Assembly: GCF_036237315.1 (NCBI RefSeq)
Contig: NZ_CP108356.1
Coordinates: 2,352,501 to 2,416,500, forward strand
From: Streptomyces sp. NBC_01351
GTDB lineage: Bacteria > Actinomycetota > Actinomycetes > Streptomycetales > Streptomycetaceae
DNA length: 64,000 nucleotides
Direction: 5' to 3'
Shown here in pieces: positions 1 to 64,000 of the stretch; the stretch's first letter is position 1; the number at the start of each line of letters is the position of its first letter. A program made the translations under genes and the position numbers. Under the pieces are notes generated by a model. That model ran no database searches and was not told the origin of the DNA. It worked only from the letters and a program-made list of their open reading frames with translations.

Positions 1-160
1 CTCGCTGTGTTGTTGCCTGCAAGCACTCCAAAAGGAAGCCTTACAGGTCTTTTTCAAAGGAACCTCATCCACCAAAGTGGACGGGGTATCAACTTCTGGC
101 GTTGATTTTTGGCACGCTGTTGAGTTCTCAAGGAACGGACGCTTCCTTTGTACTCACCCT
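1..160 (-). promoter_or_regulatory. rRNA operon leader (antitermination and processing region upstream of 16S)
   Basis: Read on the minus strand, this stretch is the transcribed leader of an rRNA operon whose 16S gene lies to the left of position 1. The diagnostic element is a boxA-like sequence, TTCCTTGAGAACTCAACAG, at 117-135. It is followed downstream by small hairpins: ATCAAC/GTTGAT arms at 88-106 and CCAC/GTGG arms around 70-80. The conserved actinobacterial 16S leader has this order of boxA then short hairpins, and the wording matches Streptomyces leaders as I remember them. It probably supports NusB/NusG-type antitermination and the upstream side of the 16S processing stem. The 16S gene itself is not visible. 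Confidence 0.8.
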
Positions 161-197
161 CTCGGGCTTTCCTCCGGGCTTTCGTTCTGCGTTTCCG

Positions 198-386
198 ACT
201 CTATCAGAGTTGGTCTCGCTTGCTTTCCAGGTTCTTCGCTTTCGCGTTTTCCCTTTCCGGCGGTTCCGACTCTATCAGATTCTCTTTCCTGTCGTTTCCG
301 ACCGGATTGGAATTCCGATGGCCTTCGGGGGGCCTTTCCCTTTCGGGAGATCCAGACTTTATCAGGTCTCCCTGGGTCCGGATTCC
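198..386 (-). promoter_or_regulatory. Three tandem rRNA operon promoters
   Basis: On the minus strand three similar promoter modules precede the leader. Their -10 hexamers are TAAAGT (361-356), TAGAGT (274-269) and TAGAGT (203-198), each preceded by CTGA. The two proximal ones are followed by CGGAA. A GGAA-type hexamer (GGAATC, GGAAAC, GGAAAG) sits exactly 19 nt upstream of each -10 box. Multiple tandem promoters are normal for Streptomyces rrn operons. The -10 boxes fit the housekeeping sigma HrdB, while a TTGACA-like -35 box is absent. Start sites are inferred, not seen. Confidence 0.75.
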
Positions 387-406
387 CACCCTCCCGCATG
401 ACTCGG

Positions 407-428
407 CCGGGCACACATGTGTACCCGG
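407..428. promoter_or_regulatory. 22-bp palindrome upstream of the rRNA promoters
   Basis: The arms CCGGG at 407-411 and CCCGG at 424-428 flank an ACACATGTGT core at 413-422. The whole 22 bp is symmetrical except for one base pair. It lies about 45 bp upstream of the most distal rrn -10 box and downstream of the rnj terminator. It could be an operator or simply part of a transcript hairpin. No protein family can be named from the sequence. Confidence 0.4.
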
Positions 429-460
429 TTGCCGTGCTGGGGTGGAGACGTAAACGTACT

Positions 461-500
461 GGAGCGGGGCCCCCGGATGCAAATCCGGTTGCCCCGCTCC
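461..500 (-). terminator. rnj terminator hairpin
   Basis: GGAGCGGGGC at 461-470 pairs with GCCCCGCTCC at 491-500, and an inner stem CCGGAT/ATCCGG closes on a GCAA tetraloop. The hairpin starts 23 bp beyond the rnj stop codon and separates rnj from the rrn promoters. There is no U-tract, as is usual for streptomycete terminators. Confidence 0.7.
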
Positions 501-522
501 GGTGAGGTCGCTACGGCGAGGG

Positions 523-2208
523 TCAGACCTCGACGACGACCGGGAGGATCATCGGGCGGCGGCGGTAGCTGTCCGAGACCCACTTGCCCATCGTGCGGCG
601 GATGAGCTGCTGGATCTGGTGCGGCTCGGCCACGCCGTCGGAGGCGGCGCGGGCGATGGCTTCCTCGATCTTCGCGATGACCGGGCCGAAGGCGCCGTCA
701 TCGATGCCGGAGCCCCTGGCCTGGATGTTCGGGCCGCTCACGACCTTGCCCGTGGTGCTGTCCACCACGACGTAGACCGAGATGATGCCCTCGTCACCGA
801 GGATCTTGCGGTCCTTGAGGTGGACCTCCGTGACGTCGCCGACCGAGAGGCCGTCCACGTACACGTAGCCGGCCTGGACCTTGCCGGAGATCCGGGCCTT
901 GCCGTCGATCAGGTCGACGACCACGCCGTCCTCGGCGATGACGATGCGGTCCTTCGGGACGCCCGTCATGGCTCCGAGCTCGGCGTTGGCGCGCAGGTGG
1001 CGCCATTCGCCGTGGACCGGCATGAGGTTCCGCGGCTTGCAGATGTTGTAGAAGTACAGCAGCTCGCCGGCGGAGGCGTGGCCCGAGACGTGGACCTTGG
1101 CGTTGCCCTTGTGGACGACGTTGGCGCCCCAGCGGGTCAGGCCGTTGATCACGCGGTAGACCGCGTTCTCGTTGCCCGGGATCAGGGACGACGCGAGGAT
1201 GACCGTGTCGCCCGGGACGATCCGGATCTGGTGGTCGCGGTTGGCCATGCGGGACAGGGCCGCCATCGGCTCGCCCTGGGAACCCGTGCAGACCAGGACG
1301 ACCTCGTGGGCCGGCAGGTCGTCGAGGGTCTTGACGTCCACGACGAGGCCCGCCGGGACCTTCAGGTAGCCCAGGTCGCGCGCGATGCCCATGTTGCGGA
1401 CCATCGAGCGGCCGACGAAGGCGACCCGGCGGCCGTACTCGTGGGCGGCGTCGAGGATCTGCTGGATGCGGTGCACGTGGCTGGCGAAGCTGGCCACGAT
1501 GATCCGGTTGTGGGCGTTCGCGAAGACCGTGCGCAGGACGTTGGAGATCTCGCGCTCGGGCGGTACGAAGCCCGGGACCTCCGCGTTCGTCGAGTCGGAG
1601 AGGAGGAGGTCGATGCCCTCCTCGCTCAGACGCGCGAAGGCGTGCAGGTCGGTGAGGCGCTTGTCCAGCGGGAGCTGGTCCATCTTGAAGTCGCCGGTGC
1701 AGACGACCATGCCCGCGCCGGTGCGGATCGCGACGGCCAAGGCGTCCGGGATGGAGTGGTTGACCGCGATGAACTCACAGTCGAAGGGGCCGAGGTTCTC
1801 GCGCTCGCCTTCCTTCACCTCGAGGGTGTAGGGGCGGATGCGGTGCTCCTGGAGCTTCGCCTCGATGAGGGCCAGCGTCAGCTTGGAGCCGATCAGCGGG
1901 ATGTCCGGCTTCTCCCGGAGGAGGTAGGGGACGGCGCCGATGTGGTCCTCGTGACCGTGCGTGAGGACGATGCCGTCGATGTCGTCAAGGCGATCCCGGA
2001 TGGACGTGAAGTCCGGAAGGATCAGGTCGATGCCCGGCTGCTCCTCTTCGGGGAAGAGGACGCCGCAGTCGACGATCAGGAGGCGACCGTCGAACTCGAA
2101 GACGGTCATGTTGCGGCCGATCTCACCGAGGCCACCCAGGGGGGTGACCCGGAGGCCGCCCTTCGGGAGCTTCGGCGGCGGGCCCAGTTCAGGGTGCGGA
2201 TGGCTCAA
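523..2208 (-). CDS. rnj: Ribonuclease J (metallo-beta-lactamase/beta-CASP)
   Basis: Ribonuclease J is a 5'-to-3' exo- and endoribonuclease used in rRNA maturation and mRNA turnover. The metal-binding HGHEDH motif is at residues 84-89, and further beta-lactamase-fold motifs such as GDFKMDQLPLD and SGHAS follow. Translation most likely starts at TTG (2208-2206), because AAGGAG lies six bases upstream and this gives 561 residues, the usual Streptomyces length. An in-frame ATG further upstream at 2262 has no comparable ribosome site. The gene follows dapA on the same strand and ends in a strong hairpin before the rrn promoters. Identity is secure; only the start is inferred. Confidence 0.96.
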   Translation of the reverse strand: MSHPHPELGPPPKLPKGGLRVTPLGGLGEIGRNMTVFEFDGRLLIVDCGVLFPEEEQPGIDLILPDFTSIRDRLDDIDGIVLTHGHEDHIGAVPYLLREKPDIPLIGSKLTLALIEAKLQEHRIRPYTLEVKEGERENLGPFDCEFIAVNHSIPDALAVAIRTGAGMVVCTGDFKMDQLPLDKRLTDLHAFARLSEEGIDLLLSDSTNAEVPGFVPPEREISNVLRTVFANAHNRIIVASFASHVHRIQQILDAAHEYGRRVAFVGRSMVRNMGIARDLGYLKVPAGLVVDVKTLDDLPAHEVVLVCTGSQGEPMAALSRMANRDHQIRIVPGDTVILASSLIPGNENAVYRVINGLTRWGANVVHKGNAKVHVSGHASAGELLYFYNICKPRNLMPVHGEWRHLRANAELGAMTGVPKDRIVIAEDGVVVDLIDGKARISGKVQAGYVYVDGLSVGDVTEVHLKDRKILGDEGIISVYVVVDSTTGKVVSGPNIQARGSGIDDGAFGPVIAKIEEAIARAASDGVAEPHQIQQLIRRTMGKWVSDSYRRRPMILPVVVEV

Positions 2209-2226
2209 AAGTTTCTCCTTCACCAC

Positions 2227-2260
2227 GCACGCCACGTACCTCGGAAGGCACGTGGCGCGC
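2227..2260 (-). terminator. Hairpin between dapA and rnj
   Basis: GCACGCCACGT at 2227-2237 pairs with ACGTGGCGCGC at 2250-2260, an 11-bp stem with one G-U pair. It lies 64 bp past the dapA stop and about 20 bp before the rnj start. It may be a weak dapA terminator or a processing and stability element in the rnj leader. Confidence 0.5.
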
Positions 2261-2323
2261 ATGTCATTCGTGCACTTGCTGTTGTCTGTTTCGGTCTTGC
2301 CTATTCAGTTGTGAAGTCTGTTG

Positions 2324-3223
2324 TCAGAGCTGTACCCCGCCCGCAGCAAGATCGATCTTGAGCTGGGCCGTCTCTTCGGCGGTCAGCTCGATCAGCGGGA
2401 GCCGCAGCGGGCCTGCGGGCAGGCCCTGCAGATTCAGGGCGGCCTTGGTGGTCATCACGCCCTGGGTGCGGAACATACCGGTGAACACGGGGAGCAGCTT
2501 CTGGTGGATCTCGGCGGCCTTCTGCACGTCCCCGGCCAGGTGTGCGTCGAGCATGGCGCGCAGGTCGGGGGTGACCACGTGGCCGACCACGGAGACGAAG
2601 CCGACCGCGCCCACGGACAGGAGGGGCAGGTTCAGCATGTCGTCGCCGGAGTACCAGGCCAGGCCGCTCTGCGCGATGGCCCGGCTTGCACGGCCGAGAT
2701 CGCCCTTCGCGTCCTTGTTGGCAACGATACGGGGGTGCTCGGCCAGCCGGACGAGGGTTTCCGTCTCGATCGGGACACCGCTGCGGCCGGGGATGTCGTA
2801 GAGCATGACCGGCAGTGCGGTGGCGTCGGCGATCGCCGTGAAGTGCCGGAAGAGGCCCTCCTGCGGCGGCTTGCTGTAGTACGGGGTGACGGCGAGCAGG
2901 CCGTGGGCGCCGGTGCGCTCGGCCTGGCGGGCCAGCTCGACGGTGTGACGGGTGTCGTTGGTGCCGATGCCGGCGACCACGTGGGCGCGGTCTCCGACGG
3001 CTTCGAGGACGGCTCGTACGAGGTCGTTTTTCTCCGCGTCGGTGGTGGTCGGCGACTCACCGGTGGTGCCGTTGATGATCAGGCCGTCGTTGCCTGCGTC
3101 CACCAAGTGGACGGCGAGCTGCTGCGCGCCGTCGAGGTCGAGGGTGCCATCCGCCGTGAACGGCGTGATCATGGCGGTGAGGACCCGCCCGAAGGGGGTC
3201 TGCGGAGTCGAGATCGGAGCCAT
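2324..3223 (-). CDS. dapA: 4-hydroxy-tetrahydrodipicolinate synthase
   Basis: DapA condenses pyruvate with aspartate semialdehyde in lysine and diaminopimelate biosynthesis. The TIM-barrel protein has 299 residues. It shows the GTTGESPTT substrate loop, the TPYYSKPPQEG tyrosine region and the NKDAKGD motif carrying the Schiff-base lysine. The chosen ATG at 3223 gives a standard N terminus (MAPISTPQTPFG). An ATG eight codons upstream would add a peptide with a rare TTA codon. dapB lies about 3 kb away on the same strand, so two steps of one pathway sit near each other. thyX precedes dapA with a hairpin between them. Confidence 0.95.
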   Translation of the reverse strand: MAPISTPQTPFGRVLTAMITPFTADGTLDLDGAQQLAVHLVDAGNDGLIINGTTGESPTTTDAEKNDLVRAVLEAVGDRAHVVAGIGTNDTRHTVELARQAERTGAHGLLAVTPYYSKPPQEGLFRHFTAIADATALPVMLYDIPGRSGVPIETETLVRLAEHPRIVANKDAKGDLGRASRAIAQSGLAWYSGDDMLNLPLLSVGAVGFVSVVGHVVTPDLRAMLDAHLAGDVQKAAEIHQKLLPVFTGMFRTQGVMTTKAALNLQGLPAGPLRLPLIELTAEETAQLKIDLAAGGVQL

Positions 3224-3290
3224 GGGTAACACGCTACTCGCTGCCATGGGCGCGGTGTCCCCTCGGGGGACGTCAACAGGGTGTTGGACG

Positions 3291-3326
3291 CCGGCACTGC
3301 CTGCTCGGGGGTTCAAGCAGTGCCGG
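3291..3326 (-). terminator. Hairpin between thyX and dapA
   Basis: CCGGCACTGC at 3291-3300 pairs with GCAGTGCCGG at 3317-3326, a perfect 10-bp stem. It lies 98 bp beyond the thyX stop and about 70 bp before dapA. The likely role is thyX termination, so dapA may have its own promoter downstream of it. Confidence 0.55.
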
Positions 3327-3423
3327 GTCCGTTTGATCAGCCTAGATGAACTTTGCGAAACGTCGCAATACGGACACTTCGGACTTGGCTCAGCACATCT
3401 GTACGCGGCGGGCCCGGCGGACC

Positions 3424-4164
3424 TTACGGGGCAACCCGGCCGTTGCCGTTGAAGGCCGCGTACGTGAGCGGCATGAGCTTCGCCCAGTGCTGCTCCATCT
3501 TCTCGCCGACCATCTCGATCTCCCGCTGCGGGAAGGACGGCACCGCCGCGAGCTCGTGCTGCGTGCGCAGGCCGAGGAAGTGCATGAGCGAGCGCGCGTT
3601 GCAGGTGGCGTACATCGAGGAGAAGAGACCGACCGGCAGGACCGAACGGGCAACCTCGCGCGCCACGCCTGCCGCGAGCATCTCCTGGTAGGCCTCGTAG
3701 GCCTGCCGGTAGGAGTCCTCCATGACCCGGCCGGTCAGCTCCTGCTGCGCCGCGGTTCCCTCGACGAAGACGTACTTGCCGGGGCGGCCCTCCTGGACGA
3801 GCTTGCGCTCGGCGTCCGGGACGTAGAAGACGGGCTCCAGCTCCCTGTAGCGGCCGGATTCCTCGTTGTAGGACCAGCCCACGCGGTGGCGCATGAACTC
3901 GCGGAAGACGAAGATCGGGGCACTGATGAAGAAGGTCATCGAGTTGTGCTCGAAGGGGCTGCCGTGGCGGTCGCGCATCAGGTAGTTGATGAGGCCCTTG
4001 GAGCGCTCCGGGTCCTTCTGCAGCTCTTCGAGGGACTGTTCGCCGGCCGTGGAGACTCGGGCGGCCCACAGTACGTCGGAGTCGGCGGCGGAGTGCTTCA
4101 CCAGCTCCACCGTCACATCGCTGCGGAAGCTGGGTTTCAGATCTGAAGCGGCGGTCTCGCTCAC
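3424..4164 (-). CDS. thyX: Flavin-dependent thymidylate synthase
   Basis: ThyX methylates dUMP to dTMP using methylenetetrahydrofolate and FADH2. The 246-residue protein carries the ThyX signature RHR (92-94), eight residues later S103, then GRY, within RHRVGWSYNEESGRY. The spacing is one residue longer than the classical RHRx7S. The GTG start at 4164 follows GGAAGG and gives a normal N terminus; longer in-frame extensions upstream lack support. Actinobacteria commonly use ThyX in place of or beside ThyA. Confidence 0.96.
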   Translation of the reverse strand: MSETAASDLKPSFRSDVTVELVKHSAADSDVLWAARVSTAGEQSLEELQKDPERSKGLINYLMRDRHGSPFEHNSMTFFISAPIFVFREFMRHRVGWSYNEESGRYRELEPVFYVPDAERKLVQEGRPGKYVFVEGTAAQQELTGRVMEDSYRQAYEAYQEMLAAGVAREVARSVLPVGLFSSMYATCNARSLMHFLGLRTQHELAAVPSFPQREIEMVGEKMEQHWAKLMPLTYAAFNGNGRVAP

Positions 4165-4384
4165 CGGGGTCCTTCCAAACGTGCGTTCCTGGGGCGCGCC
4201 CACTCTACGTCGCCCCTCGTGGGTCGCCGCGCAAGCGCAGGTACGGCACGGGCACGCGAGCAGCTGACGTGCCGACACGAAATTTGGTTAATGTCCTGAA
4301 ATCCGGCACCGATTGACCGGTTCGTACGTCCTACCCAGGAGAACGCACCACACGCACGCCATCCACCCGAGGGGGCTCACCCTG

Positions 4385-4624
4385 ATGTTCCGCCGGCGCG
4401 AACCCGTCCCGTTCGCCTTCGTCGCCGAGGCCGACCGTTTCCGCAGCAACGTCACTCCGCCGCCGCGCGAGAGTCTGAGCAAGAGCCAGCTGGCCGCCCG
4501 TAGTCTGGTCGGTCTGACCGTGGTGGCCGGGCTCGTCGGCTCGCTGCTCTTCGGCATGCCGGCACTGCAACCGAGCAAGGCCCCGGAGAAGTCGCAGCAG
4601 TCGGAGGCGTCCGAGGGGCGGTAG
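4385..4624 (+). CDS. Small single-pass membrane protein, function unknown
   Basis: The product has 79 residues: a charged cytoplasmic-type N terminus (MFRRREPVPFAF), one hydrophobic helix at about residues 38-58 (AARSLVGLTVVAGLVGSLLF), and a short polar tail. The ATG at 4385 follows a GAGGGGG sequence about ten bases upstream. It is divergent from thyX and 48 bp ahead of the next rightward gene, with which it may form an operon. No catalytic motif is visible. Confidence 0.75.
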   Translation: MFRRREPVPFAFVAEADRFRSNVTPPPRESLSKSQLAARSLVGLTVVAGLVGSLLFGMPALQPSKAPEKSQQSEASEGR

Positions 4625-4672
4625 CCTCACGGGCACAGCCCAACCGAACGTGCATGTGAGTGAGGTCCAGCC

Positions 4673-5233
4673 GTGCCCCTGCCCTTCCTGACGGCCGACG
4701 GCGTGTCCGATGCGGACGACGACGCCGACGCGGTACTGGCCCATGTCGACCACGACCGCTGGCGCCGCCCCTACCGGCCGGGTCCCTGGCGGGTGGCGAT
4801 CGCCGCGGTGCTGCTCCTGCTGTCCGCCTTCATGCTGCTGTCCACGATGATCGTGGCCTTCGTCGGCGCGTGGGCCGGGGCGGCGGTCTGTCTGGGCGCC
4901 GCCCTCGCGGTGGTCGGGTCGGCGCTGCGGATGCTGCAGATGGGCATCTGGGTGAGCCGTGCGGGGCTGCGCCGCGTGGGGTTCCTCGGGACGCGCTCGT
5001 TCGCGTGGACCGAGATCGCCGAGTTCCGTACCGTCCAGCAGCCGGTCCGCTGGCTCGGGCTGCCGAGGACCGTACAGGGGCAGGCGCTGACGGCGGCCAC
5101 GCGCGGGGGCGCACAGCTGCCCGTGCTGCTGACCGATCACAGCGCCGATTTCCTGTCGCGGGCCGAGGCCTTCGACCGGGCGGCCGACACCATCGAGGCC
5201 TGGGCCGAGGAGTACCGGCCCGTGGCCGCCTGA
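4673..5233 (+). CDS. Two-helix membrane protein with a PH-like C-terminal domain
   Basis: The protein has 186 residues and starts at GTG. An acidic N terminus is followed by two adjacent transmembrane helices at about residues 43-90. The C-terminal half (ISRAGL-type strand, FLGTRSFAWTEIAEF, then alternating strands) resembles bacterial PH-domain proteins common in actinobacteria. That match is my inference from the pattern W-x-E-I-x-x-F after a glycine-rich strand. No enzymatic residues are seen. It ends beside a hairpin shared with the convergent gene at 5260-5712. Confidence 0.75.
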   Translation: MPLPFLTADGVSDADDDADAVLAHVDHDRWRRPYRPGPWRVAIAAVLLLLSAFMLLSTMIVAFVGAWAGAAVCLGAALAVVGSALRMLQMGIWVSRAGLRRVGFLGTRSFAWTEIAEFRTVQQPVRWLGLPRTVQGQALTAATRGGAQLPVLLTDHSADFLSRAEAFDRAADTIEAWAEEYRPVAA

Positions 5234-5247
5234 GGTCGTACCCCGGG

Positions 5248-5276
5248 AGCCCGTACAGGTCAGGCCTGTACGGGCT
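5248..5276. terminator. Bidirectional terminator between convergent genes
   Basis: AGCCCGTACAGG at 5248-5259 pairs perfectly with CCTGTACGGGCT at 5265-5276, with a five-base loop. It overlaps the last codons of the leftward gene at 5260-5712 and lies just after the stop of the rightward gene ending at 5233, so it can serve both. Confidence 0.75.
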
Positions 5277-5712
5277 TCTCGTCGTGCAGGGCGATGGCGC
5301 GCTGCATGGCCGTGCGGGCCCGCGGGGTGTCGCGGGCGTCGCGGTAGGCGACGGCGAGCCGGAACCAGTTGCGCCAGTCCCCCGGCGCGTCCTCGGTCTC
5401 GGCCCTTCGGCGCGCGAAGACCTCGTCGGCGGAGTCCCGCAGGATCCGGCCGTACCGGTCCCGTTCCAGCTCGTCGACGGGCAGGCCGCCCTCGGCCTCC
5501 AGCTCGGTCGCGAGCTGATTGGCCTTGGTGACGAAGCGGGTGTTCTGCCAGAGGAACCAGACGCCGATGACCGGCAGGATCAGCACGGCCACCCCGAAGG
5601 TGACGGTGAGCCAGGTGCCGTGCTGGATCAGCATCAGGCCCCGGCTGCCGGCCAGGACGAAGTAGACGACCAGGACTGCGGCCGTCAGGAAGTACGTGAT
5701 CTTCGCGCGCAT
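5260..5712 (-). CDS. Conserved membrane protein with soluble helical C terminus
   Basis: The 150-residue protein has two N-terminal transmembrane helices, about residues 5-25 and 36-56. The helical cytoplasmic region at about 110-145 (WRNWFRLAVAYRDARDTPRARTAMQRAIAL) resembles a single tetratricopeptide-type helix pair. The gene begins 16 bp after the dapB stop and is probably cotranscribed with it. No enzymatic motif was found and I do not recognise a named function. Confidence 0.75.
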   Translation of the reverse strand: MRAKITYFLTAAVLVVYFVLAGSRGLMLIQHGTWLTVTFGVAVLILPVIGVWFLWQNTRFVTKANQLATELEAEGGLPVDELERDRYGRILRDSADEVFARRRAETEDAPGDWRNWFRLAVAYRDARDTPRARTAMQRAIALHDEKPVQA

Positions 5713-5728
5713 CGTGAAATCAGTCCGG

Positions 5729-6499
<771 letters not shown>

Positions 6500-6523
6500 T
6501 CACGGACTCGCGTCCGTACGGAA

Positions 6524-7900
6524 TTAGGCGACCGCTTCGTCGAGGCGGGCCGCCTGCTTCTCCTTCAGCGGGCCGATCACCGCGAGTGAGGGCCGCTGGG
6601 CCAGTACATCCTGCGCGACCGAGCGGACGTCGTCCGGGGTCACGGCTGCGATGCGGGCCAGCATGTCGTCGACCGACATCTGGTCGCCCCAGCACAGCTC
6701 GCTCTTGCCGATCCGGTTCATGATCGCGCCGGTGTCCTCGAGGCCGAGGACGGTGGAGCCGGAGAGCTGGCCGATGGCCCGCTTGATCTCGTCGTCGGCG
6801 AGGCCGTCGGAGGCCACCTTGTCGAGCTCGTCGCGGCAGATCCGGAGCACGTCGTGGACCTGGTTGGGACGGCAGCCGGCGTACACGCCGAAGAGGCCGG
6901 TGTCGGCGAAGCCCGAGGTGTACGAGTACACGCTGTAGGCCAGGCCGCGCTTCTCCCGTACCTCCTGGAAGAGGCGGGAGGACATGCCGCCGCCCAGGGC
7001 GGTGTTCAGCACGCCCAGGGCCCAGCGGCGCTCGTCGGTGCGGGCCAGGCCCGGCATGCCGAGGACCACGTGGGCCTGCTCGGTCTTGCGGTTGACGAGG
7101 TCGACACGGCCGGCGGTGCGGATGCGCTTGGCGCCGGTGCGCGGGCCGATGGGCTCGGCGTCGGTGCGGGTCAGCGAGCCGGCCTTCTCGAAGGCGGCGC
7201 GGACCTGGCGTACGACCTTGTTGTGGTCGACGTTGCCGGCGGCGGCCACGACCAGGTGGGTCGGGTCGTAGTGCTTCTTGTAGAAGCGGCGGATCCGGTC
7301 GGCGGTGAGCGCGTTGATCGTGTCGACGGTGCCGAGGACGGGGCGGCCCAGCGGGGTGTCCCCGTACATGGTGTGCGCGAACAGGTCGTGGACCATGTCG
7401 CCCGGGTCGTCCTCGGTCATCGCGATCTCTTCGAGGATGACCCCGCGCTCGGCGTCGACGTCCTCCTCGCGGATCAGCGAGCCGGTGAGCATGTCGCAGA
7501 CGATGTCGATGGCCAGCGGCAGGTCGGTGTCGAGCACCCGCGCGTAGTAGCAGGTGTACTCCTTCGCCGTGAAGGCGTTCATCTCTCCGCCGACCGCGTC
7601 GATCGCGGAGGAGATGTCGAGGGCGCTGCGCTTGTGCGTGCCCTTGAAGAGGAGGTGCTCCAGGTAGTGCGTGCTGCCGGCCAGCGACGGGGTCTCGTCG
7701 CGGGAGCCCACGTGGGCCCAGATGCCGAAGGTGGCTGAGCGGACCGAGGGCAGCGTCTCGGTGACGACGCGCAGGCCGCCGGGGAGGACCGTGCGCCGGA
7801 CGGTGCCGATGCCGTTGCTGCCCTTGAGGAGGGTTTGGGTACGGGCGACGGCCCGCCCCTCCGAAGAGGGGCGGGCCGTCACACGGGAACTACGCGACAT
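6524..7900 (-). CDS. M16-family zinc metallopeptidase
   Basis: The 458-residue pitrilysin/processing-peptidase-type protein carries the inverted zinc motif HYLEH within THYLEHLLFKGT, and the downstream glutamate region (ERGVILEEI). It includes the C-terminal M16 domain with the conserved LGGGMSSRLFQEVREKRGLAYSV block. The ATG overlaps the pnp stop by one base (TGATG), so translation is coupled to pnp. An M16 peptidase directly downstream of pnp is a common actinobacterial arrangement. Substrates are unknown. The 19 residues ahead of the domain are variable and polar. Confidence 0.93.
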   Translation of the reverse strand: MSRSSRVTARPSSEGRAVARTQTLLKGSNGIGTVRRTVLPGGLRVVTETLPSVRSATFGIWAHVGSRDETPSLAGSTHYLEHLLFKGTHKRSALDISSAIDAVGGEMNAFTAKEYTCYYARVLDTDLPLAIDIVCDMLTGSLIREEDVDAERGVILEEIAMTEDDPGDMVHDLFAHTMYGDTPLGRPVLGTVDTINALTADRIRRFYKKHYDPTHLVVAAAGNVDHNKVVRQVRAAFEKAGSLTRTDAEPIGPRTGAKRIRTAGRVDLVNRKTEQAHVVLGMPGLARTDERRWALGVLNTALGGGMSSRLFQEVREKRGLAYSVYSYTSGFADTGLFGVYAGCRPNQVHDVLRICRDELDKVASDGLADDEIKRAIGQLSGSTVLGLEDTGAIMNRIGKSELCWGDQMSVDDMLARIAAVTPDDVRSVAQDVLAQRPSLAVIGPLKEKQAARLDEAVA

Positions 7901-10122
7901 CACTTGTCGGAGTCGTCCTTGTCAGCGTCGTCGCCGGCGGTCTCGCCGTCGATCACGGGGACCAGGGAGAGCTTGCCGCGGGAGTCGATCTCGGCGATCT
8001 CGACCTGGACCTTGGTACCGACCGCGAGCACGTCCTCGACGTTCTCCACGCGCTTGCCACCGGCGAGCTTGCGGATCTGCGAGATGTGCAGCAGGCCGTC
8101 CTTGCCGGGCATGAGGGAGACGAAGGCACCGAAGGTGGTGGTCTTGACGACCGTACCCAGGTAGCGCTCGCCGACCTCCGGCATGGTCGGGTTGGCGATC
8201 GCGTTGATCGTGGCGCGGGCGGCCTCGGCGGCCGGGCCGTCGGAGGCACCGATGTAGATGGTGCCGTCGTCCTCGATCGTGATCTCGGCGCCGGTGTCCT
8301 CCTGGATCTGGTTGATCATCTTGCCCTTGGGGCCGATGACCTCACCGATCTTGTCCACCGGGATCTTGACGGTGATGATCCGGGGGGCGAACGGGGACAT
8401 CGCGTCCGGCGTGTCGATCGCTTCCATCATCACGTCGAGGATGTGGAGGCGGGCGTCGCGGGCCTGCTTGAGGGCGGCGGCCAGAACCGAGGCCGGGATG
8501 CCGTCGAGCTTGGTGTCCAGCTGGAGCGCGGTGACGAACTCCTTGGTGCCGGCGACCTTGAAGTCCATGTCGCCGAAGGCGTCCTCCGCACCGAGGATGT
8601 CGGTGAGGGCGACGTAGTGCGTCTTGCCGTCGATCTCCTGGGAGATCAGGCCCATGGCGATACCGGCGACGGGGGCCTTGAGGGGCACACCGGCGTTCAG
8701 CAGCGACATGGTGGAGGCGCAGACGGAGCCCATGGACGTCGAGCCGTTGGAGCCGAGGGCCTCGGACACCTGACGGATCGCGTAGGGGAACTCCTCGCGG
8801 GTCGGGAGGACCGGCACGATCGCGCGCTCGGCGAGCGCGCCGTGGCCGATCTCGCGGCGCTTCGGCGAACCGACGCGGCCGGTCTCGCCGACGGAGTACG
8901 GCGGGAAGTTGTAGTTGTGCATGTAGCGCTTGCGGGTCACCGGGGAGAGGGTGTCCAGCTGCTGCTCCATGCGGAGCATGTTCAGGGTGGTGACGCCCAG
9001 GATCTGGGTCTCGCCACGCTCGAACAGCGCCGAGCCGTGCACGCGCGGGATGGCCTCGACCTCGGCGGCGAGGGTACGGATGTCCGTGATCCCGCGGCCG
9101 TCGATGCGGACCTTGTCCTTGATGACGCGCTCGCGCACCAGGGCCTTGGTCAGGCTGCGGTACGCGGCGGAGATCTCCTTCTCGCGGCCTTCGAAGGCCG
9201 GGAGGAGCTTCTCGGCGGCGATCTCCTTGACGCGGTCCAGCTCGGCCTCGCGGTCCTGCTTGCCCGCGATGGTCAGCGCCTGGGAGAGCTCGCCCTTGAC
9301 GGCGGCCGAGAGGGCCTCGTACACGTCGTCCTGGTAGTCCAGGAAGACCGGGAACTCGCCCTCGGGCTTGGCGGCCTTGGCGGCCAGGTCGGCCTGGGCC
9401 TTGCAGAGGACCTTGATGAACGGCTTCGCGGCGTCGAGACCCGCGGCCACGACCTCCTCGGTCGGCGCCTCGGCGCCGCCCTTGACGAGGGCGATGGTCT
9501 TCTCGGTGGCCTCGGCCTCGACCATCATGATCGCGACGTCGCCGTCGTCCAGGACGCGGCCCGCGACGACCATGTCGAAGACGGCGTCCTCGAGCTCGGT
9601 GTGCGTCGGGAAGGCCACCCACTGGCCGCGGATCAGCGCGACGCGGACGCCGCCGATCGGGCCGGAGAAGGGCAGGCCGGCCAGCTGGGTGGACGCGGAC
9701 GCGGCGTTGATCGCGATGACGTCGTACAGGTGGTCCGGGTTGAGCGCCATGATCGTGGCGACGACCTGGATCTCGTTGCGCAGGCCCTTCTTGAAGGACG
9801 GGCGCAGCGGGCGGTCGATCAGACGGCAGGTGAGGATCGCGTCCTCGGAGGGGCGGCCCTCACGACGGAAGAACGAGCCGGGGATCTTGCCGGCCGCGTA
9901 CTGGCGCTCCTCGACGTCCACCGTCAGGGGGAAGAAGTCGAGCTGGTCCTTGGGCTTCTTCGACGCGGTGGTCGCGGAAAGCACCATCGTGTCGTCGTCC
10001 AGGTAGGCAACGGCGGAGCCGGCGGCCTGGCGGGCCAGACGGCCCGTCTCGAAGCGGATGGTGCGGGTGCCGAAGGAACCGTTGTCAATGACGGCCTCGG
10101 CGTAGTGGGTCTCGTTCTCCAC
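7900..10122 (-). CDS. pnp: Polyribonucleotide nucleotidyltransferase (PNPase)
   Basis: PNPase degrades RNA phosphorolytically and adds 3' tails; the Streptomyces enzyme was originally described as guanosine pentaphosphate synthetase. The 740-residue protein has two RNase PH domains ([27 protein letters not shown] in the first), an alpha-helical linker, a KH domain ([19 protein letters not shown]) and an S1 domain ([24 protein letters not shown]). It ends in an acidic tail. The GTG at 10122 has GGAG at good spacing and gives the usual N terminus. An ATG five codons upstream (10137) is also possible. Confidence 0.96.
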
Positions 10123-10428
10123 TAGCGTTTTCTCCATTTTCGTCGTCTCCGTCCGCCGCCCGTGTGGCGGTGGACGGTGCGGAGAAGCGCTCCTGGCCTG
10201 GGGCCGGTCTTCGATCGAAGCATCCGGGTCGTTGCCCCCCGTGGGGGTGTTCCGGGTGCCACTACCGAGGACCGGCGGCGTAGGGAGGGCGCTCCTCCTC
10301 TTCAGTTGTGCGCGTCTTCCTCAGACGCGCACGGGCGTCCGTTCCAGACTACAAAGGGTCCGGTCCGGTCCGCACGTACAGCAAAGGGAGCGGCCCCCGG
10401 ATGTGGGAACCGCTCCCTCCACAACGCT
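10123..10428 (-). promoter_or_regulatory. rpsO-pnp intergenic region with processing hairpin
   Basis: This 306-bp stretch contains no gene. Besides the rpsO terminator it holds a perfect 10-bp stem, GTGCGCGTCT at 10308-10317 and AGACGCGCAC at 10323-10332, and closer to pnp a longer imperfect fold with GCCGGTC/GACCGGC arms near 10205 and 10270. In Streptomyces the rpsO-pnp spacer is known to carry pnp promoters and a stem-loop cleaved by RNase III. This region matches that arrangement, although promoters cannot be pinpointed by eye. Confidence 0.65.
10386..10417 (-). terminator. rpsO terminator
   Basis: GGGAGCGG at 10386-10393 pairs with CCGCTCCC at 10410-10417, with further C-rich/G-rich pairing inside the loop. 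The hairpin begins 12 bp after the rpsO stop. Partial read-through into pnp is expected from the known biology of this gene pair. Confidence 0.65.
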
Positions 10429-10716
10429 TTACTTGGCGCCGGCCGCACCGCGGCGGATGCCGAGGCGCTCGACCAGCGCACGGAAGCGCTGGATGTCCTT
10501 CTTGGCCAGGTACTGCAGCAGGCGGCGACGCTGGCCGACCAGGATCAGCAGACCACGACGGGAGTGGTGGTCGTGCTTGTGGGTCTTGAGGTGCTCGGTC
10601 AGGTCCGAGATGCGGCGGGACAGCATGGCGACCTGGACCTCGGGGGAGCCGGTGTCGCCCTCCTTGGCACCAAACTCTGCGATGAGCTGCTTCTTCGTTG
10701 CGGCGTCGAGCGGCAC
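10429..10716 (-). CDS. rpsO: 30S ribosomal protein S15
   Basis: The 95-residue S15 protein binds 16S rRNA and helps assemble the 30S platform. The conserved core [17 protein letters not shown] and [19 protein letters not shown] is present and the protein ends [11 protein letters not shown], as in other streptomycetes. The GTG start at 10716 has AGGAG six bases upstream. It precedes pnp on the same strand, the widespread rpsO-pnp pairing. Confidence 0.97.
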
Positions 10717-10888
10717 GCGTACTCCTCGTAATAGGTCTTCGTTGCCACCGAGTGCCCCAGGTCGAATTCTCTGGGGATCTTCCGTAACTCGGGAGGCGGG
10801 GTCCGCTGAGCGCAGCTTCCAGAAGTTTCCGGGAGCGCGTACACAAACGGCCGTCACACAGCGTACCAGGCTGCCGGGACGCGGCGTC

Positions 10889-12394
10889 TCAGCTGGTGAG
10901 AGAGCGGGCCCGGGAGTAGACGTCCAGCACGGCCAGGGCCAGGGGGACCAGGCTGAGCAGGACCGCCGCCTCGGTGAGGTCGAGCAGCCTTCCCCAGAAG
11001 GGTGACAGGCCCTTGCGGGGGATGACAAGCGCAATTCCCGCGAGGAGGGCCGCGCCGGCCGCGACCGCGGCGGTCAGCCAGATCGTACGGATGTCCATGC
11101 CGCTGTGGTCCTGCTTGACGACCATGGCTTCGAGCAGGGCGACCGGCGGGTGCAGGGCCAGGCCGAGGATCAGCAGGGCGACGGCGGCCAGGCCGGCGCC
11201 CAGGGCGCACACCACCTGCGAGGTGTAGCGGAAGAGCCGGGCGCGCAGCAGCATGGCGAGGCCGGTGGCGAGGGCCAGCAGGCGGCCCCAGGTGTTGTCG
11301 GAGAAACCGAGGACGGCGGCGGAGCCGACGGCGACCGCGGCGCAGCCGGCGACGAGGCCGAGCAGCATCTCGTGGCCGCGGCGGGCCTGGGCGGCGATCG
11401 CCTCGGCGTCGAGCGGGGCGCCCGGCTCGGCGCCGTCGCCGCCGGACTGGTCGCCGTACGGCTCGGTCTCGTAGCGGTCCGGGGTCTCGTAATCCTCGAC
11501 GGCGCTCTGCGGTGCCGCGTAGCCGATGGGCAGCCGGGCGACGCGGGCGGAGAGGCTGGGCAGGAAGGCGACGAGGCCGATGGCGACGGGGGCGCAGGCG
11601 GCGGCGGTCTGGGTGGCGGAGGCCTCGGTGGCGATGGCCACGAAGGTGGCGAGGGTCCCGGTCGCGGCGACGAAGGTGGCCGCGACGAAGGGGGCGTCCC
11701 CGCTGGGGGTGAGCGCGACCAGGGCGACGGAGGCGACCAGGACGCAGACGCAGCCGAGGAGGAACTGGAGGCGCCCGGGGCCCTGGCCGGCGGCCGGGGC
11801 GACGATTCCGGAGCCGGCGATCAGCAGGTGCGGGAGGGCGCTGAGGCCGAGGGCGACGGCGGAGCCGCGGTCGCGGTAGACCCGGGCGCGGACCCCGGCC
11901 ACGGCGGTGAGCAGGACGCCGACGGCGCCGGCGATGACGCCGGGCAGGCCGTTCATGTCGTGGCGGATCGGGTCGGCGTACCAGAGGACGAAGCCCAGCA
12001 TGACGAGCAGCACCGCGGCGCCGGCCAGGCCCGCGCCGCGCAGCATGTCGTCGCTCCAGCGGTGCCGGTCGCGGACGACCGCGGAGGCGACGGCGTCGGA
12101 GACGTCGTCGAAGACCGCGGGCGGCAGGGACTCGGCGAAGGGGCGCAGGCTGAGCACCTCGCCGTCGAGGACCTGCTGGGCGGCGAGGGTCCGCGCGCCG
12201 TCGAGGACGGTGCCGGAGCGGCGCACGAGGTGGAAGCCGGTGGGAGCGCCCACGGGCTGGGTCTGACCGGTGAGGCGCAGCAACTCGGGATAGACGTCGG
12301 CGACGGCGATGTCCTCGGGGAGGGCGACGTCGATACGGCTGTCCGGGGCCACGACGGTGACCCTGCAGAAGCCCGTCGTTGCGGCCGTACTCAC
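10889..12394 (-). CDS. eccD: Type VII secretion integral membrane protein EccD
   Basis: EccD forms the membrane channel core of the ESX secretion machine. The 501-residue protein has an N-terminal ubiquitin-like (YukD) domain at about residues 5-90 ([21 protein letters not shown] onward), then about eleven hydrophobic segments. A hydrophilic loop rich in D, E and G (about residues 300-345) interrupts the membrane region. The GTG at 12394 is chosen because GGGGGG lies eight bases upstream. It is transcribed divergently from eccC across a 209-bp spacer, which should hold promoters for both. Confidence 0.92.
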
Positions 12395-12603
12395 CTGCGT
12401 GACCCCCCTGGTTGACGCCTGCTCCGACGGGCGATTCGCGGATGCGCATGCCCGGACAGGACCTAGGCGCGCCACCCTACCGGGCATATGGCGGACTGTC
12501 GGCAAGTAGGATCACGGTCGCCGCGGAGGAGACCCCCTCCGCGCCCGGGACTTGGGGGCGCCGGTTACGACGTCCCGTCCGTTTTCGAGGGATTGATGCT
12601 CCG

Positions 12604-15600
12604 GTGAGCCAGATCGTCGTCAAACGCCCGCCGCGGTCCCTGCCGCCCGAAGTCCCTTCGGACGAGCTGAGACTGGAGGCTCCTCCGGAACTCCCGCGCG
12701 GTCAGCAAGAGGGCATGCTGATGCAGGTCCTGCCGATGCTCGGCATGGGCTCGTCCGTCGTGTTCTTCTTCATGATGCCGAACCCCATCATGAAGATCAT
12801 GGGCACGCTGATGCTGGCGTCCACCGTGGGCATGATCATTGCCCAGTTGGTGCGCCACCGGCGCGGTACGCAGGGGCAAATGGCCGATGTCCGCCGGGAC
12901 TACCTCAAGTACCTGGCACAGACCCGCCGTCAGGTGCGCCGGACCGCGCGGACGCAGCGCGACGCGCAGCTGTACCTGCACCCGGCTCCCGAGCAGTTGT
13001 GGTCCGTGGTGGCCGAGGGCTCGCGGCTCTGGGAGCGCCGGGTCGGCGACCCGGACTTCGGGCAGGCCCGCCTCGGGCTCGGCGCCCAGCGGCTGGCGAC
13101 GCCCCTGGTGGCTCCCGACACGGCCCCGGTGGACGAGCTGGAGCCGTTGACGGCGGGCGCGATGCAGCGCTTCCTGAAGGTGCACTCCTCGCTGGACGGG
13201 CTGCCGGTGGCGGTGTCGATGCGGGCCTTCTACCACGTGACGGTGTCCGGGGAGCCGGAGTCGGCGCGCGGTACGGCGCGGGCGCTGGTCGCGCAGCTGG
13301 CGACGCTGCACTCCCCCGAGGACCTGATGGTGGCCGTGGTGGCCGCGCCGGGTGCGGTGCCGGCGTGGGACTGGACGAAGTGGCTGCCGCACACGCAGGT
13401 TCCGGGTCAGGTCGACGGGGCCGGTACGAAGCGGCTGTTCGGCGATGACCTCGCCGAGCTGGAAGGGCTGCTGGGGCCCCGGCTGGAGGGGCGGCCGCGG
13501 TTCAGCCGCGAGGTGTCCCCGGTGCTGGACCAGCCGCACCTGGTGGTGGTGCTGGACGGCGGGATGGTGCCTCCGGACTCGGTGTTCGCGGCGGCCGAGG
13601 GGCTGCAGGGCGTGACCATCGTCGAGGTGGTCGCGGGTGAGCTGGACGAGCTGCGCGGCGGTCTGTCGGTCGTGGTGCGGCCGGGGCGGCTGCGGCTGGA
13701 GTCGGGTGCGGGCGTGGCCTACGAGGGCCTCCCGGACACCCTGTCGCTGCCTGCGGCGGAGGCCCTGGCCCGGCAGCTGGCGCCGTTGCGCACCGGTGGC
13801 GGGGACGAGGACGAGCCGCTGCTCGCCAACCTGGACTTCACGGACCTGCTGAACCTGGGCGACGCGGCCTCCATCGACGTGGCGCGGACCTGGCGGCCGC
13901 GGTCGGCCGGTGAGCGGCTGCGCGTGCCGATCGGTGTCGGCGAGGACGGCGGTCCGGTGATGCTGGACCTCAAGGAGGCCGCGCAGGAGGGCATGGGCCC
14001 GCACGGCCTGTGCGTGGGCGCGACCGGTTCCGGCAAGTCGGAGCTGCTGCGCACGCTGGTGCTGGGTCTGGCCGTCACGCACACCTCGGAGACGCTGAAC
14101 TTCGTACTCGCCGACTTCAAGGGCGGTGCGACCTTCACCGGCATGGGGCAGATGCCGCACGTCGCGGCCGTCATCACCAACCTGGCGGACGACCTGACGC
14201 TCGTGGACCGCATGGGCGACTCGATCCGCGGCGAGCTCCAGCGCCGGCAGGAGCTGCTGCGCTCCGCGGGCAACTACGCGAACATCCACGACTACGAGAA
14301 GGCCCGCGCGGCCGGCGCCCCGCTGGAGCCGCTGGCTTCGCTGGTGCTGGTCATCGACGAGTTCTCCGAGCTGCTGACGGCGAAGCCCGACTTCATCGAC
14401 ATGTTCATCCAGATCGGCCGCATCGGCCGTTCGCTGGGCGTGCACCTGCTGCTGGCCTCGCAGCGGCTGGAGGAGGGCAAGCTGCGCGGTCTGGACACGT
14501 ACCTGTCGTACCGGATCGGTCTGCGGACCTTCTCGGCGGCGGAGTCGCGGACCGCGATCGGCGTGCCGGACGCCTACCACCTGCCGTCGGTGCCCGGTTC
14601 CGGCTACCTGAAGTTCGGTACGGACGAGATGACGCGCTTCAAGGCGGCGTACGTCTCGGGCACCTACCGCTCGGGCGGGCCGGACCTGTCGGTGGGCCTG
14701 TTCCCGGTGGAGCGGCGGCCCGCGCTGTTCACGGCGACCCCGGTGCCGGTGGTGTACGCGGCCCCGGACCCGGCGTACCTGGCGGCGCAGTCGGCGCGGG
14801 AGGACGACGCGCTCGCGGACACGGTGCTGGACGTGATCGTGGGCCGGCTGGAGGGGCAGGGGGTGCCGGCGCACCAGGTGTGGCTGCCGCCGCTCGACCA
14901 GGCGCCGCCGCTGGACCAGCTGCTGCCGGCGCTGGCGCCGAGCGCCGAGCGCGGGCTGCACGCGGAGGGGTACACGCGGCCCGGCGGGCTCGTCGTACCG
15001 CTCGGCCTCATCGACAAGCCGTTCGAGCAGCGGCGCGAGGTGCTGTACCGGGACTTCTCGGGTGCGGCGGGCCACATGATGGTGGTCGGCGGTCCGCAGT
15101 CGGGCAAGTCGACGCTGATGCGGACGCTGATCTCTTCGTTCGCGCTCACGCACACCCCGCGCGAGGTGCAGTTCTACGGGCTGGACTTCGGTGGTGGCAG
15201 TCTGTCGGCGGTCGCCGAGCTGCCGCACGTGGGCGGGATCGCCTCGCGGCTGGACCCGGAGCGGGTGCGGCGCACGGTCTCGGAGGTGGCGGGCATCCTC
15301 AACCGCCGCGAGGAGTTCTTCCGTTCGAACGGCATCGACTCGATCAGCACGTACCGGCGCAGGCGCGCGGCGGGCGACCTGCCGGGCGAGGCGTGGGGCG
15401 ACGTGTTCCTCGTCATCGACGGCTGGGGCAACTTCCGGGGCGAGTACGAGGGCCTGGAGCAGGTCGTCAACGACATCGCGGCCCGCGGTCTGGGCTACGG
15501 AATCCACGTGGTGATCACCGCGGCGCGGTACATGGAGGTGCGGGCCGCGCTCAAGGACCAGATGCTCAGCCGGCTGGAGCTGCGGCTCGGTGACGTCATG

Positions 15601-16554
15601 GACTCCGAGTTCGACCGGAAGGTCGCGGCGAACGTCCCGGCGGGGATGCCGGGTCGCGGTCAGGTCGCGGAGAAGCTGCACTTCCTGGGGGCGCTGCCGC
15701 GGATCGACGGCTCGCACGAGGCGGGCGACCTGTCGGAGGCCACGGCGGCATTCGTGGACGCGGTGAAGCAGAACTGGGCGGGGGCCGCGGCTCCCGGCGT
15801 ACGGCTGCTGCCGCGCCTGCTCCACGCCGACCAGCTGCCCAAGGGCGGGGAGCACCCCGGCCGCGGGATCGCGATCGGCATCGACGAGACCAACCTGGAG
15901 CCGGTGTTCGTCGACTTCGAGTCCGATCCCTTCCTGCTGGTCTTCGGCGAGAGCGAGTCGGGCAAGACGAACCTGCTGCGGCTCATCGCGAAGCAGATCG
16001 CGGAGCGCTACACGCCCGACCAGGCGCGCCTGGTCGTCGGCGACTACCGGCGGAGCCTGCTGGGGGCGCTGCCGGAGGAGCACCTGCTGGAGTACGCGCC
16101 GATGGCGAGCTCCCTGCAGATGCACATGGAGGCGCTGGGCGGGGTGTTCTCGCGCCGGCAGCCGCCGACCGACGTCACTCCGCAGCAGCTGCGGGACCGC
16201 AGCTGGTGGACGGGCCCGGACGTGTTCATCATCATCGACGACTTCGACCTGGTGGCCACGAGCCAGGGCAATCCGCTGGCCCCGCTGGTGGAGTTCCTGC
16301 CCTTCGCCCGGGACACGGGCGTGCGCTTCATCATCGCGCGCAACTCGGCGGGGGCATCGCGCTCGCTGTACGAGCCGTTCATGCAGCGGATCAAGGAGCT
16401 CGGCGCGCAGGGCATCGTCCTGTCCGGCGATCCGTCCGAGGGCGACCTGGTCGGCAACGTCCGGCCGCGTCCGATGCCCCCGGGCCGGGCCTACTACGCC
16501 TCGCGCAGGCGGGGTACGTCGCTGGTGCAGCTGGGGCGGATGCCGGGGATGTGA
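12604..16554 (+). CDS. eccC: Type VII secretion ATPase EccC (fused EccCa/EccCb)
   Basis: This is the FtsK/SpoIIIE-type motor that recognises WXG100 substrates. The 1316-residue protein has two transmembrane helices at about residues 38-82 and three ATPase domains with P-loops GATGSGKS (about 473), GGPQSGKS (about 828) and GESESGKT (about 1115). The Walker B acidic pair is complete in the first domain (VIDEFSEL). It is altered in the second (VIDGW) and is IIDDF in the third, which fits one main hydrolysing domain and substrate-binding followers. The GTG at 12604 follows GAGGG. The Ca and Cb halves are one polypeptide, unlike mycobacterial ESX-1. Confidence 0.95.
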   Translation: MSQIVVKRPPRSLPPEVPSDELRLEAPPELPRGQQEGMLMQVLPMLGMGSSVVFFFMMPNPIMKIMGTLMLASTVGMIIAQLVRHRRGTQGQMADVRRDYLKYLAQTRRQVRRTARTQRDAQLYLHPAPEQLWSVVAEGSRLWERRVGDPDFGQARLGLGAQRLATPLVAPDTAPVDELEPLTAGAMQRFLKVHSSLDGLPVAVSMRAFYHVTVSGEPESARGTARALVAQLATLHSPEDLMVAVVAAPGAVPAWDWTKWLPHTQVPGQVDGAGTKRLFGDDLAELEGLLGPRLEGRPRFSREVSPVLDQPHLVVVLDGGMVPPDSVFAAAEGLQGVTIVEVVAGELDELRGGLSVVVRPGRLRLESGAGVAYEGLPDTLSLPAAEALARQLAPLRTGGGDEDEPLLANLDFTDLLNLGDAASIDVARTWRPRSAGERLRVPIGVGEDGGPVMLDLKEAAQEGMGPHGLCVGATGSGKSELLRTLVLGLAVTHTSETLNFVLADFKGGATFTGMGQMPHVAAVITNLADDLTLVDRMGDSIRGELQRRQELLRSAGNYANIHDYEKARAAGAPLEPLASLVLVIDEFSELLTAKPDFIDMFIQIGRIGRSLGVHLLLASQRLEEGKLRGLDTYLSYRIGLRTFSAAESRTAIGVPDAYHLPSVPGSGYLKFGTDEMTRFKAAYVSGTYRSGGPDLSVGLFPVERRPALFTATPVPVVYAAPDPAYLAAQSAREDDALADTVLDVIVGRLEGQGVPAHQVWLPPLDQAPPLDQLLPALAPSAERGLHAEGYTRPGGLVVPLGLIDKPFEQRREVLYRDFSGAAGHMMVVGGPQSGKSTLMRTLISSFALTHTPREVQFYGLDFGGGSLSAVAELPHVGGIASRLDPERVRRTVSEVAGILNRREEFFRSNGIDSISTYRRRRAAGDLPGEAWGDVFLVIDGWGNFRGEYEGLEQVVNDIAARGLGYGIHVVITAARYMEVRAALKDQMLSRLELRLGDVMDSEFDRKVAANVPAGMPGRGQVAEKLHFLGALPRIDGSHEAGDLSEATAAFVDAVKQNWAGAAAPGVRLLPRLLHADQLPKGGEHPGRGIAIGIDETNLEPVFVDFESDPFLLVFGESESGKTNLLRLIAKQIAERYTPDQARLVVGDYRRSLLGALPEEHLLEYAPMASSLQMHMEALGGVFSRRQPPTDVTPQQLRDRSWWTGPDVFIIIDDFDLVATSQGNPLAPLVEFLPFARDTGVRFIIARNSAGASRSLYEPFMQRIKELGAQGIVLSGDPSEGDLVGNVRPRPMPPGRAYYASRRRGTSLVQLGRMPGM

Positions 16555-16630
16555 GGAAACCGGTCCCCTCGGGCGGCGCAGCGCCGATAATCGGCGGTGA
16601 AGACCGCGCCACCGAGGGGAAAGGCCGCAC

Positions 16631-16876
16631 ATGGGCACCCAGCAGGAGAAGGACGAGCTGTACGCGCTCGACATCAGCGGCGTGGAGTGGGAGGGCCCTC
16701 CCGGGACCAGCCCGGACGAGGAGCGGGTCGAGATCGCCCGGCTGCCCGAGGGTGCGGTGGCCATGCGGTCCTCGCTGGACCGGGAGACGGTGCTGCGGTA
16801 CACGGCGGCCGAGTGGGAGGCCTTCGTACTCGGGGCCAGGGACGGCGAGTTCGACCTGGACCGCCATCAGCCCTGA
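16631..16876 (+). CDS. DUF397-type small protein
   Basis: The 81-residue protein ends with the DUF397 pattern: a VEIARLPEGAVAMRSS strand, then the turn, then AAEWEAFVLGARDGEFD. DUF397 proteins in streptomycetes often pair with a helix-turn-helix XRE regulator as part of small regulatory gene pairs, but no XRE gene lies next to this one. It sits 76 bp after eccC on the same strand and may be read as the end of that operon. A role in ESX regulation is only a guess from position. Confidence 0.8.
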   Translation: MGTQQEKDELYALDISGVEWEGPPGTSPDEERVEIARLPEGAVAMRSSLDRETVLRYTAAEWEAFVLGARDGEFDLDRHQP

Positions 16877-16927
16877 GCGGCCCGGGCACGGCCCGGAAGG
16901 CGCGTGAGAGACGCGTGAGAGACGCCG

Positions 16928-16958
16928 AAGGGGCGCGCCCGCAGTGGGCGCGCCCCTT
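16928..16958. terminator. Bidirectional terminator
   Basis: AAGGGGCGCGCCC at 16928-16940 pairs with GGGCGCGCCCCTT at 16946-16958 across a five-base loop. It lies between the convergent DUF397 gene and the esx pair and can end transcription from both sides. Confidence 0.8.
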
Positions 16959-16972
16959 CTGGTGTACCTGGC

Positions 16973-17281
16973 TCAGAACGCCTCGGTGAACAGGCGCGAG
17001 GCCTTCACGTCGGTGGAGCGGTAGTCGTCCTTGCCGCGCTCGATGAGCTGGGCGACCTGCTCGAGCTGGTTCTTCATGTGGTCCGCCTGGCCCTTGTACT
17101 TGGCCTGCAGCTGGATGTACGCGGCGTGTGCCTCACCGTCCCAGGTGTCCGTGACGACCTTGAGCGCCTGGTCCATCGCGGCCAGGTCGTCGACGATCTT
17201 CTTGGAGACCGTGCGGATGCGGTTGGCCATCTGCTGGACGGATTCGTATGTGACCTTGGTGTGGCCGTCACTGGCAGCCAT
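16973..17281 (-). CDS. WXG100 protein (ESX substrate, EsxB-like)
   Basis: The 102-residue helical hairpin protein has the WXG turn as W47-D-G49. Its C-terminal helix contains Y87-RST-D91, matching the YxxxD/E secretion signal of type VII substrates. That makes this protein the likely signal-bearing partner of the heterodimer. It starts at ATG with GGAGAAG upstream and follows the other WXG100 gene by 45 bp, so the two are cotranscribed. Assigning it as EsxB rather than EsxA rests on the signal motif. Confidence 0.9.
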   Translation of the reverse strand: MAASDGHTKVTYESVQQMANRIRTVSKKIVDDLAAMDQALKVVTDTWDGEAHAAYIQLQAKYKGQADHMKNQLEQVAQLIERGKDDYRSTDVKASRLFTEAF

Positions 17282-17326
17282 GTTCTTCTCCTTAGCGCTG
17301 AGCGTGCGTACCGAAAACGACGGGCG

Positions 17327-17665
17327 TCAGATGGAGTTGAGGCCCGAGTTGTTGCCACCTGCGTTGGACTGGACGGCACTGAAGGCCGCACGCACATCGT
17401 CGTCCTGGGCGTTGCTCAGGTTCTTGGTCTGGGCCACCGCGTTGTGCAGCACCCCGAGCAGACGACGGATCTGGTCGTGGTCCTCGTTGACCACCGTCTG
17501 GGCGTTGACGAACCCCTGGGCACCCACACCGGTCCACCCCGCACCCACGGTGGCGAGGATGTCGGCCAGTTCACGGGCCTGGGTGGTGACGGCATCGGCC
17601 GTTTCGGAGATCTTGTTCTTGGCCTGGACGATCGGATCGTCTGCAAGTCCGAAATTGTTGCTCAT
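17327..17665 (-). CDS. WXG100 protein (ESX substrate, EsxA-like)
   Basis: The 112-residue protein has W44-T-G46 at the predicted hairpin turn, flanked by two amphipathic helices. It has a Ser/Asn/Gly-rich C terminus (NAGGNNSGLNSI) without a YxxxD/E motif, so it probably leaves the cell paired with the 102-residue partner. The ATG at 17665 has AGGAG seven bases upstream; an in-frame start seven codons earlier is less well placed. A 214-bp gap separates it from mycP and probably holds the promoter of the pair. Confidence 0.9.
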   Translation of the reverse strand: MSNNFGLADDPIVQAKNKISETADAVTTQARELADILATVGAGWTGVGAQGFVNAQTVVNEDHDQIRRLLGVLHNAVAQTKNLSNAQDDDVRAAFSAVQSNAGGNNSGLNSI

Positions 17666-17879
17666 CCGAAGCTCCTCACTTCTCAATTCGCCGGCGGGAT
17701 CGGCGGATTACGTGGCGGAGCGGACAGTTCCAGGGCGGTTTCAAGCCACACGCCCCAAAGATCCCCCTCCGCTCCACGAGAATCCCCCGATCACAGTCGT
17801 GAAGCCTGCCGTCACTCTAGCCAGTTCGGCGGCCTGGCCCAACACCAGTGGTCCGGTTCTGTTGATGAACCGTGACCGT

Positions 17880-19154
17880 TCACTGCAAACGGCGTCTGCG
17901 GCTGCGTGCCTCCCGCAGGACGGTCGCGGTCCCCGCGATGACGGCGATGAGGACGGCGCCGATTCCCAGAGCGTACGTGCCGAGGCGCTCGTCGCGCTCC
18001 TGCGCCGTCTCCGTCAGCGCCAGCTCCGCCGCCTCCGGGGCGGCGGCCGGCGGCGGGCCCGGGTCGGGGACCGGGGCCTTGGGGGCCTCGCGGTCCTGGG
18101 TGAGGGCGCGCACCGGGTCGACGATGCCCCAACCGACGTAGTCGTCACGGCCCTTGACGGAGCGCTCGGCGGTGTTCTGGATCTGCCAGACGATCTGCTG
18201 CACGCTCCAGTCCTCGTGCTCGGCGCGCAGCAGGGCGGCGACGCCGGCGACGTAGGGGGCGGAGAAGCTGGTCCCGTTGTCGATGCACTGGCCGAAGCCC
18301 GGGACGGTGGAGACCATGTCGACGCCCGGCGCCGCGATCCCGATGAAATCGCCGGGCTGGGAGAAGGCGGCCCGCTCGTTGTTGCGGTCCGACGCACCCA
18401 CCGCGAGCACGCCGGGGAAGGCCGCCGGGTAGGTCTTGCGCTTCTCCCCGCTCACGCCGTCGTTGCCGGCGGAGGCCACGACCACGACCTTGGCGTCGAT
18501 GGCCTTCTGGACCGACTTGCCGAGCTCGGAGTCCGGGAGCATCGGCACGTCGGTGTCCTGGGAGATGTTGATGACCTGGGCGCCCTTGGCCACCGCGTGG
18601 TCGATGGCCTGGCTCAGGGACAGGGCGTTGCCCTTGCCCTGCCCGTCGTTCTGCCGGATCGGGATGATCGTGGCCTCCGGGGCCAGCCCGACGAAGCCGG
18701 TGCCCTCCTTGGGACGGGCCGCGATCAGCCCGGCGACCTTGGTGCCGTGGCCGATGGTGTCGTTGGTGCCGTCGCCCTTGGGGTCGATGAAGTCCTTGCC
18801 GGCGCCCGGGTCGACGGCGTCGGCGAGCTGCGGGTTCGCCCGGTCGACTCCGGTGTCGATGACGGCCACCCGGATGCTGTTGCCCTTCTTGTCCTTGCCC
18901 TTGGTCTGGACCCAGAGCTCGTCGAGGAGCAGGCGCTGGAGGGCCCACGGGCGGTCCTCGATCTGCTTCTTCATGGGGAAGGTGCACTCGCCGGCGCCGT
19001 CGAGGTGGAAGGCGTACGGGGGCTGCTGCGCGGCGTTCGCGGGCGCGGCGCCGGCCGCGAGGAGGGCGAGGGCCGCGGTGAGCAGCGGTGCGCGGCGGGG
19101 GCCGCGGGGGCGGGGCGTGGGCGGCGCGAGCTGCGCGGAAGGCATGAGCGGCAT
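17880..19154 (-). CDS. mycP: Type VII secretion-associated serine protease (mycosin)
   Basis: MycP is the subtilisin-like protease that stabilises ESX complexes outside the membrane. The 424-residue protein has a signal peptide (about 20-42, ending ANAA) and the full catalytic triad: D100 in VIDTGVD, H136 in GHGTKVAG and S296 in NGTSFSAP. It also has a Pro/Ala-rich linker, a C-terminal transmembrane helix (about 391-412) and an arginine-rich cytoplasmic end. It starts 12 bp after the eccB stop, with AGGAAA in front, and is therefore coupled to eccB. Confidence 0.94.
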   Translation of the reverse strand: MPLMPSAQLAPPTPRPRGPRRAPLLTAALALLAAGAAPANAAQQPPYAFHLDGAGECTFPMKKQIEDRPWALQRLLLDELWVQTKGKDKKGNSIRVAVIDTGVDRANPQLADAVDPGAGKDFIDPKGDGTNDTIGHGTKVAGLIAARPKEGTGFVGLAPEATIIPIRQNDGQGKGNALSLSQAIDHAVAKGAQVINISQDTDVPMLPDSELGKSVQKAIDAKVVVVASAGNDGVSGEKRKTYPAAFPGVLAVGASDRNNERAAFSQPGDFIGIAAPGVDMVSTVPGFGQCIDNGTSFSAPYVAGVAALLRAEHEDWSVQQIVWQIQNTAERSVKGRDDYVGWGIVDPVRALTQDREAPKAPVPDPGPPPAAAPEAAELALTETAQERDERLGTYALGIGAVLIAVIAGTATVLREARSRRRRLQ

Positions 19155-19165
19155 GGGCGGTTTCC

Positions 19166-20758
19166 TCACGAACCCTGCGGCTGGCGGGCGGAGTTGGTGT
19201 CCAGGCGCGGGCCCTTGGAGAGGAACTCCGACCACGCGATGGGCACCAGGGCCGGGGTCACGCTTCCGTAGCCGAGCCTGATCTGGGCCTGGCTGGCCTC
19301 GGGGCGGGCGTCCGTGGCCCCCTTCCCCTGCTGGTCTGCGGCGCCGATCTTCGACTTCTCGGCGTCGCTGTCGCCGTTGGCCTGCACGGCGTACCTCAGG
19401 CCGGTGTCGGTGACGAGGAAGAGGGAGCCGCCGGCCGTCGTCTGCTTGCCCTGGACCTGTGTGTAGAGCAGTCCGGAGCCCGGGGTGACGTAGGAGCTGG
19501 TGCCGCTGGCCGTGATGTCGACGGGGAAGGCGGTGCCGGCCCAGGTGCTCAGGCTCTGGTTGCCCTGCGCGTCGACGGAGTGCAGGACGTTGCAGACGGT
19601 GTCGCGGCCGTTGGCGCCGCCGGAGCCCGCCGCCTGACCGGTGGTGGCCGGAGGCGACTGGTTGATCCGGTCGGACTTCTTCTGCGGCCACCTGGTCTCG
19701 GCGGCGAACGGGGTCGCGTCCGGGCTCAGGGCCTGCAGGTCGACCTCGCGGGGCTTGCCGTGCATGTTGAGACCGTCGGTGGCGGGGGCGGAGATCAGCA
19801 GCCAGGCGACGAAGTCGGAGACCGGCGCGACCTTCCCGGGGAGCACCACGTAGTGCTGGGCGCCGGAGCCGGTCTGCGCCTTGAGCACCATGCCGACCTT
19901 GTTGTCGGCGGTGACCAGGCCCTTGACGTCGGCGTCGGCCCCGGCCTTGGCGGGCAGTTGCGGGAAGGCCAGGTCGTCCCCGGAGTTGAGGGTGGTCAGC
20001 CACTGCTCGGTGACCTGCTGCGGGGCGGCGCCGGTGCCGACCAGGGCGTTGGTCATCGTCCCGGCGGCCGGGGTGCCCTCCGGGAACTTGTACTTCGTAC
20101 CCGTCCAGTCGACGAGGTAGCGCTCCTTGCCCGCGCCGGCGCTCTGCACGTACAGCACCTGGGAGTCGGTGAGCCTGCGCTCGTCGTCCATCCGGCCGGC
20201 CTCGCGCTCGGCGAGGACGAAGGTCGCGGTCTGCACACCGCGGCCGTTGCCGCCCGGCTGCTGGCAGACGGCCCACCGCTTGGCCTTGCCGGCGTCGTCC
20301 TTGGAGGGGAGCCGGTCGGGGGCGTAGGGGATGCCGATGATGGGTCCGCGCGGCACCTTGCCCCCGTCGAGGACCTTGTCGGCGACGGTAACGACCTTGC
20401 CGGACTTGGCCGGTTCGAGGAGGAGCCGGGCCGAGGCCAGGTTCAGCACCGGGTGCAGCCTGCGCTGCTCCTTGCCGTCCACCTTCGTCGTCAGGACCAC
20501 GTACCGGGTCGTCGACTCCTTGCCGACGACGACCTGGACACCGGGCTGGTCCCAGCCCTTGGGGGCCGTCGGCTTGAACATGCCCCACGCGCCGAATCCG
20601 GCGAGCACCAGTGCCCCCACGATCAGCCCCGGCAGGACCGCGCGCAGCGGGCGCGGTGCGCCCTCCTCGGTCCCCGTGGCGGAAGGCTGGAGGAACGCGG
20701 CCACCGTGCGCCGCTTCGCAAAGGTGTACGCGTTGAGTTCATCACGTCGTGATGCCAT
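19166..20758 (-). CDS. eccB: Type VII secretion protein EccB
   Basis: EccB is the largely extracytoplasmic core subunit of the ESX complex. The 530-residue protein begins MASRRDELNAYTFAKRR, the typical EccB N terminus. It has one transmembrane helix at about residues 39-61 and then a long extracellular domain with conserved cysteines (WAVCQQPGG and DTVCNVLHS) likely forming a disulfide. ATG at 20758 is preferred over a longer reading frame because of the AGGCGG sequence and the family N terminus. It is divergent from eccE. Confidence 0.92.
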   Translation of the reverse strand: MASRRDELNAYTFAKRRTVAAFLQPSATGTEEGAPRPLRAVLPGLIVGALVLAGFGAWGMFKPTAPKGWDQPGVQVVVGKESTTRYVVLTTKVDGKEQRRLHPVLNLASARLLLEPAKSGKVVTVADKVLDGGKVPRGPIIGIPYAPDRLPSKDDAGKAKRWAVCQQPGGNGRGVQTATFVLAEREAGRMDDERRLTDSQVLYVQSAGAGKERYLVDWTGTKYKFPEGTPAAGTMTNALVGTGAAPQQVTEQWLTTLNSGDDLAFPQLPAKAGADADVKGLVTADNKVGMVLKAQTGSGAQHYVVLPGKVAPVSDFVAWLLISAPATDGLNMHGKPREVDLQALSPDATPFAAETRWPQKKSDRINQSPPATTGQAAGSGGANGRDTVCNVLHSVDAQGNQSLSTWAGTAFPVDITASGTSSYVTPGSGLLYTQVQGKQTTAGGSLFLVTDTGLRYAVQANGDSDAEKSKIGAADQQGKGATDARPEASQAQIRLGYGSVTPALVPIAWSEFLSKGPRLDTNSARQPQGS

Positions 20759-21016
20759 GACCGCCTGCTTCTCCCGCACGGCCCGGTCGGTGGATACGGT
20801 CCCCGGGCCTCGATTGTCGGACCGGGCACCTACTATGCCTCTTGACGGACCGTACACAGGGGCCGGGTAGGGTGAGGCTGCCGCTCAGCGCCTTCCAGAC
20901 CGGGGCAATCAAGGCCTGTTGAGGTGGATTGGGGAGATTCCGGTGATCGTGCGGCAGGTGCCGCGCAGCGCCGGGATTCATGGGGCGCGGCCCCGGAAAG
21001 GGGAGCTGCGCGAGTG

Positions 21017-22288
21017 ATGGCCACCGCGACCCGCCGACGGACCGGCACGGCCGCACCCGCACGCGGCGGGGTGACGCCGCATCCGAAGTCGAGCCCCGGC
21101 CGTTTCGGCCCGTTCCGACTGCAACAGCTCGTACTGCTCCAGGTCGCCGCGGCCGCCCTGTTGGTGGCGTGGGTGGTGGAGCCGGTGCTGCTGGTTCCCG
21201 CCGGTGTCCTGGCCCTGATCCTGGTGATGCTCGCGGTCGTACGCCGTCACCAGCGCTCCCTGCCGGAATGGCTCGGCGGCGCGCTCGCGCTGCGCGCACG
21301 GCGGCGCCGGGCCGCCGCGCTGACCGTGCCCGCGGGCACCGAGCCCGGGCTGGCCCCGCTCGTCGAGGCCGATCCGGCGCTGCGGACGCTCACCTTCAGC
21401 GACCGTGACCGGCGGCCCGTGGGGATGGTCGGCGACGGCACGTTCCTGACCGCGGTCGTCCAGGTCGACACCGACGCCACCGCGCTGCGGCCCGACCGGG
21501 CGGAGCGTCCGCTGCCGCTGGGACTCGTACGGGACATCCTCGAAGTGGACGGCATCCGGCTGGAGTCCGCGCAGCTGGTGCAGCACACCCAGCCGGCTCC
21601 GGCCCCGCACCTGCCGGCCCAGTCGATGGCCACGCGCAACTACGCGCCGCTGCAGGCCCGGACCGGGACGCCGGCGGTGCGGCTGACCTGGATCGCCCTC
21701 AAGCTCGACCCGGAGCTGTGCCCCGAAGCGGTCACCGCGCGCGGCGGCGGGCTGGAGGGCGCGCAGCGGTGCGTGGTGCGGGCGGCGGACCAGCTGGCGA
21801 GCCGGCTGACCGGGGCCGGGTTCAAGGCCACCGTGCTGACCGAGCAGGAGCTGACGGCGGCGCTCGCCACCTCCTCGTGCGCGAACCCGATGGCGATCAC
21901 CCAGGCGGGCCGGTCGGCCAGCACGGGGCGGCGCACGGAAGAGACCCCGCGGACCTGGCGCTGTGACGACCGGCGGCACACGACGTACTGGATAGGCCGC
22001 TGGCCCCAGCTGGGCGGCTCGGGCGCGGCGCTGCCGCAGTTCGTGGCGCTGCTGACCTCGCTGCCGGCGCTCGCGACCAACTTCAGCCTCACGATGGCCT
22101 CGGCCGAGCGACAGGGCGTGACCCTGGCGGGACACGTACGGGTGACGGGGCGCAGTGACGAGGAACTGGTCGTGGCCCGCCGGGAGTTGGAGCGGACGGC
22201 GCGCGGCGTGAAGGCCGGCCTCGTCCGGCTCGACCGGGAACAGGTACCGGGGCTGCTGGCCTCGCTGCCGCTGGGAGGGGCGCGATGA
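21017..22288 (+). CDS. eccE: Type VII secretion protein EccE
   Basis: EccE is the peripheral membrane subunit of ESX complexes. The 423-residue protein has a basic N terminus, two adjacent transmembrane helices at about residues 34-76 (LQQLVLLQVAAAALLVAWVV and the following segment), and a soluble C-terminal domain. Within that domain WIGRWPQ and the region around residue 345 are typical of actinobacterial EccE. The ATG at 21017 directly follows an in-frame GTG (21014), and either could be used with the GGGGAG upstream. Its stop overlaps the next start by four bases. Confidence 0.88.
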   Translation: MATATRRRTGTAAPARGGVTPHPKSSPGRFGPFRLQQLVLLQVAAAALLVAWVVEPVLLVPAGVLALILVMLAVVRRHQRSLPEWLGGALALRARRRRAAALTVPAGTEPGLAPLVEADPALRTLTFSDRDRRPVGMVGDGTFLTAVVQVDTDATALRPDRAERPLPLGLVRDILEVDGIRLESAQLVQHTQPAPAPHLPAQSMATRNYAPLQARTGTPAVRLTWIALKLDPELCPEAVTARGGGLEGAQRCVVRAADQLASRLTGAGFKATVLTEQELTAALATSSCANPMAITQAGRSASTGRRTEETPRTWRCDDRRHTTYWIGRWPQLGGSGAALPQFVALLTSLPALATNFSLTMASAERQGVTLAGHVRVTGRSDEELVVARRELERTARGVKAGLVRLDREQVPGLLASLPLGGAR

Positions 22289-22983
22289 GGGGCGGTTTCG
22301 GGCTGGTCGGCCCGCGCCGGGAGCGGCACGTGGTGTCCGCGGCGGATCTGGACGGGCTGGCGCTGCCCGTCGGGGACGACGGGGTCGTCATCGGCGTGGA
22401 CGCCGGGGGGAACCCCGCGGTGCTCGGCATCAACCGGCCGACGCCGTACGAGGTGACGCTGATCGGCGGTCTGTGGACCGCGCAGGTGCTGGCGCTGCGC
22501 GCGGCGGCCACGGGTGCGCGGGTCACGGTGGAGACCGGGCGTGCGCACGTGTGGTCCGGGCTGGCCCAGGCGGCGGGTGGCGGGCAGCAGTGCGTGACCC
22601 TGCACGAGGTGGGCCGGATCCCGCCGCAGGGCGCCTCCGCGGGCAGCCCGGTGCTGGTGGTCCGCGACTGCGGGATGCGGCCGCCGCGCGGGCGCGTGGT
22701 GGCCGGGCCCTGGCAGTCGGTGCTGACCCTGCTGCCGTATCTGAGCCCGACGGCGCCGCGGCTGCTCCAGCAGTCCGCGCTGGTGGGTGTGCAGCGGGTG
22801 TCCCCAGACGAGGCTGAGCAGATCGGCCGGCTGATGAACCTGTCGCGGCAGGCGGTGGATTCGCTGCCGACGCTGGGTGACGGGGTGACGCTGTGGTGTA
22901 CGCCACGGGACCGGCAGTTCGTCATGACCCAGGGGACGGAAGCGGAGACGGGCCTGCTGGGCGGGGCCCGGCGCATCGACTGA
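22285..22983 (+). CDS. ESX-associated protein of unknown function
   Basis: The 232-residue protein is translationally coupled to eccE (ATGA overlap), so it very probably works with the secretion machine. It has no signal peptide or membrane helix. It looks like a mixed alpha/beta cytoplasmic protein, with strands such as GVVIGVDAGGNPAVLGINRP and a PWQSVLTLLPYLSP segment. I see no P-loop or protease motif. It could be a chaperone-like or peripheral component specific to Streptomyces ESX loci, but that is inference from position only. Confidence 0.8.
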   Translation: MRGGFGLVGPRRERHVVSAADLDGLALPVGDDGVVIGVDAGGNPAVLGINRPTPYEVTLIGGLWTAQVLALRAAATGARVTVETGRAHVWSGLAQAAGGGQQCVTLHEVGRIPPQGASAGSPVLVVRDCGMRPPRGRVVAGPWQSVLTLLPYLSPTAPRLLQQSALVGVQRVSPDEAEQIGRLMNLSRQAVDSLPTLGDGVTLWCTPRDRQFVMTQGTEAETGLLGGARRID

Positions 22984-23193
22984 CCATCGTGCGGCCGCCG
23001 TCCGGCCATCGCCCGTACATCGATCGGCCACCGGCCGGCCCTCGGTCGACCGGGGAGCGGCCCTCACCGCGTGCGTGACCGCGCGGGGGCCGGGCCGACG
23101 GGGGCGGACACGGGCGGCGGGCCGCGATTAGGCTGGGCGCGGGCGCGCGTCGAGGTGGGCGCCGGACCAGTGTTCGACAGACCAGGAGGACCA

Positions 23194-26010
23194 GTGAGCG
23201 GCGATCGGAACGAGAGGCGCGGCGGGACGTGGGACGTCCCGACGGACGATCAGTCCGACGCGGAGCCCGAACTGACGGGCGAGTTCACCATCGACTACAC
23301 CCCGCCAGCCTGGTACACCCAGGGCGCGAGCCCGGCCGCGGTGCCGGGGCTGCCCGAGGGCAGCGGCTTCGAGCCCCACCGCCCGTCGGAGGTGACCTCT
23401 CCCCCGACGACGCGCATCGGCCCGCCGGCCCCGCGCCCGGCGCCCGACGCGGCGTCCGTGCCCCCGGTCCCGTCGGCCGGCACCCCCAGGCCCGACGCGC
23501 CCACCGCCCCGGCCGAGGCACTGCCGGCGTATCCGGCTCCGCCGCGGCCCCCGGCGCCCGTCGGCAGCCTGCCCGCGCCCGACGCCCCGACGGCCCCCGC
23601 CGAAGCCCTCCCGCCGTACCGGGCGCAGCCTTCGGCTCCCCTGGGCAGCACACCCGCGCCCGCCGAGGCCCCGCTGCACGCGGCCCCGGCCCCGGCCCTG
23701 CCGTCGCCGCCGGACGGGGGCGCACTCGCGCACGGCGCTTCCCCGTCGTACCCGGTTCCCGCCCCGGCCGTACCGTCGGCACCCGACGCCGGCCCCGCCC
23801 CGTTCGCGCCGACGAGCGAGGCCCTCCCGCCGTACCCGGCACCCGCCCCGACCCTGCCGCCCGCGCCGTTCGGCAGCACGCCCGACGCACCCACCGCGCC
23901 CACCGAAGCGCTCCCGCCGTACCCGGCACCGAGGGCGCTCGGCAGCGCGCCCGACGCACCCGCCGCTCCGGCCGAGGCGCTTTCGGCCTACCCCGCGGCA
24001 CTGCCTCCGGTGCCGGACTCCGGCCCCGCCGCGCCGTTCGCCCCGACGAGCGAGGCGCTCCCGGCGTACCCGGCCATCACCCCGGCCCTGCCGCCCGCGC
24101 CTCTCGGCAGCACACCGGACGCACCCACGGCACCGACCGAAGCCCTCCCGCCGTACCCGGCGCCGGCAGCGATCGGCAACACGCCCGCGCCCGCCGAGGC
24201 ACTTCCGAACTACCCCGTTCCCGCCACGGCGGCGGAGACCGACCCCGCGTCGGCGAGTGAACCGCTCCCGCCCTACCCGGCACCCGCCCCGGCCCTGCCG
24301 ACCGCGCCCCTCGGCAGCACCCCCGACGCACCCACCGCACCCACCGAAGCCCTCCCGCCGTACCCGGCGCCGGCAGCGATCGGCAACACGCCCGCCCCCG
24401 CCGAGGCACCTCCGGGCTACCCGGTATCCGCCCCGGCGGTGGCGGAGGCCGACCCCGCGCCGTTCGCGCCTCCGAGCGAGGCGCTCCCGCCGTACCCGGC
24501 GCCCGTCGCCGAGGCACCGGCTCCCGCCGTCAGGCCGCAGGACACCCCCGCCGACGGGATTCCCGTCGGGGACGCGCCGCGGGCCGACGGCGAGACCCCG
24601 TTCGGGGGACCCGGGGGTGAACTGCCGCCGCTGCCGCCCTCCTTCGCGGCCGAGGGGGGCTACCCCTACGCACCGCCGCAGGCGCACGCCCAGCCGCAGC
24701 CTCAGCCGCCCCAGCAGGCCACGCAGGCCCCACAGGCCCCACAGGCCCAGCAGCCGCAGGCGACCCCGCAGTACGACCCCCGCTCCGGCGCCCAATGGTC
24801 AACGCCCACGCACCAGTTGCCGCCGCAGCCCCACGACCCGCGCTACTCCTCCGGCCAGACCGCCGGCGGGGCGCCGCTCGGCTACACCGCCGCCGTCGAG
24901 CTCTCCTCGGACCGCCTGCTGCGCAACAAGCAGAAGCCGAAGAGCAACAACGGCGGAGGCGGCAGCCGCTTCCGGTTCGGCGGCAAGGCGGCCGAAGCGG
25001 AGCGCCAGCGCAAGCTGGAGCTGATCCGCACTCCGGTCATGTCCTGCTACCGCATCGCCGTCATCAGCCTGAAGGGCGGCGTCGGCAAGACCACGACCAC
25101 CACCGCCCTCGGCGCCACCCTCGCCACCGAGCGCCAGGACAAGATCCTGGCCATCGACGCGAACCCCGACGCCGGCACCCTCGGCCGCCGCGTCCGCCGC
25201 GAGACCGGTGCCACGATCCGGGACCTGGTCCAGGCGATCCCGTACCTGAACTCGTACATGGACATCCGCCGGTTCACCTCGCAGGCGCCCTCCGGTCTGG
25301 AGATCATCGCCAACGACGTGGACCCGGCCGTCTCGACGACCTTCAACGACGAGGACTACCGCCGCGTCATCGAGACCCTGGGCCGCCAGTACCCGATCAT
25401 CCTCACCGACTCGGGCACCGGGCTCCTCTACTCCGCCATGCGCGGGGTGCTCGACCTGGCCGATCAGCTGATCATCATCTCGACCCCGTCCGTGGACGGC
25501 GCCAGCAGCGCCAGCACCACCCTCGACTGGCTCTCCGCGCACGGGTACGCCGACCTCGTCTCCCGTTCCCTGACCGTCATCTCCGGGGTCCGTGAGACGG
25601 CCAAGACGATCAAGATCGAAGACATCGTGCAGCACTTCGAGACCCGCTGCCGCGGTGTCGTCGTGGTGCCGTTCGACGAGCACCTCGCGGCCGGCGCCGA
25701 GGTCGATCTCGACATGATGCGGCCCAAGACGCGCGAGGCGTACTTCAACCTCTCCGCGCTCGTGGCCGAGGACTTCATCCGCGCCCAGCAGCAGACCGCC
25801 CACGGCCACTGGGGTGCTCAGCAGCCCCAGCCGCACCAACAGCCCTCGTACGGCCAGCCCCAGGGCCAGCCGCAGTACCAGCAGCCGCAGCAGCCGCAGG
25901 CCCCTCAGCAGCCCTACGGCCAGCCGTACCCGCAGCCCGGCCAGCCCTGGCAGCAGCCGCAGCAGCCCCCGGCCCCCGGCCAGCCCCCGCGCGACCCGCG
26001 CCTCGGCTGA
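23194..26010 (+). CDS. Proline-rich ParA/MinD-like ATPase of the ESX locus (EspI-like)
   Basis: The 938-residue protein has three parts. Residues 1-600 are disordered and Pro/Ala-rich with many EALPPYPAP repeats. Residues about 622-870 form a deviant Walker A ATPase ([17 protein letters not shown], then [13 protein letters not shown] and [10 protein letters not shown]). The rest is a Gln/Pro-rich tail. Mycobacterial EspI has a similar proline-rich plus MinD-like plan, and the ESX location supports the comparison. The GTG start has AGGAGG in front. Within the repeat zone a 100-bp block at 24103 recurs 207 bp later (69 codons), a recent in-frame duplication. Confidence 0.88.
23500..24520 (+). 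repeat. In-frame coding repeats (EALPPYPAP type)
   Basis: Degenerate direct repeats encode motifs such as [16 protein letters not shown] followed by [11 protein letters not shown]. The best-preserved copies lie at 24103-24202 and 24310-24409, differing at only a few bases and offset by exactly 207 bp. The region forms the flexible N-terminal arm of the ATPase and should be length-variable between strains. Confidence 0.8.
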
Positions 26011-26034
26011 GCGGCCGAAGGACCGAGCGACCGC

Positions 26035-26075
26035 ACGAGTGAGGGCCCGTACCACCGGTACGGGCCCTCACTCGT
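26035..26075. terminator. Perfect 19-bp bidirectional terminator
   Basis: The arms 26035-26053 and 26057-26075 are perfectly complementary (centre GGGCCCGTACC, ACC, GGTACGGGCCC) with a three-base loop. It lies between the convergent EspI-like gene and ribF, closing the ESX block from both sides. Confidence 0.85.
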
Positions 26076-26103
26076 CCGCTTCAACCCAGCGGCGGTGCCG
26101 ACG

Positions 26104-27060
26104 TCAACGCTGCGCGTCGTACGCGTCCGTCAGCACCCGCGCCCGCTTCACGTCGTCCGCGATCGCCTCCAGCAGCCCGTCGAGCGACTCGAACTTGGCC
26201 ATCCCCCGCACGTACGCGAGGAAGTCCACCGCCACGTGCAACCCGTACAGGTCCAGGCCGATCCGGTCGATCGCGTACGCCTCCACCGTCCGCTCGGTGG
26301 CGTCGAACTGCACGTTCGTCCCCACCGAGATCGCCGCCGGCATCCGCTCGCCGCCCGCAGTCAGCCAGCCCGCGTACACCCCGTCCGCCGGAATCGCGGT
26401 GTGCGGCGCGGTCTCGACGTTCGCCGTCGGGTAACCGAGCTCACGCCCGCGCTGCGCACCGCGCACCACGACGCCCTCGACCCGGTGCGGCCGGCCCAGG
26501 ATCTCGGCGGCGCCCTCGATGTCTCCCTCGGCGACGAGCTTGCGAGCGAGCGTCGAGGAGAACGGCACGCCGCCGCCCGCCTCGCCCCGCTCGACGAGGT
26601 CGACGACGTCGACCTCGTAGTCGTACGTGGAGCCCAGCTCGCGCAGGAAGTCGACGTTTCCGGCGGCCCGGTGGCCGAAGCGGAAGTTCGGGCCCTCGAT
26701 GACGGCCCGCGCGTGCAGCTTGTCGACGAGCACCTTCACGATGAAGTCGGCCGGCGACAGCTGCGAGAACTCCGCCGTGAACGGCAGGATCAGCAGCGCG
26801 TCCACGCCCAGCCCGGCCATCAGTTCGGCACGCCGGTCGTACGGGGCCAGGATCGGCGGGTGGCTGCCGGGGCGGACGACCTCGCTCGGGTGCGGGTCGA
26901 AGGTGACCACGACCGACGGGACGCCGAGCGCGCGCGCCTTCGCCACCGCCCGTCCGATGATCAGCTGATGACCCCGGTGCACACCGTCGTAGGAGCCGAT
27001 GGTGACGACGCTGCGTCCCCAGTCCTGGGGGATGTCCTCCAAGCCACGCCAGCGCTGCAC
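26104..27060 (-). CDS. ribF: Bifunctional riboflavin kinase/FAD synthetase
   Basis: RibF makes FMN from riboflavin and then FAD. The 318-residue protein has the N-terminal nucleotidyltransferase domain (VVTIGSYDGVHRGHQ, TFDPHPSEV, FRFGHRAAGN) and the C-terminal flavokinase domain (GRELGYPTANVE, PADGVYAGW, VHVAVDFLAYVRG). The GTG at 27060 has AGGAG eight bases upstream and gives the standard MQRWRGLEDIP N terminus. In many bacteria ribF lies between truB and rpsO; here the order holds but with large blocks inserted on both sides. Confidence 0.95.
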   Translation of the reverse strand: MQRWRGLEDIPQDWGRSVVTIGSYDGVHRGHQLIIGRAVAKARALGVPSVVVTFDPHPSEVVRPGSHPPILAPYDRRAELMAGLGVDALLILPFTAEFSQLSPADFIVKVLVDKLHARAVIEGPNFRFGHRAAGNVDFLRELGSTYDYEVDVVDLVERGEAGGGVPFSSTLARKLVAEGDIEGAAEILGRPHRVEGVVVRGAQRGRELGYPTANVETAPHTAIPADGVYAGWLTAGGERMPAAISVGTNVQFDATERTVEAYAIDRIGLDLYGLHVAVDFLAYVRGMAKFESLDGLLEAIADDVKRARVLTDAYDAQR

Positions 27061-27199
27061 TGTGACCGCTCCTCGCCCGAACCCGTTTAGGCCTTGTATT
27101 TGAATGCCGATTACAGGTCTAAGACTGCCATGCCGGTGCCCGGTGACCCGCATCGGCGTCTCAGTCGAATCAGGACGGGGCAACTGCCGTGCCAGTTCG

Positions 27200-30100
27200 T
27201 CACGTCACATCCTGCGCGGCCCTGCCGAGGGTCTCCACCGTCCGGCGCGCGCTCGGCCCCAGCAGAGCCGCCGCCTCCGCTCCCGCCTGTGCCAACCAGC
27301 GGCCCACGACCGCCCCGAAGGCCGGGGCGGTCCGGGCCAGCTCCACCGTCCGGCGGTCGAACACCGCCGCCCCGCCGGGTGCCCGCAGCAGCTGCCGCCC
27401 GGTGCGGCGCAGCAACTCCCGCGTCCGGTCCTCGGGACGGGCCGCGGCCCCGGCCGCGAGGGAGCCGAGGAAGGCGTCGAGCACCCGCGGGTCGGCCTCC
27501 TCGCGCAGCAGTACGTCGACCAGCTCGCCACGCAGCGCGTACGAGGGCTCCCCGCCCGGAGCGGCCAGTACGGCGGCCAGCTCGGCCCTGACCCCGGTCG
27601 GGGCCGTCCGCAGCAGGTCCAGCACGAGCGGGCGTACGACGGGGCCGGCAACCGGGCCCTGCTCCAGGCGCAGCTGCACGAAGGCGGCGGCGTGCGGTGC
27701 GTCCTCGGGGCGCCGCGCCAGGTGCTCCCGTACGAGCTCGGCCGCGCGGCGCGCGAGCCCGGGCGTGGCCAGCGCGGCCAGCGCCCGCACCACCTCGCCG
27801 TCGGCCCGGGCCCGCAGGGCGTCGAACACCGCGTCCGGCTCGGGCAGCACGGGCAGGGCCGCGACCAGCGCGGAGGCGGGCAGCCGGGAGCCCCGCTCGG
27901 GGTCGCCGAAGCAGTCCAGGGCGTCCTGCAGGTAGCGGCCGCGCGTCTGCGGGTCGCGGAGCAGCGTGGCGAGGGCGCTGCCGTGCAGGGTGGCGTCGGC
28001 GGGGCGGGCGAGCAGTGCCTGGGCGGCGTAGCGCAGCAGTTCGCGGTCGGCGGGGGTGCGGACGTGGGCGGCGGTGGCGAGCCCGTACGCGGCGGCCGCG
28101 ACGCGGCGACCGGGCCGTTCGTCGTGGGCCCAGCGGTCCACGGCCCGGCACATGGCGGAGGGCTCCTCCTCGGCGAGTACGGCGAGCAGCTCGTCGGCGC
28201 GGGGGTGCGCGGCGGTCACGAGGTGCTCGGTGAGGTCGTCGAGGGCGAGCCGGCGGTGGGTGTGCAGCAGGGCCTGCGCGGCACCGGCGACGGTGGCGCC
28301 GGGGCGGCCGCGCAGTCGGCGGCCGTCGGTGAACCAGGCGCAGAGCAGCGGCTGGACCAGCTGGGGGTCCCGGGCGAGGCGGCGAGCGGCGGCGTCGAGG
28401 AAGCGGTCGCCGGGAACCGCTTCGGCGGGGTCTGCGGGCAACAGGCGGCGCAGCAGGTCGAGTCGCTCGGCCTCGGGCAGCCGCAGCCGGTTCCAGAACC
28501 ACCCGCCGAACTCGCCGGGGCCGGCGCGGGCCACGTGCTCGGCGAGCGCGTGCAGGACGGGCAGGTAGGGGTGCGCGTCGGGAGCCCGCAGCAGCACCTC
28601 CCGAACCAGCCGCCCGGCCCACCACTCCGGCCGGCCGGACGCGGCCCCCTCCCCCGCGCCCCTCGCATCCAACGCGGCCGGCCCGGGTGACCCCACCCCG
28701 TCCTGTGCGGCTTCGGGTGCCCCGCTTGCCGGTTCCGGTGGGGACGGGGGTGTGCCGGGGCGTCCCCGCAGGGCGTCGAACGCAACCATGGCCCGGCCCT
28801 CCGACCCCTGGAAGGGTTCGACGCCCCAGGAGACTCCCCGGCGCGTCCCCGGCACCGCCGGAACCACCCCGACCCAGCCCAGCCCGCTCCCGGCCACCCC
28901 GGACGGCACCGTCTGCCCCGTAGATCCGACCGACCCGACCGACCCGACCGACCCAGCCGACCCGGCGGGCCCGGGCGGCGCCGACGGGTGCTCCGTGAAG
29001 GTGTTCAGGGCCTCGACCAGGCGGGTGAGCTCGGTGCGCAGGCTGTCCGAGGGGAGCCTGTGGAGGGCCTCCAGGACCGGGCCGATGCGGTGTCGGGGTA
29101 CGGGCAGGCCCTGGCCGGCAGGTGCGTGGACGAGGGAGCGGAGGGCCGCCGGGACGTCCAGGTGAGCGCCCTGGAGCCAGTCGGAGAGCTCCTCGTGGGC
29201 GAAGCGGTAGCCGGGGCCGGCCGGTACCAGCAGCCCCTCGGTGAGTACGGCCGAGGCCCAACCCGTGCGCCAGGGGAACAGTTCCTCGAAGGCGGCCCGG
29301 TCCAGCTGCCCCTGCCCGGGTCCGAGGCAGCGCCGGGCGGCCTCGTGCACCCTGCCCGCCACCCGGGCCGCGAGCCGCCGTACGCCGCGTCCGTGGGCCC
29401 CGCCGGCCGCCGCGGCGATCCGGACGGCCACCCGCAGGGCCACCAGGTCGAGGTGCGCGGCGAAGACCTCGTCCCGGCCGGGCCGGCCGGCGGTGACCCC
29501 GGCGGCGCGGACTCCGGCGAGCAGGCGCAGGGTGAGCGGGTGCCGGGCGTCGGCCTCCCGGACGGCGTCCACCGGGATGCCGAGACGGGCCCGGGCGGTC
29601 TCGGCCTCGGCGGGGGTGAGGTCGCCGAGCGCGAGTGCGGGCCGCAGGCGGCGGGCCGGGCGGGCCGGGGTGTGCACCACCTCGGGCGGATGGAGCGCGC
29701 CGGCCACCTCCCAGTACTCGGTCCGCGCGGCGACGACGAGCCTGGCTCCGACCGCGCGCAGCCACGCCGTGGTGGCTTCGGTCCAGGGAGCCAGGCGGTG
29801 CGCGAGCCCGGGCGGCATCTCCTCCGGGGCGTCGAGCACCACGAGCAGCCCCCGCCCGGCGCCCGCGGCGACTCGCGCCACCGCCTCGGCGATGCCGGTG
29901 CCGGTGCCGTCCGGGGTGGCCGGGGGCGGGCTGGGCGGGGTCGGGGTGGTTCCGGCGGTGCCGGGGACGCGCCGGGGAGTCTCCTGGGGCGTCGAACCCT
30001 TCCAGGGGTCGGAGGGCCGGGCCATGGTTGCGTTCGACGCGCTGCGGGGACGCCCCGGCACACCCCCGTCCCCACCGGAACCGGCAGCCGCACAGGGTTG

Positions 30101-30988
30101 GGCGTCGGCTGCGGCGATACGGGTCGCCTCCGCCAGCGCGCGCGTCACCGCGTCGGCCAGGGAGGTGTCCGGGGCTCGCAGGTCCGCGCCGCGCAGCCAG
30201 AGGGTCGGGGCCGGGCGGGGGCCGCGGGAGCGGCGGGCGGCCAGGGCGGCGAGGGCCGTGGTGCGGCCCGTGCCCGGGTGCCCGGCGAGGGCGAGGACAA
30301 GGCGGTTCCCCGAGGCGAAGGCGTCGAGTTCGGCGGCGATGGCCGGCCGGTCCACGGGCGGTGGTTCGGACTCGTCCAGGGCGACGGCCGGGCCCAGGGT
30401 GGTCCCGGTGAGCTGTAGTGCGCCGGCGAGGTTCAGATCCGCCCCGTACGCCGGTACCGTCGCCGCGTTGCGGTCCAGCAGCGCGGCCAGGGGCCCACCG
30501 GGGTCGGCCGCGGCCGCCGCGCGGAGCGCCACCGCGGAGCCGCCGGCCAGGACCGCGAGCACCGCTCCGGTCTCCGCGTCGAGGACCGGGCCCCCGCACG
30601 CCTCCCCGCCCTGCCGCAGCGCGTCCCGCCCGTCGGTCCCGATCGCCAGCTCCACCACCAGTGCGCGGAGGCCCAGCACCCGGGCCTGCCGCCACCCGCG
30701 CGCGGGGACTCGTACGTACGTCCCCTGCTCGATCACCTCGCGCGTCGTGACGGGCAGCGGCCGCAGCCCGAGCCCGTCCGTCCGTACGGCCGCCAGCGCG
30801 GTCCCCCGCAGAGAGGTGACGTCCTGCGCCCCGGCCGGCCAGGTCCGGCCGGTGGGGCCGCGGACGACCATCCGGGTCAGGCCGTCGACGGCGTCGTGGC
30901 TGGTGAGCACCGTGCCGCGGTCGTCGGCGACGAATCCGCTGCCGCGCACCCGCCCGGCCTGATCGCAGATGGTGACGAGCTCCGCCAT
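27200..30988 (-). CDS. Degenerate trypsin-fold/P-loop NTPase/helical-repeat protein of 1262 residues
   Basis: Residues 1-150 follow a trypsin-fold pattern (GSGFVADDRGTVLTSHDAVDG through EACGGPVLD). However, the nucleophile position is C131 instead of Ser, the Asp position is T63, and the only nearby His (H31) is one place off. A P-loop with Arg replacing Lys (GHPGTGRT, about 236-243) and a Walker B-like stretch (GRGLLVVLDAPEE) follow. The C-terminal half is Leu/Ala-rich helical repeat of HEAT type. This is the plan of a STAND-type sensor protein. Two Pro/Gly/Ser-rich inserts, residues about 301-363 and 693-754, are encoded by inverted copies of one 185-bp repeat. Function unknown. Confidence 0.8.
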   Translation of the reverse strand: MAELVTICDQAGRVRGSGFVADDRGTVLTSHDAVDGLTRMVVRGPTGRTWPAGAQDVTSLRGTALAAVRTDGLGLRPLPVTTREVIEQGTYVRVPARGWRQARVLGLRALVVELAIGTDGRDALRQGGEACGGPVLDAETGAVLAVLAGGSAVALRAAAAADPGGPLAALLDRNAATVPAYGADLNLAGALQLTGTTLGPAVALDESEPPPVDRPAIAAELDAFASGNRLVLALAGHPGTGRTTALAALAARRSRGPRPAPTLWLRGADLRAPDTSLADAVTRALAEATRIAAADAQPCAAAGSGGDGGVPGRPRSASNATMARPSDPWKGSTPQETPRRVPGTAGTTPTPPSPPPATPDGTGTGIAEAVARVAAGAGRGLLVVLDAPEEMPPGLAHRLAPWTEATTAWLRAVGARLVVAARTEYWEVAGALHPPEVVHTPARPARRLRPALALGDLTPAEAETARARLGIPVDAVREADARHPLTLRLLAGVRAAGVTAGRPGRDEVFAAHLDLVALRVAVRIAAAAGGAHGRGVRRLAARVAGRVHEAARRCLGPGQGQLDRAAFEELFPWRTGWASAVLTEGLLVPAGPGYRFAHEELSDWLQGAHLDVPAALRSLVHAPAGQGLPVPRHRIGPVLEALHRLPSDSLRTELTRLVEALNTFTEHPSAPPGPAGSAGSVGSVGSVGSTGQTVPSGVAGSGLGWVGVVPAVPGTRRGVSWGVEPFQGSEGRAMVAFDALRGRPGTPPSPPEPASGAPEAAQDGVGSPGPAALDARGAGEGAASGRPEWWAGRLVREVLLRAPDAHPYLPVLHALAEHVARAGPGEFGGWFWNRLRLPEAERLDLLRRLLPADPAEAVPGDRFLDAAARRLARDPQLVQPLLCAWFTDGRRLRGRPGATVAGAAQALLHTHRRLALDDLTEHLVTAAHPRADELLAVLAEEEPSAMCRAVDRWAHDERPGRRVAAAAYGLATAAHVRTPADRELLRYAAQALLARPADATLHGSALATLLRDPQTRGRYLQDALDCFGDPERGSRLPASALVAALPVLPEPDAVFDALRARADGEVVRALAALATPGLARRAAELVREHLARRPEDAPHAAAFVQLRLEQGPVAGPVVRPLVLDLLRTAPTGVRAELAAVLAAPGGEPSYALRGELVDVLLREEADPRVLDAFLGSLAAGAAARPEDRTRELLRRTGRQLLRAPGGAAVFDRRTVELARTAPAFGAVVGRWLAQAGAEAAALLGPSARRTVETLGRAAQDVT
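28727..28911 (+). repeat. 185-bp repeat, copy A (inverse of copy B)
   Basis: This block reads TGCCGGTTCCGGTGGGG at its left end and GGACGGCACCG at its right end. The same 185 bp occurs in opposite orientation at 29902-30086 with only about four differences. Inside it GGCGTCGAAC and GTTCGACGCC form an internal inverted repeat. It lies wholly inside the 1262-residue gene, where it is translated (minus strand) as a Val/Gly/Pro-rich linker containing SWGVEPFQGSEGRAMVAFDA. It behaves like a small dispersed element that avoids stop codons. Confidence 0.9.
28924..28970 (+). repeat. 9-bp tandem repeat in the 1262-residue gene
   Basis: About four copies of a CCGACCGAC-type unit encode, on the minus strand, the linker GSVGSVGSVGS next to repeat copy A. 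This looks like slippage expansion inside an already flexible linker. Confidence 0.7.
29902..30086 (-). repeat. 185-bp repeat, copy B (inverse of copy A)
   Basis: Read on the minus strand, this block is copy A again, about 98 percent identical by eye over exactly 185 bp. It lies between the P-loop and the Walker B-like stretch of the host gene. There it is translated as a Ser/Pro/Arg-rich insert containing SASNATMARPSDPWKGSTPQ. The two copies use different strands and frames, yet both are open. Confidence 0.9.
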
Positions 30989-31155
30989 GGCCGCACCACT
31001 CCCCCCGTTCTCACGAACGGTAGGCAGCCGAAGATCAGCACGGAAAGCACGCGAGGCGAAAGCGCCCCCTTACGCTCCCTCCATTCACTCCGAGCGCCTG
31101 CTCGGACGGGTGAATAGCGGGGCCCGAGTGGATAGAGACCTACCCGAGGGGGGTC

Positions 31156-31196
31156 GTGGAGCGGTGAGCGTCAGGGCATGGCGCTCACCGCTCCAC
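31156..31196 (-). terminator. truB terminator
   Basis: GTGGAGCGGTGAGCG at 31156-31170 pairs with CGCTCACCGCTCCAC at 31182-31196, a perfect 15-bp stem that abuts the truB stop codon at 31198. The rest of the 209-bp gap before the 1262-residue gene shows only one other short hairpin (CCGAGC/GCTCGG). Confidence 0.8.
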
Positions 31197-31197
31197 G

Positions 31198-32106
31198 TCA
31201 GACGAATACCGCGAGGGACTTGGCCTTGCCGCCCTTGCTCTCCACGAGACCGAGGAGCGTTCCGTCCGGTCCGAAGACCGCCACCGTCTGGCCGGCGGCG
31301 TACGCGTCGGGCATCTCGATCCGCACGCCGTTGGCGAGCAGCGAGGCCCGCCGGGCGTCGAGGTCCCAGCGCGGGAAGGCCGCCGCGGCCGCATCGCCGA
31401 TCGGCATGACGGTCAGCTCCTCCTGGAGCTGGTCGAGCGTCCGCGCCCGGTCGATCTTGTACGGGCCGACGCGCGTGCGGCGCAGTGCGGTCAGGTGGCC
31501 GCCGACGCCGAGGTCGGCGCCGAGGTCGCGGGCCAGGGCCCGGATGTACGTACCGCTGGAGCAGACGACGGAGACGACGAGGTCGACGACCTTGGTGCCG
31601 TCCTCGGCCTCCGCTTCGCGCATGTCGTACAGGTGGAACGAGGAGACCGTGACCGGCCGGGCCGGGATCTCGAAGTCCTCGCCGTCGCGGGCGCGCTTGT
31701 AGGAGCGCACGCCCTTGATCTTGATGGCGCTGACCTTGGACGGGACCTGCATGATCTCGCCGGACAGCTTCGCGATGCCCGCGTCCACGCCCTCCCGGGT
31801 GACCCCGGTGGCATCCGTGGACGAGGTGATCTCGCCCTCGGCGTCGTCCGTCAGGGTGTTCTGGCCCAGGCGGATCGTGCCGAGGTACTCCTTCTCCGTG
31901 AGCGCGAGGTGGCCGAGGAGCTTGGTGGCCTTCTCGACGCCCAGGACCAGCACGCCCGTCGCCATCGGGTCGAGCGTGCCGGCGTGGCCGACGCGGCGGG
32001 TCTTGGCGATCCCGCGCATCTTGGCGACCACGTCGTGCGAAGTGAAGCCGGACGGCTTGTCGACGATGACAAGGCCGTCCGGAGTCTTCCCTGCGTTGGT
32101 GCTCAT
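31198..32106 (-). CDS. truB: tRNA pseudouridine(55) synthase
   Basis: TruB converts U55 in the T-loop of tRNAs to pseudouridine. The 302-residue protein shows the catalytic motif GHAGTLDPMATG with the nucleophilic Asp, then QVPSKVSAIKIKG and CSSGTYIRALARDLG, all standard TruB blocks, plus a C-terminal PUA-like region. The ATG overlaps the rbfA stop by four bases (ATGA), so the pair is translationally coupled. Confidence 0.96.
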   Translation of the reverse strand: MSTNAGKTPDGLVIVDKPSGFTSHDVVAKMRGIAKTRRVGHAGTLDPMATGVLVLGVEKATKLLGHLALTEKEYLGTIRLGQNTLTDDAEGEITSSTDATGVTREGVDAGIAKLSGEIMQVPSKVSAIKIKGVRSYKRARDGEDFEIPARPVTVSSFHLYDMREAEAEDGTKVVDLVVSVVCSSGTYIRALARDLGADLGVGGHLTALRRTRVGPYKIDRARTLDQLQEELTVMPIGDAAAAAFPRWDLDARRASLLANGVRIEMPDAYAAGQTVAVFGPDGTLLGLVESKGGKAKSLAVFV

Positions 32107-32555
32107 TCCGCGGCTGCGTCCTCGTCGTCGTCCTCGTCGGGCTTCTTGTACGGGTCGGCGTCGCCGGCGTACTTCGCGCCGGAGGACACCTCGCGCACCT
32201 GGGCGTCGGAGGAGCGTGCCTTGTCGAGGAGGTCCTCGATGGTCTTGGCGTTCTCCGGGAGGGCGTCCGCCACGAAGGTCAGGGTGGGCGTGAACTTGGT
32301 GCCCGCCGCCCGGCCGACCGCGGAGCGCAGTACGCCCTTGGCGCTCTCCAGGCCCGCTGCCGCACTGGCCCGGTCCTCGTCGTCGCCGTAGACCGTGTAG
32401 AAGACCGTGGCCTCCCGCAGGTCGCCGGTGACCCTGGTGTCCGTGATGGTCACGTGCGTACCGAGGCGGGGGTCCTTGACACCGCGCAGCAGCTTCTCGG
32501 CCACCACCTCCCGGATGAGGTCCGCCAGCTTCTTCGCCCGCGCATTGTCGGCCAC
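32103..32555 (-). CDS. rbfA: Ribosome-binding factor A
   Basis: RbfA is a KH-fold assembly factor for the 30S subunit. The 150-residue protein has the core DPRLGTHVTITDTRVTGDLREATVFYTVYG and the FTPTLTFVAD strand, followed by an acidic tail (DEDDDEDAAAE) longer than in proteobacterial RbfA. It starts at GTG (32555) with GAAGGAG upstream and sits between ylxP and truB, the usual place. Confidence 0.95.
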   Translation of the reverse strand: MADNARAKKLADLIREVVAEKLLRGVKDPRLGTHVTITDTRVTGDLREATVFYTVYGDDEDRASAAAGLESAKGVLRSAVGRAAGTKFTPTLTFVADALPENAKTIEDLLDKARSSDAQVREVSSGAKYAGDADPYKKPDEDDDEDAAAE

Positions 32556-32583
32556 TGGTCCGTCTCCTTCTTATGTCTTGCTA

Positions 32584-32877
32584 TCAGTCTTCATCACCGT
32601 GGAGGCGCCGTCGTACGGACAGCAGCTCCACTTCCGGACGTGCCGCGACCAGCCGCTCGCAGCGGTCGAGTACGTCCGAGAGGAACCCCGTGTCCCCACT
32701 CACCAGAGCGACCCCTATACGGGCCCTGCGGTGCAGGTCCTGGTCGCCCACTTCAGCCGCGCTCACGGAGAACTTGCGTTGGAGTTCGGCCACGATGGGC
32801 CGGACCACGGAGCGTTTCTCCTTCAGCGAGTGGACGTCGCCGAGGAGCAGATCGAAGGACAGAGTCCCCACGTACAT
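32584..32877 (-). CDS. ylxP: YlxP/DUF503 family protein
   Basis: The 97-residue protein matches DUF503: MYVGTLSFDLLLGDVHSLKEKR, then a positively charged helix RPIVAELQRKF and later strands. Members sit between infB and rbfA in many Gram-positive bacteria and have been linked to ribosome assembly. The ATG at 32877 has only a weak Shine-Dalgarno match. The infB terminator lies upstream, so ylxP may start its own transcript or depend on read-through. Confidence 0.9.
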   Translation of the reverse strand: MYVGTLSFDLLLGDVHSLKEKRSVVRPIVAELQRKFSVSAAEVGDQDLHRRARIGVALVSGDTGFLSDVLDRCERLVAARPEVELLSVRRRLHGDED

Positions 32878-32961
32878 GCAGTTCCGGATATCCCGCCGGT
32901 GCGGGTTCGGTGGCCTGCCGGCCGTCGCTCGGCAGGGTCACCAGAACCGTACACGCAACGG

Positions 32962-33000
32962 CCGGGGCCGATCGACGGATATTCCGTCGACCGGCCCCGG
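32962..33000 (-). terminator. Hairpin after infB
   Basis: The arms 32962-32979 and 32983-33000 form an 18-bp stem with one mismatch and a three-base loop, beginning 38 bp beyond the infB stop. It probably reduces read-through from infB into ylxP, rbfA and truB. Confidence 0.75.
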
Positions 33001-33037
33001 TGTTACGAGTTACGACACGGTGCGAACCGCCTTGCGC

Positions 33038-36169
<3,132 letters not shown>

Positions 36170-36320
36170 TTCGCTCCTTTTAGGTCCGGGTTACGCCGGA
36201 CCGTTGCTACTTCATGGGCGTACTCATCGCGTACTCATCGAGGGGTGCTCATCGCAATCTCGACCTACTTCCAACTCGCGAGGTACCTGACCGCACGGGG
36301 CATCCGTGCCGTTCTACGTC

Positions 36321-36608
36321 TTACGGTGTCGCCTCGGCCTGAACGGCCAGGGCTTTGCGCAGTTCCGCCGTGTCGAGCGTTCCGGCGGACCGGAGGGCCC
36401 GGGGAAACGCGCGGCGGCGGACCGCCTGGTCGAGGCAGACCATGGCGGGGTGCACGTAGGCACCCCGGCCGGGCAGCGTACCGCGTGGATCGGGGGCGCA
36501 TTCGCCCTCGATCTCCACGATGCGCAGCAGATCGCTCTTGGCCGCTCGCTCCCGACACCCCACACAGGTGCGTTCGGGGCATGCGCGGGCTTGCGTCCGG
36601 CCAGACAC
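36321..36608 (-). CDS. ylxR: YlxR family RNA-binding protein (DUF448)
   Basis: The 95-residue protein carries the YlxR core [19 protein letters not shown] and [26 protein letters not shown]. Members bind RNA or nucleoid proteins and lie between nusA and infB, as here. It starts at GTG (36608) after a 109-bp gap from nusA and is followed by a 151-bp gap before infB. Confidence 0.92.
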
Positions 36609-36717
36609 GCTTAAGTCTACCTCCCCGTCACGACCTCACCCCTTCAGGCGAAAAATCGAACGGACGTTGTCGTGTTATTCCCTGTCTACCGTCCGGGAAG
36701 CCCCGGCAGGTACCGGT

Positions 36718-37770
36718 TTATTCCCGGCCGCCGCGATCCCGGTCGTCCCGGTCACGGTCCCGGTCGCCGGCGCGGTCGCCGTCCCGGTCCCCCTCCGGCT
36801 CGGTGTCCGGGCGGATGTCGATGCGCCAGCCGGTGAGCCGCGCGGCGAGGCGGGCGTTCTGGCCCTCCTTGCCGATGGCAAGCGACAGCTGGTAGTCGGG
36901 CACGGTCACCCGCGCGGAGCGGGTGTCCCAGTCGACGACCTCGACCTTGCTCACCCGGGCGGGTGACAGCGCGTTCGCGACCATCTCCGCCGGATCGTCC
37001 GACCAGTCGACGATGTCGATCTTCTCGCCGTGCAGCTCAGCCATGACATTGCGCACGCGGCTGCCCATCGGGCCGATGCAGGCGCCCTTCGGGTTGAGGC
37101 CCGAGCGGGTGGACCGGACGGCGATCTTGGTGCGGTGACCGGCCTCGCGGGCGATCGCCGAGATCTCGACGCTGCCGTCGGCGATCTCCGGGACCTCCAG
37201 CGAGAAGAGCTTCTTCACCAGGTTGGGGTGGGTGCGGGAGAGGGTCACGGACGGACCGCGGACGCCCTTCGCGACCCGCACGACGTACGCCTTCAGGCGC
37301 AGACCGTGCGTGTACTCCTCACCGGGGACCTGCTCCTGCACGGGCAGGATGGCCTCCAGCTTGCCGATGTCGACGAGGACGTTCTTCGGGTCCTTGCCCT
37401 GCTGCACGACGCCGGTGATGACGTCGCCCTCGCGGCCCGCGAACTCACCGAAGGTCAGGTCGTCCTCGGCATCGCGCAGACGCTGCAGGATCACCTGCTT
37501 GGCGGTCGTCGCGGCGATCCGGCCGAAGTCCGACGGGGTGTCGTCGAACTCCTTGGGCTCCTGCCCCTCTTCGAGGTCCCTCGGGTCTTCCGTCGCCCAC
37601 ACGACCACGTGACCGTTGGTGCGGTCCAGCACGACGCGTGCGCGGCGGAAGCTCCCCTCGGTCCGGTGGTACGCGATGAGGAGGGCCGACTCGATCGCCT
37701 CGACGAGCAGGTCGAAGGAGATCTCCTTCTCCCGGACCAGACCCCGCAGGGCACTCATGTCGATGTCCAC
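36718..37770 (-). CDS. nusA: Transcription termination/antitermination factor NusA
   Basis: NusA binds RNA polymerase and rRNA leader RNA. The 350-residue protein has the N-terminal polymerase-binding domain, an S1 domain ([22 protein letters not shown]) and two KH domains ([16 protein letters not shown], then [16 protein letters not shown]). It ends in an unusual tail of Asp-Arg dipeptides (about residues 327-350). It lacks the acidic C-terminal repeats of E. coli NusA, as expected in actinobacteria. The GTG at 37770 has AGGAGG, which itself overlaps the end of rimP. Confidence 0.96.
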
Positions 37771-37772
37771 GG

Positions 37773-38270
37773 CTACGCCTCCTCTTCCTTCTTGTCCTTG
37801 CGGTTGAACTCGATCTCGACACGCGCCTTGGCGATGTCGGTGAAAGCAATGCGGCGGGCGGTCGCCTTGCGGCCCTTCACGCCCGGAACTTCGAGGTCCA
37901 TGCCCTCGTCGTCGACGTCGATGATGCGGGCGATCAGTTCCCCGCTCTCGACCAGCTGGAACTTCACGAGACGGCCGACGGCCCGTACGTAGTGGCGGTG
38001 CTCGGTCAGCGGGCGGTCCGCGCCCGGGGAGCTCACTTCGAGGACGTACTCGTCCTCGCCCATCACGTCGGTCTCATCGAGCTTGTCGGAGACCTCACGG
38101 CTCAGCTCTGCACACGCGTCCAGCTCCACGCCCTCGTCGGAATCCACGATGATCCGCAGCATCCGGCGCTTGCCGGCCTTGGACATCTCGATTTCCTCGA
38201 GGTCCAGTCCCTTGGCGGCGACGAGCGGCTCCAGCAGTCCGCGCAGCCTGTCGCTCTGGGTGGTGCTCAT
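37773..38270 (-). CDS. rimP: Ribosome maturation factor RimP
   Basis: RimP assists 30S assembly around S12. The 165-residue protein has the conserved [12 protein letters not shown] and [13 protein letters not shown] blocks and a lysine/glutamate-rich end. The ATG at 38270 follows GAGGAG at eight bases. It heads the rimP-nusA-ylxR-infB cluster; its stop is two bases before the nusA start, so translation is coupled. A 158-bp divergent spacer upstream should hold the operon promoter. Confidence 0.95.
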
Positions 38271-38428
38271 CCGGGTGACTCCTCGGCCGCGTGTGCTGTT
38301 GTGGTTTCCGTCGTGTGTCAGGTCAAAGGGTATCCGGTCGCGGAGGGTGTTGCCGTCCGCCCTGTGGACGGGGGCCCCGGGTACCGTGATCACACCCTGC
38401 CCCGCCCATCACCCCCGAGGACGTCGCC

Positions 38429-38974
38429 GTGCCCTGGACCCTGCCTCTCAGGCCTTCGCGAAGGAGTCTGCTCGCCGGCGCCGCCGGTGCGGCGGGCGCC
38501 GCGCTGCTCACCGGGTGCTCCGCCGACACCCCGTCGCAGGAAGAAGCCGGCATTCCGCTCGAACGGCGGATGCGCGAGACGGCCGTTCGTGACAGTGAGC
38601 GACTGCTGGAACGTTACGACGCCACGCGCGCGGCCCATCCGGACCTGGCCGAGCGGCTCGCACCGCTGCGCGCGGCCGTCGCCGCGCACGCGGTGGCCCT
38701 GGCCCCGGCCGCCGCCGGCTCCCGCGCCCCGTCCCCCGCCGCCCCGTCGGGCGCCGTGGGGGCCGCAGCGCCCACGGCCAGCCCGGAGCCGGTGCCCCCG
38801 AAGCCCGCGGAGGCGCTGGCCGCCCTCGCGGGCGCGGAGCGCAAGCTGTCCGAGACCCGCACCAGCGACCTCTCCGGGGCGCCCGGGGAGCTGGCCCGGC
38901 TGCTCGCCTCGGTGGCCGCCTGCGGCGCCGTCCACGCCCACCTGCTGACCTCGACCCCCGGAGCCGCGTCGTGA
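38429..38974 (+). CDS. Putative Tat-exported lipoprotein
   Basis: The 181-residue protein starts with a twin-arginine signal (SRRSLLAG at about residue 10) and a lipobox LLTGC, with the lipidated cysteine at residue 30. The mature part is helical and Ala-rich with a Pro-rich stretch around 95-125. No enzymatic motif is seen. It starts at GTG, and its stop overlaps the start of the DUF4439 gene by four bases, so the products probably act together at the cell surface or membrane. Confidence 0.8.
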   Translation: MPWTLPLRPSRRSLLAGAAGAAGAALLTGCSADTPSQEEAGIPLERRMRETAVRDSERLLERYDATRAAHPDLAERLAPLRAAVAAHAVALAPAAAGSRAPSPAAPSGAVGAAAPTASPEPVPPKPAEALAALAGAERKLSETRTSDLSGAPGELARLLASVAACGAVHAHLLTSTPGAAS

Positions 38975-39429
38975 GCGCCGAACCCTCCCCCGACGGGAAC
39001 GCCCTGCTCGCCGCGCAGGCCGCGCTCGCCGCCGAGCACGCGGCGGCGTACGGCTACGGGGTGATCGGCGCGCGGACCGCCGGCGCCCGCGCGACCCAGG
39101 CCCGGGAGGCCTACGGCGCCCACCTCGCGCGCCGCGACGCGCTCGCCCGGACCGTGCGGGAGCTGGGCGGTGCGCCCCGGGCCGCGGAGGCCGCGTACGC
39201 CCTGCCGTTCGAGGTGCGCAGCGGCGCCGACGCCGAGCGGCTGGCCGCCGAGATCGAGGACCGGGTGGCCGGCGCGTACTCCGACCTGGTGCGGGCCTCG
39301 CAGGGCCCGCTGCGCCGTGCGGCGGCCGACGCGCTGAGCGCCGCGGCCGTGCGCGCGGCACGGTGGCGTGGTGTCGGCGTAGCCTTCCCTGGGCTCCCGG
39401 AACGATCGGATCGAGCCAAGCACAGCTGA
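38971..39429 (+). CDS. Ferritin-like DUF4439 protein
   Basis: The 152-residue, four-helix-type protein contains LAAEHAAAYGYGVIGAR and the spaced helices typical of DUF4439 ferritin-like proteins in actinobacteria. The first helix carries an Glu-His pair, but a full di-iron ligand set cannot be confirmed by eye. Translation is coupled to the preceding lipoprotein gene (GTGA overlap). The kinase-fold gene follows 16 bp later. Confidence 0.82.
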   Translation: MSAEPSPDGNALLAAQAALAAEHAAAYGYGVIGARTAGARATQAREAYGAHLARRDALARTVRELGGAPRAAEAAYALPFEVRSGADAERLAAEIEDRVAGAYSDLVRASQGPLRRAAADALSAAAVRAARWRGVGVAFPGLPERSDRAKHS

Positions 39430-39445
39430 AAGGGACCACGCACGC

Positions 39446-40354
39446 ATGGCTTTCGAACCGCCGCAGCGGCTTGTGAGGGCGCTCGGCGAGATGCCGCAGA
39501 CGGAGCAGGAGCAGGACGCGGACTGGCCGGCCCGGCTGCCCGAGCTCACCGCGGCCGCGCTGTCCCGGCGCGAGGTGCAGGCCCAGCGGGTGCAGGCCCC
39601 GGGCGGCCGGAGCAGTCTGGTCGTCCTCGTCCGGTACGCCGACGGCACCCCGGCCGCACTGAAACTGGCGCCCCCGCACGCCCGGCCCGACCTGGAGCTG
39701 GCCGCGCTGGCGCACTGGGGCGGGTTCGGGGCCGTACGGGTGCTCGACACGCGGCACCACGCGGAGGACGGGGCGCTGCTGCTGGAGCGGCTGCACGCGG
39801 AGGTGTCGCTGAGGTCGCTGCCCGAGGCGAAGGCGCTGCTGGAGGCCTGCGGCACGCTGCGCAGGCTGTGGGTGGCTCCGCCGGCCGGGCACGACTGGGA
39901 GACGGTGGCCGCGCGCACGGCGCGGCAGTCCGAGGCGCTGCGGGCGGCCCCGGCGGAGGTCCGGGAGCTGGCCGACACGGCGCTGGCGATGCGGGAGGAG
40001 CTCGTCGCCTTCCCGGCGGAGGAGCTGCTGCTGCACGGGAACTTCCGGCAGGGCAAGGTCCTCGCGGGCGATCGGGCGCCGTGGCTGACGGTGGGTCCCG
40101 AGCCGCTGGTCGGTGAGCGGGCGTACGACCTGGCGCGGCTGGTCCGGGACCGGCTGGAGGACCAGGTGGCCTCCTCGACGGGTGCGGCGGGCGCCCGGCG
40201 GCGGGTGCAGCGGCTGGCGGACGCCCTGGAGGTGGACCGGGAGCGGCTGCGGGGCTGGACGCTGTTCCGGGCGGTGGAATCGGGCAACCGCGCGCTGGCC
40301 GCGGGGCGGCACCGGGACGCGGAGCAGTTGCTGGAGTTCGCGGGCTGGTTGTAG
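39446..40354 (+). CDS. Kinase-fold protein lacking catalytic residues (streptomycin 6-kinase-like)
   Basis: The 302-residue protein has the fold pattern of the aminoglycoside/hydroxyurea phosphotransferase family: a VVLVRYADGTPAALKLA strand with K73, then LLLHGNF and LVGERAYDLARLVRDR. The family motif HGDxHxxN is changed to H197-G-N199-F-R-Q-G-K204. The Asp of the IDP metal motif is G217 (TVGPEP). Three catalytic residues are therefore replaced, which suggests a pseudokinase or binding protein. It lies 16 bp after the DUF4439 gene and 55 bp before the SPFH gene. Confidence 0.82.
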   Translation: MAFEPPQRLVRALGEMPQTEQEQDADWPARLPELTAAALSRREVQAQRVQAPGGRSSLVVLVRYADGTPAALKLAPPHARPDLELAALAHWGGFGAVRVLDTRHHAEDGALLLERLHAEVSLRSLPEAKALLEACGTLRRLWVAPPAGHDWETVAARTARQSEALRAAPAEVRELADTALAMREELVAFPAEELLLHGNFRQGKVLAGDRAPWLTVGPEPLVGERAYDLARLVRDRLEDQVASSTGAAGARRRVQRLADALEVDRERLRGWTLFRAVESGNRALAAGRHRDAEQLLEFAGWL

Positions 40355-40409
40355 GGCATACCGTACATACGAAGGTAGTTTTGTACGGCTTGTCCCGCAG
40401 GGGGCCGTC

Positions 40410-41543
40410 ATGGTCGAAGAGCTGCTGACAGCGGTCATCGCCGCCGGTGTGGGCGTCGCGGTCTACGTGTGCGCGGCCGCCCGGGTGGTGAAGCAGTACG
40501 AGCGGGGACTGGTGTTCCGCTTTGGCCGGCTGCGCGACGAGATACGGCCGCCCGGCTTCACGGTGATCGTTCCGGGGGTCGACCGGCTCCGCAAGGTGAA
40601 CATGCAGATCGTGACGCTGCCGGTGCCGGCGCAGGAGGGCATCACCCGGGACAACGTCACCGTGCGGGTGGACGCGGTCGTGTACTTCAAGGTCGTCGAC
40701 CCGGCGAACGCGATCGTGGCGGTGGAGGACTACCGTTTCGCCGTCTCGCAGATGGCGCAGACCTCGCTCAGGTCGATCATCGGCAAGTCCGACTTGGACG
40801 ACCTGCTGTCCAACCGGGAGATGCTCAACCAGGGCCTGGAGCTGATGATCGACAGCCCGGCGGTGGGGTGGGGCGTGCAGATCGACCGCGTCGAGATCAA
40901 GGACGTGTCGCTGCCGGAGACCATGAAGCGGTCGATGGCCCGGCAGGCGGAGGCGGACCGGGAGCGGCGGGCGCGCGTGATCAACGCGGACGCGGAGCTC
41001 CAGGCCTCGCACAAGCTCGCCGAGGCGGCGGCGGTGATGTCGGATCAGCCGGCGGCGTTGCAGCTGCGCCTGCTGCAGACGGTGGTGGCGGTGGCGGCGG
41101 AGAAGAACTCCACGCTGGTCCTCCCCTTCCCGGTGGAACTCCTCCGCTTCCTCGAACGAGCCGCCCCGACTCCGCCGCCGGTCCCTGGCCCGGAAAGCAC
41201 CGCCCCGCCTGCGGCGATGCTCCCCGACGCGGAGGAAGCCGGCTCGCCTGCGGCGATACTTCCCGGCGCGGAGGACGTCGGCCCGCCCTCGGCGACGCTG
41301 CCCGACGCGGAGGATGCCGGCCCGCCTGCGGCGATACTCCCCGACGCGGAAGATGTCGGCCCACCTGAGGCGACACCGCCCGGCGCGGAGGGTGCCGGCT
41401 CGCCTGCGACGCTGCCCGACGCAGAGGATGTCGGCCCGGCGGCGGCGACAACGATCGACGCGGATGGCACTACCCCGCCTGTCGCGGCAGGCCCCGGCCC
41501 GGAGGGTATCGGCACGTCCCGGGCGGGCGGGGCGGCCGGGTAG
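40410..41543 (+). CDS. SPFH/band-7 (stomatin-like) membrane protein
   Basis: The 377-residue protein begins with one transmembrane helix (about residues 4-24). The stomatin/prohibitin domain follows: VKQYERGLVFRFGRL, RPPGFTVIVPGVDR, NVTVRVDAVVYFKVVDP, then a helical region with ARQAEADRERRARVINADAE. Such proteins scaffold membrane microdomains or associate with membrane proteases. The last 110 residues are a Pro/Ala/Asp-rich tail of 13-residue repeats. The start ATG at 40410 follows GGGGG. Confidence 0.88.
   Translation: MVEELLTAVIAAGVGVAVYVCAAARVVKQYERGLVFRFGRLRDEIRPPGFTVIVPGVDRLRKVNMQIVTLPVPAQEGITRDNVTVRVDAVVYFKVVDPANAIVAVEDYRFAVSQMAQTSLRSIIGKSDLDDLLSNREMLNQGLELMIDSPAVGWGVQIDRVEIKDVSLPETMKRSMARQAEADRERRARVINADAELQASHKLAEAAAVMSDQPAALQLRLLQTVVAVAAEKNSTLVLPFPVELLRFLERAAPTPPPVPGPESTAPPAAMLPDAEEAGSPAAILPGAEDVGPPSATLPDAEDAGPPAAILPDAEDVGPPEATPPGAEGAGSPATLPDAEDVGPAAATTIDADGTTPPVAAGPGPEGIGTSRAGGAAG
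41208..41440 (+). repeat. 39-bp tandem repeats in the SPFH tail
   Basis: About six copies of a 39-bp unit encode variants of PAAILPDAEDVGP. One unit has lost a codon, and the phase stays in frame throughout. The tail is acidic and disordered and is likely to vary in copy number between strains. Confidence 0.8.
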
Positions 41544-41878
41544 CCGCTGCGCGGAGCCGTCCCCTACCCGCCCTTCCACCGTTCCCTGGGCTCCGCCCAG
41601 ACCCGCGCCTCAAACGCCGGCGAGGCTGACATTGCCCTCCGGGCAATCCAGCCGCGCCAGGCGGACGGCATCAGCCGAAATCCAGCCCGTCCGGCGTTTG
41701 AGGACTGGGGGTCCCCCCGGACGGAGTCTGGGGGAGGGTCCGGGGCGGAGCCCCGGTCTCTCAGCCGCACCGGCGATCGGCGATTGAGCCGCACGGGTCG
41801 CCGAAGACCCAGCGCCGGGGCGGGGGCTGAGCCGGAACATCCAGCCCCGCCGGCGATTGAGGCGCGGACCCCGGGGCC
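41544..41878. repeat. Repeat-rich intergenic region
   Basis: The 335-bp gap between the SPFH gene and proS contains no gene. It is built from palindromic pieces: CCTCAAACGCCGG at 41608-41620 returns inverted at 41691-41703, GGCTCCGCCC-type arms recur around 41590 and 41745, and CGGCGATTGAG occurs twice near 41780 and 41850. These wordings resemble the short dispersed repeats common between Streptomyces genes. They probably act as terminators for the two convergent genes. Confidence 0.7.
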
Positions 41879-43585
41879 CTAGGTCAGGCGGGACAGGGCT
41901 TCCGGCAAGGGGAGTTCCTCGCGGTGGCCCGTTTCACGGTGTTGGAGTTCGACCACCGACTCCGCGGACCGGCGGCCCGCCACCAGGATCCACGGGATTC
42001 CGATCAGCTCCGCGTCGGTGAGCTTCACGCCCGGGGACAGGCCGGGCCGGTCGTCCAGCAGGACCCGGAGCCCGGCGGCGGCAAGAGCCTCCGCCGCCCG
42101 CGAGGCCAGTTCCAGCTGGGCCGCCTTCCCCGCGGCCACCACGTGGACATCGGCCGGGGCCACCGCCGCCGGCCAGCACAGTCCGCGCTCGTCCGCCGAC
42201 TGCTCGGCCAGCGCGGCCACCGCCCGGGAGACGCCGATGCCGTACGAGCCCATGGTGACCCGCACCGGCTTGCCCTCCCGGCCGAGGACGTCGAGGCCGA
42301 ACGCGTCCGCGTACTTCCGGCCCAGTTGGAAGATGTGGCCGATCTCGATGGCCCGGTCGAGGCGGAGACCCGCGCCACAGGAGGGGCACGGGTCGCCCGG
42401 CTCCACGACCACCACGTCCAGGTACCGGTCCACCTCGAAGTCCCGCCCGCAGACCACGTTCCGGGCGTGGGTGTCGACCCGGTTGGCCCCCGTCACCCAG
42501 GCGGTGCCCGGCGCCACCCGCGGGTCCGCCAGGTAGCGGACCTTCTCCAGACCCTGCGGGCCCACGTAGCCGCGTACGAGATCGGGACGGTCGGCGAAGT
42601 CCTCGGCAGTGACGAGCTCGACCACCGCCGGGGCCAGGTGCTCGCCCAGCTTGCCGAGGTCCACTTCGCGGTTCCCCGGCACGCCCACGGCCACGATCTC
42701 GCCGTCGACCTTCACCAGGAGGTTCTTCAGCGTCGCCGAGGCGGGCACCCCGAGCTGCGCCGCCAGGGTTTCGATGGTCGGGGTGTCCGGAGTGTCCACC
42801 TCCTCCAGCGCGGGGTGCTCCCCGGCGGTCGGCGTCAGGGCGAAGGTGACGGCCTCCGTGTTCGCCGCGTAGTCGCAGGAGGGGCAGTCGACGAAGGTGT
42901 CCTCACCCGCAGCCGCCGGGGCCAGGAACTCCTCGGACGCCGAGCCGCCCATCGCCCCCGACACCGCCGACACGATCCGGTGGTCCAGGCCGAGGCGGGT
43001 GAAGATGCGGACGTACGCCTCGCGGTGCAGCCGGTAGGACTCTTCCAGGCCCTCGTCGGAGACGTCGAAGGAGTACGAGTCCTTCATCTGGAACTCGCGC
43101 CCGCGCAGCACCCCGGAGCGGGGCCGCGCCTCGTCCCGGTACTTGGTCTGGATCTGGTAGAGCATGACCGGCAGGTCCTTGTAGGACGTGCACTGGTCCT
43201 TGACCACGAGGGTGAAGATCTCCTCGTGGGTGGGGCCGAGCAGGTAGTCCGCGCCCTTGCGGTCCTTGAGCCGGAACAGCAGGTCGCCGTACTCCGACCA
43301 GCGCCCGCTGACCTCGTAGGGCTCTTTCGGCAGCAGCGCGGGGAGCAGCACTTCCTGGGCGCCGATGGCGTCCATCTCCTCGCGGACGATGCGCGAGACG
43401 TTGTCCAGGACCCGCTTGCCGAGCGGCAGCCAGCTCCACACCCCGGCCGAGCTGCGGCGGACGTAGCCGGCGCGGACCAGCATCCGGTGGCTGAGGGTCT
43501 CGGCGTCGGCCGGGTCCTCGCGGAGGGTCTTGGCCATGAGGCGTGACATGCGCTGCACGGGGTGCGTGCCGTGGTGTGTGGACAT
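41879..43585 (-). CDS. proS: Prolyl-tRNA synthetase (bacterial type)
   Basis: ProRS charges tRNA-Pro. The 568-residue class II enzyme has motif 1 ([12 protein letters not shown]), motif 2 ([21 protein letters not shown]) and motif 3 ([14 protein letters not shown]). An editing-domain insertion lies between motifs 2 and 3 ([16 protein letters not shown]), and the anticodon-binding domain is C-terminal. The ATG at 43585 is taken; a GTG or ATG about ten codons downstream would still leave a complete enzyme. Confidence 0.94.
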
Positions 43586-43627
43586 GTCGGGAGGCTACCG
43601 GCGGCTCCGCGGGCCCGGGAAACGACT

Positions 43628-44170
43628 TTACGGGCGCAGCAGGGGCAGTTCGGCGCCCATGACGGCGTACGGGAGGCCCGCGCTCGGGAAGTGGACCTGG
43701 CGGGCGAGGTCCTTGTAGCCGAGGGCCCGGTAGAGGCCGCGGGCGGGGCTCTCGGTGTCGATGGCGGAGAGGATCGAGCGCGGTTCGGCGGCGCCGTCGG
43801 TGATGCGGGTGATCAGCTCGCGGCCGACGCCGTGGCCCTGGAACCCGGGGTGGACGTGCAGTTCGGTGATCACGAAGGCGTCGTCGAGCCAGCCGTCGTG
43901 GCCGCCGGCCCGCAGGTAGGGCTCGACGATGCCGGACCACCAGTGGCCCCGGTCGTTGGGCATCCCGTAGACGAATCCGGTGAGCGCGCCGTCCTCGGTG
44001 AACGCGCCGAGCGCGCGGGCTCCGGGGCAGGTCATGTGGCGCTGGACGATGTAGCGCCGGATGCCGACCTCCTCCTCGCTGAGACCGAAGGCGACGGCCT
44101 GCACGCGCAGGGCCTCGTCCACGCGGGCGGCGAGGTCGAGGGGGCCGATGCGGAGTCCGGAAGGCAGCAT
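43628..44170 (-). CDS. GNAT-family N-acetyltransferase
   Basis: The 180-residue protein has the GNAT acetyl-CoA-binding pattern VITELHVHPGFQGHGVGRELITR (positions about 112-135) and the following SARGLYRALGYKD motif. The substrate cannot be told. It lies 42 bp beyond the start of proS on the same strand and may be transcribed with the second GNAT gene upstream. Confidence 0.88.
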   Translation of the reverse strand: MLPSGLRIGPLDLAARVDEALRVQAVAFGLSEEEVGIRRYIVQRHMTCPGARALGAFTEDGALTGFVYGMPNDRGHWWSGIVEPYLRAGGHDGWLDDAFVITELHVHPGFQGHGVGRELITRITDGAAEPRSILSAIDTESPARGLYRALGYKDLARQVHFPSAGLPYAVMGAELPLLRP

Positions 44171-44241
44171 GCGGCGACCTTACTGCGGGGTACTGAGGGG
44201 CCGGAATGCCGACCCCTCGGTCGCGGGCCGATTCGGGGCGT

Positions 44242-45087
44242 TCAGAAGAGCACGCTCATGAACGCGCCGATCTCGCGGAAGCCGACGCGCCGGTAGGCGG
44301 CCCGTGCGGCGGCGTTGAAGTCGTTCACGTACAGGCTGACCACGGGTGCGACGTCGCGCAGCGCGTAGTCGACGACGGCGGCCATGCCGGTCTCGGAGTG
44401 GCCGCGGCCACGGAATTCGGGGGCCACCCACACGCCCTGGATCTGGCAGGCCCTGGCGGTGGCGGCGCCGATCTCCGCCTTGAAGACGACCTTGCCGTCC
44501 TCGAGGCGGGCGAAGGAGCGGCCGCTGCCGACGAGCTCGGCGACACGGGCCTGGTAGAGCAGTCCGCCGTCGCCGGCCATCGGGGAGATGCCGACCTCCT
44601 CGGTGAACATGGCCACGCAGGCGGGCATGATCAGGTCCATCTCGTCCTTGCGGATCCGGCGGACCAGGGGGTCGGGGGCGACCGTGGTGGACGGCTGCTC
44701 GATGACCATGAGCGGCTGGTGGGAGCGGACGTCTCGGGCCGGCCCCCAGCTGGGTTCCAGGAGCTGCCACAGCAGCCGGGTGGCTTCGGCCGGGCCGACG
44801 ATGGAGGAGCAGCGGCGGCCGGTGCGGCGGGCCCGTTCGGCGAAGGCGCGTACGGCGTCGGGTTCGGCGCAGACGGGGACCAGGTTGGCGCCGGCGTAGC
44901 AGAGGGAGCGGAGCTCTCCGTCGGTGTACCAGCCCCACATCTCGCCGCCCAGGCGCCAGGGGTCGAGTCCCGCGACCTGGACCCGGGAGGTGACGAAGGC
45001 GTTCTCCACCGGCTCGCGTCCGAGGACTTCGAGCGCGGCGTCGAGATCACTGGGTTCAAGGACCCGGGTGGTGGTCTGCGTCAACAC
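44242..45087 (-). CDS. DUF4081/GNAT acetyltransferase
   Basis: The 281-residue protein has two halves: an N-terminal DUF4081-type domain (LEPSDLDAALEVLGREPVENAF) and a C-terminal GNAT domain with IQGVWVAPEFRGRGHSETGMAAVVDYAL and VNDFNAAARAAYRRVGF. The GTG at 45087 is chosen because GAGG is close upstream. The family is common in actinobacteria; its acceptor is unknown. Confidence 0.86.
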   Translation of the reverse strand: MLTQTTTRVLEPSDLDAALEVLGREPVENAFVTSRVQVAGLDPWRLGGEMWGWYTDGELRSLCYAGANLVPVCAEPDAVRAFAERARRTGRRCSSIVGPAEATRLLWQLLEPSWGPARDVRSHQPLMVIEQPSTTVAPDPLVRRIRKDEMDLIMPACVAMFTEEVGISPMAGDGGLLYQARVAELVGSGRSFARLEDGKVVFKAEIGAATARACQIQGVWVAPEFRGRGHSETGMAAVVDYALRDVAPVVSLYVNDFNAAARAAYRRVGFREIGAFMSVLF

Positions 45088-45170
45088 TGGGGCCTCACCG
45101 TACAAGTCTGCTGATCTCCGCACTGTACCCGCCGAGGCCGTTGGACGCCTGGTCCCACGGGTCACGAAAG

Positions 45171-45213
45171 GGCCCCGGCCCCGCCCGCGAGCTGCGGGAA
45201 CGGGGCCGGGGCC
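45171..45213 (-). terminator. ispG terminator
   Basis: GGCCCCGGCCCCG at 45171-45183 pairs perfectly with CGGGGCCGGGGCC at 45201-45213. It lies about 65 bp beyond the ispG stop at 45277 and about 80 bp before the next leftward gene. Confidence 0.75.
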
Positions 45214-45276
45214 GAATCCTTGGAAGGCCTTGGACGAAGCCGCGGAGCCGTGGGGTCAGCGGCTGCCGCGAAGAGG

Positions 45277-46434
<1,158 letters not shown>

Positions 46435-46552
46435 CTGCTGTGCAACCCCAAGGTGTGGATCAAGGTCCCGAATTCGGCGGGCTCCAGCCTCCGAGATTAC
46501 GCCAAACCCCGCGCGCCCCTCGCATCCGAGGGGGGTGTGGCACCCGAACGTA

Positions 46553-46583
46553 GGGAGCCGGGCACGGTCCGTGCCCGGCTCCC
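46553..46583 (-). terminator. Terminator after the site-2 protease gene
   Basis: GGGAGCCGGGCAC at 46553-46565 pairs with GTGCCCGGCTCCC at 46571-46583 around a five-base loop. It begins 28 bp after the stop at 46611 and precedes ispG, so ispG probably has its own promoter in the remaining 118 bp. Confidence 0.8.
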
Positions 46584-46610
46584 CGTTGGGTCGTGTACGC
46601 GCCCCGGCCG

Positions 46611-47912
46611 CTAGGTGATCTTGATGGGGTTGACCACGTCCGCCACCATCACCAGCAGCGTGAAGCAGATGAACACGCTGGCCACCACGTAGGCCACCGG
46701 CATCAGCTTCGCCACGTCGAACGGGCCGGGGTCGGGGCGCCTGAAGACCCGTGCCACGTTGCGCCGGACCGACTCCCACAAGGCGCCCGCGATGTGCCCG
46801 CCGTCGAGCGGGAGCAGCGGCAGCATGTTGAACAGGAACAGCGAGAGGTTGAAGGCGGCCAGCACCTGCAGGAAGATCACCAGGATGTGGGTGGCCGGGA
46901 TGTCGAGGGTGAAGATCTCCCCGCTGACCCGCGCCGCGCCGACGACACCCATCGGGCTGTCCTGCTTGCGCTCTGCCCCGTTGAAGGCCGCGTTCCACAG
47001 GTCGGGAACCTTGGACGGCAGGTTGACCAGGGACTGCACGCCGTCCTGCATCATCCCGCCCATGTGGTCGACGGACTGGCCGAAGGACTGTGGAACGTAG
47101 CCGGTGGCCGGGGTGAAGCCGAGGAAGCCCGCGGTGACGTACTGGTCCTTGACGTACTTGCCGCTGCCGTCCGTCTTGGCGACCTTGTTCTCGATCAGGC
47201 TCGCCGCGAGGTCCACGCGTTCCCCGGCCCGCTCCACCGTGATCGTGGCGGGGCCGATGGTGGCGCGGATGTCCTTCTGCAGGGCGGACCAGTCGTCGAC
47301 CTTGCGGCCGTTGAAGGCGACGATCTTGTCGCCGGGCTTCAGGCCCGCCGCGTGGGCCGGAGCGACCGGGTCCCCGGGGACGCACTTGTCGCGCTTGTCG
47401 CTCTGCTGGATGACGCAGGGCGAGACCGTTTCGACCGAGGTGGTCTGGGTGTTCAGCCCGAAGGCCATCAGGGTGGTGGTGAAGATGGCCACGGCCAGGA
47501 CGAGGTTCATGAACGGGCCGGCGAACATCACGATCACGCGCTTCCACGGCTTGCGCGTGTAGAAGAGCCTCTTCTCGTCCCCGGGCTGGAGCTCCTCGTA
47601 CGCGGCCGAGCGCGCGTCCTCGATCATCGACCGGAACGGCGAGGTGGAGCGGGCGGTGACCTTGCCGTCGTCGCCGGGCGGGAACATCCCGATCATGCGG
47701 ATGTAGCCGCCCATCGGGATGGCCTTGATCCCGTACTCGGTCTCGCCCTTCTGCCGCGACCAGATGGTCGGGCCGAAGCCCACCATGTACTGCGGCACGC
47801 GGATGCCGAAGAGCTTGGCCGTGGAGAGGTGCCCCAGCTCGTGCCACGCGATGGAGACGAGCAGGCCGACCATGAAGACCACGATCCCGAGCACCGTCAT
47901 CAGAAGTGTCAT
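46611..47912 (-). CDS. M50 site-2 intramembrane metalloprotease (RseP/RIP1-like)
   Basis: These proteases release membrane-bound anti-sigma factors by cutting within the membrane. The 433-residue protein has the HELGH zinc motif at residues 24-28, a PDZ domain ([24 protein letters not shown]) and the third zinc ligand motif PLLPLDGGH near residue 383, with about four membrane segments. Its ATG overlaps the dxr stop by four bases. Mycobacterial Rip1 and Rv2870c-ispG clusters have the same dxr-rip-ispG order. Confidence 0.93.
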
Positions 47913-49162
47913 GCGCGCGCCTCCGCGGCGGCCCGAGCCGCCATCTCCCGCGCCCGGGCCCTGGCCCAGGCTTCCGCTTCAAGGACGTCCTGGACCGTCA
48001 GGGAAGTTCCCGACTCCGGCGTCCCGTGCTCATCGACCACGGCAGAGACCGTATCCATGATTGCTGTGAACGGCAGCCGACCGGCCAGGAACGCCTCCAC
48101 GCACTCCTCGTTCGCCGCGTTGAAGACAGCCGGGGCGGTGCCGCCGAGGGTGCCCACGTGCCGGGCCAGGCCCACCGACGGGAAGGCCTCCGTGTCCAGC
48201 GGGAAGAACTCCCAGCTGGACGCCTTGGTCCAGTCGAAGGCGGGGGCCGCGTCCGGGATCCGCTGGGGCCAGCCGAGGCCGATCGCGATGGGACCGCGCA
48301 TGTCGGGCGGGGTGGCCTGGGCGAGGGTCGAGCCGTCCGTGAACTCCACCATCGAGTGCACGTAGGACTGCGGGTGCACGACGACCTCGATGCGGTCGAA
48401 GGGGATGTCGTAGAGCAGGTGCGCCTCGATGACCTCCAGCCCCTTGTTGACCAGGGTCGCCGAGTTGATGGTGATGACCGGGCCCATCGCCCAGGTCGGG
48501 TGGGCGAGGGCGTCCTTGACGGTGACCCCGGCCAGTTCGGCGCGGGTGCGGCCGCGGAAGGGCCCGCCGGAGGCCGTGACGACGAGCTTGCGGACGTCGG
48601 CCCGGGTGCCGGCGGCGAGGGCCTGGAAGAGGGCCGCGTGCTCGGAGTCGACCGGGATGATCTGGCCGGGCTTCGCGAGGGCCTTGACCAGCGGGCCGCC
48701 GACGATCAGCGACTCCTTGTTGGCCAGGGCCAGGGTGCGGCCCGCCCGCAGCGCGGCGAGGGTGGGCGCGAGCCCGATGGAACCGGTGATGCCGTTGAGG
48801 ACGGTGTGGCACTCGGAGGCGGCGAGTTCGGTCGCCGCGTCGGGTCCGGCCAGGATCTCCGGCAGCGGCTCGGCGGCCCCGTACTGGGCGCTCAGCGCTT
48901 CCTTGAGGGCCGGTACGACGTCCTCGCGCGCGACGGCCACCTTCTCGACCCGCAGCTGCCGGGCCTGCTCGGCCAGCAGCCCGACCCGCCCGCCGGCGGC
49001 GGACAGCGCGGTCACGCGGAACCGGTCGGGGTTGCGCAGGGCGAGGTCGATGGCCTGGGTGCCGATGGAGCCGGTGGACCCGAGGATGACGATGTCCCGG
49101 CGGCCGGCCGCGGGGTCGAAGAGGAGGTGCGGGTCGGCGAGGGGGGCTGGGCGGTCGCTCAT
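47909..49162 (-). CDS. dxr: 1-deoxy-D-xylulose-5-phosphate reductoisomerase
   Basis: DXR commits carbon to the non-mevalonate isoprenoid pathway. The 417-residue protein has the NADPH-binding [10 protein letters not shown], the substrate loop [12 protein letters not shown], the metal-binding [13 protein letters not shown] and the GPFRG/HPTWAMG motifs. The ATG at 49162 follows a GGGGG run at short distance. It is translationally coupled to the site-2 protease gene. Confidence 0.96.
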
Positions 49163-49182
49163 GCCCCCATTGTTGCCGCAAC

Positions 49183-50511
49183 TCAGGAGCGGCCGGACAC
49201 GGAGCCCCCTTCGGTGACGCGCAGGAGAAGGTGCGGGAGCGTTCCGGCGAAGTCCGGGAGCGTGACGGCGACCCGCCACCAGGCGTCCGGGTCGGCGCCG
49301 AGGGCCAGCGCGAACAGCCGGTCGGCCTCGGCCCGGGCGGCGAGCACGGGGGCCGCCCAGTCGTGCCGGTCGGGGTGGTTCACGTCGCCCAGCCAGTGGT
49401 CCTCGTCCAGGGCCCAGCAGGCGGGCGCCTTGTGCCGGACGATGTCCTCGCCGGTGAGCAGCCCGCGGGCCAGGCAGTCCCGCACCCACCGGATGTCCTC
49501 CTCGACGGACTCCATGGGCACCGCGAGGCTCGCCAGGGCCAGTTCGCGTTCGACTCCCCCGACGGGCTCGGCGGCCTTCGGGGCCAGGGAGCGCACCGCC
49601 GTGACGAGCGCGGGGACGGGCGGCGCGTCGGCCGGCCCGTCGGCGGGCCCGTCGGCCGGCTCGGGCAGGGTGCCGCGCACGATGCGGGCCACGAGCACCG
49701 GCAGGGTGCCGGGGAAGGCGGGGGCGTGCCGGAGCAGTTCCGCCCAGAGCCGGGGGTCGTCCCGCAGGGGGCGCAGCGCGCGGGAGACGGCCGTGCGCAT
49801 CCCCGTCCGTTCGGGCAGGGCCCAGCGCAGGCCCCTGGACTCGGGGAGGTGCGTGAGCAGCAGGGTGCGGCGCGCGGGGGCGACGTGGGCGACGAGCTCG
49901 TCGCAGGTGAGCAGGCCCATCCGGACGGCCCGGACGGCGGGCCGGTACCAGAGGTGTCCGTCCGTGGGCTGGGTGCCGGCGTCGAGCAGCGCCCGGCTGA
50001 CGGGCCGGGGCAGGTCGCCGGCCAGCAGCAGGGCCTCGACCGCGGTCGGCGGCAGCGGGTCCCGGGCGTGCTCGGCGAGCAGCGTCCCGGAGTCGAGGGG
50101 GGCGTGCGGCATGCGCAGCAGGGTGAGGGGGGTCCGGAGCCGGCGGCCGTGCCGCCGCAGCAGCGCGATCAGCTCGTCGGCTTCGAGCGGCCCTGGGCCG
50201 GTCTGCCGCAGCAGCTCGGGCGGGGGCCCGGGGCGGGCCGCGTACCGCGCCGGTCCGGGGAGCCCGGGCAGGGGCCGTCCGACGACGTGGGGGTTGCGGG
50301 CGACGTACTGCCGGTCCTCCGCGCTGCCGTGGCGCAGCAGGAGGGTGACGGTGGAGGCCGACAGCCACTCGTCGCGGCACAGGTACTTGCGGGTCGGCGC
50401 GTCGAACCGGCCCATCAGGTCGGTGACGACGTGGTCCGGTGCGTGGCGCAGCAGGTGCGCCGCGCACCAGGCCAGTCGCCGGCTGGTGCGGTCTTCGTCG
50501 GCCGTCGGCAT
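49183..50511 (-). CDS. Unknown Leu/Arg-rich helical protein
   Basis: The 442-residue protein is built from repeated helices of the kind DELVAHV, LLRHAPAFPGTLPVLVARIV and TLLLRHGSAEDRQYVARNPHVVG, which suggests an alpha-solenoid (HEAT-like) fold. A short PADGPADGPADAPP linker lies near residue 290. No signal peptide, membrane helix or catalytic motif is seen. ATG at 50511 has GGAG seven bases upstream; an ATG at 50568 would add 19 residues. It ends 21 bp before the dxr start on the same strand. Confidence 0.78.
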   Translation of the reverse strand: MPTADEDRTSRRLAWCAAHLLRHAPDHVVTDLMGRFDAPTRKYLCRDEWLSASTVTLLLRHGSAEDRQYVARNPHVVGRPLPGLPGPARYAARPGPPPELLRQTGPGPLEADELIALLRRHGRRLRTPLTLLRMPHAPLDSGTLLAEHARDPLPPTAVEALLLAGDLPRPVSRALLDAGTQPTDGHLWYRPAVRAVRMGLLTCDELVAHVAPARRTLLLTHLPESRGLRWALPERTGMRTAVSRALRPLRDDPRLWAELLRHAPAFPGTLPVLVARIVRGTLPEPADGPADGPADAPPVPALVTAVRSLAPKAAEPVGGVERELALASLAVPMESVEEDIRWVRDCLARGLLTGEDIVRHKAPACWALDEDHWLGDVNHPDRHDWAAPVLAARAEADRLFALALGADPDAWWRVAVTLPDFAGTLPHLLLRVTEGGSVSGRS

Positions 50512-50606
50512 CGTTCTCTCCGCAGTGCCCGTGCTGGTGCGCGTACGGGCTTCCGTACACGCACTCATCCTCGTACGTCTGTCCGACGTCCGGCGATGAT
50601 TGCAGG

Positions 50607-52568
50607 TCAGCGGATGGGACGGTGGACGTTTTTCCGGGTGGAGGGGCCGGGGGTGGCGTCCGCGATCCAGGGGCCGTCTCCGGACGGGTCGATGATCCCC
50701 TCCTCCAGCCAGGCGTAGGTCCCGGTGAGGACGCCCGCGACGACCTTGCGGTCGAGGTCGTCGGTGTTGGACCAGAGCCGGCCGAAGAGCTCCTCGACGC
50801 GCAGCCGGGACTGTTCGCAGAAGGCGTCGGCGAGCTGGTAGGCCTCGCGGCCGTGTTCTCCGGTGGCGCGCAGGTGCTCGGCGCGGACGCAGGCCGCGCT
50901 CATCGCGAAGAGTTCGGCGCCGATGTCGACAATGCGGCCGAGGAAGCCCTGTTTGGTCTCCATCCGGCCCTGCCAGCGGGACATCGCGTAGAAGGTGGAG
51001 CGGGCGAGTTTGCGGGAGCCGCGTTCCACGTAGCGCAGGTGGGTGGCGAGGTCGGGGTGGCCGGTGGGGTGGAAGGCCCGGTAGGTCCCGGGGACCTGGC
51101 CTGCGCCGGTGGCGAGCTTGGGCAGCCAGCGGGCGTAGAACCCGGCGGCGCGGGCGCCGGCCTTCGCCTTGTCGCCGAGCGCCTTCTCCGGGTCGATGAG
51201 GTCGCCCGCCACGGACAGGTGGGCGTCGACGGCCTCGCGGGCGATCAGCAGGTGCATGATCTCCGTCGAGCCCTCGAAGATCCGGTTGATGCGCAGGTCG
51301 CGGAGCATCTGTTCGGCGGGGACGGCGCGCTCGCCGCGGGCGGCCAGGGACTCGGCGGTCTCGAAGCCGCGGCCGCCGCGGATCTGGACCAGCTCGTCGG
51401 CCATCAGACAGGCCATCTCGGAGCCGTAGAGCTTCGCGAGGGCGGCCTCGATGCGGATGTCGTTGCGGTCCTCGTCGGCCATCTGGGAGGCGAGGTCGAC
51501 GACCGCTTCGAGGGCGAAGGTGGTGGCGGCGATGAAGGAGATCTTCGCGCCGACGGCCTCGTGCTCGGCGACGGGCCGCCCCCACTGCTCGCGCTCCCCG
51601 GACCACTCGCGCGCGATCTTCAGGCACCACTTCCCGGCGCCGACGCACATCGCGGGCAGCGACAGCCGGCCGGTGTTCAGGGTGGTCAGCGCGATCTTGA
51701 GGCCGGCCCCCTCGGCGCCGATGCGCTGGGCGGCGTCCACCCTGACCTGATGGAAGCGGGTGACGCCGTTCTCCAGGCCGCGCAGGCCCATGAAGGCGTT
51801 GCGGTGCTCGACGGTGATGCCGGGCGAGTCGGCCTCGACGACGAAGGCGGTGATCCCTCCGCGGTGGCCCTCGCTCTTCGGGACCCGGGCCATGACGACG
51901 AGCAGGTCCGCGACGACCCCGTTGGTGGTCCACAGCTTCACGCCGTCGAGGACGTACGCGGCCTCCCCGTCCGGGACCGCCGTGGTGGCCAGGCGGGCCG
52001 GGTCGGAGCCGACGTCCGGCTCCGTGAGGAGGAAGGCGCTGATGGCGGTGGTGGCGCAGCGCGGCAGGTAGGCATCCTTCTGCTCCTGCGTGCCGAACAT
52101 CTTCAGCGGCTGCGGCACGCCGATGGACTGGTGCGCGGAGAGCAGGGCGCCGATGGCCGGGCTGACGGAGCCGACGAGGGCGAGGGCCTTGTTGTAGTAG
52201 ACCTGGGTCAGGCCGAGGCCCCCGTACTTGGGGTCGATCTTCATGCCGAGGGCGCCGAGCTCTTTGAGCCCGCGCACGGTCTCGTCGGGGATCTTCGCCT
52301 CGCGCTCGATGCGCGCTCCGTCGATGGAGGTTTCACAGAACTCCCGCAGCCGGGCCAGGAAGGCCTCGCCGCGCCGGACGTCCTCGTCGGCGGGGAGCGG
52401 GTGGGGGTGGATCAGGTCGAGCCGGAACCGTCCCAGGAACAGCTCCTTGGCGAAGCTGGGCTTGCGCCAGTCCTGTTCCCGGGCCGCTTCCGCGACCTGC
52501 CGTGCCTCGCGCTCGGTCACCTTGGGCGGTACTGGCCGTGCGGGCTGTGCGGGCTGTGTTGCGGACAT
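50607..52568 (-). CDS. Long-chain-type acyl-CoA dehydrogenase
   Basis: The 653-residue flavoprotein resembles VLCAD/FadE-like dehydrogenases of fatty acid oxidation. It shows the FAD-binding LLTEPDVGSDPA, the KLWTTNGVVADL strand, and the catalytic Glu region RIFEGSTEIMHLLIARE. A C-terminal extension of about 200 helical residues accounts for the length. ATG at 52568 follows GGAGAGG; a GTG four codons upstream is an alternative. It is divergent from the surface-protein gene. Confidence 0.93.
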   Translation of the reverse strand: MSATQPAQPARPVPPKVTEREARQVAEAAREQDWRKPSFAKELFLGRFRLDLIHPHPLPADEDVRRGEAFLARLREFCETSIDGARIEREAKIPDETVRGLKELGALGMKIDPKYGGLGLTQVYYNKALALVGSVSPAIGALLSAHQSIGVPQPLKMFGTQEQKDAYLPRCATTAISAFLLTEPDVGSDPARLATTAVPDGEAAYVLDGVKLWTTNGVVADLLVVMARVPKSEGHRGGITAFVVEADSPGITVEHRNAFMGLRGLENGVTRFHQVRVDAAQRIGAEGAGLKIALTTLNTGRLSLPAMCVGAGKWCLKIAREWSGEREQWGRPVAEHEAVGAKISFIAATTFALEAVVDLASQMADEDRNDIRIEAALAKLYGSEMACLMADELVQIRGGRGFETAESLAARGERAVPAEQMLRDLRINRIFEGSTEIMHLLIAREAVDAHLSVAGDLIDPEKALGDKAKAGARAAGFYARWLPKLATGAGQVPGTYRAFHPTGHPDLATHLRYVERGSRKLARSTFYAMSRWQGRMETKQGFLGRIVDIGAELFAMSAACVRAEHLRATGEHGREAYQLADAFCEQSRLRVEELFGRLWSNTDDLDRKVVAGVLTGTYAWLEEGIIDPSGDGPWIADATPGPSTRKNVHRPIR

Positions 52569-52825
52569 GAGCGGGCTCACCTCTCCGCCGGAGTCGGTGG
52601 AACCGGCCTACCGGCCGGTGCTACCTGTGAGTCGTACCCGTTTCGGGCCGCGGGGAAAAGAAGCGCGGCCGCAGCCCCGCACAAGTCCCTGCGATGCGGC
52701 TCACACGGCACCCGCACGGTCAGGCTCTTTACCAGGGCATTAGTCTGAGCCTGTTCAAAACGATGTTGATCAGCCCCGGGGGGGATGCGCGCCGCGCACC
52801 TGGGGCTCATGAGGGGGAACCACAC

Positions 52826-54232
52826 ATGAAGTTCAGGCTCCAGCACATGGCTGTCGTGGCCGCCGCCGCGGTGGTCGGTCCGACCGTGCTCATGGCGACT
52901 CCGGCGATGGCCAACGAGGTGCAGAACCCGGCCGTCACCACTCCGGACGCCGAGCCGAAGGACGACACGGCTCCGGAGAGCGGGGAGCCGGTCACGCAGC
53001 CCGAGGCCGGGCAGCCGGAGGCCGGACAGCCCGCGCCCGAGCCTGGGCAGCCGGAGGCCGGACAGCCCGAGGCCGGACAGCCGCAGGCTCCGAAGGATGA
53101 GACGAAGCCCGGCGCCGCCGAAGAGCAGAACGCGGCGCAGGCTCCGTCAATGACGCTGACCGGGCTTCCCCAGGAGTTCAAGGCGGGCAGCGACTGGCGG
53201 GAGTTCTCCCTCCACGTCGACAACTCGGGCCGTGCGAAGGCCGACGACTACTCGCTCGAACTCGCCCTCTGGACCCTCGACACGCTCGCATGGGAGGCCG
53301 AGGACATCCAGACGGAGGTCTACGCCCCCAACGCCGCCGGCACCTGGGGCTGGCAGAAGATCGAGGCGTACGGCTCGGAAGAGGCGTACAGCTTCGCCGT
53401 CGCCGACGTCGACATCGAGGCGAACGAGGTCTTCGACCTCAAGCTCCGCATGAAGTTCGCCAAGGACACCCCCGCCAGCAAGTTCTCCCTGAGCACGACG
53501 GCCGAGGGCGGGTCCGCGGACCGCGTCCGCTACCTGTCCAAGGTGACCGCCGCCCCGAAGTCGGACCACGAGGGCCCCAAGGTGGCACTGAAGGGCCTCC
53601 CGGAAGCCGGCCTCACGGCCGGCGGCGCGTGGCAGCCCCTCACCCTGAACGTCGACAACACCGGCAACGAGGCGTTCGACCGGTACGGCTTCCGGGTCCT
53701 CTTCTTCAACTCCGGCGACTCCCTCAAGGCGAAGCAGGTGGAGTTCGAGGTCTGGGACGGCGCCAACTGGGTCGGGGTTGAGAACAACCCCGCCAACCAC
53801 GGCTTCGTCATGGACTTCGAGCGCGCTGTCGGCAAGGACGCGAAGTTCGACATCCAGCTGCGGGTCAAGATCGCGCCGGACGCCCCGCTCGGCGAGGCCA
53901 TCCTCGTCATCGACGCGAGCTACGACGACGACATCATGTCCAACCTGATCTACGTCGAGACGTCGATCCACGCCCCGGGCACCGACCCGGGCACCAACCC
54001 GGGCGGCGGGGGCGAGTCCGGCGGCGACACCGGTAACCAGCCCAAGCCCGACGGCGGTGCCGCCCCGATCGTCGACCAGGGCGCCGGTACCACCGCCGGC
54101 ACCGGCGGTCAGCTCGCCGCCACCGGCTCCGACCCGGCCACCACGTGGGCCCTCGGCGGCGCCGGCGTGGCCCTCGCCATGGGCGCCGCGCTCGTCGCGG
54201 GCACCGGCAAGCGCCGCCGCCCCACCGCGTAA
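52826..54232 (+). CDS. LAxTG-anchored surface protein with duplicated domain
   Basis: The 468-residue protein has a signal peptide (cut after AMA at about residue 29), a Pro-rich PEAGQP repeat stretch (59-86), two related domains (about 108-240 and 252-385), and a Gly/Pro linker. The C-terminal sorting signal is LAATG at 430-434, a hydrophobic helix and KRRRP. LAxTG is the substrate type of class E sortases in Streptomyces, so the protein is probably linked to the cell wall. The domains open alike (MTLTGLP and VALKGLP, then SLHVDNSG and TLNVDNTG). The binding function is unknown. Confidence 0.9.
   Translation: MKFRLQHMAVVAAAAVVGPTVLMATPAMANEVQNPAVTTPDAEPKDDTAPESGEPVTQPEAGQPEAGQPAPEPGQPEAGQPEAGQPQAPKDETKPGAAEEQNAAQAPSMTLTGLPQEFKAGSDWREFSLHVDNSGRAKADDYSLELALWTLDTLAWEAEDIQTEVYAPNAAGTWGWQKIEAYGSEEAYSFAVADVDIEANEVFDLKLRMKFAKDTPASKFSLSTTAEGGSADRVRYLSKVTAAPKSDHEGPKVALKGLPEAGLTAGGAWQPLTLNVDNTGNEAFDRYGFRVLFFNSGDSLKAKQVEFEVWDGANWVGVENNPANHGFVMDFERAVGKDAKFDIQLRVKIAPDAPLGEAILVIDASYDDDIMSNLIYVETSIHAPGTDPGTNPGGGGESGGDTGNQPKPDGGAAPIVDQGAGTTAGTGGQLAATGSDPATTWALGGAGVALAMGAALVAGTGKRRRPTA
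52995..53090 (+). repeat. PEAGQP coding repeats
   Basis: About seven imperfect 15-18-bp units read as QPEAG or its variants in the wall-proximal Pro-rich stretch of the LAxTG protein. Copy number is likely to vary. Confidence 0.75.
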
Positions 54233-54243
54233 GCCCCGAATGC

Positions 54244-54280
54244 GAAACGCCCGTACGACACGTCGTCGTACGGGCGTTTC
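54244..54280 (+). terminator. Terminator of the LAxTG gene
   Basis: GAAACGCCCGTACGA at 54244-54258 pairs perfectly with TCGTACGGGCGTTTC at 54266-54280, twelve bases after the stop codon. The run of T at the end of the second arm helps termination on the plus strand. Confidence 0.85.
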
Positions 54281-54308
54281 GGCGTTGCGGAGCGGGTGGA
54301 AAAGAAAG

Positions 54309-54345
54309 ACGGCCGGAGCCCCCGCACAGTAGGCTCCGGCCGTCG
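54309..54345 (-). terminator. Terminator of the aldehyde dehydrogenase gene
   Basis: GACGGCCGGAGCC at 54309-54321 pairs with GGCTCCGGCCGTC at 54333-54345, 20 bp after the dehydrogenase stop on the minus strand. It is followed on that strand by T-rich sequence (TCTTTCTTTT), a near-classical intrinsic terminator. Confidence 0.85.
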
Positions 54346-54364
54346 GCTCTATGGCCGTACGAGA

Positions 54365-55810
54365 TCAGATGTCGAGGCCGGTCAGGACCAGGACCCGCTC
54401 GTACGTGTAGTCGTCCATCGCGTAGCGGACGCCCTCGCGGCCCACGCCGGACTGCTTGACGCCGCCGTACGGCATCTGGTCGGCGCGGTAGGACGGCGCG
54501 TCGCCGATGATCACACCGCCGACCTCGAGCTCGCGGTGGGCGCGGAAGGCGACCTGGATGTCGCGGGTGAAGACGCCGGTCTGCAGGCCGAACTTCGAGT
54601 CGTTGACGGCGGCGAAGGCCTCGTCGGTGTTCTCGACCTTCAGCAGGGTCAGGACCGGGCCGAAGACCTCCTCGGTGGCGAGCTTCACGCCGTCCGGGAC
54701 GTGCGCGATCACGGTGGGCTCGTACGAGGCACCCTCGCGCTTGCCGCCGGTGAGGAGCTTGGCTCCCGCGGACACGGCCTCGTCGACCCAGGACTCGACA
54801 CGCTTGGCGGCGTCCTCGGAGACGAGGGGGCCGACGTCGGTGGCGGAGTCGGACGGGTCGCCGGTGACCTGCGCCTGGACCTTCGTGACGACCTTCTCGA
54901 CGAGGCGGTCGTAGACGGAGGCGTCGGCGATCACGCGCTGCACGGAGATGCACGACTGGCCGGCCTGGTAGTTCGAGAAGGTCGCGATACGGGTCGCGGC
55001 CCAGTCGAGGTCGGCCTCGGAGGACCAGTCGTCCAGGACGACGGCCGCGGCGTTGCCGCCGAGCTCCAGGGTGCAGTGCTTGTGGGGCACCGACTGCTGG
55101 ATGGCGTAACCGACGGTGTCGGAACCGGTGAAGGAGATGACGGGGAGGCGCTCGTCCTTGACCAGGGCCGGCATCTTGTCGTTCGCGACCGGCAGGACCG
55201 ACCAGGAACCGGCCGGGAGGTCGGTCTCGGCGAGCAGCTCGCCCAGGATCAGCCCGGAGAGGGGCGTGGCCGGGGCGGGCTTGAGGATGATCGGCGCGCC
55301 GACGGCGATGGCGGGGGCCACCTTGTGGGCGCACAGGTTCAGCGGGAAGTTGAACGGCGCGATGCCGAGGACCGGACCCTTGACGAAGCGGCGGGTCAGG
55401 GCGAGACGGCCGACGCCACCGGCGTCGGTGTCGAGGCGCTGGGCGTCTCCGCCGTTGAAGCGGCGGGCCTCTTCGGCGGCGAAGCGGAACACGGACACCG
55501 CACGGCCGACCTCACCGCGGGCCCACTTGACGGGCTTGCCGTTCTCGGCGGAGATCAGCTGGGCGATCTCCTCGGTGCGCTCGGCGAGCCGCTTGGACAC
55601 GTGGTCCAGGGCGGCGGCCCGTACGTGGGCGGGGGTCGCGGAGAACTCCGCCGTCACGGCGTACGCCGCGGCCACGGCCTCTTCGACCTGTGCGTCAGTG
55701 GGCACGCTGACGGTGCCGACGAGGCGTCCGTCCCACGGGGAGTGGACGTCGAAGCTGTCCTCGCCGGAGGCCTGGCGGCCGGCGAGCCAGAAGGCGTGGG
55801 TGGAAGTCAT
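54365..55810 (-). CDS. NAD(P)-dependent aldehyde dehydrogenase
   Basis: The 481-residue enzyme oxidises an aldehyde to the acid. It has the catalytic Glu in LELGGNA (E249) and Cys in AGQSCISVQ (C287), the APFNFPLNL cofactor region, and PYGGVKQSG near the end. The substrate is not fixed by sequence. The nearby PucR regulator and gabT make a semialdehyde such as succinic semialdehyde plausible. ATG at 55810 gives a normal N terminus; the longer upstream frame is low-quality sequence. Confidence 0.92.
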   Translation of the reverse strand: MTSTHAFWLAGRQASGEDSFDVHSPWDGRLVGTVSVPTDAQVEEAVAAAYAVTAEFSATPAHVRAAALDHVSKRLAERTEEIAQLISAENGKPVKWARGEVGRAVSVFRFAAEEARRFNGGDAQRLDTDAGGVGRLALTRRFVKGPVLGIAPFNFPLNLCAHKVAPAIAVGAPIILKPAPATPLSGLILGELLAETDLPAGSWSVLPVANDKMPALVKDERLPVISFTGSDTVGYAIQQSVPHKHCTLELGGNAAAVVLDDWSSEADLDWAATRIATFSNYQAGQSCISVQRVIADASVYDRLVEKVVTKVQAQVTGDPSDSATDVGPLVSEDAAKRVESWVDEAVSAGAKLLTGGKREGASYEPTVIAHVPDGVKLATEEVFGPVLTLLKVENTDEAFAAVNDSKFGLQTGVFTRDIQVAFRAHRELEVGGVIIGDAPSYRADQMPYGGVKQSGVGREGVRYAMDDYTYERVLVLTGLDI

Positions 55811-55975
55811 GCGAATCCCGGCCCTTCGGAGTGTGCGGTGGGGTCCTTGTCCCCTCCACCGTAGGACTCCGGCGGGGATTCGGCGTTTATCCCTCGTGGA
55901 GCGGCGGGCCGCCGGGCTTCGCCGCTTTGTCACTGTCGTCCCCGCGGGTCCCCTGCTGGGGGCCCGGACGGGAGG

Positions 55976-57556
55976 CTACGACGGGATCGAGGAGGCCTTG
56001 AGGGCGAGCCACAGTTCCATGCGGACGTCCGGGTCCTCCAGGGAGCGGCCGAGGATCTCCTCGACGCGCTTCATCCGGTAGCGCAGGGTGTGGCGGTGGA
56101 CGCCGAGGTCGGCTGCGGCCGCGTCCCACTGGCCGTGCCGGGAGAGCCAGGCCTGGAGGGAGGCCACCAGGTCGCCCCGGCCCGTCGCGTCGTGTTCCCG
56201 CAGGGCCCGCAGCGTGCCGTCGGCGAAGGCCCGTACGGCGTCGTCGGCGAGCAGCGGCAGGACGGAGCCCGCCGCCATGTCCTCGTGCTCCACCAGGGGG
56301 CGCCCACGCCGGCGGGCCACCGCGAGGGCCTGGTCGGCCTGCTTCAATGCGGCCGCGACGTTGCCCGGTCCGGCCGGCGCGGACAGGCCGACCACCAGTT
56401 CGTCGGGCTCCGGCCCGCTCGTGTCCCGGCCGCGCCGGGCCTCCAGGGCCTCCGCGTGGTCCACGCACGCCTGCACGGCCGAACCCGTGTCGGCGGCCAG
56501 CACCACGAGCCGGCCCGGCTCGGGCACCACCAGCAGCGTCTCGCCCGTGCGGGCGGCCGCCGACTCCACCGCGTCGGCCAGCAGCGCCAGGCCCTCCGGC
56601 TGGGCCGTGCCGGGGAGTGCCGGTTCGGCCACGATCAGCCGGAAGGGGGCCTCCAACAGCGCCCCGTACAGGTCCCCGGCCACGGACCGCGCGTGCTCCG
56701 CCTCCCCGGCCAGCAGCATCCGCAGCACCGCCGCCCCGAGCCGGGACTCGGCGTCGTGCAGGGAGCGGGAGCGCTCGGTGGTGAGGGTGAGGAGGGCGAC
56801 GGCGGAGTGCACGGCGTACCGCTCGGCCGTGCCCAGCGGCGCGGCGGTGCCCACGGCCAGGGCACCGCGCGCCCGCCGCCCGGTGCCCAGCGACTGGAGC
56901 TCGACGCGGTCCTCCGCGCCGCCGACCACCGCGCTGGCGGGCGCGGGCCGGTCCCGCAGCCGCTCCACGTCGGGGGTGAGGCGGGCGGCGCGGCGGGCGG
57001 CCCAGTCGGGGGCGGCCGCGACGACGGCGCCCGAAGTGTCGTAGAGCGCGGCCCAGCCGTGCACGTGCGCGGCCAGCTTCGTGAGCAGCTCGGCGGGCCC
57101 GTCGGCGGACAGCGCGGCCCGCGTCAGCTCGCGCTGCGCCTCGAAGCCGGCGGTGACGGCCCGGTACTGGTCCGCCGCGAGGGCCGCGGAGACGGCCTTG
57201 CTGATCGCTAGGAAGGGGGTCCGGCGGGGTACCTCCAGCAGCGGCATGTCCTCGGCCTTCGCGGCCTCGACCAGGGCCTCGGGGACCGCCTCGTAGTTGA
57301 CCCCGATGGCGAATCCGATGCCGACGACCCCGGCCGCGCCGAGGCGGCGTACGTAGCGGAGCATCTCCTGCGGATCCTCCGCGTCCAGCTTCATCGCGGT
57401 GATCAGCAGCAGCTCACCGCCCTCCATGTAGGGGACGGGGTCGGCGAGCTCGCTGACGTGGGCCCAGCGCACGGGGGTGTCGAGTCGGGTCTCCCCCGCC
57501 CTGACGCTGAGTTTGAGCGCCGAGTGCTGGACGAGCGAGGCGAGGGTGAGCGGCAT
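55976..57556 (-). CDS. PucR-family transcriptional regulator
   Basis: The 526-residue protein has the N-terminal PucR domain (VRWAHVSELADPVPYMEGGELLLIT, then PLLEVPRRTPFLAIS), a middle GGDEF-like/GAF-type region, and the C-terminal PucR helix-turn-helix (LSRHGQWDAAAADLGVHRHTLRYRMKRVEEI). PucR proteins control purine, GABA or polyamine catabolism. The neighbours suggest it controls the aldehyde dehydrogenase 165 bp downstream and possibly gabT. The start ATG has only a weak ribosome site. Confidence 0.92.
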   Translation of the reverse strand: MPLTLASLVQHSALKLSVRAGETRLDTPVRWAHVSELADPVPYMEGGELLLITAMKLDAEDPQEMLRYVRRLGAAGVVGIGFAIGVNYEAVPEALVEAAKAEDMPLLEVPRRTPFLAISKAVSAALAADQYRAVTAGFEAQRELTRAALSADGPAELLTKLAAHVHGWAALYDTSGAVVAAAPDWAARRAARLTPDVERLRDRPAPASAVVGGAEDRVELQSLGTGRRARGALAVGTAAPLGTAERYAVHSAVALLTLTTERSRSLHDAESRLGAAVLRMLLAGEAEHARSVAGDLYGALLEAPFRLIVAEPALPGTAQPEGLALLADAVESAAARTGETLLVVPEPGRLVVLAADTGSAVQACVDHAEALEARRGRDTSGPEPDELVVGLSAPAGPGNVAAALKQADQALAVARRRGRPLVEHEDMAAGSVLPLLADDAVRAFADGTLRALREHDATGRGDLVASLQAWLSRHGQWDAAAADLGVHRHTLRYRMKRVEEILGRSLEDPDVRMELWLALKASSIPS

Positions 57557-57717
57557 CGGTTACCAGGGGCCTTTGGCGGGAGGGGCGGCGGAGGGGGCTG
57601 AACGGCAGACTCACGGACAGAGGCGTACAGAGCACCAGAACGACCGCAGGGGCTTTTCGCCGTGCCGTATGAACGGCTCCCCTCGATTCTGCCACCTCGT
57701 ACGGGTCCGGGCTCGGG

Positions 57718-60051
57718 TCAGGCCGATCCGGCCAGCCGCACCAGCAGCGGCGCCGCCCGTTCCCCGCGGACCGAGGTCAGCGAGAGCACGGCGGACCCCG
57801 GCGGCACGGCGTGCGCGAGGTCCGAGGCGGACCAGCGTTCGCGCTCCACCTGGCGCACGGTCACCGCGTCCGTGGTGACGGCCTTGCCGGTGACGAGCTT
57901 GCGGAAGGCGTGCACGGCCCGGGTCAGCGGCTGGTCGGCGAAGACGGTGCGGTGGGTGACGTCGCGGGTCTCCACCCACTCGGTGCCCCAGGCCTCGGCA
58001 AAGCGCTTGCCGTCCCAGGTGGTGACCCCGGAGAAGGCCATCCGGCAGCCGACCGCGCCGAGCAGCGGAGTGCGCAGCGCATCCGGTACGTCGTCCAGCG
58101 TGCGCAGCGTGAGCAGGACCCCGGCGTTCGCGGAGCGCAGCCGCTGTACGCCGCGCACGGTCTCCGGGGTCAGGGTGTGGGAGGCGTCGTCGAAGGCGAG
58201 GAAGGCGAAGAGGGAGCGGTCGGTGCGGGCGGCCGCGGCGGCGTTGAACTGGGCGAGCAGCAGCCGGGCCAGCATCCGGGAGGCGTCGGCGTGCCCGCGC
58301 TCGGGCAGGTCGACGCGGACCCGGATCGGGTGCTCCAGGGCGCGCATCGAGAAGGGCCGCCCCTGGCCGGTGGTGTCGAAGAAGCCTGCGAAGGCGGGCC
58401 GGTCCAGCAGTGCCACCCGGTCGGCGAGGGCCGGCCCGGGATCGCCGTGGGCCCCGTACTGGCGTTCCCGGGCGTCGAGCTCGCGGAGCATGGCGTGCGC
58501 GCCGGCGTCTTCCAGGGCACGGCGCAGCCCGGCGAGGGCGGGCTGCACCTGGTCGAGCAGCTCGCGCAGCTCGGACACGGCGGGGAAACGGCCGTACGCC
58601 GCCCGGAAGGGCCCGAGGAGCTGGGCGAGGGCGGTCGCGGCGCGGCGCACGTCGATCCCGGGGACGTCCCCGACGAAGGCCTCGGCGAGTAGCGTGGCGG
58701 CCTCGTCGGGGTCGGTGCTGCCGCCGTAGAGGTCGAGGTCGTAGACGGAGCCGGGGTCGCCGACGCGGACCACGACGTCGTAGGCCCCGTCCGGCCCGAG
58801 CTGCGCGCCGGCCGCCCCGACGGCGACGACGGCCGCCTGGCCGGCGAGCGCCTGCAGCGCGAGCGACTCGACGACGGGCCGCACGAGCCGCCCCGTCTTC
58901 CCGGCCCCGGAGGGCCCGACGGCGAGCAGGGAGGTGCCGAGCACGTCGGGATCGAGGGCGAGGCCGGTGCCGCGGCGGGCGTAGGGGTTGCGCGGCTCGT
59001 CCTCGACGGTGCCGAGCCGCACCTGTCGCACGAGCAGATCGTGCCGGGCCGCCCTGACGGGCAGGTCCCGCGCCCCGGAGGGGTGGGCGCAGGCGGCGGC
59101 GCCGTTGTCCCGGACGGCGTCGGTGAAGGCCCGCAGCCGCGAGGGGTCGACCCGCACGGACTCCCAGGCCCGCCGGATCCGCGCGTAGTCCACGTCGTTC
59201 ATCCGCCCGCCCCCGGCCTCGCCCTCCAGCCGGTCGGCGACTTCCCCGAGCCCGGCGGCCCGGACCTGCGGCCAGCGCGCGGGGTCGGCCCCGGAGGGTG
59301 CGGGCACCGGGGCGGTGGCGGCCTCGGGACGTCGGTCCGGGCCGGGTCTGCGGGCCAGCCGGGCGAAGAAGACGAGGACCGGCGCCAGGACCACCACGTA
59401 CACGAGGACGGTGACCAGCCCCTGCACCCCTGTGCTCATCCCCCCGTAGGGCAGGTGGCCACCGACGAGATTGAGGACCGGCACGGTCCTGGTCCAGATC
59501 AGCATCACGACGAACAGCGCGCCGGCCGCTGCACCGAGCACCCTGGAACGCGGGCCACGGGCCGCGACGAGCCGTTCGAAGGCCAGACCCCAGGAGCCGA
59601 GGCGGCTGAACCACACCACCAGCGCCCCGGTGACGAGCAGCATGTACGCCTGCAGGGCAGCAGCACCCGAGCCGTTCTTCGGCGTGCCGTCCAGCTCCCA
59701 CCAGTCGCGCGGGGTGAGGAGCTTCACCGGCAGGTCGGTGTACGGGATGTAGTTGTTGGTAATCAGGGACCAGACCAGCACGCACGCGAGGAAGGAGATG
59801 GCAGCCCCGCTGAGCAGTGACCGGTCGGTGGCGGTGTCCGCCTCGCTCCCCGTGCGAGGCACGTGGCCGAAGCGCCAGACGCCCGGTTCGGTCTGAGGGC
59901 GCGGGGTGCGCAGCCAGTCCGTGAGCGGGGCGGCGACGGCCGGCAAGTGCTGTGGCTTCGGCGGGGTCCCGAGGGGCGGCGGCGGGCCCGCCGGCCGGGG
60001 GACGTGACCCCGGCGGGTCGCCTGTCCGTCGTGCGTGTCCTCGGTGTCCAT
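57718..60051 (-). CDS. Membrane P-loop ATPase of VirD4/HerA type
   Basis: The 777-residue protein has a Pro-rich N terminus and four transmembrane helices between about residues 78 and 235 (SFLACVLVWSLI, AYMLLVTGALVVWF, RVLGAAAGALFVVMLIW, VLVYVVVLAPVLVFF). A cytoplasmic ATPase follows, with P-loop AVGPSGAGKT (about 375-384) and a Walker B-like FAFLAFDD. The layout recalls coupling proteins such as VirD4/TraG. No conjugation genes are near, so a chromosomal housekeeping or secretion role is as likely. The function is not recognised. Confidence 0.83.
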   Translation of the reverse strand: MDTEDTHDGQATRRGHVPRPAGPPPPLGTPPKPQHLPAVAAPLTDWLRTPRPQTEPGVWRFGHVPRTGSEADTATDRSLLSGAAISFLACVLVWSLITNNYIPYTDLPVKLLTPRDWWELDGTPKNGSGAAALQAYMLLVTGALVVWFSRLGSWGLAFERLVAARGPRSRVLGAAAGALFVVMLIWTRTVPVLNLVGGHLPYGGMSTGVQGLVTVLVYVVVLAPVLVFFARLARRPGPDRRPEAATAPVPAPSGADPARWPQVRAAGLGEVADRLEGEAGGGRMNDVDYARIRRAWESVRVDPSRLRAFTDAVRDNGAAACAHPSGARDLPVRAARHDLLVRQVRLGTVEDEPRNPYARRGTGLALDPDVLGTSLLAVGPSGAGKTGRLVRPVVESLALQALAGQAAVVAVGAAGAQLGPDGAYDVVVRVGDPGSVYDLDLYGGSTDPDEAATLLAEAFVGDVPGIDVRRAATALAQLLGPFRAAYGRFPAVSELRELLDQVQPALAGLRRALEDAGAHAMLRELDARERQYGAHGDPGPALADRVALLDRPAFAGFFDTTGQGRPFSMRALEHPIRVRVDLPERGHADASRMLARLLLAQFNAAAAARTDRSLFAFLAFDDASHTLTPETVRGVQRLRSANAGVLLTLRTLDDVPDALRTPLLGAVGCRMAFSGVTTWDGKRFAEAWGTEWVETRDVTHRTVFADQPLTRAVHAFRKLVTGKAVTTDAVTVRQVERERWSASDLAHAVPPGSAVLSLTSVRGERAAPLLVRLAGSA

Positions 60052-60287
60052 GAACCCCTGCCCCCTGCCAGTTCCGGTGCTGCGGCGCTCAATCTAGTGC
60101 CCGGCCCGCAACTGCCGCCCGTACCCGGTCATGATCCACAAGACACGCCCGCCGTCCCTCCTATGGCCGTCGCGGACAAGGACACGCAGGCATCACTCCC
60201 GAACGGAGCATGCAGGACCCCCTCTCCCGGGCCTAGCCTGCGGACAAAGACACAAGTGCGTCCGAAATCACCCCCAGGGAGCTCCCT

Positions 60288-61634
60288 ATGACCGCTGTCC
60301 CGCAGGAGCGCAAGCTCGTCACCGCGATCCCCGGCCCCAAGTCGCAGGAGCTGCAGGCCCGCCGCCTTGAGACGGTGGCCGGCGGCGTGGGCTCCGTGCT
60401 CCCCGTCTTCACGGCCCGCGCGGGCGGCGGCATCATCGAGGACGTCGACGGCAACCGCCTGATCGACTTCGGCTCCGGCATCGCCGTGACCTCCGTCGGC
60501 GCCTCCGCCGAGGCCGTCGTGCGCCGTGCCTCCGCGCAGCTCGCGGACTTCACCCACACCTGTTTCATGGTCACGCCGTACGAGGGCTACGTCGAGGTCT
60601 GCGAGGCCCTCGCCGAGCTGACCCCGGGCACCCACGCGAAGAAGTCGGCGCTGTTCAACTCCGGCGCCGAGGCCGTCGAGAACGCCGTCAAGATCGCCCG
60701 CGCCTACACCAAGCGCCAGGCGGTCGTCGTGTTCGACCACGGCTACCACGGCCGTACGAACCTGACGATGGCGCTGACCTCGAAGAACATGCCGTACAAG
60801 CAGGGCTTCGGTCCGTTCGCCCCCGAGGTCTACCGCGTCCCGGTCGCCTACGGCTACCGCTGGCCCACCGGCGCCGAGAACTGCGGCCCCGAGGCCGCCG
60901 CCCAGGCGATCGACAACATCGTCAAGCAGATCGGCGCCGAGAACGTCGCCGCGATCATCATCGAGCCGCTCCTCGGCGAGGGCGGCTTCATCGAGCCGGC
61001 CAAGGGCTTCCTGCCGGCGATCGTGAAGTTCGCCAACGAGAACGGCATCGTCTTCGTCGCCGACGAGATCCAGTCCGGCTTCTGCCGCACCGGCCAGTGG
61101 TTCGCGTGCGAGGACGAGGGCATCGTCCCCGACCTGATCACCACCGCCAAGGGCATCGCGGGCGGTCTGCCGCTCGCCGCCGTGACCGGCCGCGCCGAGA
61201 TCATGGACTCCGCCCACGCGGGTGGCCTGGGCGGCACCTACGGCGGCAACCCGGTGGCGTGCGCGGGTGCGCTCGGCTCCATCGAGACCATGAAGGAGCT
61301 CGACCTCAACGCCGCGGCGAAGAGGATCGAGTCCGTCATGAAGGCCCGCCTCTCCGCCATGCAGGAGAAGTACGAGATCATCGGCGACATCCGCGGCCGC
61401 GGCGCCATGATCGCGATCGAGCTCGTGAAGGACCCGGTCTCCAAGACCCCCTTCCCGGAGGCGGCCGCGTCGCTCGCCAAGGCCTGCCACGCCGAGGGCC
61501 TGCTCGTCCTCACCTGCGGCACCTACGGCAACGTGCTCCGCTTCCTCCCGCCGATCGTGATCGGCGAGGACCTGCTGAACGAGGGCCTGGACCTCATCGA
61601 GGCCGCGTTCGCCGGCATCGGCACGGAGATCTGA
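60288..61634 (+). CDS. gabT: 4-aminobutyrate aminotransferase
   Basis: GabT transfers the amino group of GABA to 2-oxoglutarate, giving succinic semialdehyde. The 448-residue class III aminotransferase has the PLP phosphate loop FNSGAEAVENAVKIAR, the aromatic FDHGYHGRT, VADEIQSGFCRTG with the PLP-binding Asp, and the Schiff-base lysine in TTAKGIAGGLPL. The ATG at 60288 has AGGGAG upstream. It is divergent from the membrane ATPase across 236 bp, and the aldehyde dehydrogenase nearby could take the product on to succinate. Confidence 0.93.
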   Translation: MTAVPQERKLVTAIPGPKSQELQARRLETVAGGVGSVLPVFTARAGGGIIEDVDGNRLIDFGSGIAVTSVGASAEAVVRRASAQLADFTHTCFMVTPYEGYVEVCEALAELTPGTHAKKSALFNSGAEAVENAVKIARAYTKRQAVVVFDHGYHGRTNLTMALTSKNMPYKQGFGPFAPEVYRVPVAYGYRWPTGAENCGPEAAAQAIDNIVKQIGAENVAAIIIEPLLGEGGFIEPAKGFLPAIVKFANENGIVFVADEIQSGFCRTGQWFACEDEGIVPDLITTAKGIAGGLPLAAVTGRAEIMDSAHAGGLGGTYGGNPVACAGALGSIETMKELDLNAAAKRIESVMKARLSAMQEKYEIIGDIRGRGAMIAIELVKDPVSKTPFPEAAASLAKACHAEGLLVLTCGTYGNVLRFLPPIVIGEDLLNEGLDLIEAAFAGIGTEI

Positions 61635-61659
61635 TCGAACGGCTAGAACGTCCGATCGC

Positions 61660-61696
61660 AGCACCCGGCCGCTACCAGCGGTAACGGTCGGGCGCT
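61660..61696 (+). terminator. gabT terminator
   Basis: The arms 61660-61676 and 61680-61696 make a 17-bp hairpin with two mismatches and a three-base AGC loop, 26 bp after the gabT stop. Confidence 0.65.
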
Positions 61697-61776
61697 GTGA
61701 AGAACGTGTGGGGGGCCGATGGCAAGAGCGCGTTCTTGCTGTCGGTCCCCCATTCGCTGCCGTACGGTTTCTGCAG

Positions 61777-62607
61777 ATGAGTGAGACACCCCGTTCCCGG
61801 GAAACCGGGGGCGATACCAGTACCGGGCTTCCCCAGCGCCGCACTGGGCATGCGTTCGCGCACACTCCTCACCGATCGGACAGCCGTCCGCCCCAAACCC
61901 CCCGGGGCGTACGGCAACCCGATCAGGGCGGCCGTCCCGGAACCATCCCCCCTGTTCCGGGACGGCCGGCCATCCTCCTCCTCGTTCTCCTTCTTCTCTC
62001 CCTGCTGGGACTCGCCCTGACGACCTGGCAGGTCCTGGTCTCGGGCCCGCTGCTCACGCCGGACGAGAACCTCAGCCGCGCCCTGGTCGGCACGGTCCCC
62101 GACGCCGTCTCCGATCGCCTCTCCGACCTCGGCAACGTCCCGGTCGCCGTACCGGTCCTGGCCCTGGCGATGGCGTACGCCGTCCGGCGCTCCCGCGCCT
62201 GGGCCCCGGCGCTGACCGCGGGCCTGGCGATGATCCTGGTCCCGGCCGTGGTCGTGCCGCTGAAGGAGTGGACCGCCCGCCCGGGCCCCCTGGAGCCCTG
62301 GGCCGCCGGCTACTACCCCTCGGGCCACACCGCCACCGCCGCCGTCGCCTACATCGGCGCGGCCCTGCTGATCGGCCCGTACGCCCGTCGCGGGTGGCCG
62401 ATGGCCACCGCCCTCGTCCTGACGGGCGCCACGGCCACCGGCCTGATCCTGCGCGGCTGGCACTGGCCCCTGGACGTACTGGCCAGCTGTTTCCTGTGCA
62501 CGCCCCTGCTGATGGCCGTCGCAGGGGCCGTGCGCCGTACTGTCGGACCGCCCGGACGGTGGTTCAGCCGGCCGCGCTCCCGAAGTATCCGTCGAAGTTC
62601 CGGCTGA
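61777..62607 (+). CDS. PAP2-family membrane phosphatase
   Basis: The 276-residue protein has about six membrane helices and the lipid phosphatase motifs KEWTARPGP (KxxxxxxRP type), YYPSGHTAT (PSGH) and LILRGWHWPLD (third motif with the catalytic His and Asp). Candidates are phosphatidic acid or undecaprenyl diphosphate hydrolysis. The first 70 residues are polar and disordered, and a start further downstream is possible. Its last 14 codons overlap the end of the convergent chitinase gene. Confidence 0.85.
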   Translation: MSETPRSRETGGDTSTGLPQRRTGHAFAHTPHRSDSRPPQTPRGVRQPDQGGRPGTIPPVPGRPAILLLVLLLLSLLGLALTTWQVLVSGPLLTPDENLSRALVGTVPDAVSDRLSDLGNVPVAVPVLALAMAYAVRRSRAWAPALTAGLAMILVPAVVVPLKEWTARPGPLEPWAAGYYPSGHTATAAVAYIGAALLIGPYARRGWPMATALVLTGATATGLILRGWHWPLDVLASCFLCTPLLMAVAGAVRRTVGPPGRWFSRPRSRSIRRSSG

Positions 62608-64000
62608 ACTCCCAGCCGCCGAAGCGGTCCCAGTTGATCGACCAGGTCATCAGGCCGCGCAGGCCGGGCCAGGTGCCGTGGGTCTGGTAGCTGCCGCAGT
62701 TCGTCTTCTTCGTCAGGCAGTCCAGGGCCTTGTTCACCTCGGCGGGGGCGGTGTGGCCGTTCCCCGCGTTGGTCGTGGCCGGCAGGCCCACGGCGACCTG
62801 GTCCGGGCGCAGCGCCGGGAACACCCGGGCGGTGTTGCCGGCCACCGGGAAGCCCGTGAGCAGCATGTCGGTCATGGCGATGTGGAAGTCGGCGCCGCCC
62901 ATGGAGTGGTACTGGTTGTCGAGGCCCATGATCGGGCCCGAGTTGTAGTCCTGGATGTGCAGCAGGGTGAGGTCGTCCCGCAGGGCGTGGATGACCGGCA
63001 GGTAGGCGCCGGCGCGCGGGTCCTGGCCGCCCCAGGGGCCGGAGCCGTAGTACTGGTAGCCCAGCTGGACGAAGAAGGTCTCGGGGGCCATGGTCAGGAC
63101 GAAGTCCGGGCCGTACCTGGCCTTCAGCGTCTTGACCGCGGAGATCAGGTTGACGATCACCGGGGTGGTCGGGGCCCGGAAGTCGGTGTCCCCGGTGGCC
63201 AGGGAGAGGGAGTGGCCCTCGAAGTCGATGTCGAGGCCGTCGAGGCCGTACTCGTCGACGATCTTGCCGACGGAGGAGACGAAGGCGTCGCGGGCGGTCG
63301 TGGTCCCGAGCTGGACCTGGCCGTTCTGGCCGCCGATCGAGATCAGCACCTTCTTGCCGGCGGCCTGCTTGGCCTTGATTGCCGCCTTGAACTCGGCCTC
63401 CGACTCCACGTTCGGGCACTCCGCCACCGGGCAGAGCCGGAAGCGGATGTCACCGGAGGTCACCGACGTCGGTTCGCCGAAGGCGAGGTTGATGACGTCC
63501 CAGGAGGCGGGTACGTCGGCCATCCGGAGGTAGCCGGAGCCGTTGGCGAAGCTCGCGTGGAGGTAGCCGACGAGCGCGTGCGCGGGGAGGCCACCGCCGC
63601 CACCACCGCCGCCGCTCGTGGTGGTCGCGGTGACGGGGGCGCTCTTCGGGGACTCGCCGGCCGCGTTCACCGCGCCGAGCCGGAAGGTGTACGTGGTGGA
63701 GGCCGCGAGGCCGGTCACCGCGGCCGACGCGGAGGTGACGGGGAACGGCGCGGCGCCGTCCCGGTACACGGTGTACGAGGTGGCCCCGGGCACCGCGGTC
63801 CAGGACAGGGAGATCGCGCTCGACGAGGTCGCGGAGGCCGTCAGGCCGGTGGGGGCCGCGGGGGGCTGGGGCCGGCCGGGGCCGCCCGGGTCCGGTCCGA
63901 CCAGGGTGAGGTCATCGGTGAAGTGGGCGGGCCGGCCGTACCAGCCGTGGGTGTGGACGGTCACGGAAGTGGTCGACGGGCCGGTGCGGAAGGTGGTCGT
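62564..64000 (-). CDS. GH18 chitinase, 5' part beyond the window
   Basis: At least 478 residues are visible. From the N-terminal side there is the end of a carbohydrate-binding module (FRTGPSTTSVTVHTHGWYG), a fibronectin type III domain (PAAPTGLTASATSSSAISLSW to ATTTSG), a Gly-rich linker and a GH18 catalytic domain. The domain has the DxxDxDxE motif in GLDGLDIDFEG near 63235-63260 and the active-site SIGG strand. This is the modular plan of secreted Streptomyces chitinases. The signal peptide and true start lie beyond position 64000. Confidence 0.93.
   Translation of the reverse strand, partial: TTTFRTGPSTTSVTVHTHGWYGRPAHFTDDLTLVGPDPGGPGRPQPPAAPTGLTASATSSSAISLSWTAVPGATSYTVYRDGAAPFPVTSASAAVTGLAASTTYTFRLGAVNAAGESPKSAPVTATTTSGGGGGGGGLPAHALVGYLHASFANGSGYLRMADVPASWDVINLAFGEPTSVTSGDIRFRLCPVAECPNVESEAEFKAAIKAKQAAGKKVLISIGGQNGQVQLGTTTARDAFVSSVGKIVDEYGLDGLDIDFEGHSLSLATGDTDFRAPTTPVIVNLISAVKTLKARYGPDFVLTMAPETFFVQLGYQYYGSGPWGGQDPRAGAYLPVIHALRDDLTLLHIQDYNSGPIMGLDNQYHSMGGADFHIAMTDMLLTGFPVAGNTARVFPALRPDQVAVGLPATTNAGNGHTAPAEVNKALDCLTKKTNCGSYQTHGTWPGLRGLMTWSINWDRFGGWEFSRNFDGYFGSAAG

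What the first reader, a model, noticed from the sequence alone, without database searches (positions are those of the whole stretch)
28727..30086. Two near-identical 185-bp elements, inverted, inside one gene and both in frame
The block at 28727-28911 and the reverse complement of 29902-30086 have the same length and differ at about four positions. Both lie in linkers of the same 1262-residue protein. They are read on opposite strands and in different frames, giving unrelated peptides (VEPFQGSEGRAMVAFDA versus NATMARPSDPWKGSTPQ), with no stop codon either way. Each has an internal inverted repeat (GGCGTCGAAC/GTTCGACGCC). This looks like a small dispersed element, perhaps a MITE or REP-like sequence, that tolerates insertion into coding DNA.
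Basis: partly seen in the sequence, partly recalled or inferred. Interest (0 to 1): 0.75.

Follow-up and report, generated by a model that had tools for sequence, protein, structure and literature searches.

The report
Streptomyces palindromic repeat inside protein genes
A 141-base hairpin-shaped repeat is scattered at least 71 times through this Streptomyces genome, mostly just after genes but sometimes in frame inside them, and the two near-identical copies in this one gene look like an old insertion that later overwrote a younger one.

Summary
In detail: 28727-28911 and the reverse complement of 29902-30086 differ at 3 of 185 bases, and both are read in frame in one 1262-aa protein. The core is a 141-bp hairpin belonging to a dispersed family: at least 71 copies in this genome (70 on the chromosome, 1 on a 215-kb contig) and copies in 13 named Streptomyces. 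Copies sit mainly behind stop codons and between convergent genes; 9 lie inside called ORFs (2 doubtful), among them a polyketide synthase, MalQ, a PucR regulator and this gene twice. No transposase with these ends, target duplication or longer relative was found, so "MITE" is unproven; it works most like Rickettsia palindromic elements. The pair's near-identity is not two fresh insertions. Copy B (29945-30085) is at the same site in two relatives, and both halves of its peptide occur in 51 of 120 homologues listed. Copy A (28728-28868) is in only 3 of 120. Own A carries B's private changes, so B most likely overwrote A by gene conversion. At sites shared with other species, copies resemble copies of their own genome more than their positional counterparts (joint AU p = 0.0005; most single sites not significant), which suggests genome-wide homogenisation in place.

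The parts
27200..30988 (-). Host gene, 1262 aa: weak trypsin-like N-terminal match, very weak AAA (P-loop) match, long variable linkers; lies between ribF and truB
   Evidence: Trypsin_2 E 2e-4 and AAA_22 E 0.24, both under the curated cut-off; many homologues named serine protease; neighbours
28728..28868 (+). Element copy A, 141 bp hairpin unit; read antisense by the gene (peptide ..RRGVSWGVEPFQGSEGRAMVAFDALRGRPGTPP..)
   Evidence: (C1:2381228-2381368, 127 bits)
28869..28911 (+). Tail shared with copy B, beyond the family unit
28702..28712 (+). CCTGTGCGGCT, also found next to copy B on the other side of the unit (here separated from the arm by 14 bp)
   Evidence: read from the sequence
29945..30085 (-). 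Element copy B, 141 bp hairpin unit; read in sense by the gene (peptide ..GGVPGRPRSASNATMARPSDPWKGSTPQETPRRVPG..); present at this place in relatives
   Evidence: (C1:2382445-2382585, 120 bits)
29902..29944 (-). Tail of copy B shared with copy A
30086..30096 (-). CCTGTGCGGCT next to copy B (minus strand; its last base is the first base of the arm)
   Evidence: read from the sequence

Best explanation
Both blocks are members of a non-autonomous, hairpin-forming dispersed element (unit about 141 bp, GC about 80%) of some Streptomyces. Shown: it is multicopy, its two arms covary, it sits mostly behind stop codons, and it also lies in frame in several proteins. Shown for this gene: an element is at site B in relatives, and at site A in few homologues, in the opposite orientation. 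Inferred: B is the older insertion and A the younger; in this lineage B overwrote A by gene conversion between the inverted copies, carrying along about 44 bp of B's flank. Inferred: the same in-place copying, or repeated replacement, keeps the family alike within each genome. Inferred: the element spreads by some copying process whose enzyme is not in view, and survives in genes because its GC-rich sequence seldom contains stops and lands in flexible linkers. In the cell it would act as a strong intergenic hairpin (terminator- or mRNA-end-like, both directions) and, in genes, as a low-complexity linker peptide.
For: 71 copies of at least 79 bits in the own genome (150 of 24,439 first-look candidates scored, so a lower bound); pattern at 58 places against 1 in the reversed control. 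Covariation: 98.1% of cells paired, 42 double changes against 16.9 in shuffles. Context of the 71: 30 convergent, 27 tandem, 4 divergent, 9 in ORFs, 1 at an edge, against 36:148:70 for neighbour pairs without an element (chi2 p 2e-9). Host genes: PKS, MbnB/TglH/ChrH family, MalQ, PucR, RDD; MalQ insert in 4 of 120 homologues listed. Gene history: site A motif in 3 of 120; both half-motifs of the site B peptide in 51 of 120 (P0001's own B reads PQET and misses the motif); CG 926 and S. virginiae ISP-5094 have B and lack A at DNA level. Conversion: A and B share 8 states seen in at most 6% of the other 69 own copies and differ at 1 element base. Own A reads SWGVEPFQ where P0002 and P0003 read SSGxERFQ; own B and the B of P0002-P0004 read PWKGS. 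Homogenisation.
Against: No clean empty site with a target duplication. No enzyme found. Orthologue B peptides differ in frame and sequence, so one old insertion behind all of them is not proved. A in P0002 and P0003 is known only as protein. AU tests of single shared sites mostly do not reject orthology (5 of 7 sets p 0.11-0.38), and paired arms make columns non-independent. Near flanks at several shared intergenic sites align poorly. In MalQ the own insert and the relatives' inserts sit on different sides of the EW..GPGG motif, and there it interrupts the MalQ_N domain rather than a linker.
Confidence: 0.8

Rival explanations
1. Two recent independent insertions of one young element (a classical MITE burst).
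For: Family is dispersed and partly young: 46 of 71 copies form one own-genome branch.
Against: The pair is not in that branch; best other copy scored is 89%. Shared tail of about 44 bp and CCTGTGCGGCT outside the unit are not explained by transposition. B is at the same site in relatives. No target duplication.
Confidence: 0.06
2. One ancient internal inverted duplication within the gene, no mobile element.
For: The 185-bp match runs past the unit, as a duplication would.
Against: 71 copies genome-wide and 13 further named organisms; A is absent in relatives that have B; A of P0002 and P0003 lacks B's private changes.
Confidence: 0.04
3. A selected regulatory or terminator hairpin (RNA level) that spreads because it is useful behind genes; in-gene copies are by-products.
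For: Excess between convergent genes; medians 30-56 nt from stop codons against 202 from starts in tandem pairs; stems with compensatory changes; mean folding energy about -106 kcal/mol in own copies.
Against: Orientation relative to transcription shows no clear preference in tandem pairs (11 same, 16 opposite). Top strand more stable than bottom in 55 of 71 own copies but not in all species. The distribution fits avoidance of promoters and genes equally. No Rfam match in the window stretch or three other loci searched. Narrow taxonomic range.
Confidence: 0.25
4. Chance similarity of GC-rich low-complexity DNA.
For: GC about 80% in the copies.
Against: 0 of 391 other genomes of the genus have the core pattern that occurs 46 times here; controls 0-1.
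Confidence: 0.01

Closest known systems
Rickettsia palindromic elements (RPE)
   Same: About 150 bp, palindromic, many copies, some inserted in frame into ORFs of unrelated genes (review PMC10969869, section 13 read).
   Different: Actinobacterial and about 80% GC; 9 of 71 copies in called ORFs against nearly half for RPE; read on both strands and in several frames; sequence relationship to RPE not tested.
ERIC (enterobacterial repetitive intergenic consensus)
   Same: Imperfect palindrome of similar length (127 bp, recalled), intergenic, sometimes intragenic; copies at 3' gene ends can alter transcript levels (passages of PMC10969869).
   Different: Other phylum, no sequence relation shown.
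REP/REPIN with RAYT transposase (GTAG) and CGTC-tagged REPs
   Same: Palindromic, repeated, some intragenic; CGTC repeats are also reported to lack a dedicated transposase (passages of PMC3733652; the words Streptomyces and Actinobacteria do not occur in its main text).
   Different: One long stem of 43 consensus pairs instead of stems of 5-13 bp; CGTC motifs lie inside the stem; no RAYT beside it.
MITEs
   Same: Short, non-autonomous, inverted-repeat, multicopy.
   Different: No target duplication, no parental insertion sequence with these ends found.

Membership tests
MITE | terminal inverted repeats | tested here: met
   whole unit is one inverted repeat, 43 consensus pairs
MITE | target site duplication | tested here: not met
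   longest direct repeat across ends 4.85 against 4.68 sd 0.18 for mismatched ends, 71 copies; the ends are uncertain by a few bases
MITE | parental IS with the same ends | tested here: inconclusive
   112 exact arm cores in the genome; the 100 listed all lie inside known copies; diverged ends would be missed
REP/RAYT | RAYT-type Y1 transposase flanked by the repeat | tested here: not met
   one Y1_Tnp match (open frame 145 aa), no element within 1.5 kb
CGTC/GTAG REP | short stem with unpaired tetranucleotide tag | tested here: not met
   long single stem; CGTC motifs lie inside the paired stem
RPE | palindromic element of about 150 bp | tested here: met
   138-141 bp in 66 of 71 copies; hairpin
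RPE | in-frame insertion into unrelated ORFs | tested here: met
RPE | sequence kinship with rickettsial families | not tested
   no RPE sequence was fetched
structured RNA of Rfam | match to a curated model | tested here: not met
   window 28500-30300 at E up to 1 and three loci at gathering score

The most novel reading that the evidence does not exclude
The family evolves in concert: dozens of 141-bp copies scattered over 7 Mb, including copies translated inside proteins, are continually rewritten by one another, so each species carries its own dialect of the element at inherited sites, and protein linkers change (even in frame, with compensating length changes) because a selfish repeat elsewhere in the genome is copied over them.
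Probability: 0.4. Interest if true: 0.8.

Novelty: new variant of a known kind. Interest (0 to 1): 0.62.

Why it matters
In-frame palindromic elements are known chiefly from Rickettsia (review PMC10969869). A GC-rich counterpart in antibiotic-producing Streptomyces, sitting between KS and AT of a polyketide synthase and in MalQ, gives a tractable system for how repeats make protein sequence. If homogenisation in place is real, it would be an unusual bacterial case of concerted evolution of dispersed short repeats and makes the copying mechanism testable. It also warns that linker peptides of such proteins can be repeat DNA.

Tried and rejected
MITE target duplications, RAYT partner, longer element with the same arms, phage origin (no match in 50,697 phage records), Rfam family. 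Strand preference of the fold was considered as a sign of RNA function and dropped: mixed between species. Six open frames were considered as a selected trait and dropped: 62 of 71 own copies against 32% of dinucleotide shuffles, but only 1 of 20 in NRRL F-2580. Empty sites at L110/L206, L143/L231+L253, L145/L242 and L174/L196 show absence but no sharp junction. The site pair L130/L200 has opposite orientation and was not counted as shared in the joint test; L109/L200 was tested alone (p 0.255) and left out of the joint test because near flanks do not align; L166/L240 was left out because that copy is truncated. For the tree I used 71 own and 33 foreign copies from a hand-picked list of matches, dropping those under 120 bp and the flavidovirens group (10 of its copies were aligned only). 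The shared sets were named from synteny after identities had been looked at, so the AU p values are optimistic. Two weak model matches (L180, L181; about 40 bits) were fetched but not counted as copies. The first alignment of copies was wrong because loci were not turned; redone. A first count of site B peptides by a narrow motif gave 48 of 120 with one false match (P0029); replaced by the two half-motifs.

Full report
What is there. The two arms exist as described. They are 185 bp, differ at 3 positions, and both lie in the 1262-aa ORF 27200-30988 on the minus strand. The gene lies between ribF and truB and has a weak trypsin-like and a very weak P-loop match, both under the curated cut-offs.

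It is a dispersed family. BLAST of the unit against the own genome gave copies over much of the chromosome, the best outside the pair 89% identical (40 of 265 candidates scored). A pattern for the two apex arms occurs at 58 places against 1 for the reversed control. A covariance model R1 built from 29 own copies finds 71 copies at 79 bits or more, 70 on the chromosome between 0.63 and 7.55 Mb and 1 on a 215-kb contig; only 150 of 24,439 first-look candidates were scored, so 71 is a lower bound. The unit is about 141 bp (138-141 bp in 66 of 71), a single long hairpin with 43 consensus pairs. Its arms covary: 98.1% of cells paired, 7 pairs and 42 cells with a change on both sides against 3.6 and 16.9 in shuffles. 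The structure was derived from the same alignment and the copies are related, so these controls are not probabilities.

Range. A stricter core pattern occurs 46 times here and in 0 of 391 other genomes of the genus. A degenerate arm pattern over one genome for each of 84,980 species gave 75 stretches in 13 named organisms, all Streptomyces (the own genome may be left out there). R1 recognises the element at E up to 1e-5 in 71 of the 76 loci given, those 75 plus the plasmid locus. Exact core counts in the 13 genomes run from 1 to 26. One further copy is on an S. lavendulae plasmid. In S. flavidovirens and its kin many matches cover only the inner part of the model.

Where copies sit. Of 71, 30 lie between convergent genes, 27 between tandem genes, 4 between divergent genes, 9 inside called ORFs, and 1 could not be placed. 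Neighbour pairs without an element in the same stretches are 36 convergent, 148 tandem, 70 divergent. In tandem pairs the median distance is 55 nt from the upstream stop and 202 nt from the next start. Gene calls are my own codon-usage calls, not an annotation. Orientation follows the replichore in 50 of 70 chromosomal copies if the origin is at the middle (Fisher p 0.001); the origin was assumed, not located.

Inside genes. Besides this gene (two copies), the element is translated between KS and AT of a type I polyketide synthase, behind the MbnB/TglH/ChrH domain of a second protein, within the MalQ N-terminal domain region, between the PucR domain and the helix-turn-helix of a regulator, and before an RDD domain. 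At N-termini it precedes a FecCD permease, a DUF4350 protein and a BTAD/NB-ARC regulator; these were not counted among the nine. Two of the nine ORFs (L109, L116) are doubtful because coding score around the element is poor. Of 120 MalQ homologues listed, 4 including the own carry the insert motif; 50 of the 120 have 29 residues in that stretch, against 86 here.

History of the pair. In an alignment of 60 of the 120 listed homologues of this protein (2424 were found), site A is 17-32 residues long in 55; the exceptions are P0001-P0004 and P0008. The element peptide motif LRGRPGT occurs in 3 of all 120 (P0001, P0002, P0003). For site B, 51 of 120 have motifs of both halves of the element peptide; others have a short linker, such as 34 residues in P0032, P0033, P0037 and P0052, or unrelated low-complexity sequence. 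At DNA level Streptomyces sp. CG 926 and S. virginiae ISP-5094 have the element at B, same orientation, and lack A. So B looks the older and A the younger insertion.

Conversion. A and B share 8 states that at most 6% of the other 69 own copies have and differ at 1 element base. B of P0001-P0004 reads PWKGS; A of P0002 and P0003 reads ERFQG with SSG before it; own A reads EPFQG with SWG before it, as B's private bases give on the other strand. The match runs about 44 bp past the unit into B's linker, and CCTGTGCGGCT is shared on the other side. The simplest reading is that B was copied over A in this lineage. This is inferred; the DNA of P0002 and P0003 was not fetched.

Homogenisation. Mean identity is 87% among own copies, 89% among 20 copies of NRRL F-2580, and 80% between the two. 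A base after GGGGCG is absent in 69 of 71 own copies and present in 20 of 20 NRRL F-2580 copies. In 12 comparisons of sites thought shared, identity to the counterpart was 75-84%, and the own copy was each time closer to another own copy. Four of the 12 were later judged unfit: L110/L224 and L174/L196 are not shared sites, L130/L200 has opposite orientation, and L153 is copy A set against B sites. In the tree 69 of 71 own copies fall on one side (support 89/86, bootstrap not settled). Forcing five shared sites to group by site costs 193 log units (AU p 0.0005); three of them in or at the start of genes cost 138 (p 2e-5); making all own copies one clade is not rejected (p 0.46). Singly, only the set with L164 apart from L153 (p 0.003, expected from the pair's identity) and L179/L221 (p 0.047) are rejected; five of seven are not (p 0.11-0.38). 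Repeated loss and new insertion at the same sites could give the same pattern.

Mechanism. Spread: unknown. No target duplication, no transposase with these ends found, no phage match. Function of intergenic copies: inferred hairpin behind genes; not shown.

Literature. No report of such a family in Streptomyces was seen in the listings of seven searches that named Streptomyces; three further searches were on Rickettsia elements and concerted evolution. Subscription papers are not covered. Seen: one section and passages of PMC10969869 and passages of PMC3733652; the rest only as listings.

Noticed in passing
L177:3001-3134 (C1:5557606), MalQ gene: In this genome the element lies after the EWVTGPGG stretch of the MalQ loop, in three relatives (P0122, P0123, P0125) before the corresponding VEW stretch: two insertions or a local rearrangement.
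   Followed up: partly
L150:3001-3138 and L142:3001-3140 (C1:5592772 and 5594015): Two copies in opposite orientation 1.2 kb apart flank an ABC-transporter ATPase gene.
   Followed up: partly
L200:41-181 against L130: At one syntenic place NRRL F-2580 has the element in the opposite orientation, some hundred bases away.
   Followed up: no
L017, L020, L024, L025 upstream flanks: Some copies have partial half-units repeated just upstream of the full unit.
   Followed up: no
window 24039-24442: 197-bp direct repeat, 86% identical, 207 bp apart, in a proline/alanine-rich ORF followed by a P-loop region that looks ParA/MinD-like by eye (the family name is recalled, not searched).
   Followed up: no
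window 27200-30988 and homologues: Among the 111 listed homologues over 1000 aa lengths run from 1035 to 1572, with much of the difference in linker size in the 60 aligned.
   Followed up: partly
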